Shown in pieces: positions 1 to 64,000 of a stretch of DNA of 64,000 nt. The notes under the pieces are model-generated. The model saw only the letters and a program-made list of their open reading frames with translations, ran no database searches and was not told where the DNA came from. Each line of letters begins with the position of its first letter. Position 1 is the stretch's first letter. The position numbers and the translations under genes are program-made. The stretch is from NCBI RefSeq assembly GCF_004343725.1, contig NZ_PTQW01000020.1, forward strand, positions 1 to 64,000, read 5' to 3'. The stretch comes from Treponema sp. J25 (GTDB lineage: Bacteria; Spirochaetota; Spirochaetia; Treponematales; Breznakiellaceae).

Positions 1-463
1 GCTGGGAGGGGAAATCGGGTGTGGTGGGGGCCTGGAGAGGGGCCCAAAAACCTTCTGGGGTGGAGAACTGGGCCCCCAAAAAACTGGCGCTATTGCGGGG
101 TAACCCGGAAAGGAGCCAAAAGACGCCCGCTGTGGCCTGGAGGGAGCGGCCCCAAAACCTCCCGGCGGGGCTTAGAGGAACGGCTCCCATCTGCAAAAAA
201 GCTCCTGGCGCGGGGCCCTGAGAAGGGCCCCGCCGGGGGCGAACCCGGAGTGGGGGGAGCGCCTGATCGCCTGAGCCGTGGGGGTGGGTAGTGAGCCGGG
301 CTGGAAGCCCGGCCGGGGAGGGGCTGTGGAAGCGGCGAAGGAAGCAGGCGCGAGGGGGGAGCCGCGGTGGCCGAAGCGACAGTCTGGTGCGGGCTGAGCC
401 GAGAGGGGGCGGTGCGGTGCTCCCCCTCCAACGATCTTCCTTAATCTTTTACTGCAGCAGTAC
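1..463. other. GC-rich, G-biased gene-free island with hairpins
   Basis: I see no convincing gene here. The plus strand is strongly G/A-rich with many runs of four to six G, unlike the neighbouring coding DNA, and the short open frames in it have Pro/Arg/Gly-rich low-complexity translations. It contains two perfect inverted repeats: 210-219 with 224-233 (10-bp stem, 4-nt loop) and 295-302 with 306-313 (8-bp stem, 3-nt loop). It lies downstream of the minus-strand gene that ends at 464. I did not recognise a known RNA family; a structured RNA, a spacer with G-quadruplex potential, or a decayed region are all possible. Confidence 0.5.
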
Positions 464-1906
464 TTACTCCACATACTTTAACACCACGAGGAGGGGGAGA
501 TGATCGCTTACGCCTGTGCCGGTTCGGGGATTATAGACTACGGGATATCCCTCTTCGTTTACAAAGGGGGCCTGTTGGGCTACTCCAAAGGAGGCGAATT
601 CCCAGCCTTTTCCATCTCCCAGGGAACTGTGAAGGAGCACATGATCGATGGTTTCCCACGCTTCCTTATACCAATAGGAACCGGCAAAAGGACTTTCTTG
701 CCAGGGACTATAAAAAGTGAGGCCCCTTAGGGTTTCATCCTGGGATATCTGGAAAGAATCCCGTAAAAGGAGTACGTCCTCTGGCCAGAAGAAAGGAGGC
801 GCTTCTCCTGGGCCTTTTAAAGAGGGGCCCTCTAGAGGATAATCTCCTCCTCTGAGGTTGAAAGAACTCCGCCTTTCCTTTTTCCTCTGCTGAAGCTGAA
901 CCAGGCGACCGGCTTCTTCTGTCGTAGGAAGCAAGGCGGTTATCCGGGTTTTTCCCTGGCGCTCAAACTCATCGTAATTTTCGTTGAGATCTCCTACCAC
1001 AAGGATAGCCCCCAGGGAGGGATCGTCCCGGCGACCGGCGATAGCTTCACTTTCCCTGTTTTGGTTCTCCTGAGGATATCCCTGTTTCAGCCCTGTATCC
1101 TCTTTATTTTTGACGGTCCCTGCCGCAGGGGATTGAATAAGTCCGTGGTTGTCGATGGTCCCCAGAAGTTCCCGGATCCGTCGTTGAATGATGGCCGCAC
1201 TATCCCGACGAAAACGTTCCGTATCATCCTTACCCTTCTTGCTTTTCCAGTGGCAAACGAACACCACCAGGGGTTCTTTACCCGTATCCAGCATAAGCTC
1301 CAGGATAGGACGCTGACCTTCGCCCCCCTGTCGATACCCAAAATGGGACCGCTGGTCAATAATTCTATAACGGCTCAGGACCCCAATACCCAGGGCGGCA
1401 TCGGCATTTTTAGAAAAAACAGCGTAGGGATAGGCTTTTTCTTTAAAACAGCCATTGAGGGCTTCAAGAATTTCCTTGTTTTCTATTTCTTCCAGGGCAA
1501 GGATGTCCGGTCCCTGGGGAAGCCAGCCAGCGAGGGCTTCCTGAATCTGGCTAATCCGCTCAAGGTATTTTTCTGGTGTCCATCCTTTGCTGTGGCGATA
1601 GTCAGCATACTCGGTGCCTGTTTCACTTCCATCAAAAAGGGCCTGGAGGTTCCAGGTTACCAGAGTAAGCTGTTCCTGGGGCTGTTTGGTCTGGAAGTTT
1701 TGCCCAATATCGCAACTAAGGAGTACAAAACAACAGATCCAGAGGCATACAAAAGCCACAAAAGTTGATATTGAGATGGCTGATAAACCACGGCGTTTTC
1801 GGCCCCCCTGAGGTGTTCTCCCAGGAAAGGCCGGACATATCAATCCCGGGAGTTCCTTTTTAGAAGGAGAAGAAATACCTCTCCCCAAATACCAACCAGA
1901 ATCCAT
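464..1906 (-). CDS. Secreted endonuclease/exonuclease/phosphatase (EEP) family lipoprotein
   Basis: The 480-residue product has the EEP (DNase I-like) fold: TWNLQALF near residue 84, LALEEIENKE near 136, a central VCHWKSKKG, VVGDLNENYD, and a C-terminal SDHLPLLVVL. These correspond to the Asn/Glu metal site, the catalytic His/Asp and the terminal SDH motif of the family. A hydrophobic segment ends in VLLSC (Cys65), so it is probably a signal-peptidase-II lipoprotein with an unusually long basic N-terminal region. The ATG at 1906 is supported by GAGGAGG seven bases upstream. It probably cleaves extracellular nucleic acid or phosphoesters; the substrate cannot be told. It is separated from the upstream genes by a terminator at 2081-2115, so it seems monocistronic. 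Confidence 0.85.
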   Translation of the reverse strand: MDSGWYLGRGISSPSKKELPGLICPAFPGRTPQGGRKRRGLSAISISTFVAFVCLWICCFVLLSCDIGQNFQTKQPQEQLTLVTWNLQALFDGSETGTEYADYRHSKGWTPEKYLERISQIQEALAGWLPQGPDILALEEIENKEILEALNGCFKEKAYPYAVFSKNADAALGIGVLSRYRIIDQRSHFGYRQGGEGQRPILELMLDTGKEPLVVFVCHWKSKKGKDDTERFRRDSAAIIQRRIRELLGTIDNHGLIQSPAAGTVKNKEDTGLKQGYPQENQNRESEAIAGRRDDPSLGAILVVGDLNENYDEFERQGKTRITALLPTTEEAGRLVQLQQRKKERRSSFNLRGGDYPLEGPSLKGPGEAPPFFWPEDVLLLRDSFQISQDETLRGLTFYSPWQESPFAGSYWYKEAWETIDHVLLHSSLGDGKGWEFASFGVAQQAPFVNEEGYPVVYNPRTGTGVSDHLPLLVVLKYVE

Positions 1907-2080
1907 TTAAAAACCTCCTCATTAGAAGAAGGCGCCAATTATGCATGTTGCTTGAACACAAGGTTGTATCATTACCTGCCACCTACCAGTGAGTAAGGGG
2001 GCTAGAAGAGGGGATACCCTGAGGTTCCCTTGCTATAATTCTAAAGATATGCAGATATGGCTCTGAGGAAAGAACAAATA

Positions 2081-2115
2081 AAAAAGGGAGTCAATCGGCC
2101 CTGAGATTGACTCCC
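2081..2115 (-). terminator. Rho-independent terminator
   Basis: Perfect 11-bp stem, 2086-2096 pairing with 2105-2115, with an 8-nt loop. On the minus strand it is followed by a run of six T. It would end transcripts coming from the lipoprotein gene at 2375-2947. Confidence 0.85.
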
Positions 2116-2120
2116 CCCAT

Positions 2121-2374
2121 GAAGAAGGCTCTGGTATTTGGTTGTCTTCCAAGAAGCACAATGCACCCCAGAACGTGCATGGCACACGGCGAAGAAACAC
2201 GCCTATTTTATTTCACAATACCCCAATCGATAGAAGTTCCTCTTCCTCGCTTCACCCTGTCCCATGCCGGTTCTGGTAAAGGGACCGACCCCTTTAGTAA
2301 TTCTGAAGGACCGCCCATCTACATTGGGATTTCCCCTTTCCTGTACGATGGGCGGCACCTGTTATCTCCTGCGC
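2121..2374. other. Gene-free spacer
   Basis: Together with 1907-2080 this makes a 468-bp gap between two minus-strand genes. Apart from the terminator at 2081-2115 and the ribosome site of the gene starting at 1906 I see no gene or clear motif. A short plus-strand open frame (2107-2400) lacks a ribosome site and runs over the end of the lipoprotein gene, so I do not call it. Confidence 0.5.
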
Positions 2375-2947
2375 TTAAAGCTTATTGGGATCTATGGTAA
2401 GAGTAATATCCTGATACGTCGTCGTCGTCGTCCCACCCGAAGTCGTCGTCGGAGTGGCCCCACTTACACAGAAGTTATCCCCCGTACTGTTTCCTAGAAC
2501 AAGTTTCCAGCTCGCATCATCGTAGTAACAAATCTTAAACTGTGCCCCATCATTTGCATTTCCCCACGAAGGAGCTTTCCCATAAAAGGTAATAGCAAAG
2601 GTTCCCGTACTGTCAACCGTTCCCACAAGTCCTGTATCAGTAACGGTGTCCGCAGTCACATTCCAGTTATCTCCTATATTGGTGGGAGTAGATCCAATCT
2701 GAGATCCTGCTACCACCAGTTTCTTCCCAATATCGGCTACCAAACCAGTAATGGTAATAGTATAGGTACAATAAGCATTACTTGTGGAGGTAGCACTTAC
2801 CTGTATAGCAGCAGTATTCGTCGTAGTAGTTACATCTACTTTTATGGGTAAAGTATAATCAGGATATTTCTGACTCCGCTCAATAGGGCAGGCCAGGAGC
2901 AGAAAGGCCCCAACCAGAGCCAGTAATATAACAGTACCTCGTTTCAT
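2375..2947 (-). CDS. Small lipoprotein, Thr-rich beta protein, partner of the outer-membrane protein gene
   Basis: The 190-residue product has a signal peptide ending in LLLAC (Cys20), so it is a lipoprotein. The mature part is Thr/Ser/Gly-rich with alternating hydrophobic residues, as expected for a beta-sandwich; I recognise no family. A low-complexity Thr run near the C-terminus is encoded by GTC triplets (2418-2432 and 2442-2450). The start has GGGAGG upstream. It follows the broken CBM48/outer-membrane gene by 21 bp and is clearly in the same operon. A lipoprotein also accompanies the intact outer-membrane protein gene at 17697-19184, so this may be the remaining half of an outer-membrane sugar-binding pair. 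Confidence 0.75.
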   Translation of the reverse strand: MKRGTVILLALVGAFLLLACPIERSQKYPDYTLPIKVDVTTTTNTAAIQVSATSTSNAYCTYTITITGLVADIGKKLVVAGSQIGSTPTNIGDNWNVTADTVTDTGLVGTVDSTGTFAITFYGKAPSWGNANDGAQFKICYYDDASWKLVLGNSTGDNFCVSGATPTTTSGGTTTTTYQDITLTIDPNKL

Positions 2948-2968
2948 CGTTTATTCCTCCCTTATGAT

Positions 2969-5064
2969 TTAGAGATCCCAGCGCAAACCAATGCGGAAGG
3001 CGCCATAATTTTCATAGGCCCCTACCCCGTTATCCAGGATGTACCCATCCAGGTTAAAGTTGTCCTGCCCATCACCGAAACCTTTGTAAGGATCCATATT
3101 ATAGATAAACTGGGCATAGGCTACCGGTTTATAAAGGACCTTTTCTACTTTCTTTACTATGCCGAGGAAGAATCCAAAGGGCGCATCAGAGGCGGTAACC
3201 CCTTCGTGTGCGGTTCTGAGTCCCGCACCGGCCTGGACCGTAAAGCTCTGGGGTAAGGTCACAGCACCGATAAGGGTATTAAAGAGCTGGTTAGTATTGG
3301 TGTTGTCATAGCCATAATAGACTTCGATCCCTTTAAAGATATCGGTAATATCCTTCATAGTAAACTTAGCTCCCCCTTCGCTCAGAAGGAAGGAACCCTT
3401 ATTGGTACCCCGGCTATACTGATCTTCGGCGGTGTTAACATATTTCATTTTTGCATAGAGAGATAAACTCGAAGGAATACCAGCCAGGAGCGTTTCCGTA
3501 TCTAGATCGATCGAAGGTTTCAGGTAGAATTCCAGCGTATCCTTATTCACGTAGGGGCGCTGCCAGGAGGCAAGGGAGGCATAATCATCTTTTATAAAGA
3601 CCGTCTGGACATAGGGGTTCAGGCTGAGAGTAAGGATATCGATTGGCTTCACATAGCCATCGACCCAAACGCGCTGGGTATTCAGAGCACCAAGTTGATC
3701 ACTGATGTTGGTATGTCCATCGGCCCCTTCTTCCACATACATCATGCTTGCCTGGGTACCGCGAGCTCGATAGCCAAGAGTAATCCCATAGGATTCGGCG
3801 GTGTAGCTTACCTGAAGATTCGTGGCAAAGTTATGAAGGAATCCAAGCCCTTCCTTCGCGCTGCTTACATCAGAACTGGAAGGAGAATAGGCAGTTTTAT
3901 AAAGGTCATTAATTTTGACAGATCCCCAGACATTAAAGAGGGCATTGGCTTTAACGGTAATGGGGCCAAAAAGTCCCTTGTATCCACCAATAAAGTCTGC
4001 TTCATAAATAGAATCAAAAATGGTATCGTAGGTGTTCCCGTAGGCTCCGTTGTACTGGAAATCCAGATAGTGGTCCCCGATCTGGGCAGTCACATAGGAA
4101 TACAAACCATATTGATTTCCTGCCCGATCGGCACTGCGGTTGGGCCCCAGGACTGCGTTGATAGTAATGTTATCCCCAATATTCTGGAGGGCCTGACCAA
4201 GGCTAAACTGGCTAAAGCCACCCACCTGGGCATATCCCGCTTCCCATTCTTGATCTACCGTGGTCCAGCTTACGTTTGTGTGAGAGGGAAGTTTTGCATA
4301 CTTGTAACCGGTAAGATAGTTGACATAGGGGCTACTGAAGCCAGCCTTAAAGTGACCAAGATAGGTTCCTGCGGTCTTCTGGCCATTACATTATAATAAT
4401 GGATAGGATCAAAGAAGGTATCAACCAAGAAATTCGTAAGCCCCTTCGAGAATTCAAGGCTATCTTTCTTGTACAGATTTTCAAAGCCATCGTTTTCAAA
4501 CAGGGCTACTTCCACATACACAGGGAGATTGGGAAGGGCATCCCCAGAAAATTTGGCATAGGACTTTGCTCCAATACCGGCACTTTCTAAGGTCTAGGTT
4601 TTGGTGTTAAATTTACCCTGAAGACCAATCATACTCCAGGTCTGGAACTTTAATTTGGCAGAAGCGGCCCCTCCACCACTACTGGCCGCAGTTCCACCGC
4701 TTTTCGCCGCCAATAGCTCCGCCACATCTACAAGACCATTAAAACCCCCAAATCCATCATCAATCTTATCAGGGGCCTTAATATCGAAGATCCACTGCCC
4801 ATCAGCCACAAACTTGTACTTAATGGTAGCGTCCCGGGGGAACACCTTTTTAAATTCCCAGCCATTCGCAACCTTTGTCATAGGGAGCCAGCCATTCTGC
4901 CAATCCGTAAAATCCCCTGCTATAAGGACTTCTTTAGCAGTGGTGCTCCCAAAGAAGAAGGTAACCTCGACGGTACCATCTCCTAAATCCTTTACGGTCA
5001 CCTCGGCAAACAACGCAGCGCCGAGGACCAGTAAGGTACCGATGAAAGCTACAAGCCGTTTCAT
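2969..5064 (-). pseudogene. Broken CBM48-like / outer-membrane beta-barrel fusion gene
   Basis: Three open segments read as one ancestral protein of about 700 residues. The first (from ATG 5064, with AGGAGG upstream and a signal peptide) carries a glycogen-binding, CBM48/AMPK-beta-like domain with VLIAGDFTDWQNGWLPM. It ends at a TAG at 4594-4596. The same frame stays open after this TAG and continues with sensible sequence (LESAGIGAKSYAKF, then VYVEVALFEN). The frame is lost near 4380, where adding one base would restore MAKKTAGTYLGHF and join the long third segment (to 2969), which has repeated aromatic/Gly beta-strand patterns typical of a porin-like barrel. One in-frame stop plus one frameshift make this a probable pseudogene; sequencing error is the alternative. 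The third segment alone has no signal peptide. Confidence 0.75.
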
Positions 5065-5088
5065 CACGATCCTCCTTGTAATTTTTTT

Positions 5089-5117
5089 CGGTTTATATAT
5101 ACCGTTTTACTAAACCG
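5089..5117. promoter_or_regulatory. Cluster of CGGTTT/AAACCG operator-like half-sites
   Basis: CGGTTTATATATACCG (5089-5104) is a near palindrome, and a third half-site AAACCG follows at 5112-5117. The cluster lies between the predicted start of transcription and the ribosome site of the broken gene that starts at 5064. Another site, AAACCGTTTT, lies at 5220-5229 and is identical to the site in the GH5 promoter at 41600-41609. Binding by a LacI-type repressor is inferred. Confidence 0.45.
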
Positions 5118-5126
5118 ATTTATTTT

Positions 5127-5156
5127 ATTTTACCACTGCTTTTAAAGATTTGTAAA
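5127..5156 (-). promoter_or_regulatory. Promoter for the CBM48/outer-membrane gene and lipoprotein
   Basis: On the minus strand TTTACA (5156-5151) is followed after 18 bp by TAAAAT (5132-5127), preceded by TGG as in an extended -10. The rest of 5157-5320 is very A/T-rich and I see no gene in it. Confidence 0.6.
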
Positions 5157-5326
5157 GAATTTTTTTAAGATTTTTTGAAAAACCTCTGAAAACAACCCTC
5201 CAACCCCTTATTTTCAAATAAACCGTTTTAATATCTTTACAATTAAAAAACTTGGCAGAAAAGCTATGTATGAGTTCCCGCCGTTTTGTAGAGGCTTTAT
5301 AACGTAGTTAGCCGCCTCTTAAACTA

Positions 5327-5358
5327 AAAGGCCCGCCTTTTGGGGAAGGCGGGCCTTT
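5327..5358 (-). terminator. Strong terminator of the cellobiose operon
   Basis: Perfect 13-bp stem, 5327-5339 with 5346-5358, loop TTGGGG. It lies 53 bp past the end of the GH94 gene. The stem starts and ends with A/T tracts, so it can work in both directions. Confidence 0.85.
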
Positions 5359-5410
5359 ACATCGGTGGATTGCCTTATCTTAAATGAGGAGACTCAGTTC
5401 TTTTTTGTAC

Positions 5411-7876
5411 TTACCCCACCACCACCTTTACCATAACAGGAACACCCCGACGGGCGCCATGAACAAGGGTTCCCGTGCAGGAAGCGCCTTCCACCTGGAG
5501 TTGAACCGTTCCCTGGTTGTTCCGGTTTTCTACTTCAATATGGTATTCTACCCCCCGGAACCAGCGGCGTATGGTGGCATGTTTTACATGGGAAGGGAGG
5601 CGGGGCTCTATAATGAGTCCATCAAAAGCAGGGCGGATGCCGCAGATCCACTGAGAAAGGGCCACGAAATTCCAGGCCGCCGTCCCGGTGAGCCAGGAGT
5701 TTTTTGCTTCCCCGTGGCGTTTACTCCCTTTCCCCGCAATCATCTGGGAATAGACATAGGGCTCCATCCGATGGAGTTCCGAAAGGTCCTCTCGATACGC
5801 GGGGGCTATCTTTTTCCAGTAGGTGAAGGCCCGATCAGGACGCCCCACTCGAATCTCTCCGATCATCACCCAGGGATTGTTGTGACAGAAGATTCCCCCG
5901 TTTTCTTTATACCCCGGCGGATACGAAGAAACTTCTCCCAGTTCTATATGGTATTCCTTATAGGGCGGATCGAGAATAACAATGCCATGGGGGGTGTCCA
6001 GGTGCTTTGCCACCGAATCCAGGGCCTGAACTGGATAGCCCCTTTCTTTCCCCACCAGGGCCATGGCCCCAAATCCCTGGGTTTCGATAAAGATTTTACC
6101 ATCCTCACATTCGGCAGAACCGACCTTTCTCCCCGCATCATCATAGGCCCGTAGGAACCACTGACCATCCCAGCCATAACGAAGCAGGGCCTCTTCCATC
6201 GCACGGGCAGCCTCTTGAGCCCACTGGGCCTCTGCCTCATCACCCATGCGCCGGCAGATTTCAATGTAATCGGGGGCTACATACAGGAACATCTGGCCAA
6301 TCAGAATCGATTCAGCGTTCTTTCCATCCTTATTGGTACAGGTCTGGAAAGAATCGTTGGGATCCATAGAAAAACAGTTCAGATTAAGGCAGTCGTTCCA
6401 GTCGGCCCGGCCAATGAGGGGCAGCCCATGGGGCCCCAGGTTATTGGTGACGTGGTGAAACGAGCGCTTCAGGTGTTCGTAGAGGCTTGCGGTATCCGCC
6501 GGATTATTATCAAAGGGGACCGATTCTTTAAGGAAAGCCCAGTCGCCGGTCTCCTTGATATAGCCCGCGACTCCCATAATGAGCCACAGAGGATCATCGT
6601 TAAAATTGCCGCCGATATCGCTGTTTCCCCGCTTGGTAAGGGGCTGGAACTGGTGGTAGGCCCCCCCATCGGGGAATTGGGTAGAAGCCACATCAAAAAG
6701 CCGTTCCCGGGCCTTTTCGGGCATAAGGTGCACAAAGCCCAGCATGTCCTGGCAGGTATCCCGGAAACCGATTCCTCGACCAATGCCGCTTTCAAAATAA
6801 GAGGCACTGCGGGCCATGTTATACGTTACCACACACTGATACTGGTTCCAGATATTGGCCATCCGGTCCAGTTTTTCATCCCCCGTCTGTACCGAAAAAT
6901 GGGAGAGCTTTTCATCCCAGAACCGCTCAAGGGCATCCCAGGCTTCCTGAAACGCCTCAGGCCGGGCAAAATACCGCTCCATCTCCCGAGCCCGCTTTTT
7001 ATTCACCACCCCGGGCTTCTCCCATTTTTCGTCCTGGGGATTTTCGATGTAGCCCAACACAAAGACGGCCCGTTTTTTTTCGCCAGGAGCCAGGTCCCAT
7101 TCGATTCGATGGGAGGCTACGGGGGACCAGCCATCCGCCATCGATTGCCAGCTAACACCGGTTTCTACTACCGCAGGATGGGCGTAATCCCCATCCCGGC
7201 CAACGAAGGTTTCCCGGTCCGTGTCAAAACCGGCAATCTCCGCATCGGTCCAGAAAAAGGCGTAGTGGTTCCGCCGTTCCCGGTACTCAGTGACATGATA
7301 GATGGCGGAGCCCTCCACCTCTACCTGGCCGGTAGAAAGGTTCCGCTGAAAATTCGTAAAATCGTCCAACGCATTCCACAGACAAAACTCCACGAAGGAA
7401 TGAATGCAAACCGCCTTCTCCTGACGACTCGTGTTTTCCAGGACCAACTCCTGAACTTCTGCGTTCATCCCCAGGGGAACAATGTACCGAACCGTAGCTC
7501 GGAGACCATTTTTTTCACCCACGATGGTGGTCCGGCCAAGGCCATGGCGGCATTCATAAAAATCCAGTTCCGTCTTAGTAGGTTTCCAGCCGGGATTCCA
7601 GACCGTGCCTTTGGGCTTTCCCCGCTTATTGCCACTCGCGAGCTCCCGTTCCTGGATATACAGGTACCGTCCATTACCATCTAGGGGTACATCGTTATAC
7701 CGATACCGGGTAAGCCGGCGAAGCCGGGCATCCTTATAAAAACTATAGCCCCCGGCGGTGTTAGAAATAAGAGAGAAGAAACTCTCTGCCCCCAAATAGT
7801 TAATCCACGGATGGGGGGTTCTGGGTGTCTCAATTACATACTCCCGCGTTGCATCATCAAAATGACCAAATTTCAT
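5411..7876 (-). CDS. cbpA: Cellobiose phosphorylase (GH94)
   Basis: The 821-residue protein resembles clostridial cellobiose phosphorylase over its whole length (that family is about 810 residues). It starts [20 protein letters not shown] and contains [20 protein letters not shown], the [10 protein letters not shown] region near 365-372, [10 protein letters not shown] at 489-498 with the general-acid aspartate, and [13 protein letters not shown] near the C-terminus with phosphate-site residues. It has no signal peptide, so it acts in the cytoplasm, converting cellobiose and phosphate to glucose 1-phosphate and glucose. The start has AAGGGG upstream and lies 3 bp after the last permease gene, so it is the distal gene of the operon. 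Activity on other beta-glucosides cannot be excluded from sequence. Confidence 0.93.
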
Positions 7877-7879
7877 GCC

Positions 7880-8989
7880 TTACCCCTTCACTGCCCCGGC
7901 AACCACACCCTGGGTCAGTTTGTTGTTAAAGATAAAATAGATAATCATAACCGGTAACACCGCTATCACCAGGGCGGCAAGCTGCCAGCCCAATTGGGTA
8001 CTCGTAAGGCTAGAGAAAGAATACACTCCCACAGGCAAGGACTTAGTAAGCTCCGAACTTGCCATAACCAACACTAACAGGAACTCGTTCCAGATTCCCA
8101 GGCCCGATATAATGGAAATCGTCGTTATAACGGGCACCGTCATAGGCACAATGATACTGAAAAACATTCGGAAGTAACCCGCCCCATCGATAAAGGCCGA
8201 CTCAATAAGACTATCTGGCAAATCCCGAATAAACTGGGTTGCCAGCATAACCGAAAGGGGAAGTCCAAAGGCGATATACACGAGAATTATCCCCAGATGG
8301 GTATCGGTCAGTTTCAGGCTTGAAAGCATCAAAAAGAGGGGGACAATCACCGAGTTATTACTGATAAGATACCCAAAACCAATAAGTCCCCCAATAATAA
8401 GAGAGATTTTTTTAAAATCCATCTTACTGAGCCCAAAACCGGCCATCACCCCAAAAAGGGCAATAAAAAAGGTGGAAACCACTGCGTACAGCACACTGTT
8501 AAAGAATTTGCCCACCAGATTGCCCCGTTCCAGGGCAGAAATATAGTTAAAGAATACGGTTTTCCAGTGAATTTCCCATTGCATTTTTTGAGGAAGTTGA
8601 GACACCCGCAGGGTATCCCCCGGCTGGAGGCGGGCAATCTCTTCTGGAAGTTCTTCCTTTAAAAGGAAGAACACATGGAGTCGCCGCGTAGGAGCAATTT
8701 CGGTGGATTCTATGATAAGCCGTTCCCGGGGATCGTTTTGGATTTCCTCAGGGATCAGCACATTAAGAGCCTTCGGTATCACCTGATAGACATCATCCTT
8801 ATTAAAAAAGAGGTCATGGGGAAGTGCATAGATATCTCGGACGAGTTCTTCGTTCGACTTAAACGATGAATAGCCCATCCACACCAGAGGAATAACCGTA
8901 ATCAAGGTCCACCCAATGAATACCACATAGGAGATAACTTTCCCAAAGTAATGTTTTATTCGAGACGAGGAGTCATGCTGTTGCCACAT
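7880..8989 (-). CDS. Sugar ABC transporter permease (MalG type) with a large periplasmic insertion
   Basis: Inner-membrane permease with the coupling-helix motif ESAFIDGAG near residue 270 and the usual C-terminal NNKLTQGVVAGAVKG. It is about 369 residues, some 90 longer than usual. The extra part (roughly residues 40-135) is a hydrophilic insert with VFFLLKEELPEEIARL lying after the first transmembrane helix, before the conserved NS(V/I)LY core, so it should be periplasmic. I chose ATG 8989 because AGGAG lies seven bases upstream; the upstream stop (8991-8993) is immediately before it, suggesting coupling. It pairs with the permease at 8991-9905 and the binding protein at 9987-11282, probably importing cellobiose or cello-oligosaccharides. 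Confidence 0.9.
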   Translation of the reverse strand: MWQQHDSSSRIKHYFGKVISYVVFIGWTLITVIPLVWMGYSSFKSNEELVRDIYALPHDLFFNKDDVYQVIPKALNVLIPEEIQNDPRERLIIESTEIAPTRRLHVFFLLKEELPEEIARLQPGDTLRVSQLPQKMQWEIHWKTVFFNYISALERGNLVGKFFNSVLYAVVSTFFIALFGVMAGFGLSKMDFKKISLIIGGLIGFGYLISNNSVIVPLFLMLSSLKLTDTHLGIILVYIAFGLPLSVMLATQFIRDLPDSLIESAFIDGAGYFRMFFSIIVPMTVPVITTISIISGLGIWNEFLLVLVMASSELTKSLPVGVYSFSSLTSTQLGWQLAALVIAVLPVMIIYFIFNNKLTQGVVAGAVKG

Positions 8990-8990
8990 A

Positions 8991-9905
8991 TTAGTACTCC
9001 TCTCCGGCATTGAGTTTTTTGCCGATGTAATTACTTAAAAGAATAAGGAGCACGCTAATCACGATAATGGCATTGGAAATAGCCGCCCCATAGGCAAACC
9101 GTTCAGGATTGTTGTAATCCTGGAAGGCGGTCTGGTACATATAGATAGCAAGAACCATCGCATTATTCCGCTGGAGCCCCTGGGTGGTTATGGAAAATAT
9201 AAGATCAAAGCCCCGCAGAGACCCTGCGATAGCCAGAATACTCGACACCAAAATAGTTCCTGAAAGGACGGGAACGATGACTCGGGTAAAAATCTGGAAC
9301 TCATTGGCCCCATCGATCTGGGCAGCCTCGATCATGGCACTGTCAATCTTTTGGAGGTTTGCAAGGAAAATCACCATATACAGCCCCGTATACATCCAGA
9401 TAAGGGCGAAACCGATGGGATACATGATCGTCTCGGCCTTAAGCATGAGGTCAAATTGAGCCTGAGGATTTCCCGTTACTAGTTGAATCAGGCGAGACAC
9501 GGGACCATCGGCCTGAAAAAGCCGCTTCCACAAAATACCAATTACGATGGTGGATAAAAAGTTAGGCAAAAACACCATGGACTGAAAAAATTTACTCCAT
9601 CGAACCATGTTTCGGTACAGAATATAGGCCAATGCAAACCCAATAGGGATCTGCCCAAACACCGAAACAAAAACTACAATGAGATTATTCTTAAGGGAGT
9701 GCCAAAAGTTGGGGTCCTGAATCATCTTCGTGTATTGAGCAAAGCCCACAAAATTCCAGGCTCCTCCCTTGTTAGGATTAAAATCGGTAAAACTTAACCA
9801 AAAGGAATAGACAATAGGATAGGCAACGATAAAAAGAAATAACACCGTCGCAGGTCCCACCATTCCTAAGTATGCCGGAAGATTTCTTCCGTTTCGACCT
9901 CTCAT
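8991..9905 (-). CDS. Sugar ABC transporter permease (MalF type)
   Basis: The 304-residue protein has about six transmembrane helices, the coupling motif EAAQIDGANEFQIF near residue 198, and the N-terminal LPAYLGMVGPATVLFLFIVAY typical of the MalF/LacF-like family. The start has AAGGAG six bases upstream. It forms the membrane channel with the permease encoded immediately downstream. No ATPase gene is present in the window, so a shared MsmK/MsmX-type ATPase from elsewhere is likely. Confidence 0.92.
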   Translation of the reverse strand: MRGRNGRNLPAYLGMVGPATVLFLFIVAYPIVYSFWLSFTDFNPNKGGAWNFVGFAQYTKMIQDPNFWHSLKNNLIVVFVSVFGQIPIGFALAYILYRNMVRWSKFFQSMVFLPNFLSTIVIGILWKRLFQADGPVSRLIQLVTGNPQAQFDLMLKAETIMYPIGFALIWMYTGLYMVIFLANLQKIDSAMIEAAQIDGANEFQIFTRVIVPVLSGTILVSSILAIAGSLRGFDLIFSITTQGLQRNNAMVLAIYMYQTAFQDYNNPERFAYGAAISNAIIVISVLLILLSNYIGKKLNAGEEY

Positions 9906-9924
9906 TCCGCACTCCTTTATCCAA

Positions 9925-9955
9925 GGCCCCGGCAGGATTCTTCCCTACCGGGGCC
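9925..9955 (-). other. Stem-loop between binding-protein and permease genes
   Basis: GGCCCCGG (9925-9932) pairs with CCGGGGCC (9948-9955), extended by three more pairs after one mismatch. There is no T run after it on the minus strand, so it is more likely an mRNA-stabilising or attenuating hairpin than a full terminator. Such hairpins often raise binding-protein over permease expression. Confidence 0.55.
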
Positions 9956-9986
9956 CAACACTATACTTTTAGATTCACCCTAGTTT

Positions 9987-11282
9987 TTATTTACCCCGAA
10001 GCAATTTTTCTACTTCCGCGGCCACCTCTTCAGGGGTAGCGGTTCCTGCGACAATCTTCTGCATCCCCGCATTCAGAGCATCATTGGGAGCACCACTTAA
10101 GTAGGCATCGATAACATCGGTGTTCTTTGCACTCTGGGCAAGCACCACCTTCTGCTTCACAATACTGGGAAGATCGTCTGGCACTTTGTAGTTCTTAAGG
10201 ATCGGCGCCACGATGGCCCCATCCCGTAAGCGCTGGGTAGTTTCTTCATAACTATAGAAGTACTTAAGGAATTTAAGTGCTGCATCCCGTACCGCCGGAT
10301 CCTTGGCACCCGCCTGGGTAAGCCCATAGCCAACCTGAATAGCTGCCGCTACCGAACCAGCCATAGCGGGCTTTTCACCGGGCAATTTGGGCCAGGCAAG
10401 CATCTTGGTTTTTTCAGCCACCGCAGGATCAATAGAACCGGCAGCCCACTGACCTTGAATCATGAACAAGGCCTTTTTGTTGCTGAAATTAGAGAGATTG
10501 GCTCCGTAATCAACGAGTATCGATTTTTCAGAGATAACCCCATCTTTTACCATGCGCTGCAGGAGTTTCAGGGAATCCACAAAGACCTGATCGGTAAACT
10601 TGTACTTACCCTCTACCGCCTTGGATACCCAGTTAGCATCCCCTGAAAGCCGAGCAATGATAGCGGACATTAAACAGGAACCCCAGGCCCAGCCATCGGC
10701 ACCATCGATACTGACCACATCAAGCCCTGCAGCCTTTGCCTTGGGAACCATGGCAACCAGATCTTCGTAGGTCTTGGGCTCGCTAAATCCGAGGGACTTG
10801 ACCAGCTCTTCGTTCATATATAGAACCGTAGTGATATTGCTGGTGCCAAGAGGAATTTCATAAATTTCTCCGTTGGGGCCCATGGGGGGAATAAGGTTCA
10901 GATCAAAGTAGTTTGCATCGATATAGGGGCGATGATCAAACTGCTGATTGGCTTCCTTCCATGGTTTACCCCAACGGGCATCAGCACCCATGTACGCCAG
11001 GTGGGGCACATCACCTGCCGCAAGCCGAGCCACAACCTTTTGATGATAGGCTTCGTCGTAGAGCAGTTCGTACTCAATCTTGATATTGGGGTTTTCCTTT
11101 TCAAAGGCCTTCACAATGCGAACCCAGTTAACCCCTTCGGCATTGGAGTTGTCCCCATAGGCCATGGCTTTTACCACGACCTGCTTCCCACCTGCAGCCT
11201 GGCCGCTCTGGCTCTGACCGCTTGCAAAGAGCATACCGGCAATCGCCAGGAATGCTACTAGTACAGATAGAGTCTTTTTCAT
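9987..11282 (-). CDS. Extracellular sugar-binding protein of the cellobiose ABC importer
   Basis: The 431-residue protein has a signal peptide (MKKTLSVLVAFLAIAGMLFA, then SGQSQSG) and the layout of family-1 solute-binding proteins: NIKIEYELLYDEAYHQKVVARLAAGDVPHL split over residues 70-105, NEELVKSLGF near 160, and a C-terminal LKFLKYFYSYEETTQ. It has no Cys after the signal segment, so it is probably periplasmic rather than a lipoprotein. GAGGAGG precedes the start. It is followed by a hairpin and the two permease genes and preceded by the ROK regulator, so beta-glucoside or cello-oligosaccharide binding is inferred from the downstream cellobiose phosphorylase. Confidence 0.9.
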   Translation of the reverse strand: MKKTLSVLVAFLAIAGMLFASGQSQSGQAAGGKQVVVKAMAYGDNSNAEGVNWVRIVKAFEKENPNIKIEYELLYDEAYHQKVVARLAAGDVPHLAYMGADARWGKPWKEANQQFDHRPYIDANYFDLNLIPPMGPNGEIYEIPLGTSNITTVLYMNEELVKSLGFSEPKTYEDLVAMVPKAKAAGLDVVSIDGADGWAWGSCLMSAIIARLSGDANWVSKAVEGKYKFTDQVFVDSLKLLQRMVKDGVISEKSILVDYGANLSNFSNKKALFMIQGQWAAGSIDPAVAEKTKMLAWPKLPGEKPAMAGSVAAAIQVGYGLTQAGAKDPAVRDAALKFLKYFYSYEETTQRLRDGAIVAPILKNYKVPDDLPSIVKQKVVLAQSAKNTDVIDAYLSGAPNDALNAGMQKIVAGTATPEEVAAEVEKLLRGK

Positions 11283-11382
11283 AAAGACCTCCTCTTTTCT
11301 CTATACCCGCAAAGAAGGGCTTCCTTTGAGAACCGCTTTCCTTACGGGCGGTGCAATGCACCCTTCTCCCCAACGGGGATAC

Positions 11383-12549
11383 TTACAAATGCAAGGCCAG
11401 GACCAGGGGGTCCTGGTCATCCAACACATCTACCGGCAGGTGGGTAGAGGTGAAAATTTTGTACAACAACATCCCCGCCGCCCCATAAGCAACGGCCTGT
11501 TCTCCCAACGTGGAATACATCACAAGGCATGCGGGCTCCATGGGATACATCCAGTTGCGCCGAATTTCTTCCTGAAACAGCCGGGGAGCATCGATGGGCC
11601 AATTTTCGATATCCCCCCCAATAAACACCTTGTTCAGATTGAAGGTGTTCACAAAAAGGGCCACATTCCGTCCCAATTCCCGAATGAATCGCTCAAGAAG
11701 CTGAGGCTCCTCGAGAAGCTCTCCCACTTCTTCATAGGGTATAGAAAACTGGGCCTGAGGCCCCTCTTCCCAGAAGGCACTCCGGAATTCGCCAGCCGTA
11801 TAATTTGTGCCAGTGTACACCTTGCTATCGATGACAATACCAAAACCAACCCCCAATCCTCCGTAGTTTTCCTTTGCCAGTTCGCCGGTTCGCAGTTGAA
11901 CAAGGGTAAAAAGAAAATTTTTTAGCCCATCCGCTTTATGAAAAGCCAACTCTCCCCACGCACAACAGTTAGCGTCGTTCCCGATAAAAAAGGGGATATG
12001 GGTTTTGGCGGTAATTTCCCGGGAAAAATAGAAGGGCTCTGTTACATGGAGGGGAATAGAATAATGAATAATCCCCTGATCCGAGTCGATAATCCCTCCC
12101 ATGCCGATACCAACGCCAAGAAATTTTTCAAAGCCCCCCATGGTCTGGGCCGCATCAGAAGCAATCTGGATTACATCATCAATAAAGGTTTGGGGTTTCA
12201 TGACCTTCTCTACTTTTTTGAAAGAAAGTACCTCCCCCGCTAAATTCACCACCACCACCGAATAGGTTTCCACCTGGAGCTCAATCCCGATAATGTAGCC
12301 ATAATTTTTGTTTATCCCCAGTTGAATCGGTTTTCGGCCACCACTGGGTCCCGCTTCACCTTCGGCAATTTCAGTAATAAGCCCCAGATCCAGCAAACGA
12401 TTTACCTGATGGGTAATAGTGGACCGTTCAAGGTGGAGTTGCTCCGCAATCTCATACCGGCTGATACCCGGATGCTTCCAGATACAGCGGACAATTCGGG
12501 CCGCATTGCGCGCCTTTTCGGTCTGTTCGTTAAGCCCTTTCCTCGCCAC
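11383..12549 (-). CDS. ROK-family transcriptional repressor of the cellobiose operon
   Basis: The 388-residue protein has an N-terminal winged helix (GISRYEIAEQLHLERSTITH, residues about 28-47) and a ROK sugar-kinase-like domain (GIELQVETYSVVVVNLAG, GVGIGMGGIIDS, GNDANCCAWGE). The usual ROK zinc motif CxCGxxGCxE is missing: the region after TAGEFRSAFWEEG has no cysteines. It should bind DNA in the absence or presence of a sugar and control the genes that follow it. The GTG at 12549 is preceded by AAGGGG at a rather long distance. The promoter and a palindrome directly upstream suggest autoregulation. Confidence 0.88.
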   Translation of the reverse strand: MARKGLNEQTEKARNAARIVRCIWKHPGISRYEIAEQLHLERSTITHQVNRLLDLGLITEIAEGEAGPSGGRKPIQLGINKNYGYIIGIELQVETYSVVVVNLAGEVLSFKKVEKVMKPQTFIDDVIQIASDAAQTMGGFEKFLGVGIGMGGIIDSDQGIIHYSIPLHVTEPFYFSREITAKTHIPFFIGNDANCCAWGELAFHKADGLKNFLFTLVQLRTGELAKENYGGLGVGFGIVIDSKVYTGTNYTAGEFRSAFWEEGPQAQFSIPYEEVGELLEEPQLLERFIRELGRNVALFVNTFNLNKVFIGGDIENWPIDAPRLFQEEIRRNWMYPMEPACLVMYSTLGEQAVAYGAAGMLLYKIFTSTHLPVDVLDDQDPLVLALHL

Positions 12550-12612
12550 TTCGTTTATGCCCCTTGTGAACTAACCGTATTTCCACGGCCAGTATCCGCC
12601 ACCGTTCATCAG

Positions 12613-12635
12613 GTTAATTGATATATTAAATCAAC
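12613..12635 (-). promoter_or_regulatory. Palindromic operator for the ROK regulator
   Basis: An imperfect 23-bp palindrome with arms GTTAATT and AAATCAAC sits just downstream of the -10 box, at the expected start of transcription of the ROK gene. Position makes it a repression site; that the ROK protein binds it is inferred. Confidence 0.55.
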
Positions 12636-12638
12636 TAT

Positions 12639-12667
12639 GGTATATCACTGGTTATTTAAACTGTCAA
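12639..12667 (-). promoter_or_regulatory. Promoter of the ROK-cellobiose operon
   Basis: On the minus strand TTGACA (12667-12662) is followed after exactly 17 bp by TATACC (12644-12639). This is a near-consensus housekeeping promoter. Confidence 0.8.
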
Positions 12668-12706
12668 GAAAAATTTTTGGGGTTTTTACCCAAACCTGCA
12701 ACATAG

Positions 12707-12715
12707 TGGTATAAT
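12707..12715 (+). promoter_or_regulatory. Extended -10 promoter of the ferredoxin gene
   Basis: TGGTATAAT gives a TGn-TATAAT extended -10, 42 bp before the ATG at 12758. A clear -35 is not seen. The gene has AGGAGG upstream of its start. Confidence 0.6.
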
Positions 12716-12757
12716 AGGGAAACTTCTCATTCCCTTATAATCACCAGGAGGTTTTCC

Positions 12758-12955
12758 ATGGCTATTTCTAAGGTATGGCTCGATGAAAGTAACGATGAGT
12801 GCATTTCCTGTGGCAATTGTGAGGCAATCTGCCCTGAGGTCTTCGAAGTTCCCGACAAAATGGTGGTAAAAGGGGGCGTGGATTTTTCAAAATATGAGGA
12901 TAAAATCCGGGAAGCGGTGGAATCCTGTCCCACCGGGGTCATAAAGGCCGAATAA
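12758..12955 (+). CDS. Small single-cluster [4Fe-4S] ferredoxin
   Basis: The 65-residue protein has CISCGNCEAICPEVF (residues about 16-30) and a fourth/fifth Cys in ESCPTGVIK near the C-terminus. This CxxCxxC...C pattern holds one [4Fe-4S] cluster, as in the Fer4-type ferredoxins of Thermotoga and other anaerobes. It is a cytoplasmic electron carrier. CCAGGAGG lies before the ATG. Its stop is a few bases upstream of the beta-mannosidase reading frame on the same strand, so the two may be co-transcribed, although no functional link is evident. Confidence 0.92.
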   Translation: MAISKVWLDESNDECISCGNCEAICPEVFEVPDKMVVKGGVDFSKYEDKIREAVESCPTGVIKAE

Positions 12956-12998
12956 ACGGGACTTGAAAAAACAGGCCAAATCCCCTAGAACGTGGGGT

Positions 12999-15632
12999 AT
13001 GGAGCGTATTAACCTTGCAGGACCATGGCAACTGCACGTAGACGGAGACACAGAGGGAATACGAGATATCCCTTGCATTATACCGGGGGATATTTTTTCC
13101 GCCCTTTTAAAGGAAAACATCCTGCCCGATCCTTACTATGGTAAAAATGAAGAGGTCTGGCAGGTTTTAAATCAGAAAGATATAGAACTCTCCTATACCT
13201 TTTCGGTATCTTCCCATATGCTCGAAGAAGGGGATCCCTATCTTTTTTTAGAATCAGTGGATACCGTAGCGGACATTTATCTCAATAACAGCTATCTCGG
13301 GCACCATGAGAATATGTTCTACCCTTTTTATGCAGATCTCAACGGGATACTCCGGGAAGGAGAAAATACCATCAAAGTACGTTGTTATTCTGCAGAGAAG
13401 AAAGCGATGGAAAGGGCCGAAGAGCTTCCCTACCCTATTCCGTACGGGGCAGCTCCTATTCATTCTCCCCATCGAAATCTAGTTCGAAAGGTTCAGTGCC
13501 ACTCAGGCTGGGACTGGGGGCCATGCCTTATGGTAAGCGGTATATACGGAAAAGCGTATATTGGTTTTAATCGGCCAGGACATATCAGTCATTGTACCTG
13601 TCGCCCCCTGCGGCGAACCGAATCTCTCTGGGATGTGGAAACAACTATCCATTACATCATCCCTGAAAGTAAAAGGGACGTCGGTTCTTCTCAGTGGGAA
13701 CTGGCAGTTTACTACGAACTGGTAGCCCCCGATGGCAAGGTCGTTACACAAGAGGAGCGACACTACCCGGTGGCTGGCCCCGGAGAACACCTGCTTACGG
13801 CGAATTTTACTGTGTCCAATCCTCATCTCTGGTGGCCCGCAGGATATGGGAAACAGTCCCTGTATACTCTTACCGTACAGGTCTCTGCCTGTTCGGTATT
13901 TCCCGAGGATTTAGAACAAACTTATGCTTCTTCGGCCTCGCAGGGTTTTTCAGTCTCCGGGGAACCCTCAGAGACTCTCACTAAACGAATTGGTTTCAGA
14001 ACCCTGGAAGTGCTTACTCAGGAAGATTCGATAGGCCGTCCCCTCACCTTTCGTATAAATGGCCGGGATATATGGGTCAAAGGAGCTAACTGGATCCCTC
14101 TGGACGCCCTACCCAGCCGTCAAACTCCGGACCGATATCGGCAATTGTTAGGTGATATGGTAGCGGCCCATATGAACATGGTACGGGTATGGGGCGGGGG
14201 CCAGTACGAACAGGATATCTTTTATGATCTTTGCGATGAACTGGGAATTTTAGTCTGGCAGGATTGCATGTTTGCCTGCGCCATGTACCCGGCTACCCCT
14301 GAGTTTCTGAGTAATGTTCAAAAGGAAATTGCCTACCAGGTGTTGCGTCTTAAGGATCATCCTTGTCTTGCTCTCTGGTGTGGAAACAACGAAAATCTCG
14401 GGGCCCTTACGTGGTTCCCCGAGACCAAGCAGAACCGGGACCGCTACATCATCGATTATGATCGATTAAACGAAGGAATAGTGGGAAATACTATCCGCGC
14501 TCTAGATCCGGACCATATCTTTTGGCCCAGTTCACCCAGCGGTGGTCCTCAGGATTTTTCTGACAACTGGCACGCCGATGCAAAAGGTGATATGCACTAC
14601 TGGAGTGTCTGGCACGAAGGCAAGCCCTTTGAGGCCTACTACGAGGTGGTCCCCCGCTTTTGTTCTGAGTTTGGGTACCAATCCTTTCCTTCATTGGAAA
14701 CGGTAAAGACCTATTGTCCCCAGGAAGAATGGAACCTGACATCTCCTATTATGGAACACCACCAAAAAAGTCCCCGGGGAAATTCTCTCATCATAGAAAA
14801 CTTTTCTCGGTATTTTCGTTTTCCCGTGGGATTTAAAAACATGCTCTACCTCAGCCAGGTCCAACAGGCGATGGCCATACAAACGGCGGTGGAATACTGG
14901 CGGAGCCAGCGGCCCCGGTGTATGGGGGCCCTTTACTGGCAACTCAACGATTGCTGGCCGGTAGCTTCCTGGTCCAGCATTGAATATTCAGGAAAGTGGA
15001 AACTTCTGCATTACCGGGCCCGCCGTTTCTTTGCGCCAGTAGCCCTCGTCTCATACATAAAAGAGGGGCGACTTTCTGTGATTCTCTTAAACGATACCGA
15101 TCAGGATATATTGGGTGATGTAACAGTGCGGGTCCTTGACTTTTCAGGGAAGCCCCTCTTAGAACGGGTATATCCCTGTGAAGGAAAAAAAGAAGGAGCC
15201 ACCGTAATACTTCAAGAATCTATCGAAAACTTTACCAGTAAGCCCGAGCAATACTTTATGCATGCAACGTTTAAAGGCTCTCTTGCTGAGGATTCTCTGA
15301 AGGCCCCAGTTGTTAAGGAGGCCCTGCAAACAACCTCCTTTTTTACCCTGCCTAAAAAATGCTATCTCCAGGATCCTGTCCTTACGTTTACCATCGAAAA
15401 AACAAAGACCGGTCTCCTGCAGGCGGTTCTGTCGGTAGAACGCCCCGCATTTTTTGTGGCCCTGGACGTAGAAGGATTCCCCGGCTATTGGGAAGACAAT
15501 TGTTTTACCCTTCTTCCGGGAGGACCTCGAAGAATTACCTATATCCCTCGTCCCGGCACCGCTCTTCCTTCAGAAATCGAGTTTAAAGAGCAATGTAGCG
15601 TATATGATTTGTGGGAAAGCTATCAGGAATAA
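12999..15632 (+). CDS. Beta-mannosidase (GH2)
   Basis: The protein (about 877 residues from ATG 12999; an in-frame TTG at 12963 would add 12) has the GH2 order: jelly-roll sugar-binding domain (INLAGPWQLHVDG at the start), Ig-like domain, and TIM barrel. The acid/base glutamate is in LWCGNNEN (about residue 465) and the nucleophile in RFCSEFGYQSF (about 557). VRVWGGGQYE and YWQLNDCWPVASW are typical of bacterial beta-mannosidases. No signal peptide, so it is intracellular and would hydrolyse imported mannobiose and manno-oligosaccharides. Neither start has a good ribosome site; I prefer the ATG because family members begin close to this motif. It complements the GH26, GH27 and GH5 genes further on. 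Confidence 0.9.
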   Translation: MERINLAGPWQLHVDGDTEGIRDIPCIIPGDIFSALLKENILPDPYYGKNEEVWQVLNQKDIELSYTFSVSSHMLEEGDPYLFLESVDTVADIYLNNSYLGHHENMFYPFYADLNGILREGENTIKVRCYSAEKKAMERAEELPYPIPYGAAPIHSPHRNLVRKVQCHSGWDWGPCLMVSGIYGKAYIGFNRPGHISHCTCRPLRRTESLWDVETTIHYIIPESKRDVGSSQWELAVYYELVAPDGKVVTQEERHYPVAGPGEHLLTANFTVSNPHLWWPAGYGKQSLYTLTVQVSACSVFPEDLEQTYASSASQGFSVSGEPSETLTKRIGFRTLEVLTQEDSIGRPLTFRINGRDIWVKGANWIPLDALPSRQTPDRYRQLLGDMVAAHMNMVRVWGGGQYEQDIFYDLCDELGILVWQDCMFACAMYPATPEFLSNVQKEIAYQVLRLKDHPCLALWCGNNENLGALTWFPETKQNRDRYIIDYDRLNEGIVGNTIRALDPDHIFWPSSPSGGPQDFSDNWHADAKGDMHYWSVWHEGKPFEAYYEVVPRFCSEFGYQSFPSLETVKTYCPQEEWNLTSPIMEHHQKSPRGNSLIIENFSRYFRFPVGFKNMLYLSQVQQAMAIQTAVEYWRSQRPRCMGALYWQLNDCWPVASWSSIEYSGKWKLLHYRARRFFAPVALVSYIKEGRLSVILLNDTDQDILGDVTVRVLDFSGKPLLERVYPCEGKKEGATVILQESIENFTSKPEQYFMHATFKGSLAEDSLKAPVVKEALQTTSFFTLPKKCYLQDPVLTFTIEKTKTGLLQAVLSVERPAFFVALDVEGFPGYWEDNCFTLLPGGPRRITYIPRPGTALPSEIEFKEQCSVYDLWESYQE

Positions 15633-15677
15633 TATACACAGAAGGGGCGTTCCCCCTACATCAACACCATAAGACTA

Positions 15678-15740
15678 AGGGGCGCCTCGCCCCTGCTGTT
15701 CTTAGAAGCGCAGGTCTTCTCCGTTTTGCAGGAGAAGACC
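15678..15740. terminator. Bidirectional terminator region between convergent genes
   Basis: Two hairpins fill the gap between the convergent beta-mannosidase and lipoprotein genes. AGGGGCG (15678-15684) pairs with CGCCCCT (15688-15694). GGTCTTCTCC (15713-15722) pairs with GGAGAAGACC (15731-15740), followed by an A/T-rich tract. Confidence 0.7.
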
Positions 15741-15756
15741 GTATAATTTTAAATCC

Positions 15757-16590
15757 TTATTTTTGAATCACATTCCCATCCTTATCGGCAAACCGGAGAT
15801 TGTCCAGGTACAGGGTTCCTTTCATCACCTTACCCACATCTGCCTTAAGTCCTACCGGATCCTGATCATCCGAAGGATGGTATACCTTGATAGCAAACTG
15901 AGGTACCAGCGTGGTAAGGGAAGAAAGCTTGTTTTTCACCCGCACCACATGGGTTCCCTTTCCGGAGGGATCCGTATTCGCCATATCACCCAGTTCACCC
16001 TTCGACTTGTCCGAAATTGAATCATCCCGGCCAGCCAGATGAATTCCCAGATTGATTACCTTCGGATTAGAAATGGTACACTCAGGGGCAGGGATCCACA
16101 CATAATCAATGAGCATATATTCGGCATTTACCAGCCTTTTGGCATAGGCAGGATCGATGGCCCCCGTATTATCCCACCCCAGGCCAAAACAGGCTCCATT
16201 CGTCTGAAGACGGGAAGTAATCTTAAAATCGATTTCAATCTTGGCGGAGTATTTCCCTTCGGTTACATACTCGGTAGAACTGGAAATCTTAAGCCCCTTA
16301 TTACCGCCCCAGCCTTCGTTGGTCAGATTCACATAGGTTTTCTTGGGATTAATACCGACGTAAATCTTACCATCCTCGGTAATCCGTTCAAAGGATTCAA
16401 AGACATAGGGGTTCGTTCCCATATTCATGGGAGGGAGGGCTCCACCTTTTTGTTCTGCCTTTTGCTCTGTCTTTTGAGCGGTTCCAGAATTACTACTCGC
16501 CGTCGGAGTAGAAGCACAGGTAACCGTTGTCAGGGCTGCAGCAAAAACGACCATTACCATCGCTACTCCATTCATCCAATTTCTTTTCAT
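15757..16590 (-). CDS. Carbohydrate-binding-type lipoprotein
   Basis: The 277-residue product has a signal peptide with a lipobox around TVTC (Cys25), a short Gln/Lys/Ala-rich linker, and a mature domain that starts YVFESFERI and ends GTLYLDNLRFADKDG. This ending, a strand carrying Leu-Asp-Asn, is typical of CBM4/11/35-like jelly rolls, and the lipoprotein at 37165-37878 ends the same way (SFYVDNVRV). I infer that it binds mannan or oligosaccharides at the cell surface. GGAGG is placed correctly before the ATG. The exact CBM family is not certain. Confidence 0.75.
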   Translation of the reverse strand: MKRNWMNGVAMVMVVFAAALTTVTCASTPTASSNSGTAQKTEQKAEQKGGALPPMNMGTNPYVFESFERITEDGKIYVGINPKKTYVNLTNEGWGGNKGLKISSSTEYVTEGKYSAKIEIDFKITSRLQTNGACFGLGWDNTGAIDPAYAKRLVNAEYMLIDYVWIPAPECTISNPKVINLGIHLAGRDDSISDKSKGELGDMANTDPSGKGTHVVRVKNKLSSLTTLVPQFAIKVYHPSDDQDPVGLKADVGKVMKGTLYLDNLRFADKDGNVIQK

Positions 16591-16754
16591 AGTACACCTC
16601 CTTACAGTATCTATTCAGGTCCAGGACCTGAAATTTTCAAATTAAAAGCGGTATTTCCCTCTTTTTACAGGTCTTATTGAACGGCTCTCTTCCCTTTCAA
16701 ATTGATGGGGACCGTTCTGGGCGCATTGGCAGAGGACGGCCCATAAGAAGCGAC

Positions 16755-17498
16755 TCACTGATAAATGGTAAGTTCATCAAATTGTATACTAACACTCCCC
16801 AGGGCACTGTTATTAGCCCCCTTTTCAAGGCCAAGCCAAAATTGATAGGGCATGCCCGAATAAAAAGTATTGGTATAAAAACCTATAAACGAACTATTGA
16901 TAGCCAGAGAAAAACCTCCCCCATATTGGGTAATACTCAATAGATTCTTCCCTTCCTGGTTGATCGCCCCGGAGAAAACATAACCACCAGTGTAGTAGTA
17001 GTAGTTTCCTTCTTCCGAGGGGTAGTGCCCTACAAGGTAATAGCCTGAACTCGTAACACTCACATAATCAAAGACGGGGCCATTGTTCGTGGTGTAATAA
17101 TTGAATTGAATAAGAGCCTTGGCATAGGTACTATCGGGCTGCGAGGGAAAAGAAAAAGTCACTTCTAGTTTGTATGGACCAGTGAGAGAAAAGGCACTTC
17201 CACTCTGGACAACCCTGAGAATACACGGAACAGAGGTGCTACTGTTGGTGAGGGTAAGGAAGCCATTTGCAATAGTGGCGCTTTGTTCTCCTCCGCTTGT
17301 GGTAGTCCATCCATTAGTATTATTCGCAAAGGACTCCTGACATATCTCCGTGTTATACGAGGAACTATCTCCCATGCTACAGGAAAAATTTAGAAAAAGA
17401 AGAATCCCTCCAAGAGAAATAACAAGAGGCAACCAAGCTTCTCTTTTTATTAGGAACCGGTTTCTCTGAAATGTTAAAAACTTCGCTCTTACATCCAT
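16755..17498 (-). CDS. Lipoprotein with lectin-like beta-sandwich
   Basis: The 247-residue product has a basic N-terminus, a hydrophobic segment and a likely lipobox FLNFSC (Cys40). The mature part begins with NNTNGWTTTSGG and is rich in aromatic, Gly and Asn residues. It ends with VSIQFDELTIYQ, again the D-E-L/D-N-V ending of jelly-roll carbohydrate-binding domains. I do not recognise a named family. The start at 17498 has AGAGG upstream. An AACCGGTT palindrome (17455-17462) lies inside the first codons. It lies downstream of the outer-membrane protein gene at 17697-19184, separated by about 200 bp. Confidence 0.65.
   Translation of the reverse strand: MDVRAKFLTFQRNRFLIKREAWLPLVISLGGILLFLNFSCSMGDSSSYNTEICQESFANNTNGWTTTSGGEQSATIANGFLTLTNSSTSVPCILRVVQSGSAFSLTGPYKLEVTFSFPSQPDSTYAKALIQFNYYTTNNGPVFDYVSVTSSGYYLVGHYPSEEGNYYYYTGGYVFSGAINQEGKNLLSITQYGGGFSLAINSSFIGFYTNTFYSGMPYQFWLGLEKGANNSALGSVSIQFDELTIYQ
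17455..17462. promoter_or_regulatory. AACCGGTT operator-like palindrome
   Basis: AACCGGTT within the first 15 codons of the lipoprotein gene that starts at 17498. It is one of four exact copies found near 5' ends of mannan-region genes. Confidence 0.4.
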
Positions 17499-17696
17499 AT
17501 AATCCTCTGCGGTAAGAAAAGGCTTCTTACTTATTTTCTATCCCGCCCCCTCCTTAAACAGGGTCTGGTATTTTTTTGAACACCGAGTTTCGACCCTGCC
17601 ATCAATGGGAAACAGCTCTTAAATGGGGGCATACGACACACTTCCTGCCCCATGCCCCCATTTTCTACTCCCAGCGCTGAAATCCCTTCTATCCCT

Positions 17697-19184
17697 TTAG
17701 AACTTTACCGCCGTCCTGAAAACAATCCGGCCAAACATCGCATCCTTATACGTATTGAACTTGTTGGTCAGATCATTGGAATCCCAGAACACGGTAAAGA
17801 TGGTATTTGCCATAAAACCACTCAGGCTTACTCCGGCCTTCATATAGAGATCGAAATCTTTGCCGTTGGATTTGTTGCTGGAAGAACCCTCTACATAGGG
17901 GGCTACTGTACCTTTCCCTACTGGTAGGTCATAGGAAACATAGCCATGGAACCCCAACGAATAGGAGCCATCACCTTCCGCCTTAAGATCATCCTTGATA
18001 TATTCCACCGCCGCCCGAGCAATCAGATTGGGAACCGTCTTAAAGTCCAGGGCCCCCGTGGCCCGTAAAGAATTTACCGTACTCGTTTTAGAAGCATCGT
18101 TTCCGTATCCCACATTAGTAGTAAAGACCGACTTGAGGAAATCCACCTGGAGCCCCCCTGCTACGGCCCAATCAAAACCATCGGTGGAAGGAACGGCCCC
18201 CGCATAGGAATCAATATCCGGAAGCTGGCCATCAAAATACACCCCCGGTTTTATGGCGATATCATCGTTTAAGGCAAACTTGTACTGGACCTTACCACCA
18301 AAGGCAGGGGGGCTATACACCGTATCCGGGATACCCAGGTCTGCCGTTCCCGCTACCACCGCCGTCAGGTTAGGAATCGCCGTGAGAGAAACACTGAAAA
18401 TCCCCGTATAACCGTTGTTTCCGTTATCCACGATGTTTCCATTTGCATCATACACAAAGCGGCTTGCATCCTTGTAGGATTTGTAAGACCCCACGAGGGC
18501 ACTCAAATCCGCAAAGGGAAGAGAATAATTCACCTGCACATAGGCATTGTTGGTGGGTTCTTTCCAATCGTAGTTAGATGCTTTGAAGAAGACCTTGTTC
18601 GTAGGCGTGCCTTCATCGCCGGTTACTTCCCAGCTGTTATAGAGGCTTCCCGCCACATCGGTGGATCCGTATTGACCGCTGTAGAGGCTATACGCATAGG
18701 CATTGCTGATTCCGTAGCTATCCCCATTGTAGAGGGTAAAGGCCATGCTGTGCTGGTACTTATTCGTTTCGTTGTACCACAGAACGATATTGAAGTTGTC
18801 GGTGAACACCAGCTTTGAAGAAAGTTGATCCCACAAAAGGTAGATGGGGCGTTTTTGCCAGTCGCTTCTCCAGCTATCACCGATGGTACTTACAGGGGTA
18901 ATATAGTCACTGGTACTGCTGTTGTCCGCATTTGTTCCAACCCGGAGCCCCGTGATCCTGATCTCCCCATACGGGGCGGTGTCGCCGGTTTTTTCGACCG
19001 TGGTCTTATCTGCCAGGGAGACATCAAAGCGCATGTCTTTAAAGGTAACTTCAAAACCACTGGTCCGATGGTCCACATCATAGCCCCAGTCCCATTTCAC
19101 ATAACCAGTGGCGGAAAAGGTTTGGGCCATAAGAAGAGTTCCGCCCACAAGGAGCATACTAAGAACATTCACCATCCGTTTCAT
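17697..19184 (-). CDS. Outer-membrane beta-barrel protein of the mannan region
   Basis: The 495-residue protein has a signal peptide (MKRMVNVLSMLLVGGTLLMA, cut before QTFSATGYVKW). The mature part is made of alternating aromatic/polar strands with Asp/Asn/Gly turns, such as YVKWDWGYDVDHRTSGFEVTF split over two strands, and ends with a strand terminating in Phe (IVFRTAVKF). This terminal aromatic strand is the usual signature of outer-membrane barrels. It is probably a porin for oligosaccharides. GGGAGG precedes the ATG. A lipoprotein gene sits 12 bp upstream in the same operon. I cannot assign it to a named porin family. Confidence 0.7.
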   Translation of the reverse strand: MKRMVNVLSMLLVGGTLLMAQTFSATGYVKWDWGYDVDHRTSGFEVTFKDMRFDVSLADKTTVEKTGDTAPYGEIRITGLRVGTNADNSSTSDYITPVSTIGDSWRSDWQKRPIYLLWDQLSSKLVFTDNFNIVLWYNETNKYQHSMAFTLYNGDSYGISNAYAYSLYSGQYGSTDVAGSLYNSWEVTGDEGTPTNKVFFKASNYDWKEPTNNAYVQVNYSLPFADLSALVGSYKSYKDASRFVYDANGNIVDNGNNGYTGIFSVSLTAIPNLTAVVAGTADLGIPDTVYSPPAFGGKVQYKFALNDDIAIKPGVYFDGQLPDIDSYAGAVPSTDGFDWAVAGGLQVDFLKSVFTTNVGYGNDASKTSTVNSLRATGALDFKTVPNLIARAAVEYIKDDLKAEGDGSYSLGFHGYVSYDLPVGKGTVAPYVEGSSSNKSNGKDFDLYMKAGVSLSGFMANTIFTVFWDSNDLTNKFNTYKDAMFGRIVFRTAVKF

Positions 19185-19196
19185 ATCTGCCCTCCC

Positions 19197-19736
19197 TTAC
19201 TTACTGAAATAGATATCCACCGAGTCCAGGGATACCACATAGCCATAAATTTTGGCGCTGGCCGCTCCCAGAACAATATCCCCACTTCCCCCATAGGGAA
19301 TTTCCACACTTACCTTTTTGGTCCCATTGAATTGTGCATCCCCGGAGCTACAATCCCAGAGCTTAAATCCTTGAGGGGTTCCAGAACCTACGGTATAGGT
19401 AAAATCCTTTAACTCGATCCACCAGTTATTATCTTGAATGGTAAAGTGGAGTACCAATTTGGTAATCCAGGATTGGGAGATGAGGCTTGCGGTCGCTAAA
19501 TTAGCCACATTAATGGTATAGGTAGTAGGAGAAGAGCCACCATCGGCATGCGTCCAAAGAGAAGTTGCAGGTGCATCAGAATACGTATCACCACTCAACT
19601 TATTTTCCGCCGGAGTAACACCGCTACTAGCCCCGACAATAGGACTCACAATCGTGTATTCCACGGGACAGCCCATAAAAAGTATCCCGAGGACCATCAC
19701 AAAAATGACACAGAAAATCTTTTTGTATCTTTCCAT
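19197..19736 (-). CDS. Small lipoprotein paired with the outer-membrane protein
   Basis: The 179-residue product starts MERYKKIFCVIF, with lipobox FMGC (Cys23) followed by PVEYTIVSP. The mature part is a small beta-rich domain ending in ISLDS-like VSLDSVDIYFSK. AAGGAG is positioned before ATG 19736; the longer open frame further upstream lacks a ribosome site and would run through a structured leader. It is immediately followed by the outer-membrane protein gene. The order lipoprotein then barrel suggests that the two form a surface complex for capturing sugar. The lipoprotein at 2375-2947 is a similar partner of the broken barrel gene. No family recognised. Confidence 0.7.
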   Translation of the reverse strand: MERYKKIFCVIFVMVLGILFMGCPVEYTIVSPIVGASSGVTPAENKLSGDTYSDAPATSLWTHADGGSSPTTYTINVANLATASLISQSWITKLVLHFTIQDNNWWIELKDFTYTVGSGTPQGFKLWDCSSGDAQFNGTKKVSVEIPYGGSGDIVLGAASAKIYGYVVSLDSVDIYFSK

Positions 19737-19770
19737 ACAGGTCTCCTTTTGGTACACTGTAGGATAGGCC

Positions 19771-19860
19771 CCCATCAACGATGGGCCGCTACGATTGGTA
19801 GCGGACGGCCTTCGTAAACCGGTGCCGGGACAAGGGTGCGCCACATTCTGTCCCGGCACC
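19771..19860 (-). ncRNA. Structured 5' leader with three consecutive hairpins
   Basis: Directly before the ribosome site of the lipoprotein gene the minus strand folds into three stem-loops: 19860-19849 with 19832-19821 (12-bp perfect stem, 16-nt loop), 19804-19798 with 19792-19786 (7 bp, 5-nt loop), and 19785-19781 with 19775-19771 (5 bp, 5-nt loop). I recognise no known riboswitch. It may be an mRNA-stabilising or regulatory leader. Confidence 0.45.
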
Positions 19861-19923
19861 ACCCTGATCTCTGGAGAACCGAGCTTTGTAATGAGGAGGT
19901 TTCTTCCTCGCCCACAACAGAGC

Positions 19924-19931
19924 AACCGGTT
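19924..19931. promoter_or_regulatory. AACCGGTT operator-like palindrome
   Basis: AACCGGTT about 190 bp upstream of the lipoprotein start and just upstream of the structured leader. TTGATT occurs just before it on the minus strand, as in the GH5 promoter, but no convincing -10 follows at the right spacing. Confidence 0.4.
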
Positions 19932-20139
19932 TCTCTTTCAATCAATAATCCACCGAGCCTTTTCATCACCTCCTTCTAAATAATGTATTGTTGTCCATCT
20001 CCCGGACCATCGGTCCGTTCGTGGTTTGTGACAAGGAATCCAGGCAAAGGCACATCCTCGCCGCTCGCCTATCCTCGCCACATCCCTGCCTAACGAGAAG
20101 TATGGGGCCCCTGCTTTTTCCCTCTTAGATCCCTCTTTC

Positions 20140-21708
20140 TTACTGGATATCCCTCCCTAAGGAAGGAACTTCATCCCGGGTAATCAGCCAGGGATGTTCG
20201 TAATACGCCTTAAACACCCCCCGTTCCGTGTAGCGCTCCGAGAACTTCCCTGAACCATCAATAACAAACTCCCCATTCCAGGTGCAAAACCAGGCCCAGG
20301 GGAGCCTCTTTTGGGCAATCGCCTCCACATTGGGAAGGGTACCATTCTCAGAAATGGCACAGAGCTTTGGCTCAAAGGAAGAAGCCTGCAGGGCTCTGAG
20401 TTCCTTTTCATGGTCCCGGTAATCCCGCTCCGGGGGATACAGATCCACACTGATAATATCCACCACATCGTCCCCGGGATACCATGCGGGATCCTGGCCG
20501 TTCCAAACCCAGATCAGATTGGTTAGACCATGATGACGCACTAGTCGATCAAAAAGAAGCATATAGAGTTTTTTGTACGGTTCTGGGCCCTTAGAACCCC
20601 ACCAGAACCATCCTCCCGAAGCTTCGTGAAGAGGGCGCCAGAGTACCGGTACACCAGCGGTCTGTAATTTTTTTAATTCCACCGCAATGGCATCAATATC
20701 TCGAAGAAGGAGGGCGTACTCCCGCCCCTTAGGATTTTCCAGGGCCGCCGCAAAATCAAAGGTAGTAGCCTTGGTATAAAATCCTGAGTACCACCGCTTA
20801 TCCGGTTCTTTGTCAATTAATCCCGTGGGGGCATTCCAGTGCCAGGCACAGGTCACCAGGCCCCCTTTCTTCCAATAATTAATCGCCTCCTGGATTACCG
20901 AGCTCTTGGTCCCTCGTTCCACCCGCGAAGGGCTATAATCGATGAGATCTATACCAAGAATAGCAGGATATTTCCCGATTTCCTTAAAAATAGTATTGAT
21001 TTCTACACTCCGACCGTAGATTTGCTGTCCCGAAAGGATTCCCTTCCCCTGCATGTCAAGCAGATATTGATACACCGCCTGAGCAGCAGGGAGAGGATTA
21101 GGGGTCACGAGGTTTCTTCGGGGGAGCATAGTCTGATAGAGTTCCTTTGTCAGGGGCTCTAAGGTAAGACGATCAAGATACCATTCCCCCTGCAGGGAAC
21201 TTATAAAAAGTCGATTTTCTCCTTTGCTAAGCCAGAGGGGATAATAGAAAAGTACATCAGAAAAAATCCCCGTTACCGTAAGACGCTGGGCCCCCACAGA
21301 CCGTTCCTCCACATCTATCTGTACCTGGGCAAGTGATGTATCCCCCGGTTTTACCATACTTCGTAAACGAAGAGCATAATAGCCTTCCTGAGGGATCGTT
21401 ACCGTTACTGCCAGGCTTACCCCTTCAATCACCGGGAACTTTACATACCCTGATCCGGTATAGCCCTGGTAGTCCTTCTCCTGCCGGACCCCAAAAAAGT
21501 CTCCATCCTCCGCTTCATACATCAAAGCACGAGAAGAAAGAGGGGGAAGCCGTCGCCCTTGTTGAGATTGAATTACCGGATAGTCCCGGGGGAAGGGGAC
21601 ATCCTCCGCAATTGCCACAAAGGGTGTTCCAATACTCACTACCATGCTCACAATCCTTATGATTCGCTGCCATTCCCTCATATATCTCATCGTATCTTGC
21701 GCTCTCAT
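20140..21708 (-). CDS. Secreted endo-beta-mannanase: CBM35-like domain plus GH26
   Basis: After a signal peptide (ending near PFVAIAEDV) comes a CBM35/CBM6-like sandwich (YEAEDGDFFGVRQEKDYQGY to GEWYLDRLTLEPL), then a GH26 barrel. GH26 marks are GKGILSGQQ, the acid/base glutamate in WRPLHEASGGWFWWG (about residue 362) and the nucleophile in AISENG (about 454), plus PWAWFCTWNGEFV near the end. It cleaves the beta-1,4-mannan backbone outside the cell. I chose ATG 21708 because GAGGG lies seven bases upstream; ATG 21741 is also in frame but has a poor ribosome site. It follows the CBM-fused binding protein by under 50 bp, linking cleavage to uptake. Confidence 0.9.
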   Translation of the reverse strand: MRAQDTMRYMREWQRIIRIVSMVVSIGTPFVAIAEDVPFPRDYPVIQSQQGRRLPPLSSRALMYEAEDGDFFGVRQEKDYQGYTGSGYVKFPVIEGVSLAVTVTIPQEGYYALRLRSMVKPGDTSLAQVQIDVEERSVGAQRLTVTGIFSDVLFYYPLWLSKGENRLFISSLQGEWYLDRLTLEPLTKELYQTMLPRRNLVTPNPLPAAQAVYQYLLDMQGKGILSGQQIYGRSVEINTIFKEIGKYPAILGIDLIDYSPSRVERGTKSSVIQEAINYWKKGGLVTCAWHWNAPTGLIDKEPDKRWYSGFYTKATTFDFAAALENPKGREYALLLRDIDAIAVELKKLQTAGVPVLWRPLHEASGGWFWWGSKGPEPYKKLYMLLFDRLVRHHGLTNLIWVWNGQDPAWYPGDDVVDIISVDLYPPERDYRDHEKELRALQASSFEPKLCAISENGTLPNVEAIAQKRLPWAWFCTWNGEFVIDGSGKFSERYTERGVFKAYYEHPWLITRDEVPSLGRDIQ

Positions 21709-21755
21709 CCTCTTTCCCTCATGCCTCACAGCATTTTCCATCCCAATCTAATTGC

Positions 21756-23471
21756 TTATTTTTTTTCCTGTATAGAAATATTATCAATAACAAAATCCCC
21801 TGCAAAACGTCCACCAAACTTCAAGGGGAACTTCCCATTGGCAAGGACATCTTTTATATTGACCTTTACGGTATACACCTGATTGGCCGCATCAATCTTC
21901 TGGGTGGTCCAGCCCCAATTTCGGAGACTATCCTGCCACACCTGGAAGTACAGATATCCGTCTGGTTGGGTTGGCATTTTAAGGGGCTTAATATCGAACG
22001 ATATGGTATAGTTCCGCCATCCTACAATGCCAACCTTTTCGGGGTCGGTAAACACCGCATCGATCCATTCTCCATCTACTTTACTATCCATGCTTATTAA
22101 AAGCGATTTGCCTTTGATTGCCCGGGAATCGGAAACAATCTGGAGTTTTACGCTCTTATACTCGGGTTTACCCACCTTAAAAGCAGAGATGTCTCCATTT
22201 TCAAAATCCACCGTTATGGGATTAAACGGTAACTTAACGGGCTTTTCAAAGGGCTTGGCGGCTTCGGCAATAAGGGTTTCCGCCTGAGCCTTGTATCCCG
22301 CGATGGCAGCGGCGGGACTATTACCGGTCCAGACAATTTCTCCAAGGAAGTTATCCAACATAGGATCAAGCACCGAGTTAGAAGGTCCCGGATAGTAGGG
22401 CTTTTTGGCCATTTCATCTACAATGGGAAAGATTTCCTTGGGCCACTTCTGGCGTCCCTTGAGATCTTCCTCGTACCATTCTTTAAGACAAATATCGATG
22501 AATTTTCCCGCATAGGTGGGACTTTTGGAGCCATTCCCGATGGCATAGCCGTCACATTCAAAGATGTTTACCTGTTCTTTGTTTCCTGGACCCCGCGGGA
22601 GTGGTACGTAGGCAAGTTCATCCCGGGTATTTTGGATAATTTGGACCGGGAAATATTCCCGTTCCATATACATGGCGATGGTACGCCGCTGGAGTCCCAT
22701 ACTCGTCATGCTGTAGTCCTGCTGGTACCAGCCCTCTTTTTTAGCATCCGCCAGGAACTGAAGGGCCTCTAACAGTCGTTGGTCGTCAAAATTCAATTTA
22801 AAGTTCCCCTTTGCATCCTTGACGGTGAAACCTGTCCCGTTCATGTACACAAAGCCCCGGGTCCACCAGTTTCCAAAGCCCCAACGATCTATCTTGCCAC
22901 TGCCCGTCGTATCCTTGGTAAGTTTGATGGCTAATTCCCGAAGTTTTGCCCAGGTCCACTTGCCAGCCTTATAGAGCGCCAGGGGCTGTTCACTCTCGGG
23001 GATCCCTTCTTCTTCCATCAAGGTTTTGTTGTAAATGATGATCCAAGGGTGATTGGAAGTAACATGGGAAGCCACGTAGTATTTCCCATCATATTTAAAG
23101 GCCAAGTCCATCCCCGTTTTGTTAATATACGGAACATTGAGGTTCACGTACTTATCAATTGGTTGTACATATCCCCGCGTATAAAACAGGGGGAAATCCG
23201 CATCCCGGGCAAAAATGACATCGATGGGTTCCCCCGCCGCCATATACGTCAGAATTTTCGATTGCCAGTTTACCCAGTCGGAAATGACAAAGGTTACCTT
23301 TCCGCCGGTCTCTTTTCTGTACTTTTCGGCGGCCCGCACCATCACATCGTTCTTATCCCGTGGATTTACCCCCGGCCGAAAAACGGTGATATTAGGACTC
23401 TCGGCCCCGCTAGCTAAAGTAGCTGTGAGAAGTACCAAACCCCACAACAAAACCGGTTTCTTTTTCAACAT
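21756..23471 (-). CDS. Sugar-binding protein fused to a C-terminal carbohydrate-binding domain
   Basis: The 571-residue protein has a signal peptide, a family-1 solute-binding module (about 25-420; WVNWQSKILTYMAAGEPIDV, DYSMTSMGLQRRTIAMYME, GYAIGNGSKSPTYAGKF) and then a separate beta-sandwich (about 440-571) that ends AGDFVIDNISIQEKK. That terminal I-D-N-I-S strand is a jelly-roll signature like those of the nearby lipoproteins, so I read it as a carbohydrate-binding module. Binding proteins rarely carry such a module. It probably works with the permeases at 23759-25659 and captures mannan fragments made by the GH26 enzyme encoded just downstream. GGGGAGG precedes the ATG. Confidence 0.85.
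   Translation of the reverse strand: MLKKKPVLLWGLVLLTATLASGAESPNITVFRPGVNPRDKNDVMVRAAEKYRKETGGKVTFVISDWVNWQSKILTYMAAGEPIDVIFARDADFPLFYTRGYVQPIDKYVNLNVPYINKTGMDLAFKYDGKYYVASHVTSNHPWIIIYNKTLMEEEGIPESEQPLALYKAGKWTWAKLRELAIKLTKDTTGSGKIDRWGFGNWWTRGFVYMNGTGFTVKDAKGNFKLNFDDQRLLEALQFLADAKKEGWYQQDYSMTSMGLQRRTIAMYMEREYFPVQIIQNTRDELAYVPLPRGPGNKEQVNIFECDGYAIGNGSKSPTYAGKFIDICLKEWYEEDLKGRQKWPKEIFPIVDEMAKKPYYPGPSNSVLDPMLDNFLGEIVWTGNSPAAAIAGYKAQAETLIAEAAKPFEKPVKLPFNPITVDFENGDISAFKVGKPEYKSVKLQIVSDSRAIKGKSLLISMDSKVDGEWIDAVFTDPEKVGIVGWRNYTISFDIKPLKMPTQPDGYLYFQVWQDSLRNWGWTTQKIDAANQVYTVKVNIKDVLANGKFPLKFGGRFAGDFVIDNISIQEKK
23450..23459. promoter_or_regulatory. AAACCGGTTT operator-like palindrome
   Basis: Perfect 10-bp palindrome within codons 4-8 of the binding-protein gene that starts at 23471, about 45 bp downstream of its -10 box. 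A repressor bound here could block elongation. Confidence 0.45.
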
Positions 23472-23500
23472 AGACTAACCTCCCCTTTCTTGTTTTGCCT

Positions 23501-23509
23501 ATTATAGCA
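23501..23509 (-). promoter_or_regulatory. Extended -10 promoter of binding protein / GH26
   Basis: On the minus strand TGCTATAAT (23509-23501) is a TGn-TATAAT extended -10, with no good -35. Transcription would start about 25 bp before the ATG at 23471. The stretch 23530-23758 further upstream is GC-rich and gene-free. Confidence 0.65.
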
Positions 23510-23758
23510 CAGGTTTTACAAAAGGGGTATTTATTTTTCCCCTTTTTTTACAATCTTAAAGCAGGGCTCAGGGCCTCCTGAGAAAGCCTTAGGCCCCTGG
23601 CTATGCCGGATTTTTCCCCCTCCCCATAATTTTGGGGCCGCTTGCCGCTCCGGTTGTGCTTTCTTTATCGCCTCCGCGGCCTGGGCTATCCCTTCCGTTC
23701 GCTTTTCATTTTATTTCTAGCCCCTAGTTTTTACCCTCCACCAGGCGTTCCCCGCTTT

Positions 23759-24733
23759 TTACCCCACAATTCCTGTTCGGGTAATACTTTCCGTAAAATA
23801 CCGCTGGGCAAAGATATACAAAATCAAAAGTGGTACGATTACCACAAAACAGGCCGCCTCCAGAACCGCCGACTGGGCCAGGGCCATATCTTCAGGGCGA
23901 ATATTCTGGGTAAGCACACTAAGCCGATCCTGAAGTACCGTAACCGCCACCGTAAGAGGGTATTCTTCCACAAAAAACATGACGGACAAAAAATAATCAT
24001 TCCAATGCCATACGATAGAAAAGAGGGTAATCACAATCACAATGCTTCCCACATTAGGAACCATAATGGTAAAAAAGGTACGAAAAGGTCCACATCCATC
24101 GACCCAGGCGGCTTCCTCAAGCTCTACAGGCATGCCCCGGAAAAATTGACGGGCCATAAAGATATACAGGCCCGAACGGATTCCTACCCCAAAGGCAGAA
24201 AGGATATAAAAGGGCCAGTTCGTATTTAACAGATTAAACGTCAGTGGTTCTCCCGTGTGAAGGGCAAGAAAATTCCCCAGGCCCCAGAAATTAAAGAAAC
24301 GGAAATGCACATAGAGGGGAATAATAATCGTTTGGACCGGAACTATAATCGTGAAAATAAGAAAACTAAAAAGGAGTTCCCGCTCTTTAAACTTGAATCG
24401 GGCAAACCCATACCCCACAAAAAGGGATACCACCACCTGGATAAGCACCGAGGGGACCATCATCGTAAGGGTTTTCCAGATGGACGAAGCGAATCCAATA
24501 ACTTGATCGGCCAGGATAAAGTTCTTAAGGGTAGGATGCTTCGGTATCCAGATCACCGTTGGATCCAGCTTATCCATATAATCACTAAAAGCGTTAGAAG
24601 CCAGGAACAATACGGGATATAGCAGAACATAGGTCATACCCAGCAAAAAAATGGCCCGGAGAATCCTGGAAATAACAAGGAGACTCTGGTTGGCAAGCTT
24701 TGTCTGATTTATTTTCGGAATACTGAATTTCAT
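23759..24733 (-). CDS. Sugar ABC transporter permease (MalG type)
   Basis: The 324-residue membrane protein has about six helices, the coupling motif LEEAAWVDGCGPFRTFF near residue 205, and the C-terminal FAQRYFTESITRTGIVG characteristic of the second permease of carbohydrate importers. Start ATG 24733 has GAGGGG upstream and lies 8 bp after the stop of its partner permease. It is the last gene of the operon that starts with alpha-galactosidase, and it is followed by the binding-protein/GH26 genes, which have their own promoter. Confidence 0.92.
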   Translation of the reverse strand: MKFSIPKINQTKLANQSLLVISRILRAIFLLGMTYVLLYPVLFLASNAFSDYMDKLDPTVIWIPKHPTLKNFILADQVIGFASSIWKTLTMMVPSVLIQVVVSLFVGYGFARFKFKERELLFSFLIFTIIVPVQTIIIPLYVHFRFFNFWGLGNFLALHTGEPLTFNLLNTNWPFYILSAFGVGIRSGLYIFMARQFFRGMPVELEEAAWVDGCGPFRTFFTIMVPNVGSIVIVITLFSIVWHWNDYFLSVMFFVEEYPLTVAVTVLQDRLSVLTQNIRPEDMALAQSAVLEAACFVVIVPLLILYIFAQRYFTESITRTGIVG

Positions 24734-24741
24734 AGACCCCT

Positions 24742-25659
24742 CTACACCATGTAAAATGTCCGCCGCGAAAGCAGAGCATTCACTATCAAAATAATGATCA
24801 TCACCGCCACAAAATAGGTGATGGAGATCGTCGTACTATATTCAAACTTTCCCTGGTTCGCGGTGGTCACAATCATCCGCATTACCTTGTTCGAATAATC
24901 AGTAAAATAATCGATTATCGAATAGATGATAGAAAGCATAAAACTGGGCGAAATAAGAGGAAAGGTAATTTTCCAGAATTTTTCCCACCCCGTGGCCCCT
25001 TCGATGCTTGCAGCCTCATACATACTGTCAGGGATGGCGTGAAGGGCAGACAAAAGCAGCAGTATCTGGACCCCTGATTTCCAGGTTAAATCGAAAATCT
25101 GGCTGATAGTGGAAACGATGGCCTTTACCAGGGCCACATTTAGTCCTGCCCGAACCAGAATAGCATTAAGCCCTTCGGCCTGAAAAAGAAAGGTGGATTC
25201 GGAACTAAAGGTATTAAGGACGTTTTCTTTGAGCACCGAGATTACCACCCCTGATGAAATAATCACCGGCAGGAAGAAAATGGCCCGCATCAATGTTCTT
25301 CCTCGGAAATCGTTTTTTAGAATGCTGGCAATGAAAAGGCTAAAGAAAACGATAATCGGCACCTGATAGACAATATTTAAAATTGATTCCACCAGGTTTC
25401 GAGTGAAGTCAGGATCCTGCAAAAAAGCATACAGGTAATTTTGTAAACCAACCCATTCAAAATGAAGTCCCTCTTGATCAATGTATATTTTGGTAAGGGT
25501 GTAATAAACAGCAGTAAACAGAGGAAGAGCAAAATACACGATAAAGCCAAACACCCACGGTGCGATAAATATCCGTCCATACATGGCTTTTCGCTGTTCA
25601 ATGCTTCCTTTACGACGTCGATAAACCCGACGGGGTCGATAAAGCGTATCACCGTTCAT
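24742..25659 (-). CDS. Sugar ABC transporter permease (MalF type)
   Basis: The 305-residue protein begins with a basic tail (RPRRVYRRRKGSIEQRK) and then YGRIFIAPWVFGFIVYFALP, typical of the first permease of such importers. The coupling motif reads YEAASIEGATGWEKFWK, with Glu instead of the usual Asp before Gly. It shares closest context with the permease 8 bp downstream. The start has GGGGGA upstream and lies 5 bp after the DUF5696 gene. It probably makes a heterodimer with the product of 23759-24733 and takes substrate from the CBM-fused binding protein. Confidence 0.92.
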   Translation of the reverse strand: MNGDTLYRPRRVYRRRKGSIEQRKAMYGRIFIAPWVFGFIVYFALPLFTAVYYTLTKIYIDQEGLHFEWVGLQNYLYAFLQDPDFTRNLVESILNIVYQVPIIVFFSLFIASILKNDFRGRTLMRAIFFLPVIISSGVVISVLKENVLNTFSSESTFLFQAEGLNAILVRAGLNVALVKAIVSTISQIFDLTWKSGVQILLLLSALHAIPDSMYEAASIEGATGWEKFWKITFPLISPSFMLSIIYSIIDYFTDYSNKVMRMIVTTANQGKFEYSTTISITYFVAVMIIILIVNALLSRRTFYMV

Positions 25660-25664
25660 TATGA

Positions 25665-27992
25665 TTATCCCCCAATACGTACAAAGGAGCGGGCAGGAAT
25701 GGTTATACTACCTATAGTCTCTGCCCGTTCTCCATAGTTGATGTAGAAACCTATTCCGTTAGCATAGACGACACGACGGACCTTCTTCGAAAGGACCTGG
25801 TGCTCTCGAATCGGAACGTCTTTTATTTGTCGAAGCAGCGGAAATAGTTCCCGGTATAGCGCTGCGGTTTTGTCCAACCAGTCATAGGCATAACTACTCA
25901 TGTAGGGCTCAAGAAGGCTATCCCGCAACTCCTCCGGATGTTCCCCAACAAACAAGACTGAAGGGTAGGCCCCTGACTCAAGCATAAAGAGCTTTGCCTC
26001 GAGGGGATCGAGGGCCTGATTATAGGCGATATTTGTAAAGGGTTTAAAACCTTTGAGCACCATTTGATAGAAAGGAATAGCCACGTCTTCAATCTCATAC
26101 ATGCTAGAAGTAACCGGCACATCACAGACAAAATCCACATAAGGTAAAGCATAATCAAAGGGACGGGAAAGGAGCACCGGCATCTTTTGAGCCGTCTGCT
26201 GTAAGAGCGTTTCAAAGGTCCTACGGGTATCTTCTCGATTATACCCCTTGGGCGTAAAATCTGAAGCCAAAAGATTACCCATCGAATCGGGGCTCAGGCC
26301 GAGAAATTCCTGCATAGGGGGAGCCTCGGGGATTTTTTCTTGTATACTTCTGGACAACGAAGAGCCTATGGATAGAAGAGCCTCGTCTTGCCACCTCTTT
26401 ACAAAACGTTCCAAATACTTTTGATAGGTCCTCTCAATGACAGAAGTTTTCAGAAACCAGAAAGCCCCCTCCTTGTTAGTGGTAAGCTTTTCGAACGTAG
26501 ACATACGGTAAGGGAACACCTGGGCGGGCGCCCGATTAACTGTTTTATTGGTGTGTAATTCTGGTATAAGAGAAAATGACGAACGATATAGGGCCACCGG
26601 TTCGGTACCTAAGAACAAAGGAATTTGGCGGGCAGCGGTCCAGGACAGAAAATTTTTAAGCCCCCTTTCTCCTCCAAGGCTCGAAGCAGGAAGAGGCGAT
26701 GTAGCGTAGTCCCCATAAAGACCTCCTTTCTCCCAGCCATCGTATTTGACCACAAGATGATCTACCCCCAACGTACGTAACTGCTCTAGAACCGCCTTCC
26801 CTACCCCAAAAGAAGTAAAAGCAATCTGCTGCCGTTTAGGAAACCCTAAAAAGGGCTTTACCTTGGGACTTGCACCAATAAAGTTCACCAAAAGAGAAGG
26901 TTCCGATTTTAAAAAAGAGCTGGGGGTATAGTTTTTCTTCTCTATTAAGTAGTTCCGATATATCTCAGCCATCGAAACATAATCCGCCTCCTCTGGGGAT
27001 AGTAAGATATACCGAACCTGGAAATTCCCCCCATAGGGAACATTTTCGAATATAAGAATATCACGAGGGGTTCCTGTTTTTTCCCGAAAAGAAACTACGT
27101 CCGAATCCAATACAATACAACTAGCACTTGCTGCATTGTACGAAGTCCTTTGATATGCCGTTTCCCCGTTAATCCAGGCCCGACTTGCTCCTTCTTCAAT
27201 AATCGCGAAAAAACCACCATCCTTTCGCTTAAGCCCAAACACAGGAAGATAAACCTTTTCAGAAACCTCTTTTTTCATCAAAGGCTGAATAACCGGATCC
27301 CGACCATACACGTACTGTTGGTAGGGTTGTTTCGACTTCCGGTTATTAAAATAGATAAGAGCCCCCGATCCATCAGGAACCAGCAAATAGCCCTCTTCCG
27401 ACGAAGATGCGGCCCCAAAATACGGAAGAAGGGTAAAATCGATAAGCCTAAGTCCCACCTCCGGATCGGTCTTAATTTCTTGTAAAGGGACCGATACCAC
27501 AAGGTCCCTCCCTTCAAGCCGCACATCCACCGGTACAGTGATTCCTTCCCTGGTAAAGGTATGTTCAAAACGGACCCCACCAGGAATAGCCGAGACCGCA
27601 AGCCCCGAACGGCGCACCACATTGGTATACCCATTGGCTGGAAAAATGGAACTGTTTACGTCTACCGTACGGATAGTTAGCATCGAAGGAAGGGTGTTCT
27701 TATTAAACCCTGATGCAAAGGATTCGGTTTGCCACCCCGGCGGCGAAGAATACCACAGGGCCTTCGATGCTTTTACATAAACCGCAAAGAGTCCCTCCCC
27801 TTCATTCACAAAAAGCTGCAATGCAGGGGTCTCGGCGTATAGGGTAAAACCGACTAAGGAGGTCAGTCCCTTCTCCTTGTCGTTTTGGGTCCCCGAGGGG
27901 CGGCTCTTTTCTGAGATTGCAAAAAGGGAGTTCCCCATCGCTAACCACCACATGAGTATCAATAAGCCAGTTATCCATGTATGTTTTTTCAT
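25665..27992 (-). CDS. Secreted DUF5696-like protein of carbohydrate ABC loci
   Basis: The 775-residue protein has a signal peptide (ending near GNSLFAI), an N-terminal beta-rich half with GYLLVPDGSGALIYFNN and YVYGRDPVIQP, and a C-terminal half that looks like a TIM barrel. I recall this layout as DUF5696, a family found beside sugar ABC genes in Paenibacillus; the function is unknown. A glycoside-processing or sugar-binding role is plausible but not shown. Its ATG overlaps the stop of the upstream gene (ATGA at 27989-27992), so the two are translationally coupled. It precedes the second pair of permeases. Confidence 0.75.
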   Translation of the reverse strand: MKKHTWITGLLILMWWLAMGNSLFAISEKSRPSGTQNDKEKGLTSLVGFTLYAETPALQLFVNEGEGLFAVYVKASKALWYSSPPGWQTESFASGFNKNTLPSMLTIRTVDVNSSIFPANGYTNVVRRSGLAVSAIPGGVRFEHTFTREGITVPVDVRLEGRDLVVSVPLQEIKTDPEVGLRLIDFTLLPYFGAASSSEEGYLLVPDGSGALIYFNNRKSKQPYQQYVYGRDPVIQPLMKKEVSEKVYLPVFGLKRKDGGFFAIIEEGASRAWINGETAYQRTSYNAASASCIVLDSDVVSFREKTGTPRDILIFENVPYGGNFQVRYILLSPEEADYVSMAEIYRNYLIEKKNYTPSSFLKSEPSLLVNFIGASPKVKPFLGFPKRQQIAFTSFGVGKAVLEQLRTLGVDHLVVKYDGWEKGGLYGDYATSPLPASSLGGERGLKNFLSWTAARQIPLFLGTEPVALYRSSFSLIPELHTNKTVNRAPAQVFPYRMSTFEKLTTNKEGAFWFLKTSVIERTYQKYLERFVKRWQDEALLSIGSSLSRSIQEKIPEAPPMQEFLGLSPDSMGNLLASDFTPKGYNREDTRRTFETLLQQTAQKMPVLLSRPFDYALPYVDFVCDVPVTSSMYEIEDVAIPFYQMVLKGFKPFTNIAYNQALDPLEAKLFMLESGAYPSVLFVGEHPEELRDSLLEPYMSSYAYDWLDKTAALYRELFPLLRQIKDVPIREHQVLSKKVRRVVYANGIGFYINYGERAETIGSITIPARSFVRIGG

Positions 27993-30088
27993 AGGCGTAA
28001 CAAAATCTCCTGTATAATGGTAGAAATAAAGTCATAGCCCTGATTAAAGAGGGAAACAAACATCACCACCACAAAAACAATAAGAAGCATTCCAAGAATG
28101 GTAAGAAAAATAGACCAGAAAGTTGTTTTCAGGTCATATTGATGAACCGCCATCACCGCCATAACGAATTCGATACCGAACCACAAGGAAACTACTGACC
28201 GGGCAAGCTGTAAAAAAGCCCCTTCTTCCTGGGTGAGGAGATTGCTCACAACGACAAGGGGTACGGTGGCAAGGATATAAATAACCAAGGTATAGGAAGT
28301 AAAAATCCAGATTTCTCGGAAAGTACCTTTGCCGTCATGGAGGGTACAAATTCCCCAGTTCGCTATCGTCCAAAGGATAAATACGCCCCAGGTCGAAGCC
28401 ATGATGATCCACAGGTTCATCTGGTCCAAGCGGTTGGGATTAAAAATAAAGCCCGTAAACTGAAATTCTATGACATTACAGAGGAACCAGAGCCCTAAAA
28501 TAACAAATGAAATTCCCAGGGATCCTGTTCCCTCTCGTTTCAGTTCATCCCACCCTTTAAAGGGATGTCGTAAGAGATAGAAGGGAAACCATTCTTTTGA
28601 AACATACAGTACCCGCTCAACCGACCGCGGGTGTTTTCGTCGATACCATCGTAACACCAGGGAAGGCAGCGCAAACAACGCTACAAGAATCCCCATAAAA
28701 AGAGAAAAGTGCTGCCGTAAGAAACGGGTCCGCCACTCTCGGAAGGCGTTGGAGTAGCCCTCTCGGTTTTGGGCAAGGCGATAATACGCCATGGCATCTT
28801 CGTATCGCCCCATCCGTTCGTAGGCTCGAGCAATACCTCGCTGGATGATATAATTATTCCTGTCATAATGAAGGGCTTCGAGGTAGTGCTGAAGGGCCTC
28901 TTGATAACGTCCATCCTCATATAGAACCGTCGCCTCCCGAAGGGCCTTTCCATAATAGGTCGGAGCAAAAACAGTAATAGCCCCTTTTACTTCGTCTAAT
29001 ACTAGAATCCGCTCTCCCAGACTTACCAGGTCCACCGCATTCCGGCTTGTCCCCATCTGATCTCCTGGCCCTCCAAAGATAGCGATCAGATTACAGGATT
29101 GATCATACTGAAATACCCGCCCCCGCTCAGAATCCAGCACATTGATAAAGTTCTTTTCATCCACATCCACTGCCACAAGAAGGGATTTTTCGATCCGGTT
29201 AGTCCACACCTGTTCTAGATCTCCAAAGAAGGCCTGACGGGGTTTTCGCCCTGCAAAAAGGATGTTTTCTGAAAGGGAGTTAAGTTTTCGAACCTGTCCT
29301 GGCTGTTCGTTATCTCCAAAGTTAGAGACCGTATAGATAAAACCTTCCTGATCCAGGGCAAAATTCACATATTCTACCGGTACATAGCGGTACATCCGTT
29401 CTCGTTGTTCCTTGGTCATGAACATGCGCCAAAGACGATCCTTTTGAAGACGGGCACTTACCTGCACCCGGTTGGCCCCAAAAAAGCCCAGGAAAGCCCC
29501 ATCTGCAGAAAAGGTGTATGCCCCTTGATAGGAACCAAAAACAAGGACGTACACCGTACCAAGATGATCTACCAGAACCTTCTCGGGCAAAAATTCTACC
29601 GTGGGGTCTACAATATCTGACTGGGGTTTATGAATTTCCGTAAGAAGATTGAGCTTTTCATCAAACACATATACCGCCCCGGCCCCCCGATCGGCCACAT
29701 ACAAATGTCCTGCATTATCAAGACAAAGCCCTCGAGGGTCCTGCAACTCAAAGGCCCCCCCAGCCCGGTAAAAGGTACTAATCGTTTTAATGAGCCGAAG
29801 CTGTTCATCAAGGACAAGGATACGTTTATTACCTGTATCCAAGAGATAAACTGTCCTATCGGGTCCCCGAAAAAGATCCTTCGGATTTTTAAACGCTCCT
29901 ACCCCAAGATCAAAACCAGTTACAATCTCCGCTGGCATATACGCAGGGAACGCGTAGGTGCTAGAGCCCCATACCCCATAGGTGTAAGAATGGTAAGGCA
30001 CCGATGGCTGAGTGGGGGGAGCCGCATATAGGGAAATTCTAGCAGCAAAATTCAATATAAGGATGAAAAGGATAGCACGCCCTCTCAT
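27989..30088 (-). CDS. Membrane protein: NHL/beta-propeller, TPR and Yip1-like domain
   Basis: The 699-residue protein has a signal peptide, then NHL-type repeats (GVGAFKNPKDLFRGPDRTVY, LQDPRGLCLDNAGHLYVADR and four or so more, residues about 50-390), TPR-like helices (DGRYQEALQHYLEALHYDRN, 405-460), a transmembrane helix near 475 and a C-terminal Yip1-like block of about five helices. So the propeller and TPR part should be outside the cytoplasm and anchored to the inner membrane. I infer that it organises or senses the importer. Proteins like this occur, as I recall, with DUF5696 in Paenibacillus sugar loci. GGAG lies before the ATG. Confidence 0.75.
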   Translation of the reverse strand: MRGRAILFILILNFAARISLYAAPPTQPSVPYHSYTYGVWGSSTYAFPAYMPAEIVTGFDLGVGAFKNPKDLFRGPDRTVYLLDTGNKRILVLDEQLRLIKTISTFYRAGGAFELQDPRGLCLDNAGHLYVADRGAGAVYVFDEKLNLLTEIHKPQSDIVDPTVEFLPEKVLVDHLGTVYVLVFGSYQGAYTFSADGAFLGFFGANRVQVSARLQKDRLWRMFMTKEQRERMYRYVPVEYVNFALDQEGFIYTVSNFGDNEQPGQVRKLNSLSENILFAGRKPRQAFFGDLEQVWTNRIEKSLLVAVDVDEKNFINVLDSERGRVFQYDQSCNLIAIFGGPGDQMGTSRNAVDLVSLGERILVLDEVKGAITVFAPTYYGKALREATVLYEDGRYQEALQHYLEALHYDRNNYIIQRGIARAYERMGRYEDAMAYYRLAQNREGYSNAFREWRTRFLRQHFSLFMGILVALFALPSLVLRWYRRKHPRSVERVLYVSKEWFPFYLLRHPFKGWDELKREGTGSLGISFVILGLWFLCNVIEFQFTGFIFNPNRLDQMNLWIIMASTWGVFILWTIANWGICTLHDGKGTFREIWIFTSYTLVIYILATVPLVVVSNLLTQEEGAFLQLARSVVSLWFGIEFVMAVMAVHQYDLKTTFWSIFLTILGMLLIVFVVVMFVSLFNQGYDFISTIIQEILLRL

Positions 30089-30091
30089 GGA

Positions 30092-30964
30092 TTACTCCTT
30101 AATTCCCGAGGTGGTCATGGTTTCGATCACCGATCGCTGGGTAAGCTGGAACAGCACGAGGGGAGGAATCATCATAACCAGAGCAACCGCCGCCACCACC
30201 CCTGCCCGAGCAAGACCTCCCCCCTGGATCTGACCCATGATCGAAGGCAGAACCTTCATAGCCTCGTCATATACGTAGGAATTTCCCGGCTGGTTCCATA
30301 TAGACTGGAAAGCAAAAATAATAAGCGTAAGCCAGGCGGGTTTTACCGACGGCATAACCACCTTCCACCAGGTAGTAAATTCATTAGCCCCATCGATACG
30401 GGAGGCTTCCAGCAGGCTAGTAGGAATTTGGGTCATAAACTGTTTCATCAAGAAGACTCCGAGGGGACTCTGGATAGCCGGAAGAATGAGGGCTCCATAG
30501 GTATTGATAAGGCCCAATTTGGCAATGATGATGTACTGAGGAATATAGAGAACCTGGGGCGTAAAGAGGAGAGCCAGCACCACCACATCAGAGAGGGGCT
30601 TCCTGCCCGGGAAGCTATGCTTTGCCATCGGATAGGCCGCCATACTGGACACCATAACACTCCCAAAGGTAGCTACCACCGACACAAAAACGCTATTAAA
30701 AAGATAGCGACTAAAGGGAACCCAGTAATTCGAGAGTATTTGCGATAAATGAATAAAGTTATCGAGGGTCGGATTTGCCACAAAAAAGCGGGGTGGGAAA
30801 ATAAAAAGTTCTTCCATGGGCTTAAAAGCCGACACAAAGGCATACAGCAAGGGAAGCACCATGAAGGCCCCCAGCAAAGCCAATACAAGAAAAAGCAGGA
30901 AGTTACCCCCCGCAGAACGATTTAGTTTACGGTTAGTTCGGAGTCGATGGAATCGTACTTTCAT
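30092..30964 (-). CDS. Sugar ABC transporter permease (MalG type)
   Basis: The 290-residue protein carries the coupling motif LEASRIDGANEFTTWWK (residues about 185-201) and the ending RSVIETMTTSGIKE. Six helices are expected. Its ATG overlaps the upstream stop as ATGA (30961-30964), so it is coupled to its partner permease. With the permease at 30961-31905 and the large binding protein at 31898-34834 it forms the first of the two importers of this operon. Confidence 0.92.
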   Translation of the reverse strand: MKVRFHRLRTNRKLNRSAGGNFLLFLVLALLGAFMVLPLLYAFVSAFKPMEELFIFPPRFFVANPTLDNFIHLSQILSNYWVPFSRYLFNSVFVSVVATFGSVMVSSMAAYPMAKHSFPGRKPLSDVVVLALLFTPQVLYIPQYIIIAKLGLINTYGALILPAIQSPLGVFLMKQFMTQIPTSLLEASRIDGANEFTTWWKVVMPSVKPAWLTLIIFAFQSIWNQPGNSYVYDEAMKVLPSIMGQIQGGGLARAGVVAAVALVMMIPPLVLFQLTQRSVIETMTTSGIKE

Positions 30965-31905
30965 AACAAGCCCTTTAATAGTTTCATGATTACCTTGTTG
31001 GTCCCCACCATCATGAGAAACAGGACCACCGCGATGGCACAGGCGTAGCCCATTTCAAAGCGCACCACCCCATAATCGTTTATATAGGTACCGATTGTGT
31101 CGGCCGTATATCCACGAGAAGGGAACCCTGCCACCGCCTTTATTACCTCACTTACCCCAAAGGAAGCCCCAATCTGCATTACCGCCCCAAACAAGAGTTG
31201 CGGAGCCATACTTGGTAAAGTGATATACCAGAGTTCTTGCCAACGGTTGCGGACCCCATCAATAACGGCCGCTTCGTACAGGCTTCGATCAATACTTTGG
31301 AAACCCGCAATGAACGCCAGAAACCCCGCTCCAAAACTGAGCCAAATCTGGACAACCAGCACTACCGACAGAACATAGTTAGTATCCCCGATCCAATCGA
31401 TAGGCTCCCGTAGAATACCAAGATTGATAAGCCATCCATTAAGAAGCCCGTAATAATCTCCTGAAAAAATAAAGGTCCAGATAAAAAACACATTTCCTGC
31501 CAGAGTAGGACCATAAAAAACCAGGGTCAGAAAAGAACGCATGGTTGGTCCAAAGTCATTAATGAACCAGGCCAGCATAAAGGACAACACATAACTGATA
31601 GGACCCGTAATAAAGGCAAAGACAAGGGTGTTTTTAAGAACCTGTAAGAAGATCTGGTCATCCAGAAGCAATCGAATATAGTTCAGCCACCCCACCCACC
31701 GGGGCATTTCGAGCATATTAAAATTGGTAAAACTCAGGGCAATAGCAGAAAAGATAGGCAAAAGGGTAAACACCGAGAAAAGAACCAGAAAAGGTAACAT
31801 GAGAAGATAACTCTCCCGATGTATCCAAATTCTGTGAAAAAGCCCCAGGTTTTTATAGGAGGGATTTTTTTGTGGTCTTGCCACCACATTTTCATTTCTA
31901 TTCAT
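30961..31905 (-). CDS. Sugar ABC transporter permease (MalF type)
   Basis: About 314 residues with the N-terminal YLLMLPFLVLFSVFTLLPIF and the coupling motif YEAAVIDGVRNRWQELWYI, which has two extra residues compared with the usual EAAxxDGAxxWQ. I chose ATG 31905, which overlaps the stop of the binding-protein gene (ATGAATAG), because it gives the normal length; an earlier in-frame ATG at 31947 would add 14 residues. The overlap and AGGAG 13 bases upstream suggest translation coupling. Confidence 0.9.
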   Translation of the reverse strand: MNRNENVVARPQKNPSYKNLGLFHRIWIHRESYLLMLPFLVLFSVFTLLPIFSAIALSFTNFNMLEMPRWVGWLNYIRLLLDDQIFLQVLKNTLVFAFITGPISYVLSFMLAWFINDFGPTMRSFLTLVFYGPTLAGNVFFIWTFIFSGDYYGLLNGWLINLGILREPIDWIGDTNYVLSVVLVVQIWLSFGAGFLAFIAGFQSIDRSLYEAAVIDGVRNRWQELWYITLPSMAPQLLFGAVMQIGASFGVSEVIKAVAGFPSRGYTADTIGTYINDYGVVRFEMGYACAIAVVLFLMMVGTNKVIMKLLKGLL

Positions 31906-34834
31906 GATCGAGTCCAAGCTCCTTTCGTTTTCTTGCCAGTTCTTCATTAATCATGTCTGTATATTTATATAAAACGGCCCGGGGATTTTCGTTGTTGTAG
32001 TAGGCTAAACTAAAGGCCGTATCGAGCATTCGGATGGTATAGTATCCTCCTGGTATTTCGGGGACCTCCTTTACATGGGCCCACTGGGTCTTTATCACCT
32101 CCGCTTCTTTCTTTGCCCAGGGCATTTGTTCAAAGGTTTCAAGATTAGCCGTGTTCAGCCGAGCTGCAGGCCCCATTATTGTTTCAGTACGTCGGGCATA
32201 TTCCAGTTGAACAGTCGCACTGGTCCACCACTTCAGGAATTCCCATCCAGCACCGGGATTTTTGATATGCTTAAACATGATTACCGCACTACCACTGCCT
32301 GCTTCACTCCGATTAATAGAACCATCCGCTTGTCGTTTTCCAGGGATAGGACGTATTTCCCAAGCATTTCGGATCTCAGGAGCCGCAGCCATAAAAAGGT
32401 TATACATCCCATACGAAGCAATACCGATAGGCATCTCTCCAGTTCTAAAGCGAGAATAAAAATCATACTTAAGGGTAAACCCATAGGCCGCATAAAAATC
32501 GATCCATTGCTTAAAGGCCGCATAGGCTGCAGGTTCCGTAAGGGCCGTCTTGGTAAAATCTTTGGTATAGAAGGCCCCTCCATTCTGCAACAAAAGGGTG
32601 GGGAAGATATTTCGGGCCCCCATCCCTGCATCGATGAGATCCAGCGCATCCGTTGCCTGATAGGGAAGCCCCATCTGCATGTTATTTCGCTGGAGAATAG
32701 GAAGGATTCGATACACATCATCCCAGGTATCCGGTGGATTTATACCCAGTTCAGCAAAAATGTCTTTACGATAAAAAAGCACATGAAAATCCTGGGTAAG
32801 GGGCAAGGCATATACCTTGCCTCGATAGGTGTAGGGAACAAGGGCTGTCTCTGCAAAACGCCGGGCAACTTCTGGGAAATCAGAAAAGCTACTCAAATCG
32901 TAAAGAGCATTCCGGGCCGCAAGGTTGATTGGCTGTCCTCGGGACGTATTGATCGCTATTTCCGGTCCCCGGCCTGCCAAGGTTGCTTCGATAAGGCTTC
33001 CCTGGACCAAACTGAGATTCACCTTAATGCCTGTTTTGGGGGTAAAATCGTTGATAATAAGATCCCGCAGAATCTGGGCCTGATCCCGCCCCGAGGCGAT
33101 CCATACGGTTATGACATTACCTTTCTGCTTCTTACCTATACTGGTGTAATCTTCAAAAAAGGAGGCAAAAAACGACTGGACCGACATCTTAAGCTGGGCC
33201 CAAAAAGAGGGCATCGCAGGAGGAAGGGTCGCACCCGCAGGGGCAAACCCCAGATAATCCAATTCCAGGGGTACTTCTTTTCGATACAGAATCCAGCTTG
33301 CCAGGTTTGCAATATTATCCCGGAAGCTTCCCTGCCGGTGGGGAATATATTCAGGATGCTTTGCAAATTCCGCAAGTTGGGCGGCAATCCGGCGGAGGGT
33401 GGCCGCTTCACTTCCCCGCTGACCGGTAATTCGCTCAAATTCATCGGCCTGTTCAGTAAAACGACGGGATAGATCCTCAAGGGACTCCAAAAGACCGGGA
33501 ATCTCTTTTTCCAATTGATAATCCCGGTATAAATCCGGTTCTGCCCCCATGATCATGATAAACCGACGACGAAGGGCGTTTACCTCATAGGTTAGATCAT
33601 CCACCGCCGTAAGGATAGGAGAAAGGCGGCCAAGGCTTGCCTCCAGCCGAATAGTATGTTCCCCTTTGGAAAGATAGATACGGCAAGGGTCTCCTTTCTC
33701 ATCCCGGGGATACACCATCTGCCATTTAAGAGAATAGGGGAATTCTAGATTTTCCAGTTCCTTATAAGGGACAACACCATCAATAGAAACGATGCGGGTA
33801 GCCGCCATCCCCCGCTGAAAATTTTGCCGCCCCTTGGCAAAAAAGTAGTACCAGCCATCTTCAGGAATAACCACCTTCCACTCGATCCACTGGCCCGGTA
33901 ATTTCCAACTCCAGGAACCACCGATGGTGTTAAGCCGAATTTTAGCGGGGTCCATGGGTTCCGTCGCCGCTGAAGAACGGTCATAGGTGGCCGAAAGGGT
34001 AGAATCGGACTTGCGAAAAGGCCGCTCTGCCTGTATCTTTATTAAAAGGCTGGAAGACGAGGAAGCCCTGGTATGCTGTCCTGGGGCCGGCGGTGCCTGG
34101 ACTGAGGTGAGGTATGTCGCATAGTTGGGTGGCTCCGGAGGATTAGAGAGCCCTATGCGAGAAAGGGCCAGGGCTTCCCGTCTTAATTCCAGCCTGATAC
34201 GGTGGGAACCCGCTGATACAAAGAGGGGCAATTTTTTGTTATAAAACCCCTGGGTATCCGTCAGGATCCGCTGTGACCAGACAGGCTCTTCAATCTGGCC
34301 AGGACGAAGATCATTCCCCAGGTCGTCCCGTTGTATTTCCCCAGCGTCTTTCCATACACGAGGAAGACGCACCGTACCCAAATCATCATAGGGAAGCCGA
34401 CCATCAAGGTACACGGCCAGCTCTATTTCCATGCCTTTTGCCGGGAGAGGGAAATAGTCAAGGATCAAATAATAGAGCCCCCCCTGGGGCACCGAAAATT
34501 GCCATTCCACCCAACTTCCTTCTCCCCGCCACAAAAGAACATCCTGCTTTCCCTGAAATTCTGCTACCTTCTTCAGATCCGCCTCAGAAGCGTACGCATC
34601 ATAGGCCACAGCAGGGAAAGATATTTCCATTAGCGGCCGCTCCTCATTCTGATGAGCCTCAAGATAGGATCGAATAGATCCAGAGCGGGACCAGCGGAGC
34701 ACCTGCAATTCCTTGCCAGCCTCACAGAAACCGATTTTAGAGAAAGCGGTTTCCATTAAAAGCAAAAAAACAAACCACCCTCTCTTTTTCTTGTTATAAA
34801 AAGAAAAAGAGATTTGCCATTCTCTACCTTTCAT
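31898..34834 (-). CDS. Giant sugar-binding protein with two N-terminal CBM35-like domains
   Basis: The product is about 978 residues, more than twice a usual binding protein. After a signal segment (WFVFLLLMETAFSKIGFCEA) come two related sandwich modules, each with GSWVEWQFSVPQGGLYYLIL / GQWIEWKVVIPEDGWYYFFA and a later SKGEHTIRLE-type strand, so they are CBM35/CBM6-like or similar. A helical linker (about 420-580) follows, then a complete family-1 binding module (VITVWIASGRDQAQILRDLI onwards, TYRGKVYALPLTQDFHVLFY). I infer capture of polymer or oligosaccharide by the CBMs and transfer to the binding module. ATG 34834 has AGAGG correctly placed. It follows alpha-galactosidase in the operon. 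Confidence 0.85.
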   Translation of the reverse strand: MKGREWQISFSFYNKKKRGWFVFLLLMETAFSKIGFCEAGKELQVLRWSRSGSIRSYLEAHQNEERPLMEISFPAVAYDAYASEADLKKVAEFQGKQDVLLWRGEGSWVEWQFSVPQGGLYYLILDYFPLPAKGMEIELAVYLDGRLPYDDLGTVRLPRVWKDAGEIQRDDLGNDLRPGQIEEPVWSQRILTDTQGFYNKKLPLFVSAGSHRIRLELRREALALSRIGLSNPPEPPNYATYLTSVQAPPAPGQHTRASSSSSLLIKIQAERPFRKSDSTLSATYDRSSAATEPMDPAKIRLNTIGGSWSWKLPGQWIEWKVVIPEDGWYYFFAKGRQNFQRGMAATRIVSIDGVVPYKELENLEFPYSLKWQMVYPRDEKGDPCRIYLSKGEHTIRLEASLGRLSPILTAVDDLTYEVNALRRRFIMIMGAEPDLYRDYQLEKEIPGLLESLEDLSRRFTEQADEFERITGQRGSEAATLRRIAAQLAEFAKHPEYIPHRQGSFRDNIANLASWILYRKEVPLELDYLGFAPAGATLPPAMPSFWAQLKMSVQSFFASFFEDYTSIGKKQKGNVITVWIASGRDQAQILRDLIINDFTPKTGIKVNLSLVQGSLIEATLAGRGPEIAINTSRGQPINLAARNALYDLSSFSDFPEVARRFAETALVPYTYRGKVYALPLTQDFHVLFYRKDIFAELGINPPDTWDDVYRILPILQRNNMQMGLPYQATDALDLIDAGMGARNIFPTLLLQNGGAFYTKDFTKTALTEPAAYAAFKQWIDFYAAYGFTLKYDFYSRFRTGEMPIGIASYGMYNLFMAAAPEIRNAWEIRPIPGKRQADGSINRSEAGSGSAVIMFKHIKNPGAGWEFLKWWTSATVQLEYARRTETIMGPAARLNTANLETFEQMPWAKKEAEVIKTQWAHVKEVPEIPGGYYTIRMLDTAFSLAYYNNENPRAVLYKYTDMINEELARKRKELGLDHE

Positions 34835-34886
34835 AGCACCTCTCATACACTTTCGTAACGGGGCCATCGAGAAGGCCGGAATTTTT

Positions 34887-36053
34887 CTACACCGCTTCCA
34901 GCCGAAAAACCAGACAATCGTGGGAACCCACGACCTGGCTGAGCCCCTCTTTCACTATACCTACCTCGGTATTTTGCCACAGGTCTGTGCATTTGTAAAG
35001 TTTTTTTGCAGAAAAATCCAGATCCCGGAAGTCTACCGAAATAATGCGGGCCTCTTCAGACCGATTATACAAACCAATGGCCCAGGCGTTGTTCATCAGC
35101 TTCTTTATCCATATATCGTATCCCTGCCCTCGCTGGACCACACGACCTTGTATTCCTAGGGGATCCTGGTTCACCGCAATAAGGCCTCGATTCAGAAGAA
35201 TAGAACGAGTCACGGTATCCATAAAACGAACATCACAGCCAATAATAAGAGGGGCCGCCATAAGACACCAGAGGGCAAAGTGACTACGATATTCTTCGTA
35301 GGTACACCCCGGTCCCTGCCATTCAAGTCTACCATTGAGTCCTACAATCAGCATATCCGGATCGTTCCAGTGTCCCGGCCCCGCATAGGGGTATAGCCTT
35401 TCATTGATATCCGCGATTTTGTTGAACCCCCAGCCCCATTTTATCTCTCCATCAAAACCGTCTTTTATGTCCGGGGTCGAACGCCAGAGGTGTCCTACAA
35501 AAGGCCCCCATTCCCATGGATTAGAACGACCATGTTCGCAGATACTAAAGACCATAGCTCGCCCCGTTGCGATAAGACAGTCCCGCATGTACTCGTATTC
35601 CCGGCGGACATCCCGACCTGGGGGATCTTCATCGGGAAGGGAGCGGTAATCATATTTAAGAAAATCAAATTCCATCGCCGCGATAAAGGCCGCATCCTGC
35701 GCTTCATGACCGTAACTTCCCATTTTTTCGCCGTAGGTGCGTAACCCCGCCCCTAAATAAATCCCCGCTTTAAGACCCAAGGAATGGATATGGCGAGTAA
35801 CTGGCAATAAACCGGCGGGGAATTTGTGCGGATCTACTGTTAAGTTTCCAGAGTTATCCCGCTTATCTGTCATCCACCCATCATCAATATTGACATAAAT
35901 ATACCCCGCATCTTTTAAGCCCTGATCCACCATCGCAGTGGCGATTTCTTTCAGTAAATCTTCGGTGGGCTCACAACAAAACGTATTGTAAGAATTCCAT
36001 CCCATAGGAGGGGTAAGGGCAAGATTATCCCCTGGCGTTCGTCGTTGATTCAT
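34887..36053 (-). CDS. Alpha-galactosidase (GH27), cytoplasmic
   Basis: The 388-residue protein starts with ALTPPMGWNSYNTFCCEP and has NIDDGWM, the nucleophile Asp135 in FLKYDYR, and the acid/base Asp195 in RSTPDIKDG, followed by GPGHWNDPDMLIVG. These are the GH27 marks; the residue after the nucleophile is Tyr where Asn-Cys is common. No signal peptide, so it should remove alpha-1,6-galactose from imported galactomannan oligosaccharides. It is the first gene of the long importer operon and diverges from the AraC-type regulator at 36117. No good ribosome site is visible at ATG 36053. Confidence 0.92.
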   Translation of the reverse strand: MNQRRTPGDNLALTPPMGWNSYNTFCCEPTEDLLKEIATAMVDQGLKDAGYIYVNIDDGWMTDKRDNSGNLTVDPHKFPAGLLPVTRHIHSLGLKAGIYLGAGLRTYGEKMGSYGHEAQDAAFIAAMEFDFLKYDYRSLPDEDPPGRDVRREYEYMRDCLIATGRAMVFSICEHGRSNPWEWGPFVGHLWRSTPDIKDGFDGEIKWGWGFNKIADINERLYPYAGPGHWNDPDMLIVGLNGRLEWQGPGCTYEEYRSHFALWCLMAAPLIIGCDVRFMDTVTRSILLNRGLIAVNQDPLGIQGRVVQRGQGYDIWIKKLMNNAWAIGLYNRSEEARIISVDFRDLDFSAKKLYKCTDLWQNTEVGIVKEGLSQVVGSHDCLVFRLEAV

Positions 36054-36116
36054 GATGATATCATACGCCGCTTTTAGGAATGCCCATATAGCATTTTGTC
36101 TTCTTAATATAGTATT

Positions 36117-36944
36117 ATGTACGAAATCATGCAGTTAGATCAGGAGGATCTTGTTTTATATTATGCAGGGACCGAACAGTGCAGTCCTCTCCACAGTTGG
36201 AAAAGTATCCGAGATCACTTTTTGTTCCACCTTGTTTTTTCAGGTAAAGGCGTAGTACGAGTCAATGGTCAGGACTTCCATCTTACCGCCGGACAGGGCT
36301 TTGTATTCTTTCCAGGCATAGTTACGGATTACCAGGCTGATAAAGAAGATCCCTGGTATTATGGGTGGGTAGGTTTTTCAGGTAAAAAGGCAGAATCACT
36401 GCTCCAGGAAATCGGCCTGGACCGGCAGAATACCATTTACACGGCTCAACCAACAAAGAATTTTATTCGCAAGGTAGAAAGACTCATTAACGACATAGCC
36501 AGGGCCCCTCATCATTATTTAAAATTAGCCACATGGTATTATCTTTGGTATCTTCTCGATTCTTCCAAGCTGGCAGAGGATAATAAATCAATCAAGAAAA
36601 CCCCAGGGAAGGAAGCCTCTTTTTTTACGACCTATTATGAGGCGGTAGAATACTATATCCAGAAGAACTACAGCAACCCCAACGCTTCGATCCAGGAGAT
36701 GGCCCGCTGGATAGGCTTATCCAGAACACATTTAAGCTCTGTGGTCCGTCAAAAATATGGCAAAAGTCCTCGAGATCTTCTTATCGAATATCGAATGATT
36801 AAAGCGAGGGAACTCTTAACAACTACTATTCTGCCAGTTGGGGATATTGCTCGATCAGTAGGGTATGAGGATCCCCTGGTATTTTCCCGGCAATTCAAGC
36901 GTTTCTTTAAGAAGAGCCCTAAAAAGCTAAGGCAGAAACAATAA
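36117..36944 (+). CDS. AraC/XylS-family transcriptional regulator
   Basis: The 275-residue protein has an N-terminal cupin-like sensor (GKGVVRVNGQDFHLTAGQGFV near residues 42-62) and a C-terminal double helix-turn-helix (NASIQEMARWIGLSRTHLSS, then PVGDIARSVGYEDPLVFSRQ). It is divergent from the alpha-galactosidase/importer operon with 63 bp between starts, so it probably activates that operon in response to a galactomannan-derived sugar. There is no Shine-Dalgarno; a TAATAT hexamer at 36105-36110 ends six bases before the ATG, consistent with a leaderless transcript. Confidence 0.88.
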   Translation: MYEIMQLDQEDLVLYYAGTEQCSPLHSWKSIRDHFLFHLVFSGKGVVRVNGQDFHLTAGQGFVFFPGIVTDYQADKEDPWYYGWVGFSGKKAESLLQEIGLDRQNTIYTAQPTKNFIRKVERLINDIARAPHHYLKLATWYYLWYLLDSSKLAEDNKSIKKTPGKEASFFTTYYEAVEYYIQKNYSNPNASIQEMARWIGLSRTHLSSVVRQKYGKSPRDLLIEYRMIKARELLTTTILPVGDIARSVGYEDPLVFSRQFKRFFKKSPKKLRQKQ

Positions 36945-36953
36945 AATTCTCGC

Positions 36954-36981
36954 TTGACGCCCCGGAGAACTGTGATATACT
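36954..36981 (+). promoter_or_regulatory. Promoter of the lipoprotein gene at 37165
   Basis: TTGACG (36954-36959) and TATACT (36976-36981) with a 16-bp spacer; TGTGA precedes the -10. It is one of the best promoters in the window and begins 10 bp after the AraC gene. Confidence 0.85.
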
Positions 36982-36999
36982 ACTTTTACAACAGACAGG

Positions 37000-37009
37000 A
37001 AACCGGTTT
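37000..37009. promoter_or_regulatory. AAACCGGTTT operator
   Basis: Perfect 10-bp palindrome about 12 bp downstream of the expected transcription start of the promoter at 36954-36981, an ideal repression position. Same motif as at 23450-23459. Confidence 0.6.
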
Positions 37010-37164
37010 TGCTATGTAGAAGTAAGCCAAGGGATAGATAGAAAAAGGGGGGCTATTGTCGTGTCATAAAGATGAAAGAAATCTTTTGTACAGCCTCCAC
37101 CCTGGCAATACAGGGTAATATACCGGGGCCCAAAAATAACACTTTAGACATAAGGAGGGAGGGT

Positions 37165-37878
37165 ATGAAAAAACTCATATCCATCGGGATGACGATTATC
37201 GGAGTATTCATGATAATCGCCATAGCAAGTGGCTGTTCAAGCACACCGGCAGCGGCACAAAAACCGGCAGAAACGGCTAAGCCCGAAAGCACCGCTTCAG
37301 GCGACCAACCGAAAGCAGAAGCCAAATCCGCTGAGGGTTCTTCCCAGGGACAGGCCCTTCCAGCAGGAGAAGTCATCCTTTTGGATAACTTTGAAGAAGG
37401 GATGTTCTGGAATGCGGTGGGGGATAGCTGGGATCAGTGGGGGTCCCACAATTATTCCCTGGAAGCGGAGCTTACCGAAACCTGGAAAAGCGAAGGGACC
37501 TATGGAATGGAGTGTGTCTTCGAACCATTCCCGGATGGAAAGATGGCCACCTGGTTCTGCGACCAACTCCTTGAACCGGATTGGACGGGGGTAAAATATT
37601 TTGTCATAGACGTAAACAACCCAGGGAAAGAACCCTTTACACTCGTATTCAGTTGCCAGACCACCGACAACTGGACCTGGAGCCAGACTAAGGGCTATGA
37701 GGTACCTCCAGGGGTAAGCACCGTGGTGTTCGATCTTACGAAAGATATTTTTGATGGGAGCGGCCAAAAGATAAAAGAAATTCCCGGTCTTCACCAGGTA
37801 AAACGGGCCATGTTCAACATTGTAAAATTTAAAGATATCAAAAGTTTCTATGTAGATAATGTGCGGGTGATAAAGTAA
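37165..37878 (+). CDS. Carbohydrate-binding-type lipoprotein
   Basis: The 237-residue product has signal peptide MKKLISIGMTIIGVFMIIA and lipobox ASGC, a Pro/Ala/Lys/Glu linker, then a sandwich domain (VILLDNFEEGMFWNAVGDSW to IKSFYVDNVRVIK). The N-terminal D-N-F-E and C-terminal V-D-N-V-R strands match CBM11/CBM4-like jelly rolls. I chose ATG 37165 because AGGAGGGAGGG precedes it; the frame extends further upstream without a ribosome site. It is strongly expressed in principle (good promoter) and controlled by a palindromic operator. The related lipoprotein at 15757-16590 has the same ending. A surface mannan-capturing protein is the best guess. Confidence 0.8.
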   Translation: MKKLISIGMTIIGVFMIIAIASGCSSTPAAAQKPAETAKPESTASGDQPKAEAKSAEGSSQGQALPAGEVILLDNFEEGMFWNAVGDSWDQWGSHNYSLEAELTETWKSEGTYGMECVFEPFPDGKMATWFCDQLLEPDWTGVKYFVIDVNNPGKEPFTLVFSCQTTDNWTWSQTKGYEVPPGVSTVVFDLTKDIFDGSGQKIKEIPGLHQVKRAMFNIVKFKDIKSFYVDNVRVIK

Positions 37879-37896
37879 AAGGAGTAAAAACATCAT

Positions 37897-37940
37897 CCCC
37901 TTAGGGAAGTAATATGTTCTTTTCTAAGGGGGTCTTTTTC
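37897..37940 (+). terminator. Terminator after the lipoprotein gene
   Basis: CCCCTTAG (37897-37904) pairs with CTAAGGGG (37924-37931), followed by a T-rich run. Confidence 0.65.
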
Positions 37941-38084
37941 CTTTTTTATCTTTATACCATCCCTTCTCACAAGACTTCCGCTATGATCAATAACCTTGAA
38001 AAGAGATATATTAAGATTTATTCTTAATAAAGAAATTTCTTTTTATACTTTATACCTTTCTTTGAAAAAAGGAGAAGAAGGGAT

Positions 38085-39089
38085 ATGCGACGAATACCGT
38101 TTTTTAATTGTATCTTCCTTACTTTTATTGTTGTAACATACCCCTTACTAGCAGAAACCCCTGTATTCATTTCAGATCACCCGGTAGGCGAGATTTTTGA
38201 GGCCACCATTACCGGCTATGCCTATGGAAGCGTCTGGGGAACCGACATGTATACCGCCGATTCAAATGTGAACACCGCCGCAGTCCACGCAGGAGTTTTA
38301 CGGCATGGAGAAACGGGTAAAGTGAGAATCGAGGTTCTCCCCGGACAGGATCGGTATGTGGGCAGCACTCGGAATGGAGTCCGTTCCAGTGATTATGGAA
38401 GTTATCCCTTAAGTTTTCGTTTTTTACCCCTATCAAAAGCTGAAGCTTCTTCTTCTCAAAGTGAACAAATTATATATGTGCTTCGAACAATTCCTCCCTT
38501 AAATGATTTACCATGGATACCGGGGATTTCAGTATATATTGAAGTAACTGGTTCTACTGAAGGGTCTGTGTGGGGAACTGATATTTATACTCACGATTCT
38601 GCCGTTCCTGTTGCAGCAGTGCATGCAGGACTTTTACAACCAGGACAAAAGGGTATTATCCAATTAACCATGCTGGAAGGGCAAAATGCGTACAAAGGCT
38701 CGTTACGGAATGGTATTAATTCTCGAGATTATGGCTCATGGGGAAAAAGCTATCGACTTGCTCCTGCGCCAGTTCATACAAGAGTAATATGGGCAATAGC
38801 TAACCCTGAGAGGATAGATACCCTTTCGGGGGTTGCTCCCGGCCAGTCATACTATGTATGGACCATAGGTAAAACCAACCGACCTATTTGGGGAACAGAC
38901 ATATATACGGCCGACTCAGATCCGGCAGCCGCTGCAATTCATATGGGGTTACTAAAACCCAATGAGGCAAAGGTTTTACTTCTCCAGACTCTTCCCGGTC
39001 AATCCAGCTATACTGGAAGTCTCCGAAACGGCATACAAAGTTCAAACTGGGGGAGTTTTCCCTTAAGCTATTCCCTCAGACTCCCTTAA
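38085..39089 (+). CDS. Secreted protein with three LCCL-like domains
   Basis: The 334-residue protein has a signal peptide (cut after YPLLAE) and three tandem repeats of about 72 residues: 41-112, 152-224 and 260-332. Each has WGTD(I/M)YT-DS, AA(V/I)H-G-L, LPGQ or LEGQ followed by Y-GS-RNGI and a closing WGS/YGS-PLSY. This is the pattern of the LCCL domain, but without its cysteines. LCCL domains are best known from eukaryotic secreted proteins; bacterial versions are uncharacterised, and lectin or adhesion roles are only inferred. GGAGAAGAAGG is placed before the ATG. An inverted repeat ATTAAGA/TCTTAAT (38010-38028) lies in its A/T-rich upstream region. Confidence 0.8.
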   Translation: MRRIPFFNCIFLTFIVVTYPLLAETPVFISDHPVGEIFEATITGYAYGSVWGTDMYTADSNVNTAAVHAGVLRHGETGKVRIEVLPGQDRYVGSTRNGVRSSDYGSYPLSFRFLPLSKAEASSSQSEQIIYVLRTIPPLNDLPWIPGISVYIEVTGSTEGSVWGTDIYTHDSAVPVAAVHAGLLQPGQKGIIQLTMLEGQNAYKGSLRNGINSRDYGSWGKSYRLAPAPVHTRVIWAIANPERIDTLSGVAPGQSYYVWTIGKTNRPIWGTDIYTADSDPAAAAIHMGLLKPNEAKVLLLQTLPGQSSYTGSLRNGIQSSNWGSFPLSYSLRLP

Positions 39090-39104
39090 TTCACGGATGA
39101 TAAA

Positions 39105-39142
39105 GATTGAAAGGGGCATCCTTTGACTACTCCCTTTCAATC
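39105..39142. terminator. Bidirectional terminator between convergent genes
   Basis: Perfect 11-bp stem GATTGAAAGGG (39105-39115) with CCCTTTCAATC (39132-39142). On the minus strand the stem begins inside the last codons of the esterase gene. Confidence 0.75.
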
Positions 39143-40284
39143 TTCTCTATAATTCCACTTTTTCGAATAAATTCCTCTAATTCATGGGCAAGTTTTTCAT
39201 GGGTTTCCACCCGAGGGTGAGCATACGTAAAGGCCTTAAACGTATAGGTAAGAAGCCGATTATCTTCTTTCGAAAGAGCTTTGTACACATCCTGCAATCC
39301 TTTAAGAAGAGGTCGAGAAGACTTTACCCCGCTCATACCGCCGCTTGCCAGGATAATCCAGGCATGGGGGTATTGTTTTCTCAGGGCCCGGAGGAAGGCA
39401 ACATATCGGTCTACAAAATCGGCGGGGAAAGGAACTTTGATATGTTCCGCATATCCAAAATCATTTTGTCCAAGATTTACCACTACCATATCAGGGTCAG
39501 GAGTAGAAAAATCATAGCGAGGGCTATCATCCCGAGGATATAGCTTATCCCATACTTCAGGCATTCTGAGGGGATGCCAGGAAAGAGAAATCCCTATGCC
39601 ACTATAGGCCACATTCACATAGTCAGCCCCCAGACGACGGGTACAGAGAGCACCGTAGGAAGTATAATTATTATGAAGCATAAGATCTTCATAATGGTCA
39701 GTCACAGAAGGTTCAATTTCGTTGCAGGCGCCAGCGGTAATTGAATCCCCATAGAATTCTATTTTGAAAGGACGGGGAGTAGGGGCCAGCGATTTTTCTC
39801 CGCTAGGCAAGAGAAAACCTTCGAAACGGCTATTTCCAAACATCGCTTCGGACCGCTTGAATAGGGATATCTCGTGTTCGCCGGGTTCCAAACCTGCTAC
39901 AAGATAGGTCTGTTTTTCACCCGCCACTAGACTAAAGGAGCGAACCTTTCCATCTACTATGACATTGAAAAAGTTTCGATCCCGGCCTTCAGAAAACACA
40001 AAACCAACCTGGCTGCCGGTGAATCGGAGTCGAATCTCTGTACCCTGCCAGATAATAACTGGCCTTTTTGCATCGGTCCAATCAATCCTACCGGTATAAC
40101 AGATATGAGGATGATCGGGTCTTATCATCTGGAAGCCCTGTTCTTCTAAAGCGATTTCCATAAGTTCCAAAGTAAAATTACCCGGAACCTGAAGCCGTTG
40201 AATCACCGAGGTCAGTTCCTCTGCCGAAGTAAGGGTAGCAATCCCAAAGGCACAGGCTATCATACCATACACGGGTCTTCTCAT
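39127..40284 (-). CDS. CE2-type SGNH carbohydrate acetylesterase
   Basis: The protein (about 385 residues) has a signal peptide, an N-terminal sandwich (HICYTGRIDWTDAKRPVIIW onward) and an SGNH domain: Ser181 in FYGDSITAG, Gly229 in YSGIG, Asn274 in LGQNDFG, and His356 in AHPRVETH. The final block has no Asp before the His, consistent with the Ser-His dyad known for CE2. I chose ATG 40284 because AGGAG lies seven bases upstream and the start overlaps the previous stop (ATGA), showing coupling with the other esterase. It should remove acetyl groups from acetylated mannan (or xylan) outside the cytoplasm. Confidence 0.85.
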   Translation of the reverse strand: MRRPVYGMIACAFGIATLTSAEELTSVIQRLQVPGNFTLELMEIALEEQGFQMIRPDHPHICYTGRIDWTDAKRPVIIWQGTEIRLRFTGSQVGFVFSEGRDRNFFNVIVDGKVRSFSLVAGEKQTYLVAGLEPGEHEISLFKRSEAMFGNSRFEGFLLPSGEKSLAPTPRPFKIEFYGDSITAGACNEIEPSVTDHYEDLMLHNNYTSYGALCTRRLGADYVNVAYSGIGISLSWHPLRMPEVWDKLYPRDDSPRYDFSTPDPDMVVVNLGQNDFGYAEHIKVPFPADFVDRYVAFLRALRKQYPHAWIILASGGMSGVKSSRPLLKGLQDVYKALSKEDNRLLTYTFKAFTYAHPRVETHEKLAHELEEFIRKSGIIEKIERE

Positions 40285-41576
40285 TCTGAAACTCCTGTAA
40301 CCACAACACCGGCGATTTTTGCCCATTTTCCGTCATCACTGGAACGGGATTTCTTTATCTCCACATGAACAAGATAGTCCTGCACTACTTCCCCCTGGAC
40401 CAATTCTCGATAAGCCCAGCCTAAATATCCGGTTCGATACGAAACATAACCATCAATCGAAACCTTTTTCCCTATTTTCCCGTCGGGGGATTCCACCCAG
40501 GCCTGAGCATTCCTATATTGATCACTTTCAGAATAGAGAATCCCGACCGATTTTCCCCGGACCCGAATAACCAGGTGGGCATTTTTATCGTTACTCTGCC
40601 ATCCTGCAGGCATAGAGCCACCTCGACGGAACCATTCGGGATGAAGGTCACTGCCAACGATCCAGCCCGTATTAGAGAGTATTTCCGCATTTCCGCTATG
40701 AATCCAGCGCACATGCTGAAACTCATCGGAATACAAAGGTGGCGGCAGGACATTTTTCCCCACAGAGGAAACATCACCTGTTCTGTGTGTCATTCCCCAG
40801 AGGCGCTCTAAAAAATCGATACTACCCCGGGCAATGCTTTCGTGACCTTCATTGTTTGGATGTATCGTTTCGTTCCCTGAAAAATATCGATTCCATTCAT
40901 CGGCCTTGACCCAATCTGCCCAAAAAAGCATGGGTAAGTTATAGTAGCGGCCGAGTTCTGACTGTTCTTTCCCCTGCCCCCGTTCTGGTTGTCCCTTTTC
41001 ATTAAGGAACAGAAGTACTACCGCCCGATCCGAAGAAGCCAAAAGCTGTCGCAGCAGTCCCTCGTAACTACGCAGACGAATCTTTTTATCGAGCCATTGA
41101 TCGTTGATGGCAAATTCTACAAATACTATGTCAGGATCATGGATGAGCACATGATCTGCCACACGAACCGTGGCCCACGCTGAATCGGTACCACTGAGCC
41201 CTGCGTTATGGAACAGAACAGTCCCGCCGCTTTCTCTCGCCTTTTGTTCCCACCACTGCTGGATTCTCCCTGCCCAGCCTTCGGCAGCAGGGTCCTTCGC
41301 CGCATAGCCGGTGGTGATGGAACCACCGAGGGTAACAACCGAAAGGATCTCTCCCCGCTGTAATTTGTTCATAGCTCTCATGAGGGGAACGAGGCTACTG
41401 TTTGACGTTGTTGAGGTCTCCTTGTCCATAAAGGTTTCTCCTAAGATTATAAGAGGGGCAGGTTGGCCGGCAAAAAATAGGAGCAGCAAAAATATCGCGG
41501 ATTTAAATCTACAAAGAAAACAATATGATATGCGCCCCGAAAAGCTTTTTAGCCTCTTTTCGATTTTTTTCCTCAT
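40281..41576 (-). CDS. SGNH acetylesterase with C-terminal beta-sandwich, CE17-like
   Basis: About 431 residues from ATG 41576, which has GAGGAG three bases upstream and leads into a signal segment (FKSAIFLLLLFFAG). The SGNH blocks are Ser86 in LGGSITTGYA, Gly126 in NAGLSG, Asn158 in FAINDQ and His239 in ETIHPNNEGH, where the usual Asp three residues before His is Glu. A C-terminal sandwich (about 280-425) follows. Two-domain layout and pairing with a CE2 gene match the mannan acetylesterase pair CE17 + CE2 described in Roseburia intestinalis; family assignment here is inference. It is divergent from the GH5 gene, sharing an 85-bp regulatory gap. Confidence 0.75.
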   Translation of the reverse strand: MRKKIEKRLKSFSGRISYCFLCRFKSAIFLLLLFFAGQPAPLIILGETFMDKETSTTSNSSLVPLMRAMNKLQRGEILSVVTLGGSITTGYAAKDPAAEGWAGRIQQWWEQKARESGGTVLFHNAGLSGTDSAWATVRVADHVLIHDPDIVFVEFAINDQWLDKKIRLRSYEGLLRQLLASSDRAVVLLFLNEKGQPERGQGKEQSELGRYYNLPMLFWADWVKADEWNRYFSGNETIHPNNEGHESIARGSIDFLERLWGMTHRTGDVSSVGKNVLPPPLYSDEFQHVRWIHSGNAEILSNTGWIVGSDLHPEWFRRGGSMPAGWQSNDKNAHLVIRVRGKSVGILYSESDQYRNAQAWVESPDGKIGKKVSIDGYVSYRTGYLGWAYRELVQGEVVQDYLVHVEIKKSRSSDDGKWAKIAGVVVTGVSE

Positions 41577-41591
41577 AGGCTCCTCTTTTCC

Positions 41592-41620
41592 TTGATTGGA
41601 AACCGTTTTCTCTATATACT
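41592..41620 (+). promoter_or_regulatory. GH5 promoter with an operator in its spacer
   Basis: TTGATT (41592-41597), 17-bp spacer, TATACT (41615-41620). The spacer contains AAACCGTTTT (41600-41609), the same ten bases as at 5220-5229 and close to the AAACCGGTTT sites. The site lies between the divergent GH5 and esterase genes and may control both. Confidence 0.75.
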
Positions 41621-41661
41621 CTACAGGAGAGAAACCATATCTGTCAATCCGAGGTAGCTCC

Positions 41662-42825
41662 ATGAAACATGGCTTTACGTATCTTACTTGTTTAATGACA
41701 TCCCTGGTCTTTACCACCTTTCTGACGGGATGTCAAACCGACAGGGGCACAGTTCCAACTGGCGGTTCCTCTCAGGATGACATCATTCTAGGAGCCGAAT
41801 ATTTTACCACCACCCATCCCCTGGACCCGGTAAAAACCCTGGGAAGGGGTATCAACATGGGTAATTACCTGGAAGCCGCAGGAAAAGAAGGAGCCTGGAC
41901 AGGAGGCGTCTTGATCCGCCAGGAAGATTTTAAGATTATTCGGGCCGCAGGCTTTACCAACGTAAGAATTCCCATTCGATGGTCCGACCACACGGACACT
42001 AAAGCCCCCTATCAGATAGACCCCGCATTTAAACAGCGGGTACAAGAAGTAGTGGATTGGGCCCTCGCGGCGGACCTTACGGTGGTAATCAATGTTCACC
42101 ATTACGAAGAGATGATGAAAGAGGGCAAGACCCGCCTTCCCTATCACCGGGAACGGCTCCGGGCAATCTGGGCACAAATATGCGAACTCTTTCCCCTTTC
42201 CCGATACAGCCGGGACCAGATCATATTCGAACTCCTGAATGAGCCCAATGGAACCGTCGGCTATGACGAATGGAATCAGATTATCGCAGAGCTCACCAGC
42301 CTTATCTGGGATAAACCCGAACAAAAGGAACGAAAAATCATGGTAGGGACGGCTAACTGGGGAGGAGTTCATGGGTTGGAACATTTGCGATTGCCTGAAG
42401 GGGCCAACAGAGACAATACCATTATCACCATCCATTTCTATGAGCCCTTCAAATTTACCCATCAGGGGGCCGAATGGGTTGAAGGCTCTCGACAGTGGAT
42501 AGGACAACGTTGGAGAGGGACTTCCCAGGACAAGCAAGAACTACTCCAGCTTTTAGCAGCCGTAGAAAAATGGAACAAACAGGGGGGGCGTAATTTTGAA
42601 ATATATATGGGAGAATTTGGCGCCTACGGGAAATACACCCGACCAGCGGACCGCCGGGCCTGGACAGCCTTTGTAGCCCGGGAAGCAGAAAAACGGGGTA
42701 TGAGCTGGGCTTATTGGGAATATTCTCAAGGATTCGGGGCTTATGATTTAGCCAAAAACGAGTGGCGCCCCGAACTCATAGAAGCGTTAATACCCGAAAG
42801 CGCCGCGACACTTCAAAAAAAATAA
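41662..42825 (+). CDS. GH5 endo-beta-mannanase/glucanase lipoprotein
   Basis: The 387-residue product starts MKHGFTYLTCLMTSLVFT with lipobox FLTGC (Cys24), so it is anchored as a lipoprotein. The GH5 barrel has GRGINMGNYLEA, VRIPIRWSDH, VVINVHHYEE, the acid/base Glu194 in FELLNEPNG, and the nucleophile Glu318 in YMGEFGAYG. Subfamily cannot be set by eye: these motifs are shared by endoglucanases, mannanases and glucomannanases. The neighbourhood favours glucomannan or mannan. I chose ATG 41662; the longer open frame from 41596 overlaps the promoter. It probably makes the oligosaccharides for uptake, working with the GH26 enzyme and the acetylesterases. Confidence 0.87.
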   Translation: MKHGFTYLTCLMTSLVFTTFLTGCQTDRGTVPTGGSSQDDIILGAEYFTTTHPLDPVKTLGRGINMGNYLEAAGKEGAWTGGVLIRQEDFKIIRAAGFTNVRIPIRWSDHTDTKAPYQIDPAFKQRVQEVVDWALAADLTVVINVHHYEEMMKEGKTRLPYHRERLRAIWAQICELFPLSRYSRDQIIFELLNEPNGTVGYDEWNQIIAELTSLIWDKPEQKERKIMVGTANWGGVHGLEHLRLPEGANRDNTIITIHFYEPFKFTHQGAEWVEGSRQWIGQRWRGTSQDKQELLQLLAAVEKWNKQGGRNFEIYMGEFGAYGKYTRPADRRAWTAFVAREAEKRGMSWAYWEYSQGFGAYDLAKNEWRPELIEALIPESAATLQKK

Positions 42826-42831
42826 AAAGGG

Positions 42832-42859
42832 TTGATTTTCTTTTGATATCCCCTATACT
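42832..42859 (+). promoter_or_regulatory. Promoter directly before the chemoreceptor ATG
   Basis: TTGATT (42832-42837), 16-bp spacer, TATACT (42854-42859). The expected start of transcription falls within one or two bases of ATG 42868, so the transcript should be leaderless. Confidence 0.75.
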
Positions 42860-42867
42860 CATTATCT

Positions 42868-44499
42868 ATGATACAAAAGTTCTTATCTCTCCTCCGGCGA
42901 ATGCCGGAGGATCTGGACGGAGAAAATTATTTTAATCTGAGGCGCCGCCGGGTGTCATTGGTATTTGTCCTTATCATTACCGCCTCGGTAGCGATTCTTA
43001 TCCCTATTTGTTTCTTTGTTATTCGCAATAGCAGCGCCGGGATCGGGGCCTCCCTCGTAGGGACCGTGGCATTGTTCAGTGTTGTCCTCGTTGTCAGGGG
43101 GTATGACCGTTTGGGGTCGGCGATTCTTCTGTCGGTGGTATCTCTCATATTCATGGGAATCTTATTGGTGCCGGCCCTGCAAAAAGCGGCCACGTATCCT
43201 GCGGTTCTTACTTCTATTTTAGGCCTATCCCTCTTACTTATGATGCCTGCGGGTATTATGGTTTCTGCCTCCTTCGTTTTTGCCCAGGGGCTTTTCTTTG
43301 CCATCGCAAGCACCCTTATCACCACCTTCAGTGGCGATCCCCTTACCATGAGCCGCCGAAGTCTGGTAGCGGTGATTTACCTTATCGCCAGCAGTCTTTG
43401 CGCCTTCCTTACCCGTATTCAGAACAACCTTCTTACGATAAGCATCGAACAATGGCAACGGAGTAATTCTACCCTCAGGGCCCTTAACGGATTGATGTCT
43501 CAAATCGGTGTTCTGCAGCAAGAGGCCGCCAGAAGTTCCCGGGTTATCGCGGAAACCCTGGATAACATTGAAGAAACCCTTCAATCGTTCCTGGGTCGAT
43601 GTGCCGAAATGAGCCAGGCCACGACTCACCTATCACAGGCTTCGCACGGGGCTTCCGAGAATCTTACCTTCCTTCTGAATACGATTGACTCAATTCATCA
43701 AGCGGTGTCAGAACAGAACCGTCAGGTCATTCAACAGGCGGCATCGCAGGAACATATCTTTCAAGGGATTCAGTCTATCCATGAGGATATGAGCCAGGCC
43801 ACCGAGGCAACCAGAAGACTGAATAATCGGGCAGAAGGGGGGAAAACAGTTCTGGAAACGGCCGTCGCCGATGTCCAGGCCCTTTCTCAATATCAACAAA
43901 AAACCTTAGAAATCATCAGTACCCTGGCTAAGGTATCGAACCAGACGAACCTTCTGGCAATGAACGCCGCCATCGAAGCAGCCCACGCAGGAAGCGCTGG
44001 TTCCGGTTTTGCGGTGGTAGCCGAATCGATCCGCGATCTGGCAGACATGTCAGGAAAGCAAACGAAAGAAATCGCCTCCATCATCAAAACCATGAATGAA
44101 GGAATAGAAAAGTCCGTGGCCCACATTAAAGAAGTGGCCCAGTCCCTCTATGAGATGATTTCGGAAACCCAGGAAACATACAATCGTATTTCCCATGTAT
44201 CAGAGACGATGGAAACCTTTATTCAAGAACAGAAAAATTTAAGCGACCAAAGCGAAATCATCGCCCAGCTTGCCCACACCATTCAGGAAAAGGTAGAACA
44301 CCAGCGGAGCATTTCCCAAACCTTCGAAGAAACCTTCACAACCCTTACGAACAACATTAAGGTGGTACTTGATAATGCGGGGGAACTCCACTCCTACTCC
44401 ATCAGGTCCCAGGAAACACTTCGCAATGCCCAAAAGGCAAAAGAAGAAAGCGCATCCGTCAACGCTACGATAGCCGCCCTTCTTCAGAAAGAAAAGTAA
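42868..44499 (+). CDS. Methyl-accepting chemotaxis protein with six transmembrane helices
   Basis: The 543-residue protein has six N-terminal transmembrane segments (about residues 28-180) with no large periplasmic loop, then a long coiled coil and a signalling tip with NQTNLLAMNAAIEAAHAGSAG (split, near 365) and FAVVAESIRDLADMSGKQT. No HAMP domain is obvious. It should sense within the membrane or in the cytoplasm, perhaps energy state or a membrane-soluble signal, and couple to CheA/CheW. It has no Shine-Dalgarno. It follows the GH5 gene on the same strand after 42 bp but has its own promoter. Confidence 0.9.
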   Translation: MIQKFLSLLRRMPEDLDGENYFNLRRRRVSLVFVLIITASVAILIPICFFVIRNSSAGIGASLVGTVALFSVVLVVRGYDRLGSAILLSVVSLIFMGILLVPALQKAATYPAVLTSILGLSLLLMMPAGIMVSASFVFAQGLFFAIASTLITTFSGDPLTMSRRSLVAVIYLIASSLCAFLTRIQNNLLTISIEQWQRSNSTLRALNGLMSQIGVLQQEAARSSRVIAETLDNIEETLQSFLGRCAEMSQATTHLSQASHGASENLTFLLNTIDSIHQAVSEQNRQVIQQAASQEHIFQGIQSIHEDMSQATEATRRLNNRAEGGKTVLETAVADVQALSQYQQKTLEIISTLAKVSNQTNLLAMNAAIEAAHAGSAGSGFAVVAESIRDLADMSGKQTKEIASIIKTMNEGIEKSVAHIKEVAQSLYEMISETQETYNRISHVSETMETFIQEQKNLSDQSEIIAQLAHTIQEKVEHQRSISQTFEETFTTLTNNIKVVLDNAGELHSYSIRSQETLRNAQKAKEESASVNATIAALLQKEK

Positions 44500-44600
44500 G
44501 GGGCTCTCCATGTGCGAGGGGCGCTCTGTGATGTTGTTAATTTCCTAAAGCGAAACTAGAAAGAATGAGCAATGCGAGACCCCTATTGCCCCGCGACGCT

Positions 44601-45239
44601 TCAATCTTTCCCTCGATATCCAAGGCCAATATAGTAGGTTTCAAAGGACTCAGCCCGGCACGCCTGGGGCTTAAAACTTTTAGCGAGAGAGAAATGTTCT
44701 CGGATCACCTTTAGAAGTTCCACCGTATTGCCCCCCTGAAACACCTTTACCACGAGGTTTCCCCCTGCAACGAGCCCTGCCAGCGCATAAGCCACCACTT
44801 CTTCTACCAACGCCTGGGACCGCAGGGTATCCACGGTGCGACTCCCCGTTGTGGCGGGCGCCACATCGCTTATCACGAGATCATAGGGACCTCGAGCAAG
44901 TACCGTCTCTCGCACGGAGCTATCCATAATATCTCCCTGGATAAAATAGAAATTCTCCCCATCAAACAGCCCCCGGTCATGCTGACGAGAGAGGGGCGCT
45001 AAATCTATGGCCACCAGACGGACCCGTTTCCCCAACTGACGCAGCACATAAAGACTCCAACTCCCCGGGGCAGCCCCAATATCTAACACCCGGAAGGGCT
45101 GGTCAGCATTTCGAGTACCCGCGCCCTTAAACAGACTAAATTTTTCTTCTATCTCCTGAAGTTTATACACTGACCGGGCTGGATAGCCTTCTTTCTGGGC
45201 CTTCAGGGCCCAATAATCGGGCTTTTCGTACGAAGACAC
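44601..45239 (-). CDS. rlmE: 23S rRNA (uridine-2'-O-) methyltransferase, RlmE/FtsJ family
   Basis: The 212-residue protein has the Rossmann SAM site VLDIGAAPGSWS and the K-D-K-E tetrad: Lys in RSVYKLQEI, Asp in VISDVAPATTG, Lys in NLVVKVFQGG and Glu in CRAESFETYYIG. It 2'-O-methylates the A-loop uridine of 23S rRNA. I chose GTG 45239 because GGAGG lies six bases upstream; this gives MSSYEKPDYWALKAQKEGYP, a normal RlmE N-terminus. An in-frame start at 45269 would add ten unlikely residues. It is divergent from the polyprenyl synthetase gene. Confidence 0.92.
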   Translation of the reverse strand: MSSYEKPDYWALKAQKEGYPARSVYKLQEIEEKFSLFKGAGTRNADQPFRVLDIGAAPGSWSLYVLRQLGKRVRLVAIDLAPLSRQHDRGLFDGENFYFIQGDIMDSSVRETVLARGPYDLVISDVAPATTGSRTVDTLRSQALVEEVVAYALAGLVAGGNLVVKVFQGGNTVELLKVIREHFSLAKSFKPQACRAESFETYYIGLGYRGKD

Positions 45240-45394
45240 CCTATACCTCCACCGAAAACACCGGAACAAAGATTAGACTCGATGCTTTTTACAAAAAAAC
45301 CTACAAAACCTGATTCTTATGGGGTAATGTATCGTATAATTAACTCCTCTACAATAGAATCGTGATAAGTTAATACAAATTCCTAAAAATATGG

Positions 45395-45422
45395 TGGACT
45401 TTTTCTGTTCCCTCAGTATACA
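45395..45422 (+). promoter_or_regulatory. Promoter adjoining the polyprenyl synthetase ATG
   Basis: TGGACT (45395-45400), 16-bp spacer, TATACA (45417-45422), eight bases before ATG 45431. A leaderless or nearly leaderless transcript is expected. Confidence 0.5.
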
Positions 45423-45430
45423 GTAGCCTT

Positions 45431-46504
45431 ATGCAAGCAGCCTATATACAACGCTTACAAAAGATTGAAGCAGTCCTTGAGGCCTGGCTTCCCACAGAGC
45501 CCTCTCAAGAATGGATCAAAAACGTCTTTGGGACTCTTACCGAAAAAGATATCCCCGCAGGACTCGTCCAATCCCTTACCAGACCGGGGAAGGATCTTTT
45601 AGAGCGCGGGGGTAAACGGTGGCGCCCCCTTCTTATGACCCTTATTTGCGAAAGCCTGGGGGGAAAAGAAGAGGCCCTTCCCCTGGTGCCCCTGGTGGAA
45701 TTCCCTCATAACGGCAGTCTTATTCATGATGATATCGAAGATAATTCGGATGAACGAAGGGGAAAACCGGCCATTCATATTCTATATGGCCTTGATACGG
45801 GCGTTAATTCGGGAAGTTTTCTCTATTTCTTACCCCTCGCCTGCCTGGCGGCCTGGGAAGCGCCGGATTCCAGAAAATTGCAGGTAATGCAGTGCTGGGC
45901 GGAACACCTCAGGCGCATCCATTTAGGCCAGGCCATGGATATCTACTGGCACCGGGACTTTTCTTCCCTCCCCAGCGAAGCCCTCTACGAACAGATGTGC
46001 CGTCTTAAGACAGGGGTATTGGCCCGTCTCGCCGCTGAACTAGGGGTGTACGCCGCCGCCAATCGGGTAACCTTCCCCCCAGAGCAATCCGAACATGCCC
46101 TCCGCACCGCTTTTGGGGAAGCCGCCGAAAGTCTCGGAGTCGGTTTTCAGATCCTCGACGATGTAAAGAACCTTACCACCGGCAACCCCGGTAAAAAACG
46201 GGGAGATGATATCGTGGAGGGTAAAAAAAGCCTGCCAATTATATTATATTTACAAGAGGATCCACGACGGATCGAATTTGTAAAACGCTGTTTTTCTGCC
46301 GCCCGGGCAGGAGGAACAGCGGTTCCTGAGGTGGAAGAGCTTATCGGAGAACTGGATGCTACGGGGGTCATTGAGCGCGCCCGGAAACGGGGATATCAGT
46401 TAATTCATAACGCCATCGAAACCTATAAAAAAGAACAGAGCCCCCTTATCCAGGACGAAGAAGCTCACCACCTGCTTATTGAAATGGTTTCCTTACTCGG
46501 TTAG
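45431..46504 (+). CDS. Polyprenyl (isoprenyl diphosphate) synthetase
   Basis: The 357-residue protein has GGKRWRPLL near residue 60, the first Asp-rich motif HDDIEDNSDERRGKPAIH (about 98-115) and a second region FQILDDVKNLTTGNPGKKRGDD. In the second motif the usual DDxxD is DDVKN, so the last Asp is replaced by Asn, which may affect Mg binding or chain-length control. It should extend farnesyl or geranylgeranyl diphosphate to a polyprenyl chain, for quinone or lipid carrier synthesis. It starts without a Shine-Dalgarno. The BFN gene follows 18 bp later and is probably co-transcribed. Confidence 0.9.
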   Translation: MQAAYIQRLQKIEAVLEAWLPTEPSQEWIKNVFGTLTEKDIPAGLVQSLTRPGKDLLERGGKRWRPLLMTLICESLGGKEEALPLVPLVEFPHNGSLIHDDIEDNSDERRGKPAIHILYGLDTGVNSGSFLYFLPLACLAAWEAPDSRKLQVMQCWAEHLRRIHLGQAMDIYWHRDFSSLPSEALYEQMCRLKTGVLARLAAELGVYAAANRVTFPPEQSEHALRTAFGEAAESLGVGFQILDDVKNLTTGNPGKKRGDDIVEGKKSLPIILYLQEDPRRIEFVKRCFSAARAGGTAVPEVEELIGELDATGVIERARKRGYQLIHNAIETYKKEQSPLIQDEEAHHLLIEMVSLLG

Positions 46505-46522
46505 AGGAAGGAGGGTGCGCCT

Positions 46523-47158
46523 ATGCAAACCTTTGTAAAAGCGGAGATCTGGACCATCGCCAGAACCGATCAGGGGAATGCGGTTCTTATTCGTCCCATA
46601 GGGTCAGAAATAGCGGTTCCCATTTTTATCGGCCAACTCGAAACCCAATCTATTTTGATTGGCTTTGGGGATGTGGTAGTCCCCCGGCCCCTTACCCATG
46701 ACCTTATGCTTTCCATTCTTCAGCGCTTACAGGTAGAACTGCTCCGGATTGAGATTACCGATCTCAAAGAAGGGACCTTTTATGCCCGGCTTGTTCTGCA
46801 TGGAGACCTGCTTGGACCCGGCGACTTTACGATTGATTGTAGACCATCGGATGCCCTGGCATTGGCGGTCCGTAAAAAATGTCCTGTGTATATCGCCGAA
46901 CAGGTTGTGGACGAAGCGGGTGTTTCGGTGAACCTCATTGTAGATGCGGCCACCGCTAATGCATCCCCGGAAGAACAAGAAGAGCCCACCCTAAACGAAG
47001 ACAAACCTCAGGGGAGCACGCCAGGTGGGCCGCCCCTTTCTATGAACAAAGAAGCGGAAAAACAGGCCTTACAAGAAGAACTAAAGCGGGCCATTGCAGA
47101 AGAAAACTATGAGCGGGCCGCCCAGATTCGAGATATGCTCGCTGCTATGGACAATTAA
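46523..47158 (+). CDS. Bifunctional-nuclease (BFN, DUF151) domain protein with UVR motif
   Basis: The 211-residue protein has a BFN/DUF151 domain (residues 1-140; AVPIFIGQLETQSI, RPLTHDLM, GDFTIDCRPSDALALAVRKKCP), an acidic/Pro/Gly linker, and a C-terminal UvrB/UvrC-type helical hairpin (LQEELKRAIAEENYERAAQI). The BFN family is associated with nuclease activity in plants; in bacteria the role is unclear. The same BFN-UVR fusion is common in Bacteroidetes and spirochetes. AAGGAGG precedes ATG 46523. Confidence 0.88.
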   Translation: MQTFVKAEIWTIARTDQGNAVLIRPIGSEIAVPIFIGQLETQSILIGFGDVVVPRPLTHDLMLSILQRLQVELLRIEITDLKEGTFYARLVLHGDLLGPGDFTIDCRPSDALALAVRKKCPVYIAEQVVDEAGVSVNLIVDAATANASPEEQEEPTLNEDKPQGSTPGGPPLSMNKEAEKQALQEELKRAIAEENYERAAQIRDMLAAMDN

Positions 47159-47287
47159 AGAGACCCAACCACCTTTCCTGCGCTTTATTTCATAGGGATT
47201 CCGACAAAAGGTCTTTTATCCTCAACATTCCGCAATATAGAGAAGGTTATATTTTTCAAAAATTGCATTTTTTGATTCTTTTCTTAA

Positions 47288-47316
47288 TTGTCAGATCAAT
47301 AAAACCGATGTAAGAT
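47288..47316 (+). promoter_or_regulatory. Promoter of the LysM-M23 gene
   Basis: TTGTCA (47288-47293), 17-bp spacer, TAAGAT (47311-47316), about 36 bp before the GTG start. Confidence 0.7.
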
Positions 47317-47352
47317 ATAGCCAGTTTTGAGATTTTGGTAGTGGAGAAAAAG

Positions 47353-48327
47353 GTGATTGTACGAAATATATGGACAGCGACAGTTCGGCAACTAAGAGTA
47401 TGGGGAGGAATTTCTCTTATTTCTCTTATGGTAAGCATTACCTATTGTGAATTGTTACGAACCTCATTTCCCCCTTCGGAGAATAACCCTGAGGAGTTGG
47501 GCATGGGGATGGTAAGTGTGGAGTCGCCAGGGGATGAGGAAACGTCTCCGGAAATCCTCATGGAAGAAGAAACAAAAGAACCGGCGGCTTTTTCTCGCCC
47601 TCAACTGGTCACCTATTTAGCCTACCAGATCGAAAAGGGAGATACTATCAGCGAAATTGCCCAGCGGTTTGGTTTAAATCAGGATACCCTTCTTTCATTT
47701 AACGAAATTAAAAATTCCCGGCTTTTACAGATCGGTCAATTTATAAAAATACCCAATCAGGATGGGATTCTCCATACGGTAAAAAAAGGAGACAGCCTTT
47801 CTTCTCTTGCAAAAGAGTATTCGGTAACCGAAGAAGCCCTGAAAATAGTAAATGGGCATTCTTCGGATGAATTACAGGTGGGAGAACGGCTTTTTATTCC
47901 GGGGGCGCGTTTGTCTTCGACCACCATCCAGGAAATAAATGGGGACCTCTTTTCCTGGCCGGTGCGGGGATATATTTCTTCCTATTACGGATGGAGGACC
48001 AGTCCCTTTACGGGGAGCCGGCAATTCCATTCAGGATTGGATATCTCTGCTCCAGAAGGAACCCCTGTCCGAGCCCCAATGGCAGGGAGAGTCCAGGCCA
48101 CAGGTTACGATGCTAATTCAGGAAACTACATTGTTATAGCCCATCACGGGGGATATAAAACCTTATACGCCCACTTAAGTGTTATCCGCGTAAAAGTGGG
48201 AGAATACGTAAAATTAGGGGATCGGATCGGTGATGTGGGGAGCACCGGCTTAAGCACGGGAAGCCACCTCCATTTTACGGTGTATAAAAATGGGGTAACG
48301 GTAAATCCCCGATCTCTCCTGCGATAA
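47353..48327 (+). CDS. LysM-M23 cell-wall peptidase (murein hydrolase)
   Basis: The 324-residue protein has an N-terminal membrane segment (GGISLISLMVSITYCELL), an acidic linker, two LysM modules (YQIEKGDTISEIAQRFGLNQ and HTVKKGDSLSSLAKEYSVTE) and a C-terminal M23 domain (SSYYGWRTSPFTGSRQFHSG, then LD; HLHFTVYKNG at the end). The His/Asp/His zinc ligands are intact. It should bind and cleave peptidoglycan cross-bridges in the periplasm. I chose GTG 47353 because GTGGAG lies six bases upstream; an in-frame TTG at 47335 has none. It is convergent with hflX with only four bases between stops. Confidence 0.9.
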   Translation: MIVRNIWTATVRQLRVWGGISLISLMVSITYCELLRTSFPPSENNPEELGMGMVSVESPGDEETSPEILMEEETKEPAAFSRPQLVTYLAYQIEKGDTISEIAQRFGLNQDTLLSFNEIKNSRLLQIGQFIKIPNQDGILHTVKKGDSLSSLAKEYSVTEEALKIVNGHSSDELQVGERLFIPGARLSSTTIQEINGDLFSWPVRGYISSYYGWRTSPFTGSRQFHSGLDISAPEGTPVRAPMAGRVQATGYDANSGNYIVIAHHGGYKTLYAHLSVIRVKVGEYVKLGDRIGDVGSTGLSTGSHLHFTVYKNGVTVNPRSLLR

Positions 48328-48331
48328 CCCC

Positions 48332-49603
48332 TTAACCCACAATCCACTCCCGGAGTTGTCCTGCGGTCCGCTTATCAAGGCGGACCCGCAGAAAAATCGT
48401 CTTTTCTTCGTGGTGTTCCTCTAGGATACATCCCTCTTGATGTAAGCGAGCCACGAGATCGTAGCGATGTATGGGGATACGCACCTCACAAAGGCTTCCC
48501 CCAAGGAGTTCCTCTATTCGGCTCAGTAGATCCTCGAGCCCTTCCCCTGTTTGAGCAGAGACAGCAATGGCCTCGCCATACTGTTGTTGTAATTCCTGTC
48601 GCTCTCGCCGATTCTCCAGAAGATCAATTTTATTTAAAACCACCAGCCGCGGAATATCGTGGGCCCCTAATTGGGACAAGACGTCCAAGGTAGTGTGATA
48701 GTGTCGATCCCGCTCTGAATCGGAGGCATCCAGGACAACCAATAACAGATCTGCCCGGGCGGCCTCTTCGAGGGTAGCCTGAAAGGCATCTACCAGATGA
48801 TGGGGAAGACGGCGAATAAACCCTACCGTATCGGTTAAAAGTAAGGGACGTCCCCGCCGAAGCTCTATGCGACGGGTTGTGGGATCCAATGTGGCAAAGA
48901 GCTTATCCTCCACCAGCACCCGGGCATTGGTCAGCGCATTCAGCAGCGATGATTTTCCCGCATTGGTATAGCCCACGAGGACACAGGAGGGAATAGGCAC
49001 CCGATCCCGACGCTTACGCTGGGTAGCCCGATGCTGGCGAATTGCTTCTATTTCTTTTTCAAGCTGATGAATTCTTCGAAGAATAGCCCGACGGTCGAGT
49101 TCCAGCTTTTTTTCGCCTGCCCCGCGGGTGCTGTAGCGTCCACCCCGTTGCTGAGAAAGATCGAGTTCCGTATGGCTAAGGCGTGGTAAACGATGTTTTA
49201 ACCGGGCCAACTCCACCTGAAGTTCTGCTTCCTTTGTCTGAGCCCGGGATGCAAAGATTTGAATTATCAACTCCTGTCGATCAATGGCACTTACCCCACA
49301 GAGTTCTTCCCAGTTTCGCTGTTGGGAAGGAGTTAAATCCGTATCAAAAATAAGACAATCCACGGGCTGTTCCGCAACCCGACGGGCGATTTCCTCAGCC
49401 TTGCCTTTCCCAATTCCATACCGTGGATGGGATTCTCGAATTCGGACCAATTCCTGATCCACTATCTGGAGCCCCAGGGTACGGGCGAGTTCCGAAAGTT
49501 CCCGCGTTAAGGATTGAGCTTCCTCTTCGCTCACCCCATTATCCCTGATTCCTACCAGAAAGGCCCGCTTTTCAAGATCGGTTGTGTTTAAAGTATCAGA
49601 CAT
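48332..49603 (-). CDS. hflX: Ribosome-associated GTPase HflX
   Basis: The 423-residue protein has the HflX N-terminal domain (PRYGIGKGKAEEIA, DTDLTPSQQRNWEE), the glycine-rich GGRYSTRGAGEKKLELDRR segment, and the G domain (GYTNAGKSSLLNAL, DTVGFIRRLPHHLV, NKIDLLE). It splits stalled ribosomes under stress. I chose ATG 49603 by family N-terminus; the longer frame to 49639 starts with TTG without a ribosome site. The start and its GGATGGG lie inside a hairpin (49602-49609 with 49618-49625) that could limit translation. Confidence 0.92.
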   Translation of the reverse strand: MSDTLNTTDLEKRAFLVGIRDNGVSEEEAQSLTRELSELARTLGLQIVDQELVRIRESHPRYGIGKGKAEEIARRVAEQPVDCLIFDTDLTPSQQRNWEELCGVSAIDRQELIIQIFASRAQTKEAELQVELARLKHRLPRLSHTELDLSQQRGGRYSTRGAGEKKLELDRRAILRRIHQLEKEIEAIRQHRATQRKRRDRVPIPSCVLVGYTNAGKSSLLNALTNARVLVEDKLFATLDPTTRRIELRRGRPLLLTDTVGFIRRLPHHLVDAFQATLEEAARADLLLVVLDASDSERDRHYHTTLDVLSQLGAHDIPRLVVLNKIDLLENRRERQELQQQYGEAIAVSAQTGEGLEDLLSRIEELLGGSLCEVRIPIHRYDLVARLHQEGCILEEHHEEKTIFLRVRLDKRTAGQLREWIVG

Positions 49604-49772
49604 CCCATCCACTATGCGATGGGATACTTTTTTCGTCAATGGGGGAGTTTTTACTCAACTTTTAAACAAAAGGTCCCCTGTCTTTTTATAACAGTAGGGA
49701 CGGACCATTAGTTTTGTGTGATATAGAGGGGCCCTCTAGATTTTTCATTCCATATCTCCGATAGTAATTAAT

Positions 49773-50531
49773 ATGAAATGGCTTGATTTCCTTAAAACTG
49801 AAAGGGCTGCTCCTTTCTTAGTGCTGGGCATGCCCTTCGTCAGTCTCCTCGGAGGCCTCGCGGGTCTTATTGCGGGGGTATGGGGTGTGGTAAGTATAAC
49901 AGGTCTTATCGCTATTGTAACCTATGGATATGCACTGTACCGCTACCGCAAAAAGTCCGTATCCAACCCAGAAAACTTTGTGGAAGAGCATCCGGGACAA
50001 CCACAGGAAATTCCCCCCGATCGGATTGATCCCGTTACCGGCCTGGCTAACACCAATGGGCTCATGGCATGGTTTTCCGAAAGGGGGAAAAAACTTGCCG
50101 AGAATAACCGGGCCCTGATGATTCTTGCGGCGGACCTGGCAAACTACCAGGATCTTGTGCGAAGCAGGGGACAAAGCCAGGCAGACGCCATCCTAAAAGA
50201 AGTGGCAAGCCGAATTGCAACCTTTGCGGGGGCCGAAGGTATTGCCGCCCGTACGGGTAGCAATGAATTTGCGGTGGTGGCCACCATACTTCCCCGGGAT
50301 TCTCTGGAACTGGTGGCTGAGCAGGCAGGTAAACTGACGGAAGTCCTGCAGCGTCCCATCGAATATGGCGGTTCGGTAATCTGGATTGGAGGGTCGGTAG
50401 GGGCAGCCCGTGGGGGAGCCTTAGAAGGGCCAGCCATTCTTGAAAAGGCCCGGAAAGCCCTTGAAGAGGCAAAAAAAGAAGGAGCTGGTCACTACGTGGT
50501 TGCAGATTTTACGGGATCCCAGAAGGGGTAG
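49773..50531 (+). CDS. Membrane-anchored degenerate GGDEF-domain protein
   Basis: The 252-residue protein has two N-terminal transmembrane segments (about 14-58), then a GGDEF-like domain starting with DPVTGLANTNGLMAW. The signature GG(D/E)EF is RTGSNEF, so the catalytic glycine and acidic residues are changed and diguanylate cyclase activity is unlikely. It may bind GTP or c-di-GMP or act as a scaffold. No Shine-Dalgarno; the A/T-rich GATAGTAATTAAT just before ATG 49773 could hold the -10 of a leaderless transcript. Its 3' end overlaps the convergent pseudokinase gene by 23 bp. Confidence 0.8.
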   Translation: MKWLDFLKTERAAPFLVLGMPFVSLLGGLAGLIAGVWGVVSITGLIAIVTYGYALYRYRKKSVSNPENFVEEHPGQPQEIPPDRIDPVTGLANTNGLMAWFSERGKKLAENNRALMILAADLANYQDLVRSRGQSQADAILKEVASRIATFAGAEGIAARTGSNEFAVVATILPRDSLELVAEQAGKLTEVLQRPIEYGGSVIWIGGSVGAARGGALEGPAILEKARKALEEAKKEGAGHYVVADFTGSQKG

Positions 50532-52428
50532 TTTCGGTCCATACCCAGAAACAAAGAGGTCGCTCGAGAACAAAAGGAATGAGCTTTTGTATATAAGAGG
50601 CCAGGGAGCTATCCCATGCGATAGGGCACCACCACATCAAAAAGAGGGGTTTTCTCGGAGTGGAAAGGGGAACTAGACAGGAAGCCACCCAGCGGGGATC
50701 CTGAAAAATTTCTGAGCATCGTTGCAAAGAAAATGAACCATTCGAAGAAACAAGAGGAGAGGCAACTTTCGCCGTTGTCTCCTGTGTTTCTATCTCAGAG
50801 TTTTCACAGGCTTCTCTGAGAACCTTTGCAAGATGTTTTCGTTGTCGAGAGGATTCCTGGGCAAGAAATCTTTCTATACCCCCTACGAGGGAACGAACAA
50901 AATCAGGTACCGTAAGGGTATTTTCAGAGGGCGAGGCAGGTTCTATCACAATAAGCCTTACCTTTTGCCGAAACTGAGACCAAAAATCGGACGCCTCTAT
51001 AGTTTGTTTAAGAAAAAGAACATCGGACGTAACGATGAATCGTAGATCTCCCCGCCCAGAACGGGCCCGGCGTACTACCCCCTCGAGAACCTTTTCTATC
51101 TCCTGCAGAAGTACCCGATTCCGCTCCCAGCGAAATGCGATGAACTCTCCCTCTGACGAAGGATGCGCAAAAGGCATTCCCCCTTGCTCTACAAAAGAGA
51201 CCCGTTCGCTGGCTGAGAAAACTACACCATCTGTGGTCCCTTCCCGAGAAGAGGGGTTTTCCGCGGAGGGCAGCAAAGTCCCGCCGTTTATACCCCCTTT
51301 CTCCATGGTCCTCGTATCGGCTATTTCAGGGTCTTCCCAGCCGGAAGGAGGGGGCTCCTCCTTCGGATGGGGCCCCTTTTCTTGATGGGACAGGACCACG
51401 TTCTGCGGGGCCCTGGGGGGAAGGGATTTTAACGCCCTATTCTGGATTGGCGCTGTGGGCAAGACATTTTTTTCCTCCCCTTCATATCCATAACGGGAAC
51501 GATAGGTCTCTGAAAGGGCCTGAAAATAGTGGAGCACCTCTGTTCGGGGTTCCGATTGGGGCAGAGGATATCCCCCCTCTTGCACTAGGGTGGTCCCTCC
51601 TCTTTCCTTTTTATCACCCCCATCCCTTTCCTTTTGATAGCTATTGAAGGAACCATATGGTTGCACTATTCCTTGCTTTTCGCCCCAAGCTTCCAGATCC
51701 CGGATCATATCTTCCAGGGAACGATACCGTTGAGAAGGGTTAGGTTCGCTACAGCGAGAAAGAATGGCAAACAATTCTGGATGGAGGTATTCAGTCAGTC
51801 CAAAGAGGCGCAAGAGAGCCCCCAAGGAATAGATATCCCCCTCCACCGAAACTGCTTTGCCTTCCCGGATTTCCGGCGCCAATAAGGGTAAATCCTCAGA
51901 TCCTATCAGATTTTTTTGTAGTAAAAATGGGAGAAGCACCGCATAGCCCGGGGGAAGGAAAAAGAAATCCTCTGGCCGGGGGACTTTCTTTCGCACCCAC
52001 AGGCCCTCTGGCAAAAGCCCCCCCCAGTACAGCCCGTGGCTATGAAAAAAAGAGAGGGTCCGGGCAAGCCGCAGAGCAAGGGCAAAGAGAAATTTCTCAT
52101 CAAGAGGAAGGTCCGAGGGGACCACATCTCTTAAGGGAAGTTCATCCCGATATTCACTGGAAATCACCAGTTGGGTTTCTACGGTTTCTACCTCTACAAT
52201 AGGAATAATTCCTTCTGCCGAATAGTGATAGAGGGAGAAAATTTCGTTTTTTAACGCTCCAGTGCAATGATCAGGGACATCTTTTTTTAAGAACCGCAGC
52301 AAAAAACGATGGGGCGAATACATCGCCAGGGCAACCCACTGTTCAAAACAGGATGTATCGGATAATTTTTCCTGGAGGATATAGGTTCCCAGAATTTCAT
52401 CATGTGCGTGCCACATATCATTTTCCAT
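50509..52428 (-). CDS. Ser/Thr protein-kinase-like pseudokinase
   Basis: The 639-residue protein has a protein-kinase fold in its first 250 residues: FLLRFLKKD (beta-3 Lys, about 48), a Glu at about 62, LAPEIREG (APE motif), GDIYSLGALL (helix F Asp) and CSEPNPSQRYRSLEDMIRDL (split; subdomain XI). The catalytic loop that should read HRDLKPEN is YWGGLLPEG, so the catalytic Asp, Lys and Asn are all gone, and no DFG is visible. It must be inactive as a classic kinase. Residues 250-639 are a Ser/Pro/Glu-rich linker and an unrecognised domain. It is the last gene of an operon after three paralogues (gap 36 bp). GGAGGG precedes ATG 52428 at 12 bases. Confidence 0.8.
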   Translation of the reverse strand: MENDMWHAHDEILGTYILQEKLSDTSCFEQWVALAMYSPHRFLLRFLKKDVPDHCTGALKNEIFSLYHYSAEGIIPIVEVETVETQLVISSEYRDELPLRDVVPSDLPLDEKFLFALALRLARTLSFFHSHGLYWGGLLPEGLWVRKKVPRPEDFFFLPPGYAVLLPFLLQKNLIGSEDLPLLAPEIREGKAVSVEGDIYSLGALLRLFGLTEYLHPELFAILSRCSEPNPSQRYRSLEDMIRDLEAWGEKQGIVQPYGSFNSYQKERDGGDKKERGGTTLVQEGGYPLPQSEPRTEVLHYFQALSETYRSRYGYEGEEKNVLPTAPIQNRALKSLPPRAPQNVVLSHQEKGPHPKEEPPPSGWEDPEIADTRTMEKGGINGGTLLPSAENPSSREGTTDGVVFSASERVSFVEQGGMPFAHPSSEGEFIAFRWERNRVLLQEIEKVLEGVVRRARSGRGDLRFIVTSDVLFLKQTIEASDFWSQFRQKVRLIVIEPASPSENTLTVPDFVRSLVGGIERFLAQESSRQRKHLAKVLREACENSEIETQETTAKVASPLVSSNGSFSLQRCSEIFQDPRWVASCLVPLSTPRKPLFLMWWCPIAWDSSLASYIQKLIPFVLERPLCFWVWTETTPSGIP

Positions 52429-52464
52429 GGGCGGGCGGCCCCCTCCTTACCGCCCTTTACATTA

Positions 52465-53166
52465 CTAAACTCTGATTTCTGGCACGATAGGCTTTACCGC
52501 CCGATCTTCGTAATTCCCCCGCTCAAGGAGTATATCCGGAATGGCCTCGTTGAGTTGCTTGGTCATATCGAGGAATTTACCCCGGATGTTGTTCGCCTGC
52601 AGGGCCACATCCTTGATTTCCTCAGAGGGCATGGGTTTCTGGGGTTCCACCAGAGAGGCAATTCGATCCAGGGTAGTAAGAATCGTTCGGTTAAGGGGAT
52701 CCATCTGATTCTTCGATTTATCCAGGTGCTTACCCATGTTGTTCACATCGGTGACCGTTAAAGGATACAGGCGATACCCTTCTTCGGGCACCTGATAACA
52801 GAGGGTAATGAGTCCATAGATTATTTCCAGGGCCTTGGGATATATTTCGCCGGCCTTCCAGGTAGTAAGCATCCGGAAACATTCCCGCAACATAAAGGTG
52901 TTTGGCTGAATACTCCCCAAAAATTTAGCGGGCTCTTTATCTCCCACAAGGGCATCGATTACCCAGGGATTCCCCGATTCAATAAGTCTGAAAAACACGG
53001 GATAATTGTCAGGGGTAAGGCCCTGGCGATTTACCAGGTAATACGCAAAGCCCATCGCTGCAAAGGTACTGTATCCATCCCTACACTGGATAATATCGTT
53101 TAAATAAGAAAGCTCGAGGGCATCTATTTCAGTATCGGACCACAGGGGCCACGCTGCTTTTGCCAT
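52465..53166 (-). CDS. Paralogue A of an unrecognised ~235-residue family
   Basis: The 233-residue protein is soluble, mostly helical, without a signal peptide. It shares a common core with the proteins at 53258-54004, 54020-54718 and 56969-57724: DNYPVFFRLIESGNPWVIDA, L-G-IQPN, EIYPKALEI, GYRLYPLTVTDVNNMGKHL, LNRTILTTLDRIASL, ALQANNIRGKFLD and a final IPDILLERG. I recognise no family. I chose ATG 53166 because GGAGGTGAAC precedes it; the in-frame start at 53223 has none. It is the most diverged of the tandem three (K-N-Q-M-D-P in place of G-Q-D-D-P/L). Confidence 0.75.
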   Translation of the reverse strand: MAKAAWPLWSDTEIDALELSYLNDIIQCRDGYSTFAAMGFAYYLVNRQGLTPDNYPVFFRLIESGNPWVIDALVGDKEPAKFLGSIQPNTFMLRECFRMLTTWKAGEIYPKALEIIYGLITLCYQVPEEGYRLYPLTVTDVNNMGKHLDKSKNQMDPLNRTILTTLDRIASLVEPQKPMPSEEIKDVALQANNIRGKFLDMTKQLNEAIPDILLERGNYEDRAVKPIVPEIRV

Positions 53167-53257
53167 GTTCACCTCCTTGATTACTAAAAAAAGGGGAGGA
53201 GAGAAATTGTCCATACTTCTCACCCTCCCCCCATTGGTTCAGCCTCTGGTAAAAGGT

Positions 53258-54004
53258 TTAGCCGTTTGTTTCGGCCCCACTCCCTGCAGCCCGGGCAGCC
53301 CCTTCAACCTCCGCCAGGGGTTTCCGCTGCCGGGGCATTACATCCTTTTCAAGATTCGGCTCCAAACGGAGGAGTACTTCGGGAATGATATCCACCAGAC
53401 GTTTCTTTGAATCGAAGAAGTTATTCCTGATGTTATGGGCATGCACTGCCAGATCTTCCATGTCTTCATCCACGTTCTGACCCTCCAGAGAAGCAAGTTT
53501 GTCGAGAATATCCAGAATGCTGCGATTCAGAAGATCGTCCTGCCCCTTTTCTTCGTTTAGATGCTTACCCAGGGCATTCACATCCGCCACTGTGGGGGGA
53601 TAAATTTTGTATCCATCCAGCGGTGAATTGTAGGTGGTTTGGAACACACCCAGGATAATCCCCAGGGTTTTAGGATATATCTCGGCTTTCCGGTATTTAG
53701 TAAGAATAGAAAAACAGGTAGCCACAATAAAGTAATTCGGCTGGATAGAACTCATAAAGAGGAAGGGATCCCGGGTTCCCAGAAGGGCGTCTATGACCGC
53801 ATGGTTTCGCACCGTCAGGATATTCAAGAAAACGGGATAATTGCCATTGGTAATACCCGTAAAATTAAGATAGCTTGCGTAGGTAATAGCGGCTTCTACG
53901 GCCTCCACACTCCGGCAACCTAAAATTCCCTTGAGCATATTATATTCAATCTGCTGAACCTCCGCCTCGGTCCAGTCCTGTTTCTTTTCAAATAATTCTT
54001 TCAT
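53258..54004 (-). CDS. Paralogue B of the same family
   Basis: The 248-residue protein has the common core (NGNYPVFLNILTVRNHAVID, GTRDPFLFMSSIQPNYF, EIYPKTLGIILGVFQ, GYKIYPPTVADVNALGKHLN, LLNRSILDILDKLASLEG, HNIRNNFFDSKKRLVDIIPE) and its own Arg/Ala/Gly-rich C-terminal tail ending AGSGAETNG. GGAGGTGAAGG precedes the ATG, and it begins 15 bp after paralogue C, so they share an mRNA. Predicted cytoplasmic. Function unknown; see the findings for the link with kinase and phosphatase genes. Confidence 0.75.
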   Translation of the reverse strand: MKELFEKKQDWTEAEVQQIEYNMLKGILGCRSVEAVEAAITYASYLNFTGITNGNYPVFLNILTVRNHAVIDALLGTRDPFLFMSSIQPNYFIVATCFSILTKYRKAEIYPKTLGIILGVFQTTYNSPLDGYKIYPPTVADVNALGKHLNEEKGQDDLLNRSILDILDKLASLEGQNVDEDMEDLAVHAHNIRNNFFDSKKRLVDIIPEVLLRLEPNLEKDVMPRQRKPLAEVEGAARAAGSGAETNG

Positions 54005-54019
54005 CCTTCACCTCCTTTT

Positions 54020-54718
54020 TTAGTCCACATAGAGCATCCGTGGCGCCGTTTCCTTCGCCACATAGTCGGACTTAACCAGTAAGACCTGCGGAATAATATC
54101 TTCCATCTTTTTCCGCTTATCGAAGTAGTAGGTTCGGATATTATTCGCCTGTCGGGCCATTTGCTCTTTGTCGGGATCGTTGGAGGTTCCCGCGAGAGAT
54201 CCAAGCTTATCTAGAATATCCAGAATACACCGATTGTTAGGATCATCCTGACCAAGCTCTTTATTCAGATGCTTCCCCAGGTTATTTACATCGTTGATAG
54301 ATACCGCATAAATCTTGTACCCATCCTTGGGAGATGCATAGGCCGCCTGAAGGATACCCAGTACAATAGAAAGGGTTATGGGGTAGATACCGCCCGGATG
54401 CCAGTTGGTAAGGAGCTTAAAGGCCGTGAAAGAAAGATAACTGTTCGGCTGGATGGGACTTAAGAGCAGGAAGGGATCTTTCTTACCTACCAGGGTATCA
54501 ATTACCCAGTGGTTTTCAATCTCAAGCATCTTTAGGAACACCGGATAATTATCGTTATTGAGCCCCGAAAGACTTAAGAACCGGGCAAAGCTGATGGCCC
54601 CCTCCACCGCCTCCTCCGTCCGGGATGCCAGCATGTTTTGCAGGATCCCGAGTTCTACCTGCATGATGGTTTCTTTTGACCAGGTCCGCTCGATAACCCG
54701 TTCAGTTTGTTTGTCCAT
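54020..54718 (-). CDS. Paralogue C of the same family
   Basis: The 232-residue protein is the promoter-proximal gene of the tandem set. Core: NDNYPVFLKMLEIENHWVID, GKKDPFLLLSPIQPNSYL, GIYPITLSIVLGILQAAY, GYKIYAVSINDVNNLGKHLN, DDPNNRCILDILDKLGSL, QANNIRTYYFDKRKKMEDII. It is closest to B by eye. AAGGAGG precedes ATG 54718 and a near-consensus promoter lies about 45 bp upstream. No signal peptide or membrane segment. No known family recognised. Confidence 0.75.
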   Translation of the reverse strand: MDKQTERVIERTWSKETIMQVELGILQNMLASRTEEAVEGAISFARFLSLSGLNNDNYPVFLKMLEIENHWVIDTLVGKKDPFLLLSPIQPNSYLSFTAFKLLTNWHPGGIYPITLSIVLGILQAAYASPKDGYKIYAVSINDVNNLGKHLNKELGQDDPNNRCILDILDKLGSLAGTSNDPDKEQMARQANNIRTYYFDKRKKMEDIIPQVLLVKSDYVAKETAPRMLYVD

Positions 54719-54763
54719 TACAACCTCCTTGTTTCATCTAGAAGTGATGGCACATCCATTTAA

Positions 54764-54791
54764 AGTCTAAAACAGCAAAACGACCTGTCAA
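54764..54791 (-). promoter_or_regulatory. Promoter of the paralogue C-B-A-pseudokinase operon
   Basis: On the minus strand TTGACA (54791-54786), 16-bp spacer, TAGACT (54769-54764), directly after the end of the kinase gene at 54819. This gives the tandem paralogues their own start of transcription. Confidence 0.8.
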
Positions 54792-54818
54792 GAGGAAAAT
54801 CATAAATTTTCTGAGTTT

Positions 54819-55736
54819 TTAAAGCTTTCTTTTATGCATATCCAGAAAACTCTTTCCTAGGGCTGCGTATTCATCATCCTGGCAAGAAGGGGTCTCGCAC
54901 CGTGGTTTAAACATGCTTCGAAAATAGGAAAGCACATAGTCTCGGCGTTCAATCAGATGACGGGCTACCGTTTCTGCCCGATTTACTGGTTCATCACAAA
55001 AACCATCAAATACGATGAGTGCAAGCTCCCGAAGCTCTTCCAGGGTAATGGATTCAAAAGCGCTAAGACGACTGGAAAAATCTTCTATGGAAAGGCGTTC
55101 AAAGTTATCGGGCCGGAGAAGGGTTAGAAAACGGGTTTTTTCGGTCCGGATCCAGCCGAATTTTTCGGGAGTACCGGTAATTTTCATGTATTCCGCCAGC
55201 ATATCCGCCTTATCATAATCGATGGCTACAATAAACGGACGATTTTTAGTATTGGTAATAACAAGATAATTATTGGGATTCCGGTCTTCATCAAAATAGA
55301 TCCAGCGGTTAATCAAATCGAGCCGCAGGATACCGATAAAGGGCTCTTCCAGATAATCGTAGGAACTGATTTGCATGAATTTCTGAACCGCCTTAGTCGC
55401 CCGATAGGGCTTCCCTTCAATGTAAAGGGCAGTAGTGGGGGCCGCCAGCGTTCCCGTTCGGTGATCCAGGAGGTAGGCCAGTTCACAAGATCGATGAAAG
55501 AGCATCTCTTCTTTTGAAAGAACCGGCTTAATAAGCCACAGGTGATTCTCTTCGTCCCGGGCAGCAAGGTAACTTTTTACCTGGGCATTAAAAGGAACCT
55601 CATCTTGGGCAGATAAGAGGGTAAGATGCAGGTTGTTTAAAAAAAACCCCAGTTCTTTTGTGGTTCTATCCAAATAATAATATCGAATAAGTGATGGATC
55701 ACCAATTTCCTGGCTCAGTTGTTCCCTACTATCCAT
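54819..55736 (-). CDS. HipA/PI3K-like kinase, unrecognised subfamily
   Basis: The 305-residue protein has the marks of the HipA/PI3K branch of the kinase superfamily: Lys70 in LWLIKPVLS (ATP lysine), Glu85 in CELAYLL, the catalytic loop DEDRNPNNYLV at 149-159 (DRxxxN, Asp151 and Asn156) and the metal Asp173 in VAIDYDKAD. All key residues are present, so activity is plausible, on a protein or small molecule. The family name is inferred from these motifs only. I chose ATG 55736 because GGAGG lies nine bases upstream; the start overlaps the phosphatase stop (ATGGATAG), showing coupling. A C-terminal CETPSCQ pair of cysteines follows the kinase core. Confidence 0.7.
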   Translation of the reverse strand: MDSREQLSQEIGDPSLIRYYYLDRTTKELGFFLNNLHLTLLSAQDEVPFNAQVKSYLAARDEENHLWLIKPVLSKEEMLFHRSCELAYLLDHRTGTLAAPTTALYIEGKPYRATKAVQKFMQISSYDYLEEPFIGILRLDLINRWIYFDEDRNPNNYLVITNTKNRPFIVAIDYDKADMLAEYMKITGTPEKFGWIRTEKTRFLTLLRPDNFERLSIEDFSSRLSAFESITLEELRELALIVFDGFCDEPVNRAETVARHLIERRDYVLSYFRSMFKPRCETPSCQDDEYAALGKSFLDMHKRKL

Positions 55737-56727
55737 AGTAATACACCTCCGCCGGTTTAGGAATCGCAAAATGGACCACCAATTTCCCTTCTTCAAAAGT
55801 AAAATAGGGGGCCCTGCTCCCTGATCCCGAATACAAAATGTGATGGTTTTTAATACCTATCACATTCATCCACACCCCTGTCTCGTTACCATCGTTCCAC
55901 AGAGGATTATGCCCCACGATAAAGTGGGTATCCAGGGGCAATCCTAATAATTCAAGACAGAGACGAATATCCTTTTCGCCATATTCCTTAAGGCTCGGAT
56001 TCCCATGGAATTCGTTTACCCTATTCCACAAAAGCTGGTGTAATTTTTCAGGATATTTCTTGATATTGATAAGCTCCTCCCGAACAACACCACCCCGGGG
56101 GGGGCCCGCATGGGTAATAACGAAACCTTCTCCAATAATAAAAACCGGCAGACATTCGAAGAATTCCCCCACCGCTTCCGCATAGGCCTCGCCCTTTTGG
56201 GCAATGAGCTCATTTTTAAATTCTACCCCCTGGGAAATACCACTTTTTCGTAATCGTTCATCAAAAGAATCATGGTTCCCTCGAATATAATAAATCTGAC
56301 CAGGATACTGTACAAAAAGTTCAAAGAGGGCATCCAGAATAGCCACCGAGCTTTTCATGTCCTTCATATATCCGGTTCGGTCATCATGCAGAATGTCTCC
56401 AAGAAAAACACATGCGGCTTCTCCTTTTTTTAAATCCTCGCGATTCGTACCATGGTCCAGAATTTTTTGAAGGTTTTCTAGATTTGCATGAAGGTCCCCA
56501 ATAATAATAGGTTTCTTATTCTGTGGGAAAAGAACCAGACCTCCCGGCTTACCTTCCTCATCAAGAAGCCGTCCTGACAGGTTATTGATACAATCAATCA
56601 CATAACGAACAAGGGGCACTCCAGACAGTGGGACACCTTCGATGGTACTACTGGTCCCTTTCCGGTTTTCCTTGGTTTTTGTAGTGGTAAGAGGAGCTTC
56701 CATTCCAAGATTCTTTTTTTTAGGCAT
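55729..56727 (-). CDS. PPP-type metallophosphoesterase (Ser/Thr protein phosphatase-like)
   Basis: The 332-residue protein carries the full metallophosphoesterase set in order: GDLHAN (77-82), GDILHDDR (110-117), RGNHDSF (149-155), THAG with His206, and GHNPLW (272-277). GDxH-GDxxxDR-GNHD is the PPP phosphatase signature, so dephosphorylation of phosphoproteins is plausible; a cyclic nucleotide or nucleotide substrate is possible. A 25-residue basic N-terminal tail precedes the domain. AGGAGG lies eight bases before ATG 56727. The kinase start is within its stop region, so the two opposing activities are made from one mRNA. Confidence 0.85.
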   Translation of the reverse strand: MPKKKNLGMEAPLTTTKTKENRKGTSSTIEGVPLSGVPLVRYVIDCINNLSGRLLDEEGKPGGLVLFPQNKKPIIIGDLHANLENLQKILDHGTNREDLKKGEAACVFLGDILHDDRTGYMKDMKSSVAILDALFELFVQYPGQIYYIRGNHDSFDERLRKSGISQGVEFKNELIAQKGEAYAEAVGEFFECLPVFIIGEGFVITHAGPPRGGVVREELINIKKYPEKLHQLLWNRVNEFHGNPSLKEYGEKDIRLCLELLGLPLDTHFIVGHNPLWNDGNETGVWMNVIGIKNHHILYSGSGSRAPYFTFEEGKLVVHFAIPKPAEVYYYG

Positions 56728-56968
56728 CGAATTATCCTCCTGGGGGTACCTAAGTATCTATTCGGTCCGGAAGAAAGGCTTTTTTCCCTTTCTTTTCAAC
56801 GTCCCCCGGATTTCCCCGCCCCTTCGGTACAGTAAAAAGGTGGGGAGAAGCCGACTTCTTTACAGTCCCCTCATTCAATAGGATAGGTCTTCGGCGTCCC
56901 CGCCTTTTCCCTTTGTCCCCCCTGAGATTCCCCCTCTCCCAGAGGACTGGCTCGTTCTTTCCTCGTTT

Positions 56969-57724
56969 TTAGGGCTTTTCTTTCACAAACCTTCCCCGGG
57001 CATCCCGACGTCGTTCTTTTCGTTTCTTTGCCAGTTCTTGATAATCCTCTTCAGGGGGGACCCCCAGCCTATCGGGAACCCGCACCAGGAGGGGTTCCGG
57101 AATAGCATCGACCAGGTCCCGGGTTTTATCAAAATAGGCGTAGCGGACACTAAAGGCCTGCTGAGAAAGGATGTTTTTGTCCGGCTCAGGGTAATAGCGA
57201 CCTATTTGACTTAACCTATCAAGAATATCAAGAATCAAGGCGTTGAGGGGATGGTCCTGGCCTTCATTTTTTAAAAGGAATTTACCCAGTGCATTGATGT
57301 CCATAATGGTGATACGCCTGAGGCGATAACCATCATCGGGATCAAAATAGGCGTTCTGGATAATTCCAAGAAAGGCTAACAGGGCGGGGACATAGATTTC
57401 GTCGGGGTGACGGGAAAACAGGGCTTCGAAAGCCGCATCTATCAATTCTTTGGTGGGTAAAATGGTGGAAAACAGGAGCCGGGGTTCCCGATCGTGGAGC
57501 AATTCATCCACGACCCAGGGATTATTGGTCATGAGGAGACGCATAAAAAGCCAGTAATTATCCTGGTTTATCCCCACCTTGCTCAGGTAGCGGGCAAAGG
57601 CAGCGGAGGCTTCTACCTGAACCTCGGTAGTACAGCCAAAGAGGGCATCGCGAATTTGAATGGCATGTTCCCGGATCAGCTTTTTATCCATTTCCAGGAG
57701 TGAAAAACCGCTTTTTAGTGGCAT
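56969..57724 (-). CDS. Paralogue D of the same family, with basic C-terminal tail
   Basis: About 251 residues from ATG 57724. The core is shared with paralogues A-C: QDNYWLFMRLLMTNNPWVVD, DREPRLLFSTILP, EIYVPALLAFLGIIQNAYFD, GYRLRRITIMDINALGKFLL, GQDHPLNALILDILDRLSQI, YFDKTRDLVDAIPEPLLVRV. It is the most distant member and has a Lys/Arg-rich tail (AKKRKERRRDARGRFVKEK). The start is uncertain: no candidate (57724, or in-frame 57835 and 57691) has a good ribosome site, and 57724 gives a length like the others. It is 241 bp upstream of the phosphatase gene on the same strand. Confidence 0.7.
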   Translation of the reverse strand: MPLKSGFSLLEMDKKLIREHAIQIRDALFGCTTEVQVEASAAFARYLSKVGINQDNYWLFMRLLMTNNPWVVDELLHDREPRLLFSTILPTKELIDAAFEALFSRHPDEIYVPALLAFLGIIQNAYFDPDDGYRLRRITIMDINALGKFLLKNEGQDHPLNALILDILDRLSQIGRYYPEPDKNILSQQAFSVRYAYFDKTRDLVDAIPEPLLVRVPDRLGVPPEEDYQELAKKRKERRRDARGRFVKEKP

Positions 57725-57835
57725 AGGGTGCTGCTCTATAGTACTTGTATCGGCACAAAGGGCCTCTCGGTTAAGGGATGCCTGCGAACAACCCTCAGAA
57801 AGAGGAGGGATCATCACCTGGGGCCCCCCTGCCAC

Positions 57836-58351
57836 AAAGGAACTGACCGAGCGGTCTTTCTTTCAGGAATGGTATGGGGTTCATTCTTCGCCCCTTCCAG
57901 GGAGCGAGAGGGGCTTCCCCCGGCCATGCTATAGAGGGAGGGGCACCCCTTTGCCCCTCTGGAAGGAATAAAAGGATTCGTTGCATGTGGTTTGCCCGAT
58001 GGATAGCTCATATTATTAATTGTGAACAAAAATGGTACATCTGCAAGGGGGGAAATAAAAATGATTGGCCCCAGCAAAGCCAAAAAGGCACCCCAAAAGT
58101 CCTAAGGGCCAAGAAAGCCCCCCGGTACATCGGAGCCACCGGAGAGGAGTCCGCCGGCCTCGACATAGGCCGGCGAAATCAAAAAAGGGAACAACAAAGG
58201 TCCCCCGGTACTTCGGAGCCACCGGGAAGGGGTCCGGCTCCCTCAAGGTGCTCCGGCGTGGCTAGAGGGGAGAGCACGGCCCCAATCAAGCGAGGCCAGA
58301 AGGAAGGCTCACCGGAGCATTAGAATGCTGGGGAAGGACCCTGTCTGTTAT
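57836..58351. other. GC-rich gene-free spacer with a 24-bp repeat and hairpins
   Basis: No convincing gene. The 24-bp sequence CCCCCGGTA(C) ... GAGCCACCGG occurs at 58119-58142 and 58202-58225 with one mismatch; each copy can fold into a short hairpin (CCGGT/ACCGG arms). Between them, CGCCGGCCT (58152-58160) pairs perfectly with AGGCCGGCG (58167-58175). The block is downstream of the giant lipoprotein gene on the minus strand and could hold its terminators or a structured RNA. Open frames across it (for example 57874-58323 plus) are Arg/Gly/Pro-rich and lack ribosome sites. Confidence 0.55.
58119..58225. repeat. Pair of 24-bp near-identical direct repeats
   Basis: Copies at 58119-58142 and 58202-58225, 83 bp apart start to start, differing only at one central base (A/T). 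A perfect 9-bp stem with 6-nt loop (58152-58175) lies between them. Confidence 0.8.
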
Positions 58352-61300
58352 TTATGGTCTTGTCTTTGTGCCCCCATCATTGGTAATACCGAACATGAAG
58401 GAGCCTCTATTCACTCCCTGAATTGTTGCATAAAGACTACTCTGCAAGGTCCTGCTTTCTCCCGGGAAAAGAGGATAGTACTCCTTAAAGGGAACCCAGG
58501 CATTTTTCCCCCAGCCCCAGGTTTTGGGTCCATAATTAGTGGCTTCATTCACATCGGTGGGGGTGGTGCCCAGCAGGAGCCCCACATAGGCGGTAGTATT
58601 AATATCCCAGGAGACCCAATACCAAATACTATTCCCTGTGGGATCCCCCGAGGCCAGTGTCATAAGCCGGATTCCTCCGTAATCATTTTCATCCCAGGAA
58701 AGAGGGAAGCCGGGAGTTAAAACCGAACCAGTTACCGCATCTCCTCCCCGCACCCAGGGCTGCTCAACAAGAGTATCGGAATATCCCTGGGCTGCAGTAG
58801 GATTAAGGCTCACCGGCCCATCATTATTAAAGCGAAGCACCGAACGGTAGGCCTGTTCCCAGGCATCACTGGACCATACCCCATCTTTGTAGGCCCGTGC
58901 TCTAACTCGATACTTAAGGCCCTGAACGAGATCGGTAGCGCTTCCAATGGTAAAGGAAGCGGTATAGCTCGTACTGCTAGTGGTGGGTTCTGCAGGAGCA
59001 GGAGGCCCTGCTTGAGCTGTTGGTTTCACACCATCGGTATTGATGTTTGGATCTATCGGCTGAGTGGCATACCAGGCAGAACTTTCGGTGTAATACACGG
59101 TGGCCCCTGGCGTACGGCATTCCATTTTTATCTGAGCCGTTAATGGCTGGCTTGCCCGTACCACACCGTTTGTAAGCGCCAGGGTTTCCCGGGATTTCCG
59201 GATCCTGATAATCGGGGCTTCTACTCCCTCTGGGGTAATCTGGAATCCCGAAGTTACCGCGGGATTCGGCCGAGAAAGCTGATCCACCACAAGCCCCGCA
59301 GGTAAAAGAAGATCATAGACAACTCCTTTAACCGGAAGGGCATAGGAACCCGCCAGGGTGATAGTAAGGGTATTTCCACTGCGGACCACGGCGCTCGAAA
59401 GGACAGGGATACTTACGCGATGTTCCCCCGCCGCTCGCAATACCGTTCGCAGGTTCGCATCAGTAATATCCGTGTTCCAGTCAAGGACATACTTCGCATC
59501 CAGATCAGGACCAGTTTCGGTAGCCCCATTGGTTCCCCGTTTGTAGGCATTCTGGAAGGTCGTCAGATTTGCGCCAGAAAGACGATTTGCTAATTCGGTA
59601 TATCGAGCTTCTGAAAGAACTGCAGGAACCCGATAGGAAACTTCAGGAATCTCCAGGGTAAGGGAACCACTTCCTTTGTAAATAGGACGGTTAAAGGTAA
59701 GGGTCAGGGTAGTTCCGGTAAGCGTAGCAGAGGTTAACAGGGGAACCCCCGTTACTATTTCGATAGTCCGCTGTTCCGCCAGGGTCCGACCACTTCCTGC
59801 AACAGGCAAGGTGATATAACTCGTAACCTCTGTACCAGTACTATCCATAAAATTTGTTCCTTGTGGAATTACAAGAGAACTTACATTCAAAGCAGCAGCG
59901 GCATCCCCTTCCTGGACAGTATAGCTGAAGGTAAGGGTGGTGGTACCGCTACCGCTCTCGTAACTTGCACTCCGAAGGGGGGTCGTATTCAATTGCAACG
60001 AAGGATTCCCTCTAACGGTAATGGGTTTGCGGAAATTCAGTTTAATATCAATGACCGTCCCTGCTCCATACCGTCCATCCGCCAGGGGAGTGGTTACCGA
60101 AAGCAGCAAAGGATCCTTATCGACTATGACTACTATAGAACTACTTGCCGGCGAGATATTCCCCGCCTGATCTGTCTGTCGGGCCGTTATGGCATATTCC
60201 CCATTGGAAGAAATAGTCACCACCCCCGTATAGGTCTGCCAGTGCCCTCCCCCATCAGTGGAATATTCAAGGGTGGCCCCGGATTCACCACTTACGGTAA
60301 AGGTCTGCGCCGCATATTTTGTGCCCCCTGTAATACCACTTATCGTGGGATTCGCCGGAGCGGTGGTATCAATCACTATAGATTTATCGAGGGAGCCTCC
60401 CCCCTGGGGGGTAAAGCTATTTCCGGCCCGATCTTTAATAGTGGCCCCGTTGAGTTCAAAGGCCGTTACGGCAAGGGCAGCAGTATTCTCCCCTGCCTGC
60501 ACGGTATATATAAACAGATACCACTGATCACTCAATTTAGTACTATAGGTAGCCACCGCATTGGCCCCACTGGATAACCTGAGACGGGGCGATCCGCTTA
60601 TCGTTACGGCCTCCGAAAATTCCACTTGCAGGAAGAGGGTTTTGTCCGCATTATAGCACCCCGCCGAACTAATAGCTTTATAGGGCTGGGTTGCCTCCAG
60701 GGTAGGCGCAATTGTATCTATACACAGGGACTTTCCACCCGCCAGGGAATTAACCCCCGTGGGAAGCGTCATAGACGTAGTTTTGCCACTACTGTCTTTC
60801 CATTGATGCCCCCCTGAAACAATAGCAGTCACATCCAGTTTCTCTACATTCGTGTCTCCCGCTGCAACGGTATACTGGAACACATGGCGAGCCGTACCAT
60901 TTCCACTAGAATACGAAGCGGTTCTCCCATTATTCAGGGTAAGGGTCGGATTTGAGGCGCCCCCACTAAAGGTAACATTTTTGTTAAAATCTAAATAAAT
61001 CGAAATAACCGTCCCCGCCGGGTAAGCCCCGTCGTCCTTATCGCTACTTATCCGAACCAGAACAGGATTATCGGTTTCCACTAAAAAAGACACCCGGTGT
61101 AGACCCTTATTACCGCCCCAGTCGCTTTGTTGAGCCTCAATAGTAGCCACCGCGCCAGCGGGAGGAACAATCTGATTGGTAGTCCAGGTATCATTGGTAT
61201 TTCTGGTAACCACAAAATTAGCTCCCCCCCACCGGACCTCAATCGGGCCTATCTTGTTTTTATCACTCCAGCGATCCGTAGAATCATCTTTCCAGGTTCC

Positions 61301-63031
61301 CGAAAAAGATACCGTATCGCCGACGCCCAGGGCCGGAAGAATTAAGGAAGAAGTTACATCATAATTAGTGATAGTTCCTCCCGAATGGACAGAAACTGTA
61401 TCAATTGTAAGTTCAGGGGCACTACGATCTCCCGGTACGTTTATCTGCTGGGTTCTTGTCTTTTCACTATTGTCTTTCGCCCATACCACAAAGGTCTGAT
61501 TCTCAAGTTTAAGGGTATTGCCATTGATCCCGAGATCTGAAAAAAGATTAAGGGAAAGGGAAAAATCTCGAATCACCCGACCTGCTTGAATTAAAGGATT
61601 CTCAAGGTTGGCAGCCCACACCTTGTTTCCCCTACCATCGATACCAACCTGGTTCCACCCCGCATAATTCCTATCCATGTACTTAAGGAGTTCTTCGCTC
61701 TGCTGGGATCCCGGTTTTATCCAGGCAATTTTTACCTGGGTAATTCCCGAATCATCATCGGCGGAGCCCCGAACCGTGAAGTTCCCGTTCGCATCACCAA
61801 AAAGGCTCTGGCTCGTATCTGGCTCAAGGACCGTGATATTGGGGAGCCCCACATCCTGAACGTAGAAATGACCTATCTTTACTGTTGATACCTCATCATA
61901 GATATCCGTACACCGGGCCTTAAGAGTATAGTTACCCATCTCATCCGGTACCGTAATGGACCAGGTTGTTGAACGGGGTGCTTTATTTGATAGATCTATT
62001 ACTTCTTCTTTTATAAGAGTAGTAGTTTGATAACGGTAGATTTCAACCCGAATTTCTTTGAGCCCATCGTCATCGTAAGCCTGCCCCTGAAGGCTATAGT
62101 TCGGCGCAAATTGGAAATTACCCGGATTTTCATCCTTTACGGGCAATACCACCCAGGGTTTGTCTGCCTCGGGCCAATAACAAAACCAGCCCTTACTCGC
62201 ACGTTCCCGGTTGTTTGCTTCGTCATATACATCCACAATTACCTGCAGGTAGGTTTTCCCTGTTACCACATTACCAGTAAGAGGCTCTTTAATTTCCGCT
62301 GGCGTAATAGCAAGGCTTCCACTCCGTTCTATATTTTGAAGGGTCTTCTCATAATAAATGGAATTATCTGTCGTACCGGCAAGCTGAAACACCAGGCTTT
62401 TCAGCTTGTTATTTTCAGCAATATTCCACGAAAAGGCGAGATCCCCATTAAAAAGCCGGGTAAGATTCACCGGATCTTCCAGTTGTAAAACGCCAAACCG
62501 ATCTTCCGGGCTTTGCCCCCCTAAAAGAACTTCTAACGAGGGAGTGTTTATAGTAAGAAGCGGGGGTGTTTTATCCACCACCACGGTTCGTTGCTGCACC
62601 GACTTGGAAGATACGTTCCCAAAGGCATCCCTGGAAGTAACGGTAATCACATACTCCCCCTCTGCGGAGTCACCCAGGGCTACGCTCGTTTCCCATTGGA
62701 CCCGCTTTTTATCCCCCAGGGCCTTCCCCGCCGTATCTGCTTGCCATGACCCTTCAGAAGAGGAGCGCCTCATCCAACCCGAATCCACCGCATACCGCCA
62801 CACCATACCCGGAAGCCGGTCTACAGTAATCTCCAGTTCTTTAAACTGAATATCATCTTCCACCACACCTTTTATCGTAAAGGTAGGTTGCACATTCTCC
62901 ATATAGGTCGGGCTGTGAATTTCCAGAACGGGCCCCGTCATATCTACCTGGGGCCCCAGGCCTACCACAAATTTACAGGCCCCCACGAGGAGGCTCAGGA
63001 TTATCAACGTACTGATAGAAAACTTTTTCAT
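58352..63031 (-). CDS. Giant surface lipoprotein with Ig-like and chitobiase-like modules
   Basis: About 1559 residues, lipobox LLVGAC (Cys19 from ATG 63031). The mature protein is a string of beta-sandwich modules: PVLEIHSPTYMENVQPTFTI (Ig-like) and relatives, then two or more modules of the type VRISSDKDDGAYPAGTVISI / ATYSTKLSDQWYLFIYTV / LSVTTPLADGRYGAGTVIDI with a following FTYTV(A/Q)-GD segment, a PTISGITGGTKYAAQTFTVS module, and C-terminal chitobiase-like (MECRTPGATVYYTES) and terminal (LTPGFPLSWDENDYGGIR ... IWYWVSWDI) modules. This is typical of spirochete surface adhesins or matrix proteins; ligand unknown. AGGAGG lies five bases before ATG 63031 (63034 is also possible). It follows the partial gene at 63044 by 12 bp. 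Confidence 0.75.
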   Translation of the reverse strand: MKKFSISTLIILSLLVGACKFVVGLGPQVDMTGPVLEIHSPTYMENVQPTFTIKGVVEDDIQFKELEITVDRLPGMVWRYAVDSGWMRRSSSEGSWQADTAGKALGDKKRVQWETSVALGDSAEGEYVITVTSRDAFGNVSSKSVQQRTVVVDKTPPLLTINTPSLEVLLGGQSPEDRFGVLQLEDPVNLTRLFNGDLAFSWNIAENNKLKSLVFQLAGTTDNSIYYEKTLQNIERSGSLAITPAEIKEPLTGNVVTGKTYLQVIVDVYDEANNRERASKGWFCYWPEADKPWVVLPVKDENPGNFQFAPNYSLQGQAYDDDGLKEIRVEIYRYQTTTLIKEEVIDLSNKAPRSTTWSITVPDEMGNYTLKARCTDIYDEVSTVKIGHFYVQDVGLPNITVLEPDTSQSLFGDANGNFTVRGSADDDSGITQVKIAWIKPGSQQSEELLKYMDRNYAGWNQVGIDGRGNKVWAANLENPLIQAGRVIRDFSLSLNLFSDLGINGNTLKLENQTFVVWAKDNSEKTRTQQINVPGDRSAPELTIDTVSVHSGGTITNYDVTSSLILPALGVGDTVSFSGTWKDDSTDRWSDKNKIGPIEVRWGGANFVVTRNTNDTWTTNQIVPPAGAVATIEAQQSDWGGNKGLHRVSFLVETDNPVLVRISSDKDDGAYPAGTVISIYLDFNKNVTFSGGASNPTLTLNNGRTASYSSGNGTARHVFQYTVAAGDTNVEKLDVTAIVSGGHQWKDSSGKTTSMTLPTGVNSLAGGKSLCIDTIAPTLEATQPYKAISSAGCYNADKTLFLQVEFSEAVTISGSPRLRLSSGANAVATYSTKLSDQWYLFIYTVQAGENTAALAVTAFELNGATIKDRAGNSFTPQGGGSLDKSIVIDTTAPANPTISGITGGTKYAAQTFTVSGESGATLEYSTDGGGHWQTYTGVVTISSNGEYAITARQTDQAGNISPASSSIVVIVDKDPLLLSVTTPLADGRYGAGTVIDIKLNFRKPITVRGNPSLQLNTTPLRSASYESGSGTTTLTFSYTVQEGDAAAALNVSSLVIPQGTNFMDSTGTEVTSYITLPVAGSGRTLAEQRTIEIVTGVPLLTSATLTGTTLTLTFNRPIYKGSGSLTLEIPEVSYRVPAVLSEARYTELANRLSGANLTTFQNAYKRGTNGATETGPDLDAKYVLDWNTDITDANLRTVLRAAGEHRVSIPVLSSAVVRSGNTLTITLAGSYALPVKGVVYDLLLPAGLVVDQLSRPNPAVTSGFQITPEGVEAPIIRIRKSRETLALTNGVVRASQPLTAQIKMECRTPGATVYYTESSAWYATQPIDPNINTDGVKPTAQAGPPAPAEPTTSSTSYTASFTIGSATDLVQGLKYRVRARAYKDGVWSSDAWEQAYRSVLRFNNDGPVSLNPTAAQGYSDTLVEQPWVRGGDAVTGSVLTPGFPLSWDENDYGGIRLMTLASGDPTGNSIWYWVSWDINTTAYVGLLLGTTPTDVNEATNYGPKTWGWGKNAWVPFKEYYPLFPGESRTLQSSLYATIQGVNRGSFMFGITNDGGTKTRP

Positions 63032-63043
63032 CATCGCCTCCTT

Positions 63044-64000
63044 TTACCAGTAGGTTTTTTGATAACTATAGAGATAGTTGCCATAGCTATTTTCGTAATA
63101 CCCTTGCTGCCAATTAGCCCGCACACTCTGGTTATACCAGATAGAAACAATTTCCCAGCTTATCCAGTACCAATCTGCACCGGTATTATAGGCATACTTG
63201 GAGAAACGAATATCCGGATCCGCATCTCGTAAGGGGAAGCCAGAGATAGTTGGCATCCCTCCCTGTATATTACTTCCCTCGAACCGAAGAGGTCCTGTAG
63301 AACCGGGCTCCCGATACATAATGATACTTTTAAAGACCCCTTCGTATCCCCGATCCGAAGCCGTTAGGGCCGGTTCAGAACCATTGGCTGCTTTAGTGGC
63401 AGTAGCGGCAATGTAATACTTAATAGCCGTATTTAATGCCCCATCTCCTAAGGGGAAGAATCCGGTATATAGGGTAGCAGAGTTTATTCCACTTAAATCG
63501 GTATCTGTGGCATCGGCATTAGAAGAGCTTCTTGTTTGGTTACTCCCCACTCCAGTGGGGTCCACGGTGGCACTGCTTTTAGTAAGGGTACCATACAGAA
63601 TCGTAGCCCCCGGGGTTTCACAGTCAATCCGGACGCGAACATAACCGGTGGGAACGGTGGTGATATCCACATTCCCTACGGAACGATAGCCCGTAATATA
63701 ACCACCGCTCACGATGGGCTCTTGGGCTCCCCATCCATGGCTGTACCGATCCACGCGAATCACCGGGGTTGCTACCTGGTCAGACCAGAAGGACCAGATT
63801 ATCTCTTCATTGGTATTACCCGCCCCATCACGGAACGCCCCCGCGGGAATGGTAACGGTCCACTGGCGCCCCCGTACCAGGGGTTTCGGCAACGTAATAG
63901 TGACCGTATTTCCCGTAATGCTCACCGCATAGGAGGCCACATCTACCGTTTGTCTATGGTAGCCCGTTTTTTCCAAGACCGCCCGAATTGCCCCTGCAGC
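63044..64000 (-). CDS. Partial surface protein sharing C-terminal modules with its neighbour
   Basis: The frame is open to the window edge, so the start lies beyond 64000; at least 318 residues are visible. It begins within a beta-sandwich (VDVASYAVSITGNTVTITLP), then shows a chitobiase-like module (RIDCETPGATILYG) and a terminal module (FPLRDADPDIRFSKYAYNTG, WYWISWEI). Both modules also end the protein at 58352-63031 (CRTPGATVYYTES; WYWVSWDI), so the two are paralogues or share a C-terminal anchoring unit. The same operon order and 12-bp gap suggest co-expression. No function assigned. Confidence 0.75.
   Translation of the reverse strand, partial: AAGAIRAVLEKTGYHRQTVDVASYAVSITGNTVTITLPKPLVRGRQWTVTIPAGAFRDGAGNTNEEIIWSFWSDQVATPVIRVDRYSHGWGAQEPIVSGGYITGYRSVGNVDITTVPTGYVRVRIDCETPGATILYGTLTKSSATVDPTGVGSNQTRSSSNADATDTDLSGINSATLYTGFFPLGDGALNTAIKYYIAATATKAANGSEPALTASDRGYEGVFKSIIMYREPGSTGPLRFEGSNIQGGMPTISGFPLRDADPDIRFSKYAYNTGADWYWISWEIVSIWYNQSVRANWQQGYYENSYGNYLYSYQKTYW

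Follow-up and report, generated by a model that had tools for sequence, protein, structure and literature searches.

A conserved, unnamed gene set of Treponema and its relatives probably codes for a phosphorylation-controlled protein assembly

Stressosomes are multi-subunit scaffolds that are phosphorylated by their own kinase, RsbT (PMC3556497, PMC6614362). The window analysed here, by which we mean the whole stretch of 64,000 nucleotides from contig NZ_PTQW01000020.1 of Treponema sp. J25, likewise codes for several paralogous scaffold-like proteins together with a kinase and a phosphatase. No description of this combination of a protein family with kinase and phosphatase genes was found in the open-access literature. 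An initial annotation had read the locus as seven adjacent minus-strand genes, in which four paralogues are substrates or scaffold subunits switched by the kinase-phosphatase pair, and all seven ORFs were found where it had placed them. What might such a gene set do? We conclude that it probably specifies a new phosphorylation-controlled protein assembly. More specifically, and with a probability of about one half, the paralogues (P0 to P3) would form an assembly with P1 and P2 as its core and P0 and P3 as subunits linked to the kinase (KIN) and the phosphatase (PPP), and reversible phosphorylation would set its state.

The four paralogues are coded on the minus strand at 56969-57835 (P0, as ORF, with ATG 57688 as the likely start), 54020-54718 (P1), 53258-54004 (P2) and 52465-53166 (P3, with ATG 53166 as the likely start within an ORF of 52465-53223). 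That they belong to one unrecognised family was confirmed by a full-length alignment with 44 invariant columns, in which P0, P2 and P3 are 38-48% identical to P1, far beyond chance; for P2 and P3 the assignment also draws on gene layouts and identity among relatives. No Pfam, NCBIfam or PHROG family was reached by P0-P3, and no Ser or Thr invariant across all four paralogues was found in the alignments, the latter a point against the assembly reading. P0 ends in a basic C-terminal tail, and its orthologues in loci of the window's type (group A) often carry a long basic one rich in Lys, Pro and Ala. In one locus (L056:9001-10329) P1 and P2 are fused in frame within one ORF of 442 residues, a single case in favour of the P1-P2 core that could be natural or an artefact of assembly.

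How strongly is each member of the set conserved? Compared with four relatives belonging to two families, the window's P1 is 87-92% and its P2 85-89% identical, and the comparison proteins EF-Tu and RpoB are 84-89% and 79-88% identical in the same relatives. The values then fall to 69-76% for P3, 65-76% for P0, 56-67% for PPP, 53-61% for KIN and 25-33% for the seventh gene, K2. At four-fold-degenerate sites the identity is at or near chance level throughout, as with EF-Tu, so the conservation of P1 and P2 reflects selection, and recent horizontal transfer as the cause of the high P1 identity was ruled out. Thus, with synonymous sites saturated, the conservation of P1 and P2 is roughly that of EF-Tu and RpoB, and the regulators evolve faster. 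Just before P1 stands a sigma-70-like promoter, TTGACA-16-TAGACT, at 54791-54764 on the minus strand. Of 18 group A loci, 17 keep the pattern TTGA[CT]...TANNNT ahead of P1, as do 7 of 14 loci of group B, whereas it precedes the other genes at only 1 of 85 starts; P1-P2-P3 thus have a separate conserved promoter. Codon adaptation, for which EF-Tu and RpoB were the only reference genes, ranks P1 and P3 near the top of the window's genes and K2 near the bottom. We infer that this pattern of conservation and expression fits an abundant core with many contacts and fast-evolving regulators.

The model of P1 (AF2 pLDDT 95) is compact, all-helical and solenoid-like. It comes nearest in structure to ARM/HEAT-type proteins and to the formin inhibitory domain, with Z values of at most 8.0 that are too weak for any family to be assigned; the Foldseek search gave no E below 0.1, and searches of PDB and viral structures gave no confident match. 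Since ARM-like solenoids are often adaptors, it may be asked whether the P proteins control KIN and PPP as adaptors or inhibitors, with the real substrate elsewhere, be it some other protein, a small molecule or a lipid. We regard this as possible though doubtful. P1 and P2 are far more conserved than the enzymes, unlike dedicated kinase regulators, and in some genomes they occur without KIN and PPP at all. The properties of the enzymes bear on the same question from both sides.

PPP (55729-56727, minus strand) has the motifs GDLH, GD..H and GNHD, in keeping with the PPP-type phosphatase that had been noted, and these are invariant in 30 sequences along with two further His (G77DLH, GD111 with H114, GNHD153, H206 and H273). 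It matches Pfam Metallophos at 7.7e-13 and is nearest by profile to the BSU1/PP5 Ser/Thr phosphatases, which speaks against the adaptor or inhibitor reading. Judged by metal-ligand motifs and profiles it is a PPP-type phosphatase, with predicted activity on phosphoproteins. In one layout comparison, the gene immediately upstream of KIN was PPP at each locus that has KIN. One locus has another PPP-type phosphatase gene (L060:13723-15126) next to the first, which is longer (467 residues) and runs in the opposite direction. KIN occupies 54819-55736 on the minus strand when read from its ATG, and 54819-55796 as an ORF from TTG. The homologues and the sequence indicate ATG 55736 as the start, so that, as had been annotated, the two genes overlap; the overlap of the KIN ATG with the PPP stop is 8 bases (ATGGATAG) and suggests translational coupling.

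KIN reached no Pfam, NCBIfam or PHROG family and gave no match to PDB at the sequence level. Its model (AF2 pLDDT 91.8) has CtkA as the best structural match (VIA Z 15.2, rmsd 3.7, 225 aligned), followed by PI4KII (14.9), Fam20C (12.6), CotH (11.7), HipT (11.4), actin-fragmin kinase (10.8) and HipA (10.7), in agreement with the HipA/PI3K-like fold first proposed for it. The catalytic motifs also held: D151-R-N-P-N-N, within DEDRNPNN, and I172-D173, of IDYD, are invariant in 33 sequences. KIN is therefore, on the modelled structure and motifs, an active-looking kinase of the PI4K/CtkA/HipA fold. Several kinases in this list act on structural proteins. KIN is structurally as close to the lipid kinases (PI4KII) as to the protein kinases, so a lipid substrate stays possible; this likeness to PI4KII as well as to CtkA favours the adaptor or inhibitor reading, as does the presence of a further pseudoenzyme, K2, in the set.

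K2 (50509-52428, minus strand) is a Hanks-type pseudokinase with a degenerate C-terminal domain. Its match to Pkinase is weak (2.3e-4, under the cut-off), and the destroyed catalytic loop that had been pointed out is a general feature, for the HRD and DFG positions are gone in all homologues of an alignment of 28 K2 sequences, which makes it an old pseudokinase. The C-terminus looks AAA_16-like in two homologues only (E 0.09-0.1), a weak hint of a degenerate STAND ATPase. The suggestion that this pseudokinase reads the state of the paralogues found no support: K2 is absent from the versions in SAR324/Deltaproteobacteria and from those with two paralogues, and it diverges fastest. At or near the P/K2 genes of several group A loci there is a GGDEF-domain gene (49773-50531 in the window; also L028, L029, L033, L041 and L072), and this may be merely a common chromosomal neighbourhood. 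On the other side, ahead of the set and on its strand, lies a gene (58352-63034) for a secreted putative lipoprotein of 1560 residues that is rich in repeats (Ig-like); it is not conserved among the relatives examined. Between this gene and P0, a 62-base direct repeat occurs twice at 58114-58258, with the copies 76% alike. No Rfam RNA was found within the window.

Is the set kept together in other genomes? A homologue scan with one genome per species found 47 loci, all in records that are MAGs; most are from spirochaetes, with a few from SAR324 and Deltaproteobacteria and one Vicinamibacteria record. Four layouts can be told apart. Layout A, that of the window, is P0-PPP-KIN-P1-P2-P3-K2 on one strand with small reorderings. 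In layout B, P1-P2-P3 face P0-PPP-KIN-K2, and next to P0 is the gene of a membrane protein, M. In layout C, PPP and KIN are faced by four or five P genes, and the spirochaetes also have M; in five genomes of SAR324/Deltaproteobacteria type with P and PPP, KIN is unlinked and lies elsewhere in the genome. Layout D has P1 and P2 only, without KIN. Layouts C and D lack K2, as do two loci of layout B, and the constant across all four is the adjacency of P1 and P2. M adjoins P genes in 14 loci of layouts B and C; its helical N-domain is followed by a long linker of low complexity, a single transmembrane segment and, at the C-terminus, a LysM domain recognisable by Pfam in three of these loci. No relative of M was found in the window's genome or in A-type relatives, where P0 often has the Lys/Pro/Ala-rich tail instead, and homology of its N-domain to the P family was rejected by profile comparison (probability 0.5%). 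In the SAR324/Deltaproteobacteria-type loci L070 (13415-14338) and L181-L186, a DHH-like gene that starts MRLLTRxDFDGL, with a weak DHHA1 match, stands beside or near KIN, or in L070 beside PPP.

The trees of P1 and PPP show the same main groups A, B and C, and the distance matrices correlate (r 0.92 for P1 and KIN, 0.94 for KIN and PPP), so the parts have largely been inherited together. Co-occurrence in other genomes had been proposed as a test of the annotation, and KIN was always accompanied by P. In a phylum sample of 296 genomes P is present in 10 and KIN in 8, all inside the 10 and from eight different families; in an order sample of 244 genomes the numbers are 21 and 16, with all 16 inside the 21. 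KIN without P was seen in neither sample. The naive p values of this overlap, 4e-21 (order) and 3e-14 (phylum), are too small since the genomes are related. Four P genes are present in 15 of the 16 KIN genomes of the order sample, the exception being a genome 64% complete, while between one and three P matches are seen in the five genomes of this sample that carry P but lack KIN, contig ends truncating some of them; KIN presence is thus associated with P-gene number (Fisher p 3e-4, again among related genomes). FliF is found in all 8 high-quality P genomes and undetected in two P genomes of Deltaproteobacteria type, which makes it uninformative on a link with flagella.

The HipA fold of KIN raises the question of a HipA-like toxin-antitoxin or anti-phage defence locus, the more so as K2 matches defence kinases of PADLOC, MkoA among them, in their STK domains (2.8e-9). 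We consider this very improbable. The purifying selection on P1 is at the level of EF-Tu, the parts are co-inherited, and P, KIN and PPP have no PADLOC match. In addition, KIN was absent from the phages, P1 from the plasmids, and P and KIN from the viral contigs searched; for the proteins tested, an origin from phage or plasmid was rejected on the same result. KIN has no match to the HipA family, no HipB neighbour was seen, and its fixed neighbour is PPP.

A further question of concern is what accompanies P1 and P2 where KIN is lacking. In five loci (L078, L079, L188, L189 and L190), P1-P2 are in an operon with an RsbW-like HATPase and two STAS proteins. The HATPase belongs to PF13581 (HATPase_c_2) with an intact N-box, ExxxNxxEH, and the STAS proteins keep Ser in the phospho-acceptor region. 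The operons also code for an FGE-like protein, an alpha/beta hydrolase and two unknown proteins (358 and 440 residues), and the most complete case, L188 (3483-12508), starts with a SpoIIE-type PP2C phosphatase (9.9e-46). The HATPase is present in 3 of 3 genomes having that flank and the STAS proteins in 4 of 4 having the other; contig ends cut off part of the operon in some genomes. In the unrelated, putative Vicinamibacteria MAG (L059), P1-P2 without KIN have an FHA-GAF-SpoIIE phosphatase two genes away and ScpA-ScpB on the other side. For the two-paralogue type P1 is 59% identical while RpoB is 79%, so transfer or separate lineages are still needed to account for it.

Two unrelated Ser/Thr kinase/phosphatase systems are thus found with one and the same P1-P2 core. 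No other finding argues as strongly that phosphorylation matters to the core, and the argument does not depend on homology between the enzymes. One may then think of a stressosome-like stress-sensing hub, in which the P proteins are sensor or scaffold subunits and phosphorylation frees a partner for a transcriptional output. The RsbW-like HATPase with its N-box and the STAS proteins agree with this, as does the general plan of the known stressosome as a scaffold of several subunits acted on by RsbT (PMC3556497, PMC6614362). Such a hub is unlikely, however: none of the P proteins scores above threshold with a STAS model, P1 is modelled as all-helical, the neighbourhood of the operon has no conserved gene for a sigma factor or an output regulator, and versions A, B and C have no identified STAS or HATPase neighbour.

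The phosphorylation-controlled assembly can now be outlined. The P proteins would form a hetero-oligomeric, helical (solenoid-like) assembly in the cytoplasm, with P1 and P2 as its obligate core and scaffold. P0 and P3 would be added subunits via which KIN and PPP set the phosphorylation state, with P proteins as the putative substrates, and this Ser/Thr phosphorylation state would act on formation of the assembly or on its binding of partners. The assembly may be tied to the envelope, in some clades, by the membrane protein with its LysM end in the periplasm, and in related genomes the same core would be run by the RsbW-like kinase and STAS proteins. The idea of scaffold subunits switched by the pair has accordingly gained from the graded conservation, from the promoter that P1 has to itself and from the STAS/RsbW swap, while the substrates and the complex, like a polymer state and an output, are what we infer. 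A wider and tentative view takes the P family as a new structural assembly class (filament, lattice or large scaffold) with a P1-P2 core, interchangeable phospho-switches (a HipA/PI4K-fold kinase with PPP, or RsbW/STAS, some with SpoIIE) and, in some clades, an anchor to membrane and peptidoglycan. What is new here is the conservation of P1 and P2, the P1-P2-P3 promoter, the membrane protein in other clades and the RsbW/STAS module on the same core. Unnamed proteins of uncultured spirochaetes that are as conserved as EF-Tu and recur with two unrelated kinase/phosphatase modules point to a widespread, undescribed cellular machine, and a substrate hypothesis is ready-made in a few small soluble P proteins together with their own kinase and phosphatase.

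Compared with known systems, KIN is like the group of CtkA, HipA, PI4KII, CotH, Fam20C and actin-fragmin kinase in fold, catalytic loop and metal-binding motifs, and differs in having no named sequence family and in its fixed partner genes. PPP is like the PPP-family Ser/Thr phosphatases (PP5, BSU1 and phage NinI) in metal-ligand motifs and profile matches, but it is divergent (GD..HDDRTG, GNHD), forms its own clade and is coded upstream of KIN. With the stressosome and partner-switching systems (RsbR-RsbS-RsbT-RsbX, RsbU-RsbV-RsbW) the gene set shares its kind of parts, and the two-paralogue relatives even carry RsbW-like and STAS genes beside P1-P2. The P proteins, however, are all-helical and not STAS, the KIN fold is HipA/PI4K and not GHKL, and PPP is not PP2C; a P scaffold without a STAS domain is thus not a member of the stressosomes. 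In its way of working, the system is closest to these stressosome and partner-switching systems (PMC3556497, PMC6614362).
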